Shown piece after piece: positions 1 to 38,270 of a stretch of DNA of 38,270 bases. The notes beneath the pieces are model-generated. The model was not told the origin of the DNA. It did no database searches and saw only the letters and a program-made list of their open reading frames with translations. The position numbers and the translations under genes are program-made. This DNA comes from an uncultured Alphaproteobacteria bacterium. Lineage in GTDB: Bacteria > Pseudomonadota > Alphaproteobacteria > HIMB59 > GCA-002718135. The stretch covers positions 1 to 38,270 of the forward strand of contig CACJWQ010000010.1 of the NCBI GenBank assembly GCA_902597015.1, written 5' to 3'. Each line of letters begins with the position of its first letter. Positions within the stretch are counted from its first letter, which is position 1.

Positions 1-490
1 GGTTATCAAATACATTAGCTCTAGTTTCATAATTTATTAAATCTACAAGATCTTCAATTTTTAAGCCCTGTCTTCTTAAAAAAGTATTCAACATTTCATC
101 ATCTAATTTATTGTTGATGTATAGATCTGGAAAATTTTTTTTTGTTTCTTTTGCAATTGTTGTGTCATCTAAAATAAAATTTATTTTATCAAACTCATTT
201 TCAAAAATTGCATTGTTAACTAAATTTTGAAGTGCAATTTGATGAACCTGAAAACTCCTAACTTGATCACCAGTTAATTTACTTCCAATCATTTGAGAGA
301 ATTGATTAATATTCATATCCATTGATCTGAGAAATTTTGTTGTTGAAATTGATGTGCCCGAGATATTCGCTACAAAATTATCAGAATTGAACAAATTAGA
401 ATATCTTTGTGAGCCACGAAAAAAGAATAAGCTTGCAGCAAAAAGTATTGCTAAACCTATACCGATCCAAGAATTTCTAATAGCTCTCAT
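1..490 (-). CDS. PpiD/SurA-like periplasmic folding protein (N-terminal part only)
   Basis: The frame stays open from an ATG at 490 down to the window edge, giving about 163 residues of a longer protein. It starts MRAIRNSWIGIGLAILFAAS, a single membrane anchor with a short basic N-terminus. A polar region follows, with TGDQVRSFQVHQIALQNLVN and a stretch of charged helices (DDEMLNTFLRRQGLKIEDLV). This matches the SurA_N-type chaperone domain of PpiD-like peptidyl-prolyl isomerases, which assist folding of exported proteins at the outer face of the inner membrane. The rotamase domain would lie beyond the window. It is divergent from tpiA, an arrangement common in alphaproteobacteria. A SurA-type protein cannot be excluded, because the PPIase part is not visible. 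Confidence 0.75.
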   Translation of the reverse strand, partial: MRAIRNSWIGIGLAILFAASLFFFRGSQRYSNLFNSDNFVANISGTSISTTKFLRSMDMNINQFSQMIGSKLTGDQVRSFQVHQIALQNLVNNAIFENEFDKINFILDDTTIAKETKKNFPDLYINNKLDDEMLNTFLRRQGLKIEDLVDLINYETRANVFDN

Positions 491-539
491 AAAATTTCTA
501 TTGCTTCTATAATATTAGTTTCTATAAATAAAAGTAATT
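491..539. promoter_or_regulatory. Divergent promoter region ppiD-like / tpiA
   Basis: A 49-bp spacer separates the two divergent starts. A perfect TATAAT lies at 508-513 on the plus strand, about 26 bases before the tpiA ATG. The overlapping reverse complement TATTAT (509-514) could serve as the -10 for the minus-strand gene. No convincing -35 hexamer is visible for either direction, so only the -10 assignment has support. Confidence 0.45.
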
Positions 540-1259
540 ATGGTAAATCTTGACAAATATTCTTCAATTTTTATAGCAAATTGGAAATTAAATGGAAATT
601 ACTCATTTTTAAAAGATTATTATGAAAAATTAAAAGTTAATTCTAATAATTGTACGATCATTTGTTCACCTTCAATTTACTTGAAATCACTCAAAGGACA
701 TAATGAAAACTTATTTTGTGGAGCACAAGATGTCTCCACATATAAGGAGGGTGCCTATACAGGAGAATTATCTGCCTCAATGCTAAGAGATAATAATATT
801 GATTTTTGTTTGGTTGGACATTCTGAACGAAGACAATACTTTGCTGAAACGAATGATAATGTAAATATTAAAAGCTCAAATCTTATTGAAGAAAATATTA
901 TACCAGTGATCTGTATAGGTGAAACCTTAGAGCAAAAAGAAAAAAACTTAACGGAAGAAATCTTATCTATACAAATTAAGGATAGTATTCCTAAATCGGC
1001 AAATCATCAAAATGCGTTAATTGCTTATGAACCAGTTTGGGCAATAGGAACTGGATTAACTCCGACCTTAGATGAAATAAATCAGGTACACGAATTAATC
1101 AAAAATTTTGATACTAAATTTAGAAGTTTTAAGGTTCTTTATGGGGGCTCTGTTAAATCTTCAAATTCAAAAGAAATTAATGGTTTAAGTCATGTAGATG
1201 GCTGCTTAATTGGTGGAGCATCATTAAAAGTTGATGAATTCAATACAATTATTTCTTGA
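540..1259 (+). CDS. tpiA: Triose-phosphate isomerase
   Basis: Interconverts dihydroxyacetone phosphate and glyceraldehyde-3-phosphate in cytosolic glycolysis and gluconeogenesis. The 239-residue TIM barrel has the substrate-binding Asn14/Lys16 pair in ANWKLNG, the electrophilic His94 in VGHSERRQ, the catalytic Glu164 in AYEPVWAIGTG (start of the mobile loop 6), and the phosphate-binding YGGSVKSSN and GCLIGGASL motifs near the C-terminus. Length is slightly short for the family (about 250) but nothing essential is missing. It heads a co-directional series with secG, pyrG, kdsA and eno, a conserved alphaproteobacterial order. With eno in the same cluster it gives the window two glycolytic enzymes. 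Confidence 0.97.
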   Translation: MVNLDKYSSIFIANWKLNGNYSFLKDYYEKLKVNSNNCTIICSPSIYLKSLKGHNENLFCGAQDVSTYKEGAYTGELSASMLRDNNIDFCLVGHSERRQYFAETNDNVNIKSSNLIEENIIPVICIGETLEQKEKNLTEEILSIQIKDSIPKSANHQNALIAYEPVWAIGTGLTPTLDEINQVHELIKNFDTKFRSFKVLYGGSVKSSNSKEINGLSHVDGCLIGGASLKVDEFNTIIS

Positions 1260-1291
1260 TAAATAAAATCAATTTAATATAAAGCGCAAAT

Positions 1292-1597
1292 ATGACAACT
1301 TTAGTAATAATTCAGCTGATACTTGCGATTGCTTTAGTAATATTAGTTTTATTACAAGGTTCTGATAACGATAGCTTGGGTCTTGGTGGTGGAACTTCAA
1401 CTGGATTAATGTCAGCGCGAGGTACTGCAAATCTCCTTTCTAGATTAACTGCAATAACTGCTGGTTTATTTATGGTAATGAGTGTCGTTCTTACAATTAC
1501 TGCCTCAATTAGTTCAGATCGTAATGTTTTAGAGTCTCTTCCTTCAATTAGTACTGAAGAAAATTCTGAAGAACCAACTATACCAGAAAATAATTAA
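1292..1597 (+). CDS. secG: Preprotein translocase subunit SecG
   Basis: Small inner-membrane subunit of the SecYEG channel that helps SecA-driven protein export. The 101-residue protein shows two hydrophobic segments, about residues 4-22 and 52-72, joined by the typical glycine/serine-rich loop (QGSDNDSLGLGGGTSTGLMS and ARGTANLLSR). It ends in a polar acidic tail (EENSEEPTIPENN). Both the loop and the tpiA-secG-pyrG order are diagnostic. A 32-bp gap separates it from tpiA, so it is likely co-transcribed. Confidence 0.93.
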   Translation: MTTLVIIQLILAIALVILVLLQGSDNDSLGLGGGTSTGLMSARGTANLLSRLTAITAGLFMVMSVVLTITASISSDRNVLESLPSISTEENSEEPTIPENN

Positions 1598-1612
1598 TTA
1601 TATCTTGCTATA

Positions 1613-1624
1613 AATAGATCTATT
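1613..1624. repeat. 12-bp perfect palindrome in the pyrG leader
   Basis: AATAGATCTATT is a perfect 12-base palindrome in the 47-bp gap between secG and pyrG, 20 bases before the pyrG ATG. It could be an operator for a dimeric repressor. It is too short and weak to be a terminator, and no T-tract follows. Function is unknown. Confidence 0.35.
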
Positions 1625-1644
1625 ATGTATCACGGTATTCCGTA

Positions 1645-3258
1645 ATGCATTTTGTTTTTATTACGGGTGGTGTAGCGTCTTCTCTTGGAAAAGGTATAGC
1701 CTCAGCCTCTTTAGCAACTCTCCTTAAAAGCAGAAAATTCAAAGTAAGAATTAGAAAGTTAGATCCTTATTTAAATGTGGATCCAGGAACAATGAGTCCA
1801 TATCAACATGGAGAAGTTTACGTTACTGATGATGGTGCAGAAACAGATTTAGATCTTGGTCATTACGAAAGATTTACAAATCAGTCCGCAAAACAATCAG
1901 ATAGTGTGTCGTCAGGTAAGATTTATTCCAATGTTCTTCTAAAAGAAAGGAAGGGAGATTACCTTGGTTCAACAATTCAAGTAATTCCTCATGTTACCAA
2001 TGAAATAAAATCATTTATTAATAGTGATTTAAAAAATGAAGATATCGCAATTTATGAAATAGGAGGAACTGTTGGAGATATTGAGTCTTTACCTTTTTTA
2101 GAAGCAATACGCCAAATAAGAAATGATAAAAATATTTCATCAGCATTAATTCATATGACTTATATTCCATATTTAAGTTCAGCTGGTGAGTTAAAAACCA
2201 AACCTACTCAACATTCAGTTAAAGAATTGCTTAACGCAGGTATTCAACCAGATATAATTATGTGTAGATCTGAACAACCAATAGATAGTGATTCAATTTC
2301 TAAAATATCCCTATTTTGTAATGTAAAAAAAGAGTCGGTAATTCCTGCATTGAACGCTAAGTCAATTTATGAAGTTCCTTCATTGTATTCTAAATACGGT
2401 TTAGATGAAGCTCTCCTTAAGCAATTGGGTTATAAACCTAAAAAACACAAACTAAATTTAAAACCTTGGAATGATCTTCAAAAAAAAATTAAAAAAAGAA
2501 AACATAAAGTAAAAATTGCAGTAGTAGGAAAATACACAAATCTAAAAGATAGCTATAAATCACTCAATGAAGCATTGGTTCATGGAGGAATAGAAAATTA
2601 TGCTGATGTAGATATTAAATGGATTAATTCTGAAAAAGAAAACAACATTAGCTTAATAAAAAAATTAAAAGGTAATGATGGAATTCTAATTCCTGGTGGT
2701 TTTGGTATACGTGGTATCAATGGAAAAATTAATGCTATCAAATATGCTAGAGAGAATAATATTCCTTTTTTTGGAATATGTCTTGGAATGCAGCTAGCTG
2801 TTATTGAAATAGCACAAAATGTACTTAAAATTAAAAATGCTCATTCTTCAGAATTTAAGAAAACTACTAAATCAGTTGTTGGATTAATGACAGAATGGGT
2901 AAATAAAAATAAGATCGAAAAACGAGATAAAAATAGTGACATGGGTGGAACGATGCGTCTTGGAGCATACAAAGCTATTTTGAAAAAAAATTCAAAAATC
3001 TTTTCAATATATAAAAATAGAGTAATTAGTGAGAGACATAGACATAGATACGAAGTAAATCAGAAATTTCTACCAAAATTTGAAAACAAAGGTTATTATT
3101 TCAGCGGTATGTCGCCAGATGGATTATTACCTGAAGTACTTGAAAGTAAAAAACATAAATGGTTTATTGGAGTTCAATTTCATCCAGAGTTAAAATCAAG
3201 ACCATTAGATCCTCATCCTCTTTTTGTATCATTTATAAAGGCTGCAATTAATGATTGA
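1645..3258 (+). CDS. pyrG: CTP synthase
   Basis: Makes CTP from UTP, ATP and glutamine, the last step of pyrimidine nucleotide synthesis. The 537 residues match the usual length. The N-terminal amidoligase domain starts FITGGVASSLGKGIASASLA (P-loop) and contains the HYERF and EIGGTVGDIE signatures. The C-terminal class I glutaminase domain carries the nucleophile Cys379 in GICLGMQ and the His513/Glu515 pair in VQFHPE. The last eight bases (ATGATTGA) also hold the kdsA start, so the two are probably translationally coupled. Confidence 0.98.
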   Translation: MHFVFITGGVASSLGKGIASASLATLLKSRKFKVRIRKLDPYLNVDPGTMSPYQHGEVYVTDDGAETDLDLGHYERFTNQSAKQSDSVSSGKIYSNVLLKERKGDYLGSTIQVIPHVTNEIKSFINSDLKNEDIAIYEIGGTVGDIESLPFLEAIRQIRNDKNISSALIHMTYIPYLSSAGELKTKPTQHSVKELLNAGIQPDIIMCRSEQPIDSDSISKISLFCNVKKESVIPALNAKSIYEVPSLYSKYGLDEALLKQLGYKPKKHKLNLKPWNDLQKKIKKRKHKVKIAVVGKYTNLKDSYKSLNEALVHGGIENYADVDIKWINSEKENNISLIKKLKGNDGILIPGGFGIRGINGKINAIKYARENNIPFFGICLGMQLAVIEIAQNVLKIKNAHSSEFKKTTKSVVGLMTEWVNKNKIEKRDKNSDMGGTMRLGAYKAILKKNSKIFSIYKNRVISERHRHRYEVNQKFLPKFENKGYYFSGMSPDGLLPEVLESKKHKWFIGVQFHPELKSRPLDPHPLFVSFIKAAIND

Positions 3259-4081
3259 TATCAATTTAAAAAATTTTTCTATCTCAAATAATTCTCCATT
3301 TGTTTTAATTGCAGGCCCATGTGTAATAGAAAATGAAAGTCACTCATTAATGATTGCAGAAGAACTAAATAAAATGTGCGATGATGTTGGAATTAATTTA
3401 ATTTTTAAATCTAGTTTTGATAAGGCCAATCGATCAAGTATTAATAGTGATAGAGGTATTAAGCTCGATGACGCATTAAATATCTTTGAAAAAATTAAAA
3501 ATAATTTTAATTTACCAATAATAACTGATGTCCATAATGAGGACCAATGTAATCAATTAAAACAAGATAGTATTATCGATATTATCCAAATTCCTGCGTT
3601 TCTATGTCGTCAAACAGATTTATTACTAGCTGCAGGCAGAACAAATAAAATTATTAATGTTAAAAAAGGTCAATTTTTATCACCAACTGATGTTAAAAAT
3701 ATTTTCACTAAGATAGAAACTACAAATAATAAAAACATCATGATAACTGAAAGGGGAACTACTTTTGGTTACAATACTCTTGTAAATGATTTCAAAGGTA
3801 TAGATATTATGAAAAAATATGAGTATCCTGTAATTTTTGATGCAACTCATTCGGTGCAACAACCGGGAGGAATGGGTGATAAAAGTGGTGGTCAAAGAGA
3901 ACATATTCCTTCTTTATGTAAAGCTGCTATATCTATTGGTGTAGCTGGTTTATTTTTAGAGACACATAATGACCCAGATAATGCCCCTAGCGATGGACCA
4001 AACATGATTAATATAAAAGATTTAAAAAATTTATTAATTCAACTTAAACAATTTGATGATATAGCGAAAAACCATGCCTAA
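3251..4081 (+). CDS. kdsA: 3-deoxy-8-phosphooctulonate synthase (Kdo-8-P synthase)
   Basis: Condenses phosphoenolpyruvate with arabinose-5-phosphate to give Kdo-8-phosphate, the precursor of the inner-core sugar of lipopolysaccharide. The 276-residue barrel has the family signatures [44 protein letters not shown] and [12 protein letters not shown]. Its presence implies a Kdo-containing LPS and therefore a Gram-negative envelope. It overlaps pyrG by 8 bp upstream and eno by 8 bp downstream. Eno makes its co-substrate PEP, which fits the shared transcription unit. Confidence 0.97.
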
Positions 4082-5354
4082 AATAACAAATATAAAAGCA
4101 AGACAAATAATAGATAGCAGAGGAAATCCAACTGTTGAATGCGATATAGAGTTTGAAAATTCTATTTTTGGAAGAGCTGCGGTTCCAAGTGGTGCATCTA
4201 CTGGAGTGCATGAGGCTCTAGAATTGCGAGATAATAATAAATCCAAATACAAAGGTAAAGGAGTTTTGAAAGCAGTAGGAAATATCAATGATACAATTTC
4301 TAATGAACTAGTTGGAAAATCATTTGAAGATATTTCTTCTTTTGATGATTTTTTATTAGAACTTGATGGTACGGAAAATAAATCAAACCTAGGCGCTAAT
4401 GCAACACTTGCTGCAAGCCTAGCTTTTGCAAAATGTTTAGCTTCTTCTGAAGGTCATGAACTTTATTCTTTTCTTGGTAAAGAACATACAATGAATCTTC
4501 CAGTTCCAATGATGAACATTATTAATGGAGGATCACATGCAGATAACGACGTTGATATTCAAGAATTTATGGTTGCGCCTATAGGTGCAAATAATTTTTC
4601 AGATGCACTTCAATATGGTTGTGAAATATTTCATTCATTAAAGTCACTTTTAAAATCAAAAGGCTTAAATACAAATGTTGGTGATGAAGGTGGATTTGCT
4701 CCTAACATAAATAGTTCTAGTGAAGTCATAGAAACAGTTTTAAAATCAGTGGAGGATGCAGGGTTTAAAACTGGAAAGGATATTTATCTTTCACTTGATG
4801 TTGCATCAACTGAATTTTACAAAAATAATAAATATGATTTACAAGGAGAAAAACTTGTTTTGTCTTCTGATGAGATGATAAAATATTTAGAGAAATTAGT
4901 AAATGCGTATCCAATTTATTCTATTGAAGATGGAATGTCAGAAGATGATTGGGATGGTTGGTCTAATTTAACATCAACAATAGGGAAAAAAGTTCAGTTA
5001 GTTGGTGACGATTTATTTGTTACAAATAAAAAAAGATTACAAAAGGGTATATCAGAGGGTGCGGGTAATTCTATTTTAGTTAAAGTAAATCAAATAGGAA
5101 CTTTAAAAGAAACTTTAGAATCAATTAAATTAGCAAAAGAAAATAACTTCACTACTATAATTTCACATCGTTCTGGTGAAACTGAAGATACGACGATTGC
5201 TGATTTATCAGTCGGTGCTTCCGCAGGTCAAATTAAAACAGGGTCATTATCGAGAACAGATAGAACAGCAAAATATAATCAATTATTAAGAATTGAAGAA
5301 GCATTAAAGGATAAAGCAAATTATGCTGGATCATCTATCTTAAATAATAAATAA
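4074..5354 (+). CDS. eno: Enolase (phosphopyruvate hydratase)
   Basis: Interconverts 2-phosphoglycerate and PEP; cytosolic and Mg-dependent. The 426 residues match the family length. The N-terminal part has [14 protein letters not shown] and [17 protein letters not shown]. The barrel has the metal ligands in SLDVAST, SIEDGM and [10 protein letters not shown], the catalytic lysine in [10 protein letters not shown], and the C-terminal signature [18 protein letters not shown]. The start ATG lies inside the kdsA stop (ATGCCTAA). A promoter-like sequence for the next genes begins right at the eno stop codon. Confidence 0.98.
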
Positions 5355-5384
5355 TTGACAGTTTCGATCTTAAATATGCTATTT
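5355..5384 (+). promoter_or_regulatory. Putative promoter for ftsB
   Basis: A perfect -35 hexamer TTGACA (5355-5360) starts directly after the eno stop. At the right distance lies a weak -10 region, TGCTATTTG (5377-5385), resembling an extended -10. If used, transcription would start about 4-6 bases before the ftsB ATG at 5394, giving an almost leaderless mRNA. Confidence 0.45.
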
Positions 5385-5393
5385 GTATCATAA

Positions 5394-5705
5394 ATGAATA
5401 AATCTTTAGTTTTAAAAAATAAATTTTATTTCTATTTATCCTTTTTGTTTACTTTTTTTCTATTTGTTTATCTTCTGTATTTTCTTGTAAATGGTGAGAG
5501 GGGATTGCTTAAATATTTCAGTCTTAAAAATCTTAATGCTCAATACAATGAGCAATATATGTCCTTAAAAAAGGAAAATGAATTTTACCTAGATAGAATT
5601 AAAAGATTACAACCTAATACTATAGATTTGGACTATTTAGATGAGACATTTAGGAAAGTTACAGGATTTACTTCAGAAAATGAAATAGTTATAATTATAG
5701 AATAG
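5394..5705 (+). CDS. ftsB: Septum formation initiator, FtsB/DivIC family
   Basis: Small bitopic division protein that joins FtsL and FtsQ in the divisome. The 103 residues show a short cytoplasmic N-terminus, one membrane span (about residues 12-32), then NGERGLLKYFSLKNLNAQYN. This is the FtsB/DivIC signature at the start of a periplasmic coiled coil, which runs on as LKKENEFYLDRIKRLQP. The eno-ftsB-pdhA order is conserved in alphaproteobacteria and supports the call, since the sequence itself is weakly conserved. Confidence 0.85.
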   Translation: MNKSLVLKNKFYFYLSFLFTFFLFVYLLYFLVNGERGLLKYFSLKNLNAQYNEQYMSLKKENEFYLDRIKRLQPNTIDLDYLDETFRKVTGFTSENEIVIIIE

Positions 5706-5715
5706 ATTGATTTAT

Positions 5716-5742
5716 TTGACAAAAAATCACCCTAATTATAAT
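5716..5742 (+). promoter_or_regulatory. Promoter for the pdhABC operon
   Basis: Perfect TTGACA (5716-5721) and TATAAT (5737-5742) hexamers are separated by 15 bp, two bases short of the optimum. The predicted transcription start, about 5749-5750, lies only six or seven bases before the pdhA ATG at 5756. No Shine-Dalgarno sequence would fit in such a leader. Confidence 0.6.
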
Positions 5743-5755
5743 TAAAGATTATCTT

Positions 5756-6718
5756 ATGAAAAAACTTCAAAAAGCAGATTACATTAAAATGTATTCTTAT
5801 ATGCTCAAAATTAGAAGATTTGAGGAAAGAGCTGCTCAACTTTACGGAATGGGCAAAATTGGTGGTTTTTGTCATTTGTATATTGGTCAAGAAGCCGTTG
5901 TTGTTGGTATTTTAATGACAATTGACAAAAACGATTCAGTTGTAACAACTTATAGAGATCATGGTCACATGATCGCTAGGGGACTAGATCCTAAACGTAT
6001 TATGGCAGAGTTGACTGGTAGAGAAGATGGTTATTCTGCTGGTAAGGGCGGCTCAATGCATATGTTTTCAAAAGAAAATAATTTTTATGGTGGACATGGT
6101 ATTGTAGGTGCTCAAGTACCAATTGGAACGGGTATTGCATTCACACATAAATATAAGGGAGAAAATAATATATGCAGAACATATATTGGTGATGGAGCAA
6201 TGAACAATGGACAAGTTTTTGAAGCTTTTAATTTAGCTGCTTTATGGAAGCTTCCTGTTTTATACATTATTGAAAATAATAAATATGGAATGGGCACATC
6301 TGTAGATAGAGCGGCGGCGGGATTAGACTTATATAAAAGAGGGGAAGCATTTGGTATTCCTGGTGAGAAGGTTGATGGGATGAATGTGTTCTCTGTTATA
6401 GAAGCAGCAGATAAAGCAGGAAAGTATGTCAGAGAAGGGAATGGCCCTTATATTATTGAAGTACAAACATATCGATATAGAGGACATTCAATGTCAGATC
6501 CTGCAAAATATAGAACGAAAGAAGAATTAGATAATTATAAGCAAACCGATCCTATTGAAATAGTCAAAGCTGAAATTTTAAAGAAAAAAATTGCAACTAA
6601 TGATGAAATTGAAAAAATTAATAAAGATACTTTAGAAGAAATTAAAAATGCAGCTGAATTTGCAACCAATAGTCCTTTTCCAAAGGACAGCGAACTTTAT
6701 ACGGATGTTTATTTATAA
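5756..6718 (+). CDS. pdhA: Pyruvate dehydrogenase E1 component, alpha subunit
   Basis: With the beta subunit this thiamine-diphosphate enzyme decarboxylates pyruvate and transfers the acetyl group to lipoyl-lysine. The 320 residues include YTYMLKIRRFEERAAQLYGM-type start sequence (here YSYMLKIRRFEERA), GGFCHLYIGQEAV, the HGHMIARG and GKGGSMHMF motifs, and the ThDP/Mg site GDGAMNNGQVFEAFN followed by IIENNKYGMGTS. The C-terminal region YRYRGHSMSDP carries the phosphorylatable-loop-type sequence of alpha2-beta2 E1 enzymes. Only 3 bp separate it from pdhB. This is the heterotetrameric E1 of alphaproteobacteria, not the single-chain AceE type. Confidence 0.97.
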   Translation: MKKLQKADYIKMYSYMLKIRRFEERAAQLYGMGKIGGFCHLYIGQEAVVVGILMTIDKNDSVVTTYRDHGHMIARGLDPKRIMAELTGREDGYSAGKGGSMHMFSKENNFYGGHGIVGAQVPIGTGIAFTHKYKGENNICRTYIGDGAMNNGQVFEAFNLAALWKLPVLYIIENNKYGMGTSVDRAAAGLDLYKRGEAFGIPGEKVDGMNVFSVIEAADKAGKYVREGNGPYIIEVQTYRYRGHSMSDPAKYRTKEELDNYKQTDPIEIVKAEILKKKIATNDEIEKINKDTLEEIKNAAEFATNSPFPKDSELYTDVYL

Positions 6719-6721
6719 ATT

Positions 6722-8101
6722 ATGAGCACAGAAATATTAATGCCCGCATTATCTCCAACAATGACAGAAGGGAATCTGTCTAAGTGGTTAATTAAAAAAG
6801 GAGATACTGTTAAAGCTGGTGATTTGATTGCTGAAATTGAAACTGACAAAGCAACAATGGAAGTAGAAGCGGTAGATGAAGGTGTTGTTCTTGATCTTTT
6901 ATTTAAAGAAGGAGAAGCCAATATTCCAGTAAATAAAGCCATAGCGATTATTGGCGATCCAAATGAAAAAGTTGAAGTAAAAAAAGAAGTTCCCATTGAA
7001 AAAGTAATTGAAGAAAAGAAAATTGAAAAAAATATTGAGACAAAAATTGAGAATAAGAAAGCTGATATAATCGATACGCCATCACCTAAAATAGAAGAAG
7101 ATAGAAATTTAAGTTCAGAAGAAATTACTATGCGCCAAGCACTAAGAGACACAATGGCCGAAGAAATGAGAAAAGATAATAAAGTTTTCATACTTGGAGA
7201 GGAAGTTGCCGAGTATCAAGGTGCGTATAAAGTCACACAAGGTCTTCTTCAAGAATTTGGAAAAGAAAGAGTATTAGATACTCCTATTTCCGAACATGGA
7301 TTTACCGGATTAGCAGTTGGAGCAGCATTTAAGGGATTGAGACCAATCTTAGAATTTATGACTTTCAATTTTTCTATGCAAGCAATTGATCAAATTATAA
7401 ATTCAGCTGCAAAAACACTTTACATGTCTGGAGGACAAATTAATTGCCCTATTGTCTTTAGAGGACCTAATGGTGCTGCGGCACAAGTTGCTGCACAACA
7501 TAGTCAGGATTTTTCTTCCTGGTATTCTCAAGTTCCAGGTTTAAAAGTCATTGCACCATCTACTCCTTATAACGCAAAAGGTTTATTAAGATCTGCAATA
7601 TCAGATCCAAATCCCGTAATTTTTCTAGAAAATGAAATTCTTTATGGATTAAAAGGTCCAGTTAATAATGACATTAACTTCTCAATACCAATTGGAAAAG
7701 CAAATATAGAAAAAGAAGGAAAGGATTTAACGATTGTTACGTATTCAATAATGTTGCAGAAATCAAAAGAAGCTGCATTCAGACTAAAAGAGGAATACAA
7801 TTTAGATACAGAAATTATTGATTTACAAACTTTACGACCATTGGATACAGAAACAATTTTAAATTCAGTTAAAAAAACTAATAGACTAATCACTGTCGAA
7901 GAGTCATGGCCATTTGGTAGTGTTGGTTCTGAAATTGCAAATATTGTTCAAAGGGATGCATTTGATTATTTAGATTCGCCAGTGATAAAAGTTAATAGTG
8001 CGGATGTTCCAATGCCATACGCATTGAGCTTAGAAAAATTATATCTTCCTCAAGTTGATGACATTATAAATGCTGCAAAAAAAGTAAGTTATATAAAATA
8101 A
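6722..8101 (+). CDS. pdhB: Pyruvate dehydrogenase E1 beta subunit with N-terminal lipoyl domain
   Basis: Of the 459 residues, the first 80 or so form a complete lipoyl domain ([19 protein letters not shown], with the lipoylated Lys in [15 protein letters not shown]). A charged Lys/Glu/Ile-rich linker (about 85-125) follows, then the E1-beta domain: [49 protein letters not shown] and [16 protein letters not shown]. The C-terminal transketolase-like domain has [12 protein letters not shown] and [13 protein letters not shown] lipoyl domain on E1-beta is a known feature of several alphaproteobacterial PDH complexes. It gives the complex two lipoyl carriers, this one and that of pdhC. The stop is immediately followed by the pdhC ATG. 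Confidence 0.97.
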
Positions 8102-9331
8102 ATGGCAATTAAAGTTTTAATGCCTGCATTATCACCCACAATGTCAGAAGGGGTAATTAATAAGTGGTTAGTTAATATTGGTGATACTGTTTCAGCTGGA
8201 GATATATTAGCTGAAATTGAAACAGATAAAGCAACAATGGAAGTTGAGGCAGTTGATGAGGGAGAAATCACACATTTAATTGATACAACACCAGATAAAC
8301 AAATTGCTGTTAATTCTGTCATTGCTCTAATCAATGGTAGCAAAGATGAAAGAATAGAAGACTATAATGATAAAGATCAAACTGTAAGCAGTGAAGAAAA
8401 AAATGAAGTTTCAGAAACACTTAAAGTAAATACTGAAGTAGATAACAGTCAAATAATAGCAAGAAGTAAAGATACAAACACTAAACAAAATACTAATTTT
8501 GCTTCACCGTTTGTTAAAAAATTTTCGAAAGATAACAATATTGATCTAACCCTTATTAAAGGGTCTGGACCTGATGGTAGGATAATAAAAAAAGATATTC
8601 AAAATTTTGAACTTCATACTAATGATGAAAATATATCTGTAATTGAGCCTTCTAGTATTAGAAAAATAATTGCTGAAAGAACAACACAAACAAAAAATGA
8701 GGTTCCACATTTTTATCTTACTATTGAAACAAGAATGGATAAGCTAATAAATTTAAGAAAAAAAATAAATTCAAATAGTAATATCAAAATCTCGTTTAAT
8801 GACCTTATTGTTAAAGCATGTGCAATGGCAATAGCGAAAAATCCAGAAACAAATATTTCTTGGATGAATGGCAAAATTCATCAATATAAAAATATCGATA
8901 TTGCTATAGCGGTAGCATTAAAAGAAGGATTGATTACACCAATTGTTAAAGAAGCCGATACAAAAGGATTAGCTGAAATCTCAACAGAAATTAAATCATT
9001 AGTAAAAAAAGCTAATCAAAATAAATTATTACCAGAAGAATATAGTGGAGGATCTATAACTATCTCAAACCTAGGCATGTTTGGAATCACAGAATTTCAA
9101 GCAATTATTAATCCGCCACAATCAAGTATTATTGCAATTGGATCTATAGTTGAAAAACCTGTTGTGAACTCTGGCAGTATTGAAATAGGGCATACAATGA
9201 AATCTACTATTTCAGCAGATCATAGATCATTAGATGGTGCCGTTGCGGCAAAATTACTCAAAGATTTTAGCGATATTTTGGAAGATCCCTTCCAAATATG
9301 GTTGAATAGCATGGATATGGAAGTTATTTAA
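8102..9331 (+). CDS. pdhC: Dihydrolipoamide acetyltransferase (PDH E2)
   Basis: Forms the core of the pyruvate dehydrogenase complex and passes the acetyl group from lipoamide to CoA. In the 409 residues, an N-terminal lipoyl domain ([19 protein letters not shown], Lys in [15 protein letters not shown]) closely resembles that of pdhB. A Ser/Thr/Asp-rich linker follows, then the peripheral subunit-binding domain ([29 protein letters not shown]). The catalytic domain ends with [20 protein letters not shown], which contains the active-site His. It starts at the base after the pdhB stop. No E3 gene follows, so lipoamide dehydrogenase must be encoded elsewhere. Confidence 0.97.
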
Positions 9332-9336
9332 CTTGC

Positions 9337-10272
9337 ATGAGTGGACCACGTCATCCTGAAAAGGTTAAAAACAAATCAAATCCAATTCCTAAAAAACCAA
9401 GTTGGATTAGAGTAAAAGCGCCAACTTCAAAATTTTTCAAAGAAACAAATAAACTCCTAAAAGATAAAAAAATTGTGACTGTATGTGAAGAAGCTGCATG
9501 TCCAAATATAGCTGAATGTTGGCAAAAAAAACATGCAACATTTATGATACTCGGAGATATATGTACTAGAGCTTGCGCATTTTGTAATATTAAAACTGGC
9601 AAACCTCATTATATTGACCACGGTGAAGCTATAAGAATTGCTGAGTCAGTTAAGCAATTGAATTTAGAACATGTTGTAATAACAAGTGTTGACAGAGACG
9701 ACCTAATAGATGGTGGAGCATTACATTTTATTAACGTGATAGATTCAATTAAATCTTTAAATCCAAGTTGCACAATTGAAATTTTAACTCCTGACTTTAA
9801 AAATAAACCTGAAGCTATAGAGATTTTATCAAAAAATTTACCTGACGTCTTCAATCATAACTTAGAAACAGTGCCAAGATTATATCCATCAATTCGTCCG
9901 GGTTCACGTTACTTTGTAAGTTTAAATTTACTTAGTCAAATTAAAGAAAAAAATCCAAGTATATTTACAAAATCAGGTCTAATGGTTGGTTTAGGTGAAA
10001 ATAAAGAAGAAGTATATCAGGTAATGGATGATTTAAGAGCAGCTAATGTTGATTTTATTACAATAGGGCAATACTTACCTCCAACACCGAAACACGCTAA
10101 ACTAGAAAAATTTATTACTCCTCAAGAATTTGATGAATATAAAAAAATGGCATACGCAAAAGGATTTCTAATGGCGGCATCATCACCGCTAACTCGTTCA
10201 AGTTATCATGCTTCTGATGATTTTAAAATCATGCAAGAAAATAGGAAAAATAAACTTTATTCAATTCAATGA
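9337..10272 (+). CDS. lipA: Lipoyl synthase
   Basis: Radical-SAM enzyme that inserts two sulfur atoms into the octanoyl chain on lipoyl domains. Both iron-sulfur cluster motifs are present: the auxiliary cluster cysteines 50, 55 and 61 ([13 protein letters not shown]) and the radical-SAM CxxxCxxC 76, 80 and 83 (CTRACAFC). The C-terminal RSSYHA supplies the Ser ligand of the auxiliary cluster. At 311 residues it is the normal length. It lies 5 bp after pdhC, so the enzyme that matures the lipoyl domains is produced with its substrates. No lipB is visible in the window. It shares ATGA with the next gene. Confidence 0.97.
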
Positions 10273-10706
10273 AATCTTCAAATAGAGAGGAAATAGTCGA
10301 TCATGACGCAAAAGGACTTTTTGATATTGTTTTAGATATTGAAAGTTATCCATATTTTATTCCTTGGTGTTCAGCAATGAGAATTCATTCAAAAAATAAA
10401 AATGAAATATATGCTGATATGGTCGTATGGTATAAATATTTTATGCCCCAAACTTTTGGTTCACACGTCACTTTTGATAAAAAAAAACTTTCAATAAGTA
10501 CAACTTATATTGAAGGACCTTTAAAAGATCTTAAAACTAATTGGATTTTTGAATCATTAAAAAAAAATCAAACAAGAATTCATTTTAATGTTGAATTTGA
10601 ATTTAAACGATTTTTTCACCAAAAAATTGCTGAAGCTTTTTTTCCTTTAATTGAAAACAAAATGATTGAATCATTTAAAGTGCGTGCTGATGAAATTTTA
10701 GATTAA
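10269..10706 (+). CDS. Coq10/RatA-type START-domain protein (ubiquinone-binding family)
   Basis: The 145-residue single-domain protein belongs to the SRPBCC/polyketide-cyclase fold. Family features are [20 protein letters not shown] near the N-terminus, a central [20 protein letters not shown] (the family's I/L-x-GPF/L-K motif), and a long C-terminal helix ending FKVRADEIL. Homologues include yeast Coq10, which helps ubiquinone function in respiration, and E. coli RatA. In alphaproteobacteria it commonly follows lipA, as here, with a 4-bp ATGA overlap. Which role applies cannot be told from sequence; the Coq10-like role is more plausible in this lineage. Its 3' end overlaps the convergent pncC gene by 9 bp. 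Confidence 0.9.
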
Positions 10707-11162
10707 TTGATTAATTTTGCTAAATATAAAATCTCTAGTTTTTCTCTGTATGTCTAATCGTTTCCCTTTGTATATTTTCTTGAAAATATAATTACTTTTA
10801 TTAACTTTAATTCCAATATACACTAATCCTACTGGCTTTAACTTTGTCCCACCATTCGGACCTGCTATACCAGTTGTAGAAATGCAGATTTTTGTTTTTT
10901 CATTTTTATACAGACCATTTATCATGTCCTCAGCTACTTCTTTACTTACAGCTCCAAATTTAGAGAGATTACTTTTTGAAACAGATAAATATTTAGATTT
11001 AGCTTTATTTGAATAGCTAATAATCCCGTAAGAGAAAATTTTAGAAACTCCATTATATTTTGTGATAGTGTTTGCTATTAACCCACCTGTGCATGACTCA
11101 GCAACTGAAATTGAGATATTTTTTTTTATTAATTTATCTATAACTTTTTTAATAATAGGCAT
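10698..11162 (-). CDS. pncC: CinA C-terminal-type nicotinamide-nucleotide amidohydrolase
   Basis: Predicted to deamidate NMN to nicotinate mononucleotide in pyridine-nucleotide salvage. The 154-residue stand-alone CinA C-terminal domain shows SVAESCTGGLIANTITKYNG with the catalytic-site Ser/Cys region, GAVSKEVAEDM, and STTGIAGPNGGTKLKPVGLV. The N-terminal MoCF/CinA domain is absent, as in the E. coli PncC (YgaD) type. It is the last gene of the minus-strand group ispDF-pgpA-pncC and overlaps pgpA by 14 bp. The same three-gene neighbourhood is frequent in alphaproteobacteria. Function is inferred from family only. Confidence 0.92.
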   Translation of the reverse strand: MPIIKKVIDKLIKKNISISVAESCTGGLIANTITKYNGVSKIFSYGIISYSNKAKSKYLSVSKSNLSKFGAVSKEVAEDMINGLYKNEKTKICISTTGIAGPNGGTKLKPVGLVYIGIKVNKSNYIFKKIYKGKRLDIQRKTRDFIFSKINQLI

Positions 11163-11625
11163 TTACAATATAAAGAATTATTATTGTATATATTCCTGCT
11201 ATTAAATCATCAAGAATTACACCAAAAGCTGATTTAAGTTTCCTATCTACTATGTTGGCTGGAAAAATTTTCAATATATCAAAAAAACGAAATAAAATAA
11301 AAATTAGCGCTATTGTTACATAAGGATTTATTATTTTAATTTGATCATAAAATATTAAAATTAAGTATACTCCTAAGAATTCATCAATAACTATTATTTT
11401 TGAGTCATGTGATTGGTTGTGTGAAGAGAATTTATTAATAAAAAATAAAGATAGTAAAAAGATTACAAAAAAAATAACCACAAATATTTCTAAAGAAATA
11501 ATTTTGTATTCAACAATAGGAAATAAAATAACTATTGATAAAAAAGATGCAAAGGTTCCCGGTGGTATTAATTTAATATATCCAGCAAAAGATAAAGATA
11601 CAAAAAAATTAGCTAATTTTATCAT
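11149..11625 (-). CDS. pgpA: Phosphatidylglycerophosphatase A
   Basis: Removes the phosphate from phosphatidylglycerophosphate to give phosphatidylglycerol in the inner membrane. The 158 residues carry the family signature GTFASFLSIV near residue 23, VIDEFLGVYLIL, RFFDILKIFPAN and the C-terminal GVILDDLIAGIYT. The paired acidic residues in DE and DD are typical of the metal site. Three to four hydrophobic segments agree with an integral membrane enzyme. It overlaps ispDF by 17 bp upstream and pncC by 14 bp downstream, so all three are likely co-transcribed. Confidence 0.93.
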   Translation of the reverse strand: MIKLANFFVSLSFAGYIKLIPPGTFASFLSIVILFPIVEYKIISLEIFVVIFFVIFLLSLFFINKFSSHNQSHDSKIIVIDEFLGVYLILIFYDQIKIINPYVTIALIFILFRFFDILKIFPANIVDRKLKSAFGVILDDLIAGIYTIIILYIVNAYY

Positions 11626-12748
11626 CTGTTATATGAACTATTGACTCGGCTGCAATTCCTTCGCCATTACCAATAAAACCAATTTTTTCATTTGTAGTTG
11701 CTTTAATAGATACACAGGTATTTTTAATTTGAAGTAATGCTGAAATGTTCTTAATCATTTTTGAAACATATTTATTAATTTTAGGTTTTTCAGCTATTAT
11801 ATTTATATCTAGATTGATTACAGAATAACCTTTTTCTTTAAGTTTATTTCTGCAATAAATAATGAACTTAGATGAATCTGCATTTTTCCATTTTTTATCT
11901 GTGTTTGGAAAGTGATAACCTATGTCTCTCATAGAGAGCGCTCCAAAAATACTATCACAAATTGCATGCAGTACAACGTCCGCATCAGAATGACCAATTA
12001 ACTTAGAGAAAGGAATTTTAACACCTCCTAATTTTAATCCATTTTTGGTTTTTTTATCAATTTGATGAATATCATAACCAATACCGTATTTTGTTATGGG
12101 CTTTCTGTATAAATTAAATAACTGAATATCTTCTGGGTAAGTAATTTTAATATTATTTTTTTCACCTTTGATCAAATTTATTTTTATTTTTGATTTTTGT
12201 AATAGCCCTGCATCATCATTAAATTCAAAATTTTTATATTTGATATGTTCTTTTAATATTAAATTATACTTAAACCCCTGGGGTGTTTGTACGTTAATTG
12301 CTTTTGTTTCCAATTTACTTTTCTTTATTAGTTGTCTGTCATTATATTCAACATATGGAATTGCATTAGTATTTTTGCCTAATTTGGATATAATTCTTTT
12401 AATTAATTTATTACTACATAAAGGACGCGCAGCATCATGTATTAATACATTTTTAATTTTAAATTTTTTTAAATTTTTTAAAGCATTAAAAGATGAAATT
12501 TGTCTTGTAAGCCCAGGTTTTGAATAGATAATTTTTATTTTCTCAGAAACAGCCTTATGATTAAAGTAAGTGTTTTGATATTTTTTATCTATTGAAATAT
12601 TAATAATATCGAAGTTTGATAAATCTAAATTTGAAATAAAATAATTTAAAAAATTTGTATTCCCAATTTTTAAGAATTGTTTTGGAATTTTTTGACCAAA
12701 TCTCTTTCCTTTTCCACCAGCTAGAATTACAAGTGCATTTTTCATCAT
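11609..12748 (-). CDS. ispDF: Bifunctional IspD/IspF enzyme of the MEP isoprenoid pathway
   Basis: The 379 residues combine two non-consecutive steps of the non-mevalonate pathway. Residues 1 to about 215 are IspD (CDP-methylerythritol synthase): VILAGGKGKRFGQKIPKQFL nucleotide-binding start, VLIHDAARPL, and QTPQGFKY. Residues about 218-379 are IspF (MECDP synthase): GYDIHQI with metal ligands, GHSDADVVLHAICDSIFGAL, DIGYHFPNTD, and TTNEKIGFIGNGEGIAAESI. The fusion is common in alphaproteobacteria and places the enzymes on either side of IspE. Two ATG codons are available (12748 and 12745). It is divergent from ntrY with a 60-bp gap. Confidence 0.97.
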   Translation of the reverse strand: MMKNALVILAGGKGKRFGQKIPKQFLKIGNTNFLNYFISNLDLSNFDIINISIDKKYQNTYFNHKAVSEKIKIIYSKPGLTRQISSFNALKNLKKFKIKNVLIHDAARPLCSNKLIKRIISKLGKNTNAIPYVEYNDRQLIKKSKLETKAINVQTPQGFKYNLILKEHIKYKNFEFNDDAGLLQKSKIKINLIKGEKNNIKITYPEDIQLFNLYRKPITKYGIGYDIHQIDKKTKNGLKLGGVKIPFSKLIGHSDADVVLHAICDSIFGALSMRDIGYHFPNTDKKWKNADSSKFIIYCRNKLKEKGYSVINLDINIIAEKPKINKYVSKMIKNISALLQIKNTCVSIKATTNEKIGFIGNGEGIAAESIVHITDDKIS

Positions 12749-12808
12749 TTTAATTTATATACTATACTGTTTTACTATCATTATTTAAAAAACTAACTAA
12801 AGTATACA
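12749..12808. promoter_or_regulatory. Divergent promoter region ispDF / ntrY
   Basis: A 60-bp AT-rich spacer separates the two divergent genes. On the plus strand two tandem -10-like hexamers TATACT (12758-12763 and 12763-12768, sharing a base) lie about 40-50 bp before the ntrY start. No clear -35 is seen. AGTATACAGT just before ntrY (12801-12810) contains a GTATAC palindrome. Assignment is tentative. Confidence 0.35.
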
Positions 12809-14953
12809 GTGTTTAACCTATCAAAATTACTTAAATCTATTCATCTTTCAAGATTATCTTTTTATTTTTTAATCTTTTTAATCATATTGAGTTTTTCGAT
12901 CACATTCTACTTAATGCTTCCAAATAACGATCTAGTAAAAGATCCAAGAAGACTACAATTTTTTTTATTGGCGGATGTTATTTTTGTCATTTTATTGATA
13001 TCCATAATTATTAGACAAATTGTTCTGATTTTAGTGAGAAGAAGAAAAAGTTATGATGAATCTCGATTATATATAAAATTTGTTAATTTATTTGCTGCAA
13101 TGGCTTTGGGTCCAGCCATTGGATTAGTTATTATCACATCACTTTTTTTTAATTTAGAGTTAAGAACTTGGTACGGCGATGCAGTAAAAGACGCGGTTGT
13201 AAATTCTAACATTGTAGCAAAAAATTATGAAAATGAGATTCAGGCAGAAATAGTTTCTGATACTCAGTTAATCATGAGAGAAATATTAAAGGCTTCTCAA
13301 AATAATGAAGTAAATATTCAATCAATTAGATTAGCATTAAGTGAATTTATTAATTTGAGAACAATTTCAAGTATCTATATTTTTAATACTGAAGGAAATA
13401 TCTACTTAAGCCTTAAAGATCCTGATAATGAAAATTTTTCTCTCCCTTCAAATGAAATATTTAAAGTCATTAATCAAAACCAAGTTTACATTTTTCAATT
13501 AGATAAAAATTCTATTACTGCCTATAAAAAAATAAATTTCTTAAATGATGTTTACATGCAAGTTAATAGAAATTTGAATACAAATATTTGGGATCATATT
13601 AGTGCTACAAAAGAGGCATTTGAAATTTATACTTTGAAAGAAGAAGAAAGCTCAGGAATTCAAATAACTTATTCAATGATATTTGTACTTTTTTCTATTT
13701 GTTTTATATTAGTTGCAATTTTGATTGGGTTTAATCTAGCTAGTAATCTTAGTAAACCAATTACAAACTTAATCAAATCAGCGAATAAGATATCAGAAGG
13801 GAATTTTGATGCTAAAGTTAGTGAAACAGATCAATTTCAAGAGATAAAAATATTATTATCGTCTTATAATAAAATGATTTCCGAAATTGAGAATAAACAA
13901 AATGAGTTAATATCAAAAAGTCAAGAAGATGAAGAAAAAAGAATTTTTATTGAGGCGATCTTAAGTCTTTTAACAATAGGTGTAATTTCTTTAGATAAAA
14001 AATTTAATATTTTATTATTTAATAAAACTTTAACCAAACTATTTAGAAATACTAAAACTTTTAAAATAAATGATAATTTTCTTTCCTATTTTCCTGAATG
14101 GAAAAAGATATTTGAGAATTTTGAAATATCAAATAAAGTATTACTAAATTTTCAATACGATTTTATATTATATGACGATCAAAGAAATTTTAATATTAGA
14201 ATTATTAAAGAAATTAATGATAATAAAATTGAGGGATATGTTGTTGCTCTAGATGATGCTACATCTCTAATTTTAGCAGAAAAACATGCTGCTTGGTCTG
14301 ACATAGCAAGAAAGATAGCACATGAAGTTAAAAATCCTCTTACTCCCATTAAACTTTCTGCTGAAAGAATAGAGAAAAAATTTTTAGATGCAAAAACAGA
14401 TAAAGAAGATATTTCACTTTTAACTAAAACAATATCAAGGCAAGTAGATGATATTGGAAAGTTAGTTGACGAATTTTCATCTTTTGCAAGAATGCCTGAG
14501 GCAGAAATCAAGCTTGATAATCTATCAAAATGCTTAGAAGAGGCATACCATTTATATTTCAATACAAGAAAGGATATAAAACTAAATTTAATTAAACCTG
14601 AAAATGACATTTATTTTCACTTTGACACCCTTCAAATCTCAAGATGTTTTAATAATTTAATTAAAAATGCTATTGAAGCTGTGGAAAAAATACCCAACCC
14701 TGTAGTCGAAGTATTATTGGCTACTGATACTCAAAATATAAAAATTGAAATAAAAGATAATGGTGTGGGAATTGATGAAAAAATGTTGAGTAAAATTTTT
14801 GAGCCTTATTTTACAACTAAAACAAAAGGAACTGGCCTTGGTTTATCTATAGTAAAAAGAATTATTGAAGATCATGGCGGTAAAATAAAAATTGAGAAAA
14901 ATAAAAATATGGCAGGTACAACATCACTAATTAATTTTGAATACAATGCATAA
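12809..14953 (+). CDS. ntrY: NtrY-type sensor histidine kinase
   Basis: Membrane sensor of a two-component system, partner of the NtrX protein encoded next. The 714 residues show three hydrophobic segments in the first 110, an extracytoplasmic region of about 170 residues, and a further membrane span near 283-308. A HAMP linker (LASNLSKPITNLIKSANKIS), a PAS-like region (about 385-470), the phospho-acceptor His505 in AHEVKNPLTPIKL, the N box NNLIKNAIEA (about 615), G1 DNGVGID and G2 GTGLGLSIVK follow. Start is GTG. NtrYX is linked to nitrogen and redox/respiratory control and to envelope properties in alphaproteobacteria; the signal sensed here cannot be read from sequence. Confidence 0.93.
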   Translation: MFNLSKLLKSIHLSRLSFYFLIFLIILSFSITFYLMLPNNDLVKDPRRLQFFLLADVIFVILLISIIIRQIVLILVRRRKSYDESRLYIKFVNLFAAMALGPAIGLVIITSLFFNLELRTWYGDAVKDAVVNSNIVAKNYENEIQAEIVSDTQLIMREILKASQNNEVNIQSIRLALSEFINLRTISSIYIFNTEGNIYLSLKDPDNENFSLPSNEIFKVINQNQVYIFQLDKNSITAYKKINFLNDVYMQVNRNLNTNIWDHISATKEAFEIYTLKEEESSGIQITYSMIFVLFSICFILVAILIGFNLASNLSKPITNLIKSANKISEGNFDAKVSETDQFQEIKILLSSYNKMISEIENKQNELISKSQEDEEKRIFIEAILSLLTIGVISLDKKFNILLFNKTLTKLFRNTKTFKINDNFLSYFPEWKKIFENFEISNKVLLNFQYDFILYDDQRNFNIRIIKEINDNKIEGYVVALDDATSLILAEKHAAWSDIARKIAHEVKNPLTPIKLSAERIEKKFLDAKTDKEDISLLTKTISRQVDDIGKLVDEFSSFARMPEAEIKLDNLSKCLEEAYHLYFNTRKDIKLNLIKPENDIYFHFDTLQISRCFNNLIKNAIEAVEKIPNPVVEVLLATDTQNIKIEIKDNGVGIDEKMLSKIFEPYFTTKTKGTGLGLSIVKRIIEDHGGKIKIEKNKNMAGTTSLINFEYNA

Positions 14954-16277
14954 AGTATTAATTATAGATGATGAAAAGGATATTTGTTTTCTTATTTCAG
15001 AAATTTTAAAAGATGAAAATTATAATACATCTATAGCACTCAATTCAGATGAAGCAATTAGTAAATTTAATGAACTTAAACCCGACTTAGTTATTTTAGA
15101 TGTATGGCTATCTAACAGTCAATTAGACGGGATTGAAATTTTAAAAGAATTTAAATCGATCGATAGCAATATTCCAATTATAATTATAAGTGGTCATGGA
15201 ACTGTCGATCTTGCAGTTAAATCTATAAAAAATGGAGCATACGACTTTTTAGAAAAGCCATTCAACAGTGATAAATTAATTATTCTTACTAAGAGAGCAA
15301 TAGAAAGTTCATCATTATTGAGTGAAAATAAAAATTTAAAAGATACGTTAATTAAAACTATTCCTCTAATAGGGAATTCAGAATTCATTAAAAAAATTAA
15401 TAAACATTTAAATGAGCAGAGTTCAAGTAATTCAAGATTATTAATTGAAGGGCCGTTTGGAACAGGAAAAAAACATTTTACAAATTTAATACATCAAAAT
15501 TCACAATATAAAGATAAGCTTCCTATATCAATTGATTTTAAAAAACTTACAAATGAAGCATTGAATAATATGTTTGGGGAAAATAAAAACGCAATTAATG
15601 AAAATATTTTTTATCGATCAAACAATAATTCATTAATACTGCTCAATATTGAAACTCTACCCAATATTTATCAAAAAAAACTTTTAAATTTTCTAGAAAA
15701 CAAAAAAATTTTTGAAGATCTTGATATTGAATTAAATCACAAAATTATTACAATTACTGAGAAAAATTTAGAAATAGAAATTGAAAAAGGTAATTTTATT
15801 AAAAGACTATATGATAGAATTTCAACAGACTTTATAAAATTTAAATCTCTCTCTGATAGGAGAGATGATGTTCTTCCTATCCTTGATTTTTATTTAAATG
15901 AAAAAAGTGGGGGAAATTTAAATTTTAAATTTTCTTCTAAAGCCTTAACTAAGTTACAAATGTATGACTGGCCTGGAAATATCTCTCAATTAATTAACTA
16001 CGTAGAGAAAAGTCTGATACTTAACCAAGATCAAAATATAAAAGAGTTAGAGGTTGATGATTTAGCACTTCAAATGGGAGATGAAACTGCGTCAAATTCT
16101 TCCAATAATTCATTGGATTTGTCTTTAAAAGAAGCAAGATCAGAGTTTGAAAAAAATTATTTAATATCGCAAATAAAGAGATTTAATGGTAATATAACTA
16201 AAGTTTCTGAATTTACAGGAATGGAAAGAACTGCTCTTTATAGAAAATTTAAATCACTAGATATAAAAGTAGAATAA
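14946..16277 (+). CDS. ntrX: NtrX-type response regulator with degenerate AAA+ domain
   Basis: The 443-residue response regulator is paired with NtrY. I chose the ATG at 14946 (MHKVLIIDDEKD) over an in-frame TTG nine bases upstream because receiver domains start there. The ATG lies in an 8-bp overlap with ntrY (ATGCATAA). The receiver has the acidic pair Asp8/Asp9, phospho-acceptor Asp52, Ser82 and Lys104. The AAA+ region keeps a Walker A-like GPFGTGK (169-175). However, where the GAFTGA loop is expected there is only MFGENKNAINENIF, and Walker B reads SLILLNIE without the usual Asp-Glu. The C-terminus is a Fis-type helix-turn-helix (NITKVSEFTGMERTALYRKF). Thus it likely binds DNA but does not activate sigma-54. 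Confidence 0.93.
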   Translation: MHKVLIIDDEKDICFLISEILKDENYNTSIALNSDEAISKFNELKPDLVILDVWLSNSQLDGIEILKEFKSIDSNIPIIIISGHGTVDLAVKSIKNGAYDFLEKPFNSDKLIILTKRAIESSSLLSENKNLKDTLIKTIPLIGNSEFIKKINKHLNEQSSSNSRLLIEGPFGTGKKHFTNLIHQNSQYKDKLPISIDFKKLTNEALNNMFGENKNAINENIFYRSNNNSLILLNIETLPNIYQKKLLNFLENKKIFEDLDIELNHKIITITEKNLEIEIEKGNFIKRLYDRISTDFIKFKSLSDRRDDVLPILDFYLNEKSGGNLNFKFSSKALTKLQMYDWPGNISQLINYVEKSLILNQDQNIKELEVDDLALQMGDETASNSSNNSLDLSLKEARSEFEKNYLISQIKRFNGNITKVSEFTGMERTALYRKFKSLDIKVE

Positions 16278-16284
16278 CTAATCA

Positions 16285-17649
16285 ATGAAAACAATTATTT
16301 GTGGTGCTGGAGATGTTGGATATAGTATAGCTGATAAACTATCTCGCGAAAATTTTGAAGTTACAGTTATTGATGAAGATGAAAATAGATTAAATAAAGT
16401 ATCTGAAAATTTGGATGTTAAAACAATAAATGGAATTCCTAGCATGCCATCAGTTTTAGAGAATGCAGGTGCAAATGATTGTGAAATACTAATTGCAGTT
16501 ACTAAAAGTGATGAAACTAACATGGTTACTTGTCAAATTGGCCATTCTTTATTTAAGATTAAAAAGAAAATAGCAAGAATTAGGCAGCAGGATTATTTAA
16601 AAAATGATTGGAAAGATTTATATAATGATGAAAATTTTCCAATAGATGCAATAATTTCTCCAGAACAAGAGGTTGCAAAAGGGATATTCAGAAGATTAAT
16701 CTCTCCAGGAACTATAGATATGGTTGAATTATCTGATAAAAAATTGAAATTAATTGGATTAAAATGTGAAGATAATTTTTTACATTCAGGTCTAACTGTA
16801 AGAGAATTATCAGAAAAATTTCCTGATTACCTTGCTAACATAATGTTTATATTTAGAGGTGATCAAAAATTTACTGTAAATTCATCTACAAAAATTGAAA
16901 AAAAAGATACAATTTTTTTAGTTGTTGAAACTGACAATTTGACTGATGTTTTATCTGAGTTTGGACATCAAGAGTTACAAGCTAAAAAGGCTGTTGTAAT
17001 TGGTGGTGGCAATATTGGATTTTCGTTGGCACAATTAATTGAAGGCTCTGAGACTGATATAAAAACTGAATTAATTGAAGTTAATAAAGAACGTGCTGAA
17101 TTTCTTGCGTCAAACTTGGAAAATATCACGGTTACATGTGGAGATGGTTTGGACAATCAGATTCTTGAAGAGGTAAACATATCAGAGGCTGGTTATTGTA
17201 TATCTATAACAGAAGACGATGAAGTCAATATATTATCATCTTTATTAGCTAAAAGAGCAGGGGCTGATACATCAATAACTTTAATTAATAATAGTAATTA
17301 TTCATCTTTGTTGTCTAATATTGGAGTTGATATGACAATAGATCCCAAAATAATAACAATTTCTAAAATTTTAGAAAAAGTTAGAGGCGTAAAAATAAGA
17401 AATGATTATTCAATAGGTGAAGGTTTTGGAGAAGTAATTGAGGCAGATATTCAGTCAGAATCTTTTCTCTGTAATAAAAATCTTAAAGAATTAGAATTAC
17501 CAAAGGGTATACGTATTGGCTCTATTGTAAGGGATAAAAAAATTATAATCCCCAATAGCCAAACTGTTTTTAAAGAAAATGATGATGTTGTTTTTTTTGC
17601 TGAAACTAACTGCATAAAAAAACTAGAAAAACTTTTATCAAAAGTTTAA
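16285..17649 (+). CDS. trkA: Trk potassium-uptake regulatory subunit TrkA
   Basis: Cytoplasmic NAD(H)-binding subunit that gates the TrkH/TrkG potassium channel. The 454 residues contain two RCK units, each a Rossmann domain plus a C-terminal RCK_C domain. The first opens with ICGAGDVGYSIADKLSRENF, the second with VVIGGGNIGFSLAQLI near residue 235. SMPSVLENAGA and ISITEDDEVNILSSLLAKRA are typical. No trkH is present in the window, so the channel subunit must be elsewhere. ntrX-trkA adjacency is a conserved alphaproteobacterial feature. It lies 7 bp after ntrX. Confidence 0.95.
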   Translation: MKTIICGAGDVGYSIADKLSRENFEVTVIDEDENRLNKVSENLDVKTINGIPSMPSVLENAGANDCEILIAVTKSDETNMVTCQIGHSLFKIKKKIARIRQQDYLKNDWKDLYNDENFPIDAIISPEQEVAKGIFRRLISPGTIDMVELSDKKLKLIGLKCEDNFLHSGLTVRELSEKFPDYLANIMFIFRGDQKFTVNSSTKIEKKDTIFLVVETDNLTDVLSEFGHQELQAKKAVVIGGGNIGFSLAQLIEGSETDIKTELIEVNKERAEFLASNLENITVTCGDGLDNQILEEVNISEAGYCISITEDDEVNILSSLLAKRAGADTSITLINNSNYSSLLSNIGVDMTIDPKIITISKILEKVRGVKIRNDYSIGEGFGEVIEADIQSESFLCNKNLKELELPKGIRIGSIVRDKKIIIPNSQTVFKENDDVVFFAETNCIKKLEKLLSKV

Positions 17650-17653
17650 ATTA

Positions 17654-18499
17654 ATGCCAAATTTTGCTTATATAAATAACAAATTTGTAAATTTTAAATT
17701 AGCAAAAATTCATATAGAGGATAGAGGATTACAATTTGCAGATAGTGTTTATGAAGTTATCGCAGTTTTAGATAATAATTTAATTGATTTAGATTTTCAT
17801 CTTAAGAGATTAAAATATTCTCTTCGTGAACTAAAAATCAAATTTACAATAAATAAAAAAAACTTAACTAATATTTTTCTAAATTTAATAAAAAAAAATA
17901 AAACAAGAAATGGTATAATATATTTACAAATTACAAGAGGTATTCAATTTAGAGAACACAAATATCAAAAAAATTTAACCCCAACTTTGATTATATACAC
18001 AAGAAATAAAAGTTTTAATTTACCTGGAAAAAAATTTGAAGGGGTAAATACAATTACATACCAAGATCTTCGATGGAAAAGACGTGATATTAAAACAGTA
18101 AATTTACTTCCAAATATTATAGCAGCAAATATGGCCAAAAAGAAAAATGCTTATGAGGCAATTTTAATACAAAATGGAAAAGTAACTGAGGGTACATCTT
18201 CTAATATTTGGATTATAAAAGGAAATAATTTAATAACTCATCCAGCTAATTCCGATATTTTAAAAGGAGTAACTAGAACATCTCTGTTAAAAATTATAAA
18301 AAAAACTAAACTTAAACTAATAGAAAAACAATTTACCCAAAAGCAATTAATTAATGCTGATGAAGTTTTCTTAACAAGCTCTGGAAGTTTTATTACTCCT
18401 ATTTTAAAAATTGATAATAAAAAAATTAATAATGGTAAAATTGGCAATATCACATTGAAACTAGCAGAAATGTATACTGAAGCATGTATAAATGGATAA
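17654..18499 (+). CDS. Class IV aminotransferase, D-amino-acid transaminase-like
   Basis: A PLP enzyme of fold type IV, 281 residues. It starts with the family motif FAYINNKFV and EDRGLQFADSVYEV. The PLP lysine is Lys147 in RRDIKTVNLLPNII, and the cofactor-phosphate region is NGKVTEGTSSNIWII. The C-terminal ADEVFLTSSGSFITPI is also typical. In alphaproteobacteria the gene after trkA is usually annotated D-alanine transaminase (D-Ala + 2-oxoglutarate to pyruvate + D-Glu). Branched-chain aminotransferases and aminodeoxychorismate lyase share the fold, so the substrate is an inference. It sits 4 bp after trkA and overlaps the next gene by 8 bp. Confidence 0.87.
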   Translation: MPNFAYINNKFVNFKLAKIHIEDRGLQFADSVYEVIAVLDNNLIDLDFHLKRLKYSLRELKIKFTINKKNLTNIFLNLIKKNKTRNGIIYLQITRGIQFREHKYQKNLTPTLIIYTRNKSFNLPGKKFEGVNTITYQDLRWKRRDIKTVNLLPNIIAANMAKKKNAYEAILIQNGKVTEGTSSNIWIIKGNNLITHPANSDILKGVTRTSLLKIIKKTKLKLIEKQFTQKQLINADEVFLTSSGSFITPILKIDNKKINNGKIGNITLKLAEMYTEACING

Positions 18500-19298
18500 T
18501 ATAAACCAAGAGGACATAGAAGACATTTGTTTTAACGTAAGTCAAAATATTATCTTACCAAAATTTAAAAATTTATCAGAGGATGAAATTAATTATAAAA
18601 ATGGATCTGATTTAGTAACAGCAGCTGATATAGAAGCAGAAAAAGAATTAAAAAAAAATTTGTTAAAAATTTTACCAACTGCAAATTTTATAGGTGAAGA
18701 GGAATATTCTAGAAATGAAAATATATTAAATTTTTATAATGAAGATGCATATTGTTGGACTGTTGACCCAATAGATGGAACAACAAATTTTGCTAATGGT
18801 AGAGATAAATTTGCAATTATGATAGCCTTAACATTTAAAGAAAAAATTTTACGTTCTTGGATATATAAACCATTAGATAAAATTATGTGTTCAGCTATTT
18901 TAAATGAAGGTGCTTTTATCAATAATAATAAAATTATTACAAAAGAGGCAAAAATAATCGAAGAAACTATTGGATCGATAAGTACAAAGTATTGGGAACC
19001 AGGATTTAAAGATAAGTTAAAAATATTTAAAAACATATTTAAAGAAGTTAACTCTTATAGATGCATTGGTTTTGAATATATAGATATAGGTATTGGCGTT
19101 AGAAATTTTGCTATTTTATCAAAATTATCTCCATGGGATCATATTCCAGGTATTCTTTTTGTCAGAGAAGCAGGAGGTTCTGACATTGATTTTGATAAAA
19201 ATAAATATGACTTTACAAAAAAGAATAAGAATTTAATTGTTAGTAATTCAGAAGATTTGAATTATAAAATTTTAGAAAAATTAGGAGAATATTCATGA
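18492..19298 (+). CDS. Inositol-monophosphatase-family phosphatase
   Basis: A Mg-dependent, Li-sensitive-type phosphatase of 268 residues. Motifs are GSDLVTAADIEAEKEL, the metal ligand Glu-Glu in FIGEEEYS, the central WTVDPIDGTTNFANG and the C-terminal SPWDHIPGILFVREAGG. Family members hydrolyse inositol phosphates, histidinol phosphate (HisN) or 3'-phosphoadenosine 5'-phosphate (CysQ). The sequence does not settle which. It overlaps its neighbours on both sides (8 bp and ATGA), so it belongs to the long ntrY-to-MFS transcription group. Neighbouring genes give no clear pathway. Confidence 0.88.
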   Translation: MDNINQEDIEDICFNVSQNIILPKFKNLSEDEINYKNGSDLVTAADIEAEKELKKNLLKILPTANFIGEEEYSRNENILNFYNEDAYCWTVDPIDGTTNFANGRDKFAIMIALTFKEKILRSWIYKPLDKIMCSAILNEGAFINNNKIITKEAKIIEETIGSISTKYWEPGFKDKLKIFKNIFKEVNSYRCIGFEYIDIGIGVRNFAILSKLSPWDHIPGILFVREAGGSDIDFDKNKYDFTKKNKNLIVSNSEDLNYKILEKLGEYS

Positions 19299-20167
19299 GT
19301 ATTAAAAATGTCTCTTTTATTGGTTTAGGAGTAATGGGATACCCAATGGCAGGCCATCTTCAAAACAATGGTTATAATGTTACTGTTTATAATAGAACAA
19401 CTGTTAAAGCAGAAAAATGGATAGAAGAGTACAAAGGCAGCATGGCTAAAACTCCTGGTGAAGCTTCTCAAAATTCTGAAATTGTTTTTATGTGTGTTGG
19501 ACGTGATGAAGATATTATTGAAGTAATGGAAGGTGAAGATGGAATTCTTTCAAAAATAGCTGACGGAACAATTATTGTTGATCACACAACAGCTTCCGCA
19601 GAGATAGCAAGAAATTACTATCAAAAACTTAAAAATAAAAAATTAAGTTTTCTTGATGCCCCTGTATCTGGCGGTCAAGCGGGTGCAGAAAATGGTGTTC
19701 TTTCTATTATGATAGGTGGTGATGAAAAAGATTATAATACTGTAAAACCAGTTCTCACATCTTATGGTAAAGCCGTTGAACTTATAGGGCCTTCTGGTTC
19801 GGGTCAAATTGCTAAAATGATAAATCAAATTTGTATAGCCGGACTAGTCCAAGGCTTATCTGAAGCAATGGCTTTTGGAAAAAAATCCAATGTAGATATG
19901 GAAAAAGTTCTTAGCGTTATATCCAAGGGAGCAGCTCAATCATGGCAGATGGAAAATAGATATAGAACTATGCTTGATGGTAAGTTTGATTATGGTTTTG
20001 CTGTAGATTGGATGCGTAAGGATTTATCAATATGTTTTAACGAGGCCAGCAAAAATGGCGCAATACTTCCTGTTACAAAAATAGTTGATAAATATTATGA
20101 AGAAGTTCAAAAAAATGGTGGGAATAGGTTTGATACATCATCCTTAATGACTCTTGTAGACAAATAA
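19295..20167 (+). CDS. NAD(P)-dependent beta-hydroxyacid dehydrogenase (3-hydroxyisobutyrate dehydrogenase family)
   Basis: The 290-residue oxidoreductase starts with the Rossmann motif FIGLGVMGYPMAGHL, then NRTTVKAEKW (NADP-type pocket possible). The substrate-binding signature is DAPVSGGQAGAENGVLSIMI and the catalytic Lys174 lies in GQIAKMINQ. Candidate substrates are 3-hydroxyisobutyrate, tartronate semialdehyde or other 3-hydroxyacids and succinic-semialdehyde-like compounds. The specific one is not evident. No valine-degradation genes are nearby. The start overlaps the previous stop as ATGA and the stop directly abuts the next ATG. Confidence 0.9.
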   Translation: MSIKNVSFIGLGVMGYPMAGHLQNNGYNVTVYNRTTVKAEKWIEEYKGSMAKTPGEASQNSEIVFMCVGRDEDIIEVMEGEDGILSKIADGTIIVDHTTASAEIARNYYQKLKNKKLSFLDAPVSGGQAGAENGVLSIMIGGDEKDYNTVKPVLTSYGKAVELIGPSGSGQIAKMINQICIAGLVQGLSEAMAFGKKSNVDMEKVLSVISKGAAQSWQMENRYRTMLDGKFDYGFAVDWMRKDLSICFNEASKNGAILPVTKIVDKYYEEVQKNGGNRFDTSSLMTLVDK

Positions 20168-21082
20168 ATGTCAAGAAACTTAGTGTTAGCAGTCATATTG
20201 TTAATAGCTTCTTCTTTATTTTGGTCAGGAAATTTCTTTTTTGGAAAAGTTGCTCACATAACTGATCTTTCACCATTTAAATTAAGTTTTTTTAGATGGT
20301 CTTTAGCTTTGCTTTTACTACTACCTTTCACCATTAAAAGCATTTTGGTAAATTTTAAGTATTACAAAGAGAACTTTTTACTAATGACTACATTAAGTAT
20401 TTTAAGTGTTACAATATTTAACTCATTTACATATATTTCATTGCAGACAACTTTAGTTTTAAATTCAACTATAATGGCATCTACTGCACCTGTAATTATG
20501 ATTGGTTTCTCTTGGCTAATGTTTCGAACTAAAATCTCTAAACTTCAACTAATTGGTATAATTTTATCTTTATTAGGTGCATTAGCTATAATTTTAAAAG
20601 GAAATTTAAATAATCTATATACCCTTAATTTTACTATTGGTGATATTTGGATGTTTGCTGCTGTAATATCTTGGTGCTTATATTCCGTCCTGTTAAAAAA
20701 GATGGATACATCAATCCCTCAACTAGCTAGTTTAGAAGTAATGATTATTATTGGCTTATTTTTTATTATTCCATTTTATCTTTTTGAATCTTTTAATGGT
20801 ACCTTTTTACTTTCATCTTCTTATGACTTTTTCATTATTATTTATGTTGCTATCTTTGCAAGTATTGCTGCTTATTTTGCTTGGAACAAGGGTGTCTATT
20901 TAATTGGACCAAATAGAGCTGGTTTATTTTTACACTTTATACCTGTCTTTGCTGCAATTTGGGCAATAACTTTTTTAAATGAAAGTTTTGCAATATTTCA
21001 TATTGTTGGTGTTTTTTTTATAATTACAGGAATTATATTATCTAATATAAGATTTAAAAATGAACAAAATAGTCAAAACTGA
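20168..21082 (+). CDS. DMT-superfamily (EamA) transporter
   Basis: The 304-residue integral membrane protein has about ten hydrophobic segments arranged as two EamA repeats. The first repeat opens SSLFWSGNFFFGKVAHITDL with FFRWSLALLLLLPF. The second opens around WMFAAVISWCLYSVLLKKMD. The inter-repeat motif STIMASTAPVIMIGFSWLMF and the final GPNRAGLFLHFIPVFAAIWA are typical of RhaT/YdcZ-like drug/metabolite exporters. Substrate is unknown. It begins at the base after the dehydrogenase stop and overlaps msrB by 23 bp, the longest overlap in this group. Confidence 0.9.
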   Translation: MSRNLVLAVILLIASSLFWSGNFFFGKVAHITDLSPFKLSFFRWSLALLLLLPFTIKSILVNFKYYKENFLLMTTLSILSVTIFNSFTYISLQTTLVLNSTIMASTAPVIMIGFSWLMFRTKISKLQLIGIILSLLGALAIILKGNLNNLYTLNFTIGDIWMFAAVISWCLYSVLLKKMDTSIPQLASLEVMIIIGLFFIIPFYLFESFNGTFLLSSSYDFFIIIYVAIFASIAAYFAWNKGVYLIGPNRAGLFLHFIPVFAAIWAITFLNESFAIFHIVGVFFIITGIILSNIRFKNEQNSQN

Positions 21083-21455
21083 TCAGGAGTGGAAATCTCT
21101 TCTCACAGAAGATGAATATTACGTAACAAGACAAAAAGGAACAGAACCACCTTTTTCTGGTAAAAATTTTGAAATTATTAATGGCGGTATTTTTAAATGT
21201 AAATGCTGTGGTAATGAATTATTTAATAGTTCTACAAAATATGATTCTTATTGTGGATGGCCAAGTTTTTTTGAGCAAATATCACCTGAAGCAATTAAAA
21301 CAGAGACTGATAGATCTCATGGTATGGTGCGTATTGAAATTATGTGCGCCAAATGTGATGCTCATTTAGGTCATGTCTTTGATGATGGACCTGAGCCCAC
21401 CGGCAAAAGATACTGTGTAAATTCGCTTTCTATTAATTACGAAGAGTTTGAATAA
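21060..21455 (+). CDS. msrB: Peptide-methionine (R)-S-oxide reductase
   Basis: Repairs oxidised methionine (the R-sulfoxide). The 131 residues carry the structural zinc cysteines Cys47/Cys50 and Cys96/Cys99 (KCKCCG and CAKCDAHLGHVF). The substrate pocket is YCGWPSFF and the catalytic Cys119 lies in GKRYCVNSLSI. The N-terminal WKSLLTEDEYYVTRQKGTE matches the family start, which supports initiation inside the previous gene. The enzyme is the free-standing cytosolic type without a signal peptide. The stop region TTGAATAA is shared with the MFS gene. Confidence 0.96.
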   Translation: MNKIVKTDQEWKSLLTEDEYYVTRQKGTEPPFSGKNFEIINGGIFKCKCCGNELFNSSTKYDSYCGWPSFFEQISPEAIKTETDRSHGMVRIEIMCAKCDAHLGHVFDDGPEPTGKRYCVNSLSINYEEFE

Positions 21456-22629
21456 TACTTTTTATACACTCCTATTTTCATCAATTGGTCATGCACTTAT
21501 GCATATGTTTGCAGCATTTTATTTTGTAATCGTTCTGACGATAGAAAAAGAATGGAATATTTCTTACGATCAATTAATTAGATTATGGTCTCTTGGAGCT
21601 CTACTAATTGGTTTAGGGGCAATTCCTTTTGGGTGGTTAAGTGATAAATGGTCCCGTTCAGGAACAATGACAATTATGTTTATTGGAATGGGATTAGCCT
21701 CCATTTTATGTGGTTTAAGCACATCAGTTTCTTTTTTATTTTTTTCCTTATCACTTCTTGGACTTTTCTGTTCAATTTACCATCCTGTAGGCATTCCTTG
21801 GGTGATTCATGCAGCTAACAAACAGGGAAGAGCGCTTGGTGTAAATGGTATTTTTGGTGGGGTAGGAATAGGCTCTGGAGCATTTGTAGCTGGTACTCTA
21901 ACAGAATTACTAAATTGGCAACTAGCTTTTATATTACCTGGTTTAATATCAATTATTATTGGGTTTATTCTTATTTACTTAATCTTAATTGATAAAATAT
22001 CTTACAAAAATTATTTTATTAATAATGATGATCAAGATCATTCCCGTAATGAGATGATTTTTATTGCATTAATAATGCTATTATCAATGTTTGCTCTTGG
22101 ATTATCTTTTCACAATACACAAACAGCCTTACCAAAAGTATTTGAAATACGAATTGGTAACACAAGCTCAATTCAAATTGGATTTATGATAGCAATTATC
22201 TATTTTATTTCTGGTGCAACAACATTTATTGGAGGCTTACTTGCTGATCGATTTAATTTAAAAACTATTTACTTAATTGGTATATTTCTTCAGTTTCCTT
22301 GCTACCTAGGAATAGCTTACATATCTGGTTACTCTTTAGTAGTGTTATGTATTCTAGCTGCTGTATTTAATGCAAGTATTCTGCCTACAGAAAATCTCCT
22401 ACTTGGGAAATTTACACCCCAAAAGTATCATGGTGTTGTATATGGAATTAAGTTTATTCTTGCATTTGGATCAGGACCAATTTCGGTATTCTTAATTTCA
22501 GAAATATATTCCATAACTTTAGAGTTTACTTATTTGTTTTTAATTAATGCAATAATGATGGCTATAGTTTCAATTTTTATTATTTTCTTACCAATTCAAG
22601 GTAATCAAAGAACAGCTATTCAGGACTAG
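21448..22629 (+). CDS. Major facilitator superfamily transporter
   Basis: The 393-residue protein has about twelve hydrophobic segments. The loop between segments 2 and 3 reads GWLSDKWSRSGTM, a version of the MFS A-motif, and a second copy after the midpoint is GLLADRFNLKT. The central loop is short and charged (NNDDQDHSRNEM). Start is TTG in an 8-bp overlap with msrB; the next methionines lie deep in the first helix, so TTG is preferred. Substrate is unknown; the overall pattern resembles FucP/fosmidomycin-resistance-like families only loosely. It ends the nine-gene run and overlaps the convergent small gene by 14 bp. Confidence 0.88.
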   Translation: MNNTFYTLLFSSIGHALMHMFAAFYFVIVLTIEKEWNISYDQLIRLWSLGALLIGLGAIPFGWLSDKWSRSGTMTIMFIGMGLASILCGLSTSVSFLFFSLSLLGLFCSIYHPVGIPWVIHAANKQGRALGVNGIFGGVGIGSGAFVAGTLTELLNWQLAFILPGLISIIIGFILIYLILIDKISYKNYFINNDDQDHSRNEMIFIALIMLLSMFALGLSFHNTQTALPKVFEIRIGNTSSIQIGFMIAIIYFISGATTFIGGLLADRFNLKTIYLIGIFLQFPCYLGIAYISGYSLVVLCILAAVFNASILPTENLLLGKFTPQKYHGVVYGIKFILAFGSGPISVFLISEIYSITLEFTYLFLINAIMMAIVSIFIIFLPIQGNQRTAIQD

Positions 22630-22843
22630 ATTTTATTTCTTCAAGATAATTAATAACTTCATTAAATTTTTTATCAGGTATATCTTTATATGTCATGCCA
22701 AAATAATTTTTTACCTCTAAAGCAACATGAGCATAAGGATTTCTGCCCTTAGGATGATTCGGGTGATCAGGTAATTTTCCTTTTAAAAAATCACCTGTTT
22801 CTTGAATTAGCTTCCAAATTTTAGATGCGTTTTCTTTATTCAA
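22616..22843 (-). CDS. Small protein, possibly ORF6C-like
   Basis: The 75-residue soluble, charged protein lies 1 bp after pepC, with a TTG start immediately beyond the pepC stop (TAA-A-TTG), suggesting translational coupling. Visible features are a basic Pro/His-rich centre (KLPDHPNHPKGRNPYAHVA) and a C-terminal half VKNYFGMTYKDIPDKKFNEV. The pattern 'fG-x-x-YKDIP-x-x-f-x-E-x-i-x-y-l' resembles the C-terminal ORF6C domain of phage antirepressor-like proteins. That similarity is from memory and distant. No function is assigned. Coding status is supported by tight packing and an open frame of plausible composition, not by a known family. Confidence 0.6.
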   Translation of the reverse strand: MNKENASKIWKLIQETGDFLKGKLPDHPNHPKGRNPYAHVALEVKNYFGMTYKDIPDKKFNEVINYLEEIKSSPE

Positions 22844-22844
22844 T

Positions 22845-24167
22845 TTATCTAGCTAAAGCACCCATTGGATCCCAAGGTGCTAGCGCTACTGGTTCCATAT
22901 CTAAGTATTTTAAAAGTCTTTTGTTTAGATATTTTTTATCGATGACTACTTCATAGGTATATTCATCAAACCATTCATCGGTCATCATCATATATCCTTG
23001 ATTACCACTTTTCGTTCCCCAGCTATTCTCAATTTTCCATTTTGTTGAATTTCTTTTTTTAATATCAACACCTGTTAAAAGCATGGCATGAGTCATTTCA
23101 CTATCACCATACTCTAAACGAGTTTGTTTATTCATCTTAAATGAAGTTTGGAAGACATTTTCATAGTCGTAAATGCCCATATCAAGTACACCCATATCAC
23201 GACTAAAACGTTTCCCAACATCACAACCAAACCACACAGCTTCATTGTTTTTTATTGAGTCCATCGCAGATTTTTTTAATTCTTTAATATCTACATTTAA
23301 ATATTTAATAATTTGTCCCTCAACAACATTACCAAGATATTCAACTGTGTACATTGTGTTAAATTTTTTATTGCTCATTGGAGCATGAATTAAGCAAACT
23401 TTATCTTTAATATTGATATCAGCATATTTTTTACAGAAGTCAATCGGTGTCATGTCTGAAATAACGATGTGTCTATTATCTTTATTTCTAGTAGACCAAT
23501 TGATAACATCTGGGGGTTGACCAAGAAACATTGCCAGTAAATTATAGATTGTTTCCATCATATCTTTTTTTAGAGCTGCAGAGTTTTTTGCTGGTTTTTT
23601 TCTTAGTATAGAAGCAAACTCTCTTAATTTGTGAGTCAAGATATAATTCATAGCACCAGATTTACTGCTATGATTTGTTTCAGGCATTACATCTTTAGGT
23701 ACTGCACCATACTTATTAATTAAGTTTACAAACATATCCCACTGTCCGCCATCTTGCACAGGTGCTTTTAAAAGATGAGTTATTAATCTGCTTTCATATG
23801 CTTCATCTCTTGATTTGATAATATTCTCTAAAAAATAATTTGCTTTCTCTAACTTATCCCAAAACATGAAATAATTTTGTGAAAACTCAAATGTATTTAG
23901 TTCAAGGCTATCAACAACTTGCAAACGCATAAGATTTAATCCTGCAAATCCCCAACATCTACCCGATGCCATTTGGTTTGTTGCAGGTAATTCTTTTTTA
24001 ATTAGATTAGAAAAATTATGATTGATTTGACTAAAGTTTTCCCAATTGAGTGCAACATTGGCTAAATCATTTTTTATCAATGCATTTCGTGAAGCTATAT
24101 TTTTATTATTTCTTAAAAATTTATTTTTGAAAGTTCTTATTGTTGATAAAGATATATTTTTAGCCAT
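22845..24167 (-). CDS. pepC: Aminopeptidase C / bleomycin hydrolase (peptidase C1B)
   Basis: A cytosolic cysteine aminopeptidase, 440 residues, papain fold. Nucleophile Cys71 lies in NQMASGRCWGFAGLNLMR, with His360 in SEMTHAML and Asn381 in KIENSWG. The C-terminal tail APWDPMGALAR corresponds to the arm that enters the active site and makes the hexamer an aminopeptidase. No signal peptide is seen. The family is widespread in lactic acid bacteria, Bacteroidetes and eukaryotes and patchy in alphaproteobacteria, so acquisition by transfer is possible, though base composition looks like that of its neighbours. It lies 30 bp after topA and probably shares transcription with the small protein downstream. 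Confidence 0.95.
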   Translation of the reverse strand: MAKNISLSTIRTFKNKFLRNNKNIASRNALIKNDLANVALNWENFSQINHNFSNLIKKELPATNQMASGRCWGFAGLNLMRLQVVDSLELNTFEFSQNYFMFWDKLEKANYFLENIIKSRDEAYESRLITHLLKAPVQDGGQWDMFVNLINKYGAVPKDVMPETNHSSKSGAMNYILTHKLREFASILRKKPAKNSAALKKDMMETIYNLLAMFLGQPPDVINWSTRNKDNRHIVISDMTPIDFCKKYADINIKDKVCLIHAPMSNKKFNTMYTVEYLGNVVEGQIIKYLNVDIKELKKSAMDSIKNNEAVWFGCDVGKRFSRDMGVLDMGIYDYENVFQTSFKMNKQTRLEYGDSEMTHAMLLTGVDIKKRNSTKWKIENSWGTKSGNQGYMMMTDEWFDEYTYEVVIDKKYLNKRLLKYLDMEPVALAPWDPMGALAR

Positions 24168-24197
24168 ATTCTCTATTTAAAACTATTTCAGCTTAAT

Positions 24198-26723
24198 TCA
24201 ATTCTTAACTTTTTTTTTCTTTTTTTTGAGACCCATTTTAGCTTTTCTTTCATCAATTAACCTAATGGCATCTTCTAGTTTTAAGCTATCAATTGTTTGA
24301 TCACCAAGAATTGATGCATTTATTTTTCCACATTTTACATATGGTCCAAATTTACCGTCATGAGCAGTAATATTTTTCTTTTCTGTTGGATGCTCTCCAA
24401 ATGTTTTTAACGTCGCGTTACCTCTCTGTGTAGGCTTAGCAATTAATTCAATGGCTCTTTCAAGTTCAATATCTAGAATATTATCTGTTTTTTCGAGAGC
24501 TTTATATTTTTTATCATGCAGAATATATGGTCCATACATTCCAATTCCAGCACTAACTGTTTTTTTTGTTTCAGGATGAAATCCTAATTTACGTGGCAAA
24601 CCAAGTAATTGAATGGCTGTGTTTAATCCTATTTCATCTGGCTCAAAATTTTTAGGAATAGAAACTCTTTTTGGTTTTTTTTCTTTTGTCCCTTCTCCAA
24701 CTTGCATATAAAATCCATAAGGACCTTTTCGAAGAGTAATCATTTCACCCGTTTCTGGATAAATACCAATTTCTTTTGGTCCACTAAGTGCAGCACCATC
24801 TTTATCATTTAATTGATTAAACTGAACTGTATATTTGCAATCAGGATAATTAGAGCAGCCAATGAATCCTCCAAACTTTCCAACTTTAATTCCTAGTCTT
24901 CCATTATCACATGTTGGGCATTTTCTTTTTTCATCTGATCCGTTTGGTGGAAAGAAATGCGGACCTAGTGCTTCATCTAACACATCAATCACTTCTCTAT
25001 TTGATTTGCCTACGGTTTCATCGCAAAGTTGTTTAAATGTTTCCCAAAATTTTCTCAGAACTTCTTTCCAATCAAGCTTACCATCAGAAATTTCATCAAG
25101 TTGATTTTCAAGATCAGCGGTAAAATCATATTCTACATATTGATTGAAATATTTCTCTAAAAATATCGATACAATTCTTCCTCTATCATGAGGATTAAAA
25201 CGTTTTTTATCTAAAATTACATAATCTCTATCTTGTAGAACTTTAATAATAGAAGCATAAGTAGATGGTCTGCCAATACCAAGTTCTTCAAGTTTTTTAA
25301 CTAAGCTTGCTTCGGTGTAACGAGGAGGAGGGGAGGTAAAATGTTGTGTCTTTTCAACTTCTTTGAGATTTAAACTCTCTCCTTCACTCATGGCAGGAAG
25401 AATTGTCTCTTTTTCTTCATCTTTATCATCATCTTTAGCTTCTTGATAAACTTTGTACATTCCAGGAAACTTAATTGTCGATCCATTTGCTCGCAAAACA
25501 ATTTTTTTATCTTCGTTTGTAATATCAACAGCTACTTGATCTAATACAGCACTTGCCATTTGTGAACTTACCGCTCTTTGCCATATAATTTCATATAACT
25601 TGTATTCTTCTAAAGTAATGTATTGCTTAATATCTTTTGGTGTTAGATAAATATTTGTTGGTCTAATGCATTCATGTGCTTCTTGGGCATTTTTAGCTTT
25701 AGATTTATAAACTCTTGGTGCTTCTGGTAAATAGTTTGCACCATAATTATCAGTAACAAAACCTCGAACTTGGTTAATAGCTTCTTTTGACATGACGACA
25801 CTGTCTGTTCGCATATAAGTTATTAAGCCAGTTGTTTCTCCTTTAATATCTGTTCCTTCATAAAGGCGTTGAGCTGTGCGCATTGTTTGACTAGCACTAA
25901 GACCAAGTTTACGACTAGACTCAATTTGCATTGTAGATGTAGTAAAAGCAGGGTAGGGATTTCTTCTAGCTTCTTTTTTAGTAATATTTCCAACAGTGAA
26001 AGTAGAATTTTTAATATCATTAAAAATTTTTGTAGCTTCACCCTCATTTTTAATATCAAGTTTATCTACTTTATTCCCATCATAAACTGTAAGTCTTGAA
26101 TTAATAATTTTATCTTCTTTATTTCTAAACTCACCTTGCAAGGACCAATATTCCTGTGGAATAAATTTTTCTATTTCAAGTTCTCTTTCACTAATTATTC
26201 TTAAGGCAACAGATTGAACTCTACCTGCTGACTTTGATCCTGGTAATTTTCTCCATAGTACTGGAGAAAGTGTAAAGCCGACAAGAAAATCTAGAGCTCT
26301 TCTTGCAAGATAGGCATTAACTAAATTTTCATCTATTTCTCTTGGCTCTTTAAGACTATCAAGAACTGCATTTTTTGTAATTTCATTAAATGTAACTCGG
26401 TGAATATTTAATTTTGAAAGTGATGAATTATCTCTTAGTAGTTTTTCTACATGCCAAGCTATGGCTTCACCTTCACGGTCGGGGTCAGTTGCTAGATATA
26501 AATTTTCAGATTTTTTTGCAGCATCTGTAATTTCTTTTATTACTTTTTTTCCACGATCACTGGTTTCCCATTTCATTTGGAAATCATTTTCAGTATCTAT
26601 CGCATCATTTTTTGCTGATAAATCTCGGACATGCCCAACACTTGCTAGAACTTTGAAGTCAGAGCCTAAATATTTATTAATAGACTTTGCCTTCGATGGT
26701 GATTCAACAATTAATACATTCAT
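24198..26723 (-). CDS. topA: DNA topoisomerase I (type IA)
   Basis: Relaxes negative supercoils. The 841 residues include a TOPRIM domain (MNVLIVESPSKAKSINKYLG, DPDREGEAIAWH) and the type IA core with the active-site Tyr in GLITYMRTDS. PPPRYTEASLVKKLEELGIG and GRPSTYASII are also present. One zinc-ribbon has four cysteines (CPTCDNGRLG ... GCSNYPDCKYT), followed by C-terminal repeats of the FGPYVKCG/YGPYILHD type common in alphaproteobacteria. A longer in-frame TTG start exists at 26738. I prefer the ATG at 26723, since that TTG is part of a GAGG ribosome-binding sequence at ideal distance and the domain starts at the ATG. Confidence 0.97.
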   Translation of the reverse strand: MNVLIVESPSKAKSINKYLGSDFKVLASVGHVRDLSAKNDAIDTENDFQMKWETSDRGKKVIKEITDAAKKSENLYLATDPDREGEAIAWHVEKLLRDNSSLSKLNIHRVTFNEITKNAVLDSLKEPREIDENLVNAYLARRALDFLVGFTLSPVLWRKLPGSKSAGRVQSVALRIISERELEIEKFIPQEYWSLQGEFRNKEDKIINSRLTVYDGNKVDKLDIKNEGEATKIFNDIKNSTFTVGNITKKEARRNPYPAFTTSTMQIESSRKLGLSASQTMRTAQRLYEGTDIKGETTGLITYMRTDSVVMSKEAINQVRGFVTDNYGANYLPEAPRVYKSKAKNAQEAHECIRPTNIYLTPKDIKQYITLEEYKLYEIIWQRAVSSQMASAVLDQVAVDITNEDKKIVLRANGSTIKFPGMYKVYQEAKDDDKDEEKETILPAMSEGESLNLKEVEKTQHFTSPPPRYTEASLVKKLEELGIGRPSTYASIIKVLQDRDYVILDKKRFNPHDRGRIVSIFLEKYFNQYVEYDFTADLENQLDEISDGKLDWKEVLRKFWETFKQLCDETVGKSNREVIDVLDEALGPHFFPPNGSDEKRKCPTCDNGRLGIKVGKFGGFIGCSNYPDCKYTVQFNQLNDKDGAALSGPKEIGIYPETGEMITLRKGPYGFYMQVGEGTKEKKPKRVSIPKNFEPDEIGLNTAIQLLGLPRKLGFHPETKKTVSAGIGMYGPYILHDKKYKALEKTDNILDIELERAIELIAKPTQRGNATLKTFGEHPTEKKNITAHDGKFGPYVKCGKINASILGDQTIDSLKLEDAIRLIDERKAKMGLKKKKKKVKN

Positions 26724-26732
26724 AAATTTGGG

Positions 26733-26736
26733 CCTC
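26733..26736 (-). promoter_or_regulatory. Shine-Dalgarno GAGG deciding the topA start
   Basis: GAGG lies 9 bases upstream of the ATG at 26723. It excludes the overlapping TTG at 26738 as the likely start. Confidence 0.6.
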
Positions 26737-26788
26737 AAATTTCAGTTTAAAGATAATTCGTCAAGAAATTTTAAAAAAAAGTATATTT

Positions 26789-27394
26789 TTACTTGGATAA
26801 TTTAATTTTACTTTCAGTTTTGTTTATGAGTCTTTTAATGTTTTCTGTGTGTTTAAGAAAAATAATTAAAGTCAAATAAATAAAGAAAATTAGAATATAA
26901 AAATTAAAATTAATAAAAAAATAATAAGCTGGCGCTACTAAAATTCCAATTAAAGATCCAAGAGAAGAGTATTTACTTACAAAAGCAGTAACAAGCCATA
27001 CTAATAAAAATAAAATTGCAATGTAAGGGTTAAAACCAAATAAGAAGCCAATATACGTTGCTACTCCTTTTCCACCTTTGAATTTTAACCAAACAGGATA
27101 AATATGACCTAAAATCGCAAAATGACAGAGAAGTATTTTATTCAATAAAGAAATATCTTGAAAATACATTTGTAAAATGACGAATGGAAGAAAGCCTTTA
27201 AAAATATCAAAACAAAGAACAATGAATGCTAAAAATTTATTTCCTGTTCTTAAAACATTTGTTGCACCTACATTGCCAGAACCAACCTTTCTAATATCTC
27301 CCAAGCCAAATAATTTTGTAAAAATCAATGCAAAGGGTAATGATCCTATTACATAAAAAAATATGATTAATGATAAACTACTTACTAAAGTCAT
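26789..27394 (-). CDS. plsY: Glycerol-3-phosphate acyltransferase PlsY
   Basis: Inner-membrane enzyme that acylates glycerol-3-phosphate from acyl-phosphate, the first step of phospholipid synthesis. The 201 residues have about five hydrophobic segments and the three family motifs: GSLPFALIFTKLFGLGDIRK, then VGSGNVGATNVLRTGNK, and LKFKGGKGVATYIGFLFGFN. It starts inside the end of pyrB (17-bp overlap) and lies 65 bp before topA. In many relatives dprA sits between plsY and topA; it is missing here. With pgpA elsewhere in the window it belongs to phospholipid synthesis. Confidence 0.96.
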   Translation of the reverse strand: MTLVSSLSLIIFFYVIGSLPFALIFTKLFGLGDIRKVGSGNVGATNVLRTGNKFLAFIVLCFDIFKGFLPFVILQMYFQDISLLNKILLCHFAILGHIYPVWLKFKGGKGVATYIGFLFGFNPYIAILFLLVWLVTAFVSKYSSLGSLIGILVAPAYYFFINFNFYILIFFIYLTLIIFLKHTENIKRLINKTESKIKLSK

Positions 27395-28523
27395 CTCTGT
27401 TTTTAATAATTAAGTCTAAGCATGCCATACGTACAGCAACACCCATAGCGACTTGTTCTTGTATTAAGCTCCTCGTGACGTCATCGGCAAGTTTAGAGTC
27501 TATTTCTACACCACGATTCATTGGGCCTGGATGCATAACGAAAGCATTTTTTTTTGCATATTTAAGTTTATTGTAATCTAATCCATATTTTTTAAAATAA
27601 GTCTTTTGATTTGGCATTATTTTCCCAACAATTCTCTCTTTTTGAATACGTAGCATCATAACAATATCACAATTTTGTAATCCCTTTTTCATCTCCGTAT
27701 AAACATTCACAGGAAGTTTTTTTAAACTTTTTGGTAACCATTCCTTAGGACCAATAACATTAATTTTTGCACCTAGTTTTGAAAGTATGATTATGTTTGA
27801 TCGAGCAACCCGGCTATGTAAAATATCACCACATATAGCAATTTTTAATTTTGAAAAATTTTCAAATTTATTTTTTATAGTAAGTGCATCTAATAACGCT
27901 TGTGTGGGATGCTCATGACTACCATCACCAGCGTTAATTACAGACGCATCTACTGATTCTGAAATTTTTTTACTAATTCCTTCCTCCGGATGTCTGACAA
28001 TTAAAACGTCAGGATTCATTGAATTAATAGTAGTCATAGTATCGAGTAAGGTTTCACCTTTATTTATAGAGCTATCTTTTACAACTACATTAATGAGATC
28101 TGCTCCTAACCTTTTAGCAGCAACTTCAAAACTTGTTCTTGTTCTTGTTGAATCTTCAAAGAATAGATTAAATATTGTTCTTCCTTCTAGAATATTTGTT
28201 TTTTTATTTTTCCTTTTATTAAAAGTTATATATTTTTTAGATTCATCTAAGATGTGCTCAATTTCTTTCTTGGTTAAATCAGCTGTTTCTACTAAATGAA
28301 TTTTTTTAAAAATATTTTTCGTTCGTTTTAATTTTATATTTGTTTTTGAATAAATTGATGAATAATATTTTAAAGCTATATTTTCAGCATCTTTAAGAAT
28401 TTTTGAACCTGTAGAGGATCTGATCGCTTTTAATTTTGGCAATTTAACTTTCATTTGCCAATATTTTGAATTTTCTCTTTTGTATAATTTTATGTGTCCA
28501 GATTTAAGTAACTTTGAATTCAT
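27378..28523 (-). CDS. pyrB: Aspartate carbamoyltransferase with an N-terminal integrase-like extension
   Basis: Catalytic chain of the first committed step of pyrimidine synthesis (carbamoyl phosphate + aspartate). From about residue 75 the protein is canonical: FFEDSTRTRTSFEVAAKRLG (carbamoyl-phosphate loop), SSINKGETLLDT, VIRHPEEG-type sequence (here VRHPEEG), NAGDGSHEHPTQALLDALTI and HPGPMNRGVEID. The first 74 residues do not belong to the family, whose members begin near HLVETADLTKKEI. They read GHIKLYKRENSKYWQMKVKL followed by IRSSTGSKILKDAENIALKY, like the start of a tyrosine recombinase. No ATG/GTG/TTG was found between extension and enzyme. I chose ATG 28523 rather than TTG 28532. 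Total 381 residues versus about 305-320 usual. Confidence 0.94.
   Translation of the reverse strand: MNSKLLKSGHIKLYKRENSKYWQMKVKLPKLKAIRSSTGSKILKDAENIALKYYSSIYSKTNIKLKRTKNIFKKIHLVETADLTKKEIEHILDESKKYITFNKRKNKKTNILEGRTIFNLFFEDSTRTRTSFEVAAKRLGADLINVVVKDSSINKGETLLDTMTTINSMNPDVLIVRHPEEGISKKISESVDASVINAGDGSHEHPTQALLDALTIKNKFENFSKLKIAICGDILHSRVARSNIIILSKLGAKINVIGPKEWLPKSLKKLPVNVYTEMKKGLQNCDIVMMLRIQKERIVGKIMPNQKTYFKKYGLDYNKLKYAKKNAFVMHPGPMNRGVEIDSKLADDVTRSLIQEQVAMGVAVRMACLDLIIKNRDDFSK
28302..28523 (-). other. Segment encoding the integrase-arm-like N-terminal extension of PyrB
   Basis: About 74 codons with the pattern 'lYKRxxSxYWqxxvxlPxxxxiRxSTGsKxxxdAxxxAxxyy'. This is the layout of the N-terminal DNA-binding (arm/SAM-like) region of phage-type tyrosine recombinases: basic start, an aromatic YW pair in a beta strand, an R-x-STG turn, then an alanine-rich helix. 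The rest of a recombinase, including the catalytic R-H-R-Y domain, is absent. The identification rests on pattern memory, not on a search. Confidence 0.6.
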
Positions 28524-28550
28524 ATGTGTCAATAATGTGTAAGTATGTGT
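28524..28550. repeat. Three helically phased ATGTGT repeats upstream of pyrB
   Basis: ATGTGT occurs at 28524-28529, 28535-28540 and 28545-28550, with offsets of 11 and 10 bp, so all three face the same side of the helix. On the pyrB coding strand the units read TTTACACAT, CTTACACAT and TTGACACAT, the last abutting the ATG. They fill the 38-bp gap between ruvX and pyrB. Possible arm-type recombinase sites, operator sites, or a coincidence of the -35-like TTTACA/TTGACA sequences. Confidence 0.6.
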
Positions 28551-28561
28551 AAACTAATTTA

Positions 28562-29020
28562 TTAATTATTTCTATATCTATCTAAATATCCTTGTAAGAT
28601 ATAAGCAGCTGATTGTTGATCAAGTTTACTTTTTATCTTTGTTTTACTTAAATCGGCTTTTCTCATTTCTTTAAAGATTACATCTGATGAAAATCTTTCA
28701 TCCCAAAGAGCGGTAGGTTTTTTAAAAAAGGCTTGAAGATTAATATTAAAATCTCGTACTAATTGGCTTTGTTTATTTTCAGTATTATCCAGGCTAATCG
28801 GCAGACCAAGAATAAATCCACCAATTTCATACTCATTCAAAATATCTTTCATGATGTTCAAATCTTTCTTAGTTCCTTTTCTTTGGATAATTGAAAGCGG
28901 TGTAGCGATTATTTTCGATCTATCACTTACAGCAACGCCAATCGTTTTAGTTCCTAGGTCTAGACCTACAAGTATTTGTGATGTATTAAGTCCATCGATT
29001 AAATTATTTTGATCATTCAT
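28562..29020 (-). CDS. ruvX: RuvX/YqgF-family Holliday-junction resolvase-like nuclease
   Basis: RNase-H-fold protein involved in pre-16S rRNA 5' processing in E. coli and proposed as an alternative junction resolvase. The 152 residues begin near ILVGLDLGTKTIGVAVSD (first acidic residue), then GGFILGLPISLDNTENKQSQ, LWDERFSS, and KSKLDQQSAAYILQGYLD with the last acidic residue. I chose the ATG at 29020. A TTG at 29059 would add 13 residues outside the domain and overlap the divergent gatC start. The ruvX/gatCAB neighbourhood is a conserved alphaproteobacterial feature. Confidence 0.93.
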   Translation of the reverse strand: MNDQNNLIDGLNTSQILVGLDLGTKTIGVAVSDRSKIIATPLSIIQRKGTKKDLNIMKDILNEYEIGGFILGLPISLDNTENKQSQLVRDFNINLQAFFKKPTALWDERFSSDVIFKEMRKADLSKTKIKSKLDQQSAAYILQGYLDRYRNN

Positions 29021-29025
29021 ATAAT

Positions 29026-29029
29026 GGAG
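29026..29029 (+). promoter_or_regulatory. Shine-Dalgarno GGAG for the TTG start of gatC
   Basis: GGAG lies 8 bases before the TTG at 29038 and supports that codon as the gatC start. It is located within the 17-bp gap to the divergent ruvX start. Confidence 0.55.
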
Positions 29030-29037
29030 CTCATAAA

Positions 29038-29325
29038 TTGAAGATTGATAAAAATACAATAAATAAAATTGCCCGTCTATCTAGAATAAAGTTAGATGAT
29101 AAAGAATCTGAAGATTATATTAATGATCTTAATTCCATTTTAGACTGGGTTGAGCAATTAAATGAAGTAAATACCGAAGATGTAGAACCATTAAGTAACA
29201 TATCATCATCGATTTTACCTAAAAGAGAAGATGTATCGAAAGATACTAATTCGAGTGAGGAAATTCTTGAAAATGCTCCTGATAAACTTGAAGGTTTTTT
29301 TGCAGTACCAAAGGTGGTAGAATAA
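29038..29325 (+). CDS. gatC: Asp-tRNA(Asn)/Glu-tRNA(Gln) amidotransferase subunit C
   Basis: Small subunit that stabilises GatA on GatB in the heterotrimer that converts mischarged Glu-tRNA(Gln) (and Asp-tRNA(Asn)) to the correct aminoacyl-tRNA. The 95 residues show INKIARLSRIKLDDKESEDY, LNSILDWVEQLNEVNTEDVE, PLSNIS and the terminal LEGFFAVPKVVE, all family-typical. Start is TTG with a good GGAG. Only 17 bp separate it from the divergent ruvX start, so its promoter must lie within ruvX. It shares one base with gatA (TAATG). Confidence 0.95.
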   Translation: MKIDKNTINKIARLSRIKLDDKESEDYINDLNSILDWVEQLNEVNTEDVEPLSNISSSILPKREDVSKDTNSSEEILENAPDKLEGFFAVPKVVE

Positions 29326-30749
29326 TGTCTAAGTCATCTTTAAAACAAACCTTAAAAAATCTTGAGACAAAAAAAATATCAATAAGAGAATTAAATCAGG
29401 ATTATTTAAAAAGAATTAAGGAAAAAGAAAACTTAAATGTTTTTATTCATTTTAGTGAAGAAAATGTTTTAAAGCAGATAGATAACTTAGAGAAAGATAA
29501 TTCAGCAAAAAAATTAAAAGGTATTCCGATTGCAATCAAGGATCTATTTTGTACTAAAAGTATGCCTACAACTGCAGCTTCAAAGATTTTAGAAAATTTT
29601 AATCCAACTTATGAATCATTTGTTACTCAAAAATTATTAGATGAAGGATCTATTTTTGTTGGTAAAACAAATCTAGATGAGTTTGCTATGGGCTCAGCTA
29701 CTAATACAAGTTTTTTTGGAAATACAATTAACCCCTTATCAAAAGAGAATGAACCTTTAGCTCCTGGTGGATCTTCTGGAGGTTCCGCAGCCGCAGTTGC
29801 TGCAGATTTATGTTTGGGGGCAACTGGAACAGATACAGGTGGATCAATAAGACAACCAGCTAGCTTTTGTGGTGTTGTTGGTATCAAGCCAACATATGGT
29901 CTATGTTCTCGATGGGGTATAGCTGCATTTGCATCAAGTTTGGATCAAGCAGGAATTTTTTCTCATAATGTTGAAGATGCTTCAATATTATTACAATCAA
30001 TTGCTGGGTTTGATCAAAGAGATAGTACAAGTGCTAAAGTAGATATTCCAAATTATTTTGAAAATTTAGATGATGATCTAAATGGGAAAACTGTTGGTAT
30101 ACCAAAAGAGTATTCTATTGATGGTACACCAATGGAAATAAGCGAGATATGGGATAATGCTATCAAGGTTTTAGAAAAAAAAGGTGTTAAAATTAAAAAT
30201 ATTTCACTTCCTCATTCTAAATATGCACTTCCTACTTATTATATAATTGCTCCTGCTGAAGCTTCCTCAAATTTAGCTCGTTATGATGGAGTAAAATATG
30301 GTTTTAGATCTGATGAAATTGATTCTCTTGATGAAATGTATGAAAATACAAGAGCTCAAGGTTTTGGAAGAGAGGTAAAAAGAAGAATTTTAATAGGAAC
30401 ATACGTATTATCTGCAGGCTATTATGATGCTTATTATCTTAAGGCACAAAAAGTAAGAAAATTAATAGCAGATGATTTTAATAAAGCTTTTAAAGAGTGT
30501 GATTTTATAGTTACTCCTACTGCACCAAGTGCTGCATTTCCTTTAAATGAAAAACAAAATGACCCTATCAAAATGTATTTAAATGATGTGTTTACGGTCC
30601 CAGCTTCTTTAGCAGGCCTACCTGGTATTTCAATTCCTTTTGGAGAAGATAAAAATAATTTACCACTAGGTATTCAAATATTAGGAAAACACTTTGATGA
30701 ACAGCAAGTATTTAATGCTGCTGTATCTCTAGAAAGATCATATGAATAA
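29325..30749 (+). CDS. gatA: Asp/Glu-tRNA amidotransferase subunit A
   Basis: Amidase-signature subunit that releases ammonia from glutamine. The 474 residues contain the Ser-cisSer-Lys triad: Lys72 in [10 protein letters not shown], the cis-Ser in [14 protein letters not shown] (about 150) and the nucleophile Ser174 in [13 protein letters not shown]-terminal landmarks are [29 protein letters not shown] and [13 protein letters not shown]. Length is normal. It is flanked by gatC (1-bp overlap) and gatB (8-bp overlap), so the three subunits are made together. Their presence suggests that direct GlnRS or AsnRS charging is missing in this organism. Confidence 0.98.
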
Positions 30750-32217
30750 TTTAATAAAAGGTGAAAAGCATGATTGGGAAATGGTAATCGGTCTTGAAAT
30801 TCATGCTCAAGTAAAATCAAATTCCAAATTATTTTCTTCATCATCAACAAAATTTGGCTCTTCACCAAATAGTCAAGTATCTTTAGTTGATGCTGCTATG
30901 CCAGGAATGTTACCAGTAATTAATAAGTACTGTGTAGAGCAGGCAGTAAAAACTGGAGTTGGTTTAAACGCTAAAATTAATAATTATTCAGTCTTTGATA
31001 GAAAAAATTACTTTTATGCTGATCTCCCGCAAGGATATCAAATTAGTCAATATAAATATCCAATTGTTGGAGAAGGAAAAGTTACGATTGATTTTAAAGA
31101 TGGGACATCAAAAGATATTAGAATTGTAAGATTACATTTAGAACAAGATGCTGGTAAAAGTTTGCACGATCAAAACCCTTCAAAAACATATGTAGATCTT
31201 AATAGATCTGGTGTTGCTTTGATGGAAATTGTTAGTGAGCCTGATATTAGAACGCCTGATGAAGCTGGAATGTATATATCCAAAATTAGGTCAATTTTAA
31301 TGTATTTAGATACATGTGATGGAAATATGCAAGAGGGTTCTTTAAGAGCTGATGTAAATATTTCAGTAAGAAAACCTGGTGATGAATATGGAACTCGTTG
31401 TGAAATTAAAAACTTGAATTCTATAAAATTTATTAAACAAGCTATTAATTATGAAGCTAAACGTCAAATAGAAATATTGGAGTCTGGTGGTTCTATAGAA
31501 CAAAATACAATGCTTTTTAATACCTCTACTGGTAAAACTAGACCCATGAGAAATAAAGAAGAAGCTCATGATTATAGATATTTTCCTGATCCAGATTTAT
31601 TACCACTAGAAATTTCTGAGGAAGAAATTGGAAAAATTAAATCATCAATACCAAAGCTTCCAGATGAGCTTAAGAATAAATTTATTGAGATATATAAATT
31701 GTCTAATTATGATGCCTCAGTATTGACTGCAGAGAAACAAACATCTGATTATTTTAATGAAACAATTAATTCAGATTCAGAATTAAAAAATCATGCAAAA
31801 ATAGTTGTAAATTGGATTACTTCTGAATTGTTTTCATTATTAAACAAAAATAATCAAGATTTAAATAACTCTCCAGTATCACCTGAAAATCTAGGACAAC
31901 TTATAAAGTTAATTTCTAAAAATGAAATTTCTGGCAAAATTGCAAAAGATGTATTGGAAGATATGTTTTCTTCAGGAAAAACAGCTAGACAAATCGTAGA
32001 TGAAAAGGGTTTGCAACAAGTTACAGATCAGGGTGAAATAGCAAAAGTTATTGATGAAGTCATTGCAGAAAATCCAAAAATGGTCGAACAGTATCTAGCA
32101 GGTAAAGATAAGTTATTAGGGTTCTTTGTTGGCCAAGCTATGAAATTAACTAAAGGAAAAGCTAATCCAAAAATGTTAAATGATATTTTAAAACAAAAAT
32201 TAAATAAAAAAAATTAA
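30742..32217 (+). CDS. gatB: Asp/Glu-tRNA amidotransferase subunit B
   Basis: tRNA-binding kinase subunit that activates the mischarged aminoacyl-tRNA with ATP and amidates it. The 491 residues have the N-terminal catalytic cradle ([72 protein letters not shown]). The helical/YqeY-like tail ends [20 protein letters not shown], the tRNA elbow-binding part. Length is normal. Its 3' end overlaps the convergent small membrane protein gene by 18 bp. Confidence 0.98.
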
Positions 32218-32544
32218 ACGTAAAGAATAGCATCTATAAGCAACAATTATAAATGTTAAAACTATCCAAATAATACTTCCTTTGTAATTTTCTGCTGCTC
32301 TCCAAATTCCAATAGAAATAAATATTGTCCAAATAAAAATAAAAATTTTGGAGATTAGCGCAAGATTAGTAAAATCTAAAAATGGTATTTGGGAAACTGA
32401 GCTATCTGTATTAAAAAAATAAATTTCAAGATTAAATATAATAAGCAAAACAATACCATTGAGTAGTTCACCAACTAACCAATAGGATTTCCAGAGTTTT
32501 ATTTTTCCTTCAAAAAAATCTTTTATTATATTTGTATTATTCAT
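32200..32544 (-). CDS. Small four-helix membrane protein, unknown function
   Basis: The 114-residue protein has an N-terminal cytoplasmic stretch [20 protein letters not shown], then hydrophobic segments at about 22-42, 59-80 and 90-112. Between the last two is the motif [15 protein letters not shown]. The combination 'G-x-i-x-LWKsyWl' and '[11 protein letters not shown]' recurs in small uncharacterised proteobacterial membrane proteins I recognise by pattern only. No catalytic residues are apparent. It overlaps gatB tail to tail by 18 bp and stands 67 bp from the DUF4198 gene in the same direction, so it could be co-transcribed with it. Confidence 0.72.
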
Positions 32545-32611
32545 TTTTATTTATCTTTAATATTATAATTATTCATGAAATTTTTAATAGCAATTCAACA
32601 CTCTTACATCA

Positions 32612-33421
32612 TTAATTGGGTGTTTTTAATGTATAAGAAGTCCACAAAGAATGCCATTTAGCATAATTATCTTTTTTCTTATTACTGCCTTCAGTTATAA
32701 CAACACTTTCAATTAAATATTTTGTATTTTTTTTAAAGAGATAATCAAAATATCCACCGTTGTTTGTTCTAACGTATTCTTTTTTAAAATAACCATTATT
32801 TAAACTCATAATAGAAACCTTATGATCAGCTAGTGTTTTATTTTTATATTCTAATAGAATTCTTTTACTTTCATTTAAATTTTTAAGAGGATTGTCTACA
32901 AAAATTAATTCAAAGTCCATATTTGTATCGATATCTTTACCATCAAAATTTTCCACGCTTATTAATGACTTTGCATATCTTTTATAACTTTCAAAAAAAT
33001 TTTCTGGATACTCATTTTCTCTATGTTTTTGAGCCAAATCTGGATACCCTTTCTCTCTTGTGAATATTTCAAATTTTACTAATTTTTTATATTCAACATA
33101 TTTAGTAACTGATTCAATTTGTATTATATTTAATCCTTTAAACGTTTTTTTAATATTAAGAGCTGGAATATCACCTAATCTACCTTTAATTTTTAATTTA
33201 TTATCTTCAGCATGCAGGAATGCAATTTTAAAATATTCTTTTGTAAATGGTATTGGTGATCCTTCAAAATTTTCTCCTATAAAGATATTCGCCACAGCTT
33301 TTTCATTATTTGATAAGTGATAATCTTTTGGATCAATCCAAAATTCATGAGATAAAGAGATTTTTGTTATTGAAGTTAAGATAATAATAAATATTAATCT
33401 TTTTAAAGTAAATTTCATCAT
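32612..33421 (-). CDS. DUF4198-type periplasmic protein, probable metal-related
   Basis: The 269-residue secreted protein has a signal peptide (MMKFTLKRLIFIIILTSITK, hydrophobic core 8-20), then HEFWIDPKDYHLSNNEKAV. The HEFW(I/L)xP start is the hallmark of DUF4198/NikM-like proteins, found with nickel or cobalt transporters. The second half, with a GYFKKEYVRTNNGGYFDYLF region, resembles the CarboxypepD_reg/immunoglobulin-like part of this family. Cleavage after SLS would leave His as the first residue, suitable for metal binding by the amino terminus. It is divergent from the HupE/UreJ-like gene with start codons sharing two bases. Substrate and function are inferred. Confidence 0.78.
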   Translation of the reverse strand: MMKFTLKRLIFIIILTSITKISLSHEFWIDPKDYHLSNNEKAVANIFIGENFEGSPIPFTKEYFKIAFLHAEDNKLKIKGRLGDIPALNIKKTFKGLNIIQIESVTKYVEYKKLVKFEIFTREKGYPDLAQKHRENEYPENFFESYKRYAKSLISVENFDGKDIDTNMDFELIFVDNPLKNLNESKRILLEYKNKTLADHKVSIMSLNNGYFKKEYVRTNNGGYFDYLFKKNTKYLIESVVITEGSNKKKDNYAKWHSLWTSYTLKTPN

Positions 33422-34577
33422 GTACTATTATATAAAAATTATAAAGTTATATCTATTTTTAATTCTAGTATGTTTTTTAAATTTATTTTCAACATCTTCT
33501 ATTAGTCATGAAATCAAGCCATCTATTGCAGATTTTACTTATGATGAAAATTATTTGAATTTTAAAATAAGATTAAACGCTGAATTGTTATTATCTAATA
33601 TTGATGCATCTACTGTTTCTAATACAGACTCTTCATCACTAAGTGAAATTTATGATAAATTTAGAATTTTAAACAAAAAAGACCTTGAGGAAATGTTTCA
33701 AAATTCTTGGAGTGAAATAAGCTCTAATATTGATATTAAAATTAATAATGAAAAAAAGAATATAAATTTAATTAAAACTGAAGTTGAAGATATAAAAAAT
33801 TTTGAAATAAGTAGAGATACGCATGTTTATTTTAGAGTTTTATTGGATAAAAATTCTGAACAATTTACATTTAGATGGGTTAAAAACTACGGACCAATTA
33901 TTCTAAGAGAGAACAATAATAACAAATTAGAAGATGAATTAGTTACAGAATATTTGCAATCAGGAATTGAATCAAGTCAATTTTTATTTAAGGAAAATAA
34001 TTTTAGTAAGACATTTAATAGCTTCACAAAATTTTTTGTATTAGGAATTCAGCATATAATTCCAAAAGGATTAGATCATATTTTATTCATATTTGGACTT
34101 TTTTTATTTTCATCATCTTTAAATAAATTAATTTCTCAAATAACTATTTTTACTATTGCTCATTCAATTACCCTTATATTTGTTTCTTTATCTTTAATGA
34201 GAATCAATCCTCAAATTGTTGAACCTATCATTGCACTTTCTATAGTTTATATCGGATTAGAAAATATTTTTAAAAAATATATAAAAGAATATTTAAGATA
34301 TGTTGTGATTTTGTTTTTTGGATTACTTCATGGTTTAGGATTTGCATTAGTTTTAAGTGATATAGGGTATAGGAGTAGCGATTTGTTTATAAATCTCCTC
34401 TCGTTTAATCTTGGTATTGAAGTTGCCCAAATATCTATAGTTTTAGTTCTATATCTATTGGTTGCTTTAAACTTTGCAACAAATAAAAATTATAGAATAT
34501 TTTTTCAAGTTCCATCATCTATATTAATATCTAGTATTGGGTTATATTGGTTTTTTGAAAGAATTAATTTTATATAA
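33420..34577 (+). CDS. HupE/UreJ_2-family membrane protein
   Basis: The 385 residues begin with a signal sequence (about 1-28), followed by HEIKPSIADFTYDENYLNFK and an extracytoplasmic domain up to about residue 200. Six to seven membrane segments form the rest. Family motifs include GIQHIIPKGLDHILFIFGLF, FTIAHSITLI, VEPIIALSIVYIGLENIF, FFGLLHGLGFALVL and FNLGIEVAQ. Conserved His, Asp and Glu within the membrane (QHI, DHI, AHS, VEP, LHG, GIE) suggest a metal path. Relatives are linked to nickel, cobalt or copper handling, but substrates are mostly unproven. It starts at 33420, two bases into the DUF4198 start codon, and no other start exists before the mature region. Confidence 0.85.
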   Translation: MYYYIKIIKLYLFLILVCFLNLFSTSSISHEIKPSIADFTYDENYLNFKIRLNAELLLSNIDASTVSNTDSSSLSEIYDKFRILNKKDLEEMFQNSWSEISSNIDIKINNEKKNINLIKTEVEDIKNFEISRDTHVYFRVLLDKNSEQFTFRWVKNYGPIILRENNNNKLEDELVTEYLQSGIESSQFLFKENNFSKTFNSFTKFFVLGIQHIIPKGLDHILFIFGLFLFSSSLNKLISQITIFTIAHSITLIFVSLSLMRINPQIVEPIIALSIVYIGLENIFKKYIKEYLRYVVILFFGLLHGLGFALVLSDIGYRSSDLFINLLSFNLGIEVAQISIVLVLYLLVALNFATNKNYRIFFQVPSSILISSIGLYWFFERINFI

Positions 34578-34681
34578 TAAATTTGATAATTTATTTTCAG
34601 AATTTAAACCAAATACTTGGTACTCTTTTGGTACGCCTTTATGTATAACTTTTGACTATTATCCCATTTAATCTCATGATA
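34578..34681. other. Gene-free stretch with short operator-like repeats
   Basis: No open frame of note. It contains an inverted repeat CCAA-ATAC-TTGG (34609-34620) and a direct repeat TTGGTAC at 34617-34623 and 34628-34634 (11-bp offset). It is AT-rich and forms the first part of the 201-bp spacer before the tRNA gene. Confidence 0.3.
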
Positions 34682-34710
34682 TTGTTCTTTATAATTTGAT
34701 AAGTTATACT
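34682..34710 (+). promoter_or_regulatory. Putative promoter of the tRNA-Ser / dapA unit
   Basis: TTGTTC (34682-34687) and TATACT (34705-34710) are spaced by 17 bp. Transcription would start near 34717, giving a 5' leader of about 60 bases before the tRNA. An alternative -10, TATAAT at 34690-34695, lacks a good -35. Confidence 0.45.
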
Positions 34711-34778
34711 GTGATATTTATTAGTTTAACTGGTTAAATGAAATTGATATAGGAGATATCGACATTGAATAAACAACA

Positions 34779-34870
34779 GGAGAGATGGGTGAGTGGCTTA
34801 AACCACAGGTTTGCTAAACCTGCGAAGGAAGCAATTCCTTCCGAGGGTTCGAATCCCTCTCTCTCCGCCA
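34779..34870 (+). tRNA. tRNA-Ser(GCU)
   Basis: A 92-base class II tRNA. The acceptor stem GGAGAGA (34779-34785) pairs with TCTCTCC (34860-34866), followed by discriminator G and an encoded CCA (34868-34870). The anticodon stem CAGGT/ACCTG encloses the loop TTGCTAA with anticodon GCT at 34813-34815, reading AGC/AGU serine codons. The long variable arm (GAAGGAA...TTCCTTC) and T arm GAGGG-TTCGAAT-CCCTC are complete. The next gene, dapA, starts one base after the CCA. Confidence 0.98.
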
Positions 34871-34871
34871 A

Positions 34872-35750
34872 ATGAATATGTTTAAAGGTAGTATACCGGC
34901 AGTTATTACACCCTTTGAGGGTAACAAAGTAGATTATGAAGCACTTTCTAAAGTACTAAATTATTTAATTATTAGTGGATCACATGGACTTGTCCCTTGT
35001 GGAACAACTGGAGAGTCCCCAACTTTATCACATGAAGAACACAAAAAAATAATTGAAGAAACTATAAGAATTGCTGACAAAAGGATCCCAGTAATAGCTG
35101 GTACAGGTTCAAACAATACTTTAGAGGCTATAGAATATACAAAACATGCAGAAAGTGTTGGAGCTGATGCTGCTTTAGTTGTCACACCTTATTATAATAA
35201 ACCAACACAATCTGGTTTATTCGAGCATTTTAAAAAAATCTCTGAAAAAACTAAAATTCCAATAATTATTTATAACATTCCTGGTAGATCAATTGTTGAT
35301 ATGTCAATTGAAACCATGATTAAGTTATCAAAGATTGACAATATTATTGGAGTAAAAGATGCAACAAATGATTTATTTAGACCAGTACTCACAAGAAAAA
35401 AAATGCAAAAAGATTTTTGTTATCTTTCTGGTGAAGATGGAACTGCGCTTGCTTATCTAGCTCAAGGTGGACATGGTTGCATATCAGTAACAGCAAATGT
35501 TGCGCCTAAGTTGTGTTCAGAAATGCATACTGCATGGCAAGAAGGTAATATTTCTAAAGCACAAGATATTAATCTTAAATTATCTTCATTACATAATGCT
35601 TTATTTATTGAATCCAGTCCAGGACCCGTAAAATATGCAGCTTTCTTATTAGGTTTATGTAAAGCAACTACGAGACTGCCATTATCTGAAATAAATGAAG
35701 ATACAAAAAAAGAAGTTGAAAGCAATCTTAGAGAACTAGAACTTTTGTAA
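34872..35750 (+). CDS. dapA: 4-hydroxy-tetrahydrodipicolinate synthase
   Basis: Condenses pyruvate with aspartate semialdehyde at the entry to lysine and meso-diaminopimelate (cell wall) synthesis. The 292-residue barrel has CGTTGESPTLSHEEH (Thr45/Thr46), TPYYNKPTQSGLFEHF, Tyr134 in IIIYNIPGRS, and Schiff-base Lys162 in GVKDATND. GEDGTALAYLAQGGHGCISV is also present. The first ATG starts one base after the tRNA CCA; a second in-frame ATG is at 34878 (MNMFKG). No ribosome-binding sequence is possible outside the tRNA, so the mRNA freed by tRNA 3' processing would be leaderless or nearly so. Confidence 0.97.
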   Translation: MNMFKGSIPAVITPFEGNKVDYEALSKVLNYLIISGSHGLVPCGTTGESPTLSHEEHKKIIEETIRIADKRIPVIAGTGSNNTLEAIEYTKHAESVGADAALVVTPYYNKPTQSGLFEHFKKISEKTKIPIIIYNIPGRSIVDMSIETMIKLSKIDNIIGVKDATNDLFRPVLTRKKMQKDFCYLSGEDGTALAYLAQGGHGCISVTANVAPKLCSEMHTAWQEGNISKAQDINLKLSSLHNALFIESSPGPVKYAAFLLGLCKATTRLPLSEINEDTKKEVESNLRELELL

Positions 35751-36197
35751 ATGAAAATAATAGCTGCTAACAATAGAGCTAATTATAACTTTACAATTTC
35801 TAACAAGATAGAAGCTGGCATAGTATTGACTGGATCTGAAGTTAAATCCTTAAGAATAAATACTGGATCAATTCGAGGATCTTATATTATTGAGAAAGAT
35901 GGAGAATTATGGCTTGCAAATTCTTTTATAAAAAAATATCAAAATTCAACAGATAATAATTATGATCCTAGTAGAAATAGAAAGTTATTAATAACAAAAA
36001 AAGAATACAACAAAATATCTGGATCAATAAAACAGGGTGGTTTTACAATTGTTCCAATCTCTCTATATTTCTCACATAAAGGACTCGCTAAGCTATCTTG
36101 TGGAATTGCAAAAGGTAAGAAAAAAATGGATAAAAGGGAGTCTATCAAACAAAGAGACTGGAATATTAAAAAGCAAAGAATACTTAAAAATAATTAA
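35751..36197 (+). CDS. smpB: SsrA-binding protein SmpB
   Basis: Binds tmRNA and brings it to stalled ribosomes for trans-translation. The 148 residues contain the beta-barrel signature [30 protein letters not shown], the KKYQNS region, and the basic C-terminal tail [20 protein letters not shown] that enters the mRNA channel. The ATG follows the dapA stop without a gap, an order (dapA-smpB) widely conserved in alphaproteobacteria. The tmRNA gene itself was not seen in the window. Confidence 0.97.
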
Positions 36198-36234
36198 CTA
36201 TTTACATTTAAAAATTGATCACTATAAGCCTGAT

Positions 36235-36657
36235 ATGGCAAGAATAACCGTTGAAGATTGTATTGATAAATTTCCAAGCAGATTTGAATTAGTATTAGTT
36301 GCTTCCAATAGGGCAAGAAAACTATCTTCCGGCGAAAACCCAACAGTAGAAATTGATAACGATAAAAATACTGTTATTGCATTAAGAGAGATAGCTGATG
36401 AAACGTTATCCTCTGATCAATTAAAAAATGATTTAATCCAGGAATATCAAACTAACACTTTTACTGAAGATGAAGAAATTAACGAAATTGAAGATAATAG
36501 CAATGAGGATAAGCTAGAATTAGACGAAAACATTGTTTATGAAGAGCAAAAAGATGTTGAAAAGGAAACCCTAAATACAGAAGAAAAACAAAATAACGAA
36601 ACTTCACAAGATAATTTAGAAATCTTATCAGATGAAAATAAAGCGCAAGATTTATAA
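36235..36657 (+). CDS. rpoZ: RNA polymerase omega subunit with long acidic tail
   Basis: Assembles and stabilises RNA polymerase by binding the beta-prime subunit. In proteobacteria omega also contributes to one of the ppGpp sites. The start [28 protein letters not shown] and [15 protein letters not shown] define the omega fold within about residues 1-75. I chose the ATG at 36235, since the open frame extends upstream into smpB without family similarity. Residues about 76-140 form a low-complexity, Glu/Asp/Asn-rich tail with no predicted fold. It is followed 43 bp later by the ppGpp synthetase gene, the conserved rpoZ-rsh order. Confidence 0.94.
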
Positions 36658-36700
36658 AAATAATAAATAATAATTCTAATAAATAATTTTACCATTATTT

Positions 36701-38270
36701 ATGTTTAAAGAAATTCATAAAGAATTAGAGTTAATTACTTCTTATCTTAATAAAGAAGAAAAAGACAAAGTAATACATGCACTTAAATTGAGTGAGGAAG
36801 CACATAGCAATCAATTAAGAAATTCAGGAGATCCTTTTATCACTCACCCATTAGAAGTTGCAAAAATTTTGACTTCAATAAAATTAGATGCAGACTCTAT
36901 TGTTGCTGGTTTACTTCATGATACTCTAGAAGATACAAATTTAAAAATAGATGAAATAAATAAAAATTTTGGAACTCAAATTGTCGAGCTCGTGGATGGA
37001 CTTACAAAAATAAATAAATATTCTTTAAAGGTTAAAAATCAAAAATTTGGAGAGAATTATAAAAAATTAATACTAGCTACAACAAAAGATATTAGGGTAA
37101 TTTTAGTAAAATTAGCTGATAGACTGCATAACATGAGAACAATCCAATTCATTAAAGATGAAAATAAAAAAACTAAAATTGCTCTTGAAACCTTAGAAGT
37201 TTTTGCTCCTTTGGCACAAAGATTAGGCATGAAGGAGTGGCAAGATGAGTTAGAAGATATTTCATTTGAAATAATTAATCCTGATGCAAAAAAAACTATA
37301 ATTGAAAGATTGGAATATTTGAAATCAAAAGATGATAATATTGTTGATGAAATTAGATATGAACTTAAAAATATTTTTTTTCAAGAAGATTTATTTTGTA
37401 AGGTAGAGGGTAGAATTAAATCTCCTTATTCAATATGGAATAAAATTAAAAATAAGAATATTTCTTTTGAACAACTTTCAGATATTATGGCTTTTAGAGT
37501 TATAACTAATTCAACTAGAGAGTGCTATAGATGTTTGGGTATAATTCATAGACAATATCCTTACATTCAAGGAAGATTCAAAGATTTTATTTCAGCTCCA
37601 AAATCAAATGGATATAGAGCACTTCATACATCAGTAATGGGACCAAAAAATAAAAAAATAGAAATTCAATTTCGTTCAAATATAATGGATCAAATCGCTG
37701 ATTATGGTGTTGCTTCTCATTGGAAGTACAAAGATCCAAAAAAAATAAAAGAAAAAGATGCAAAAGAATATAAATGGATCCATGATTTAGTAGATTCAAT
37801 GAATTCTTCAATCTCCCAGGATGAATTAATTCAAAATTCAAAATTAAAAGTATTTCAGAATGATATTTTTGTTTTTACTCCAAAAGGAGATCTTATAGAG
37901 TTACCTAAAAACGCCACCCCTGTAGATTTTGCTTACGCTATACATAGCCAAATTGGTGATAAATGTATGGCTGCTAAAATTAATGATAAGTTACAACCAT
38001 TAAAAACAATTTTAAAAAATGGTGATCAAATAGAAATTATTACGTCTGAAACATCTCAACCATCACCTTTGTGGCAAAGATTTGCAGTAACAACAAAAGT
38101 TAAATCTCAGTTAAGAAGATTTTTCAGATTTAAAAAGAAAGAAGAACATATAATTTTTGGTAGAGAAATATTAATAAATTATTTTCAAAAGGAAAATTAT
38201 GAATTTAATAAAAATACTGAAAAAAAAATACTTGATGAATTTAAATATAAATCGATAAATGATTTATATT
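36701..38270 (+). CDS. Bifunctional (p)ppGpp synthetase/hydrolase (5' part)
   Basis: RelA/SpoT homologue (Rsh); the 523 visible residues run off the window. The N-terminal HD hydrolase has GDPFITHPLEVA (His49), LLHDTLEDT (His73/Asp74) and LVKLADRLHNMRT, all intact, so hydrolysis is expected. The synthetase domain has GRIKSPYSIWNKI, DIMAFRVI, GRFKDFISAPKSNGYRALHT and EIQFRS. The RFKD (RxKD) motif at 292-295 is that of bifunctional enzymes rather than EXDD of RelA. The TGS domain begins about residue 385 (NDIFVFTPKGDLIELP). The helical and ACT domains would follow beyond the edge. It lies behind rpoZ in the conserved order. Confidence 0.96.
   Translation, partial: MFKEIHKELELITSYLNKEEKDKVIHALKLSEEAHSNQLRNSGDPFITHPLEVAKILTSIKLDADSIVAGLLHDTLEDTNLKIDEINKNFGTQIVELVDGLTKINKYSLKVKNQKFGENYKKLILATTKDIRVILVKLADRLHNMRTIQFIKDENKKTKIALETLEVFAPLAQRLGMKEWQDELEDISFEIINPDAKKTIIERLEYLKSKDDNIVDEIRYELKNIFFQEDLFCKVEGRIKSPYSIWNKIKNKNISFEQLSDIMAFRVITNSTRECYRCLGIIHRQYPYIQGRFKDFISAPKSNGYRALHTSVMGPKNKKIEIQFRSNIMDQIADYGVASHWKYKDPKKIKEKDAKEYKWIHDLVDSMNSSISQDELIQNSKLKVFQNDIFVFTPKGDLIELPKNATPVDFAYAIHSQIGDKCMAAKINDKLQPLKTILKNGDQIEIITSETSQPSPLWQRFAVTTKVKSQLRRFFRFKKKEEHIIFGREILINYFQKENYEFNKNTEKKILDEFKYKSINDLY

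Follow-up and report, generated by a model that had tools for sequence, protein, structure and literature searches.

Aspartate carbamoyltransferase (ATCase) is a textbook enzyme for regulation. A pyrB gene of an uncultured alphaproteobacterium (HIMB59) raises the question of what an integrase-like segment might be doing at the head of its catalytic chain. The gene lies in a window of 38,270 nt (CACJWQ010000010.1; the whole stretch of DNA that was analyzed) from a 1.2-Mb genome in 58 contigs. A sequence-only reading of the window had proposed that an extension of about 74 residues, resembling the N-terminus of a tyrosine recombinase, is made as part of the enzyme. The features of the locus are collected in Table 1.

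Table 1. Features of the pyrB locus, in coordinates of the window.
Feature	Position	Strand	Basis
pyrB ORF	27378-28523	(-)	ATG start, 381 residues
Extension, residues 1-57, integrase-type arm-binding-like domain at PyrB N-terminus	28353..28523	(-)	hhalign, AlphaFold2, dN/dS
Linker, residues 58-75, fast-evolving	28299..28352	(-)	dN/dS; pLDDT <50 at 66-72
ATCase catalytic chain, residues 76-381 and stop	27378..28298	(-)	NF002032, TIGR00670, PF02729, PF00185
Box 3, TGACACAT, adjoins ATG	28524..28531	(-)	sequence
Box 2, TTACACAT	28535..28542	(-)	sequence
Box 1, TTACACAT	28545..28552	(-)	sequence
ruvX-pyrB intergenic stretch, 38 bp, mostly three-box array	28524..28561	(-)	sequence; ruvX ORF end 28562
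ruvX, upstream neighbor of pyrB	28562..29059	(-)	ORF
plsY, downstream neighbor of pyrB	26789..27394	(-)	ORF

The ATCase models begin at residue 76 of the fused protein (TIGR00670 with E 1e-94 and NF002032 with E 4e-122), and it scores over their curated cut-offs, with 407 bits for NF002032 (cut-off 263) and 317 bits for TIGR00670 (cut-off 236.95). The core-binding and catalytic domains of a tyrosine recombinase are absent; the remainder of the chain is ATCase. From residue 29 up to the enzyme part there is no in-frame ATG, GTG or TTG, as the sequence-only reading had stated for the junction. An ATG at residue 24 and a TTG at residue 28 both lie within the extension, ATT codons stand at 71 and 75, and an in-frame TTG three codons 5′ of the pyrB ATG is not conserved in relatives. 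The structure model of the full chain was of moderate quality, with a mean pLDDT of 69, falling below 50 at residues 66-72. A tRNA at the ruvX-pyrB junction was considered and rejected, the sole tRNA of the window being located at 34779-34870. Elsewhere in the window the ORF at 22845-24167 (-) looks from its sequence like a bleomycin hydrolase-type aminopeptidase (C1 type).

The fused gene is found throughout the family. A pyrB match (E 1e-60 or better) was present in 84 of 110 family genomes, and in 77 of these it is a single open frame of 384-406 codons, every one with a match to the extension (77/77). The remaining seven comprise one frameshift (G028), five genes cut at contig ends (G072, G030, G062, G011 and G012) and one unfused gene (G128); fragments of the extension alone were seen in G007 and G014. 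The fused form occurs in the genera labeled g1, g3, g4, g6 and g7. An assembly artefact is therefore rejected as the origin of the fusion, because 77 of the 84 genomes carry one open frame. In the sister family f2 a PyrB match was obtained in 21 of 24 genomes (E 1.1e-65 or better), in each case starting at query residue 66-80, and the extension is absent from all 21. Two unfused loci of the sister family (L071 and L072) have the same neighbors in the same order, ruvX-pyrB-plsY, the ruvX of L072 being read as an ORF in one pass and unmatched in another.

At least 80 loci were matched by the extension among the named genomes. Record titles among the matches listed include Pelagibacteraceae, MarineAlpha5 bins and uncultured Alphaproteobacteria isolate AG-..., AG- and AH- being labels of single-cell genomes. 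Two families are described for the HIMB59 order in PMC10734472, and PMC10308909 treats HIMB59, AEGEAN-169 and SAR11 subclade V as equivalent in its title; the word pyrB is missing from the main texts of both.

Selection was estimated by a Nei-Gojobori type of calculation on 24 fused genes, using 136 close, 21 close-far and 21 far pairs. Pooled dN/dS was 0.09-0.11 over residues 1-57, rose to 0.25-0.42 over residues 58-74 and was 0.04-0.06 in the enzyme part, with dS of 1 or more in most of the distant-pair sets. Residues 1-57 are thus under purifying selection, which suggests that the extension is translated and under constraint, with a loose linker behind it. This, together with the single open frame, agrees with the earlier claim that the fused protein is the product. 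Residues Y14, K15, R16, E17, N18, S19, W22, Q23, K27, P29 and R35 are invariant in 35 family sequences. The frameshift of G028 (L025/L132) falls between domain and enzyme, at about residues 60-71 in an A-rich stretch; either an error of sequencing or a natural division of the gene may account for it. Four loci (L146, L149, L151 and L152) have an in-frame ATG exactly at the enzyme start, so that a second, unfused product is possible there.

What, then, is the extension? Searched as a single sequence, residues 1-74 matched nothing in Pfam, PHROGs or NCBIfam up to E 1. When a family profile of the extension was run against 292 relatives there were three matches outside its own order (L068-L070; E 0.002-0.008), and all three are the N-termini of integrases. 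All three match PHROG integrase families, and two of them match PF13102 above its cut-off, although PF00589 remains below its own. The hhalign comparison of the extension with these three N-termini gave E 5.5e-9 with 95.9% probability over 48 columns, the partners having themselves been picked by the extension profile search and both alignments being of low diversity. The likeness to a recombinase proposed earlier is thus borne out by the family profile, where the single-sequence search was blank. These comparisons make the extension a homologue of the domain found at the N-terminus of one group of tyrosine integrases from Alphaproteobacteria.

The predicted structure lends weak support. The fold typical of an arm-binding domain is a sheet of three strands with a helix; AlphaFold2 modeled residues 1-63 with a mean pLDDT of 93.4, as strands at 2-6, 11-15, 23-26 and 34-37 followed by a helix at 43-61. 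In a VIA-align comparison with 905 PDB chains, where a Z of about 6 is suggestive only, 3rmp (P4-like integrases, attP recognition) came second (Z 6.1) and 3jtz (the arm-type binding domain of the HPI integrase) third (Z 6.0); the top place went to an unrelated chain of a methane monooxygenase complex (Z 6.4), and others followed at 5.7. The fold list also holds dsRNA-binding domains, for example 2l2n (Z 4.3). Foldseek gave nothing under E 0.001 for the extension model in the PDB or BFVD, although integrases took two of the top five places in the viral library (E 0.066 and 0.070, with probability 1.00). According to PMC8138268, the arm-binding domains of integrases have a common strands-and-helix structure and are frequent in phages and ICEs.

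The curated Pfam arm-binding model gave no match for the extension; the integrase N-termini that were scanned (A8 rows 1-10 and L068-L070) likewise match no Pfam arm-binding model. No relative of the extension was found among PDB sequences, and phage records held none, nor any of the one integrase N-terminus searched. In viral contigs none of 83 pattern stretches was confirmed as a relative of the extension. DUF6538 was tried as the family of the extension and dropped: it matched one of eight members weakly (E 0.17), and in 61 genomes there was a single match, below the cut-off. No match to PF02899, the SAM-like integrase family, was obtained in the window's own genome. Inside the order, weak matches to the extension profile were seen in G157 of the sister family (24 residues, with a stop inside), and as second matches in G084 and G107 (residues 24-44).

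Immediately before the fused gene lies an array of repeats. The 38 bp between the ruvX stop and the pyrB ATG contain the boxes TTACACAT, TTACACAT and TGACACAT at spacings of 10 and 11 bp, with the last box directly adjoining the ATG. Among the matches listed, all three boxes lie within one mismatch of TTACACAT in 64 of 80 loci and within two in 76 of 80, and the spacing, found within a preset search range, is 10+11 bp in 76, 11+11 in three and 9+11 in one. Across 30 diverse loci from the branch of the window, the majority base has a mean frequency of 0.961 in the boxes versus 0.833 in the spacers; the corresponding values are 0.843 for the ten bases upstream and 0.922 for the coding end of ruvX. 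An exact triple of ACACAT with gaps of 3-6 bp is found once each in 42 of 141 genomes, all of them in the window's genus (42/85), and in 42 of 42 it adjoins the pyrB ATG. It was found in none of 52 sister-family genomes, and the reversed pattern had one occurrence in total. Exact pairs of TNACACAT 1-5 bp apart are present at pyrB, and only there, in all nine family genomes tested; a pyrimidine regulon marked by exact box pairs is rejected at that stringency. A further ACACAT lies at 28492-28497, within codons 9-11 of the extension and 32 bases from the ACACAT of the box at the ATG, which is near three turns of DNA; it is not present in all relatives.

The sequence-only reading had supposed that pyrB captured the start of an integrase gene together with its promoter. 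The domain homology upholds the integrase-like character of the segment. For the promoter, a scan of the region found two promoter-like sites compared with 4.0 in shuffles, and none was recognized, so that the array could lie inside a ruvX-pyrB transcript. No Shine-Dalgarno-like stretch was seen by eye before the pyrB ATG. The leader RNA folds less than shuffled sequences (z +1.99), with 199 of 200 shuffles folding at least as well.

Similar boxes stand before integrases that share the domain. In two of the first three (L164, L165 and L166) there are TTACACA-type repeats 11 bp apart, no more than 60 bp from the start codon. When the three integrase N-termini were searched against 385 genomes of the class, 24 loci were matched, in 20 of the genomes. 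A pair of TTACACA boxes, allowing one mismatch per box and a separation of 10-12 bp, is present in the 200 bp upstream of nine of these 24, or of seven when near-copies are counted once, two of which prompted the test. The loci that are not independent are L178, L179 and L183, near-copies of one element, and L166 and L184, which lie in one genome; L176 and L183 look broken. The pair was found in none of 30 control integrases chosen as best by catalytic domain. Dinucleotide shuffles gave a mean of 0.06 and a maximum of one over 200 rounds, the other strand gave none and the reversed sequence two. Among 209 letter permutations of the box one reached nine and one eight, both being a shifted register of the same repeat.

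The spacing can be detected without reference to the motif. A direct repeat of eight bases at offset 11 occurs in 17 of the 24 integrases versus three of the 30 controls, and at any other offset from 6 to 30 in at most six of 24. The seven without it by the script rule are L165, L169, L173, L175, L176, L177 and L182, and looser repeats were seen by eye in L169, L173, L176 and L177. A phylum-wide search of 398 genomes added 15 new loci (leaving out the window's own gene and the already counted L185, L218 and L222). The offset-11 repeat was present in five of the 15, all among the six best (E 1.7e-18 or better; L220 and L231 are near-copies), which is weaker than in the class set, and TTACACA pairs in three of 15. 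A tRNA gene lies somewhere in the locus in nine of 15 integrase loci picked from 39. In L167 the TTACACA box is present three times, at spacings of 11 and 10 bp, with tRNA-Met upstream. Three boxes were found by script in L167 and by eye in L171, L185 and L176, so that the number three need not reflect a trimer.

The letters of the box vary before integrases, with TAGCACA, GGACACA and ACCAACAA as examples. L180 and L181 combine a more distant integrase N-terminus with 11-bp direct repeats of a ACCAACAA-type box, as if the box letters and the domain changed together. By eye, AGCACA-like boxes replace TTACACA in L169, L171, L172, L173, L174, L177 and L219. The serine of the YKRxxS motif is missing in five of seven of this AGCACA-box subgroup, and is possibly a residue of specificity. 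Of the roles that had been left to the extension (a harmless tag, DNA binding or assembly), DNA binding is favored by the upstream repeat array, which was absent from the earlier reading.

One family member has neither the domain nor the array. In G128 both extension and boxes are missing: pyrB begins 6 bp past the ruvX stop, and its first PyrB residues look, by eye, like the linker of its relatives. A tree of five proteins from 17 loci places G128 in one group with four fused members (98 UFBoot); a position as sister to those four is weakly supported (64). All ten remaining family members in this tree are fused as well. A basal position in the family was rejected (AU p 0.0085). The tree and the AU test thus rule out G128 as the ancestral unfused state, and on this phylogeny it is a secondary loss of domain and repeats together. 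One deletion suffices for the joint loss, because domain and array adjoin. The extension is present in both main branches of the family, so that the capture appears old, and appears to predate the diversification of the family.

We think it probable that pyrB captured the arm-binding domain of an integrase along with its arm sites, and that the trimeric enzyme binds these sites and most likely represses its own gene. Before the family diversified, the start of an integrase gene with its upstream arm-type repeats would have come between ruvX and pyrB, and the integrase gene start would have been joined in frame to pyrB. The domain would have kept its specificity for DNA, and the repeats would have been kept as an operator. 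Carbamoyltransferase chains form trimers. The ATCase catalytic trimer would bear three arm-binding domains, each on a flexible linker some 17 residues long, and these domains could bind the three TTACACAT boxes before the start codon, one box each. The boxes are about one turn of DNA apart and therefore on the same side of it. Expression would most likely be blocked by protein bound right before the start codon, so that the bound trimer would most likely repress pyrB when the enzyme is plentiful.

Self-repression has precedent in the integrases. In the account given in PMC2951348, integrase genes with a promoter overlapping the att region, KplE1 IntS and some others, repress themselves, and self-repression is predicted there for a majority of tRNA-linked integrases. 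The same source reports that single arm-site mutations did not relieve repression by IntS, which counts against our reading. No PyrI (PF02748) was found over the cut-off in 110 family genomes, many of them incomplete, with a positive E. coli control and weak sub-cut-off fragments in eight of the 110; some other control of ATCase is therefore plausible. A further proposal, which we put forward tentatively and hold to be rather doubtful, is that the ATCase trimer acts as an allosteric repressor, its three domains resting on three helically phased boxes until carbamoyl phosphate and aspartate, filling the active sites, alter the trimer and free them. If so, precursor supply would be coupled to pyrB expression with neither PyrI nor a separate regulator.

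The same association of domain and array would be expected if the bound enzyme served another end, by tethering ATCase to the region of its gene or by activating transcription. We regard this as unlikely, since every exact array (42 of 42) adjoins the start codon, a place where a block would be likelier than activation, and the integrase precedent, so far as it is set out in PMC2951348, is repression. Control might instead act on the mRNA, with the domain binding ACACAU repeats of the leader and blocking translation. The array does sit where a ribosome-binding site would be, and dsRNA-binding domains appear in the fold list; however, a leader less folded than its shuffles has no duplex on offer, and the similar 11-bp-spaced repeats before integrases belong to proteins whose arm sites are DNA, which makes control of this kind very unlikely.

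It is distinctly unlikely, too, that the boxes form a promoter or translation signal that has nothing to do with the extension, the latter being conserved for something other than DNA binding, such as assembly or stability. The position of the array against the ATG of a gene with no visible Shine-Dalgarno-like stretch would suit such a signal, but similar boxes recur in other families of the class before integrases that share the domain and not in the controls, exact pairs occur nowhere else in the nine family genomes, and domain and boxes are jointly absent from G128. Finally, if translation began at a non-canonical codon at the enzyme (ATT 71 or 75), the extension would mostly go unmade. Those codons are available, and in four of 77 related loci there is an ATG at the enzyme start; yet the extension is under purifying selection as a protein, and in 69 of the 77 loci the stretch from residue 41 to the enzyme is free of ATG, GTG and TTG codons, so that we consider this extremely improbable.

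The fused PyrB can be set beside several known systems. With the arm-binding domain of integrases (HPI integrase, 3jtz, 3rmp) the extension shares N-terminal homology and nearby direct repeats, and seems to resemble it in a predicted order of strands then helix, whereas PyrB has no core-binding or catalytic recombinase domain, is fused to ATCase, and has no mobile element recognized around it. Class A ATCase is PyrB with PyrI; here the catalytic chain is the same, but an N-terminal domain of DNA-binding type is present instead, with no PyrI over the cut-off. PutA and BirA are enzymes with a fused DNA-binding domain. Trigger enzymes that regulate genes are known in the pyrimidine pathway itself, where PMC6245113 names PepA and PyrH at carAB. 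The likeness to PutA, BirA, PepA and PyrH is that a metabolic enzyme would also control genes, and the difference is that the domain and sites of the fused PyrB appear to derive from the integrase of a mobile element. As in the self-repressed integrase genes, of which KplE1 IntS is described in PMC2951348, sites of the type that relatives of the domain would use stand before the gene start, but the product is a metabolic enzyme and the repression a predicted one. Judged by its sequence, the fused PyrB fits a putative trigger enzyme with a domain of DNA-binding type and candidate sites at its own gene. Among the open-licence papers listed, none is on an ATCase-integrase fusion or a DNA-binding ATCase, judged by titles and the starts of abstracts. 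Trigger enzymes as such are known; by these papers, an ATCase that carries the arm-binding domain of an integrase, with sites to match, appears to be new.

The comparison also provides a recognizable box of TTACACA type, about 11 bp apart, for integrases whose scanned N-termini match no Pfam arm-binding model, and the fused PyrB and its boxes make a specific and easily testable protein-DNA pair. A core metabolic gene seems to hold both halves of a mobile-element switch, the domain that reads DNA and the sites that it would read, and both have been kept through the diversification of the family. This suggests a route to gene control for small genomes with few regulators.
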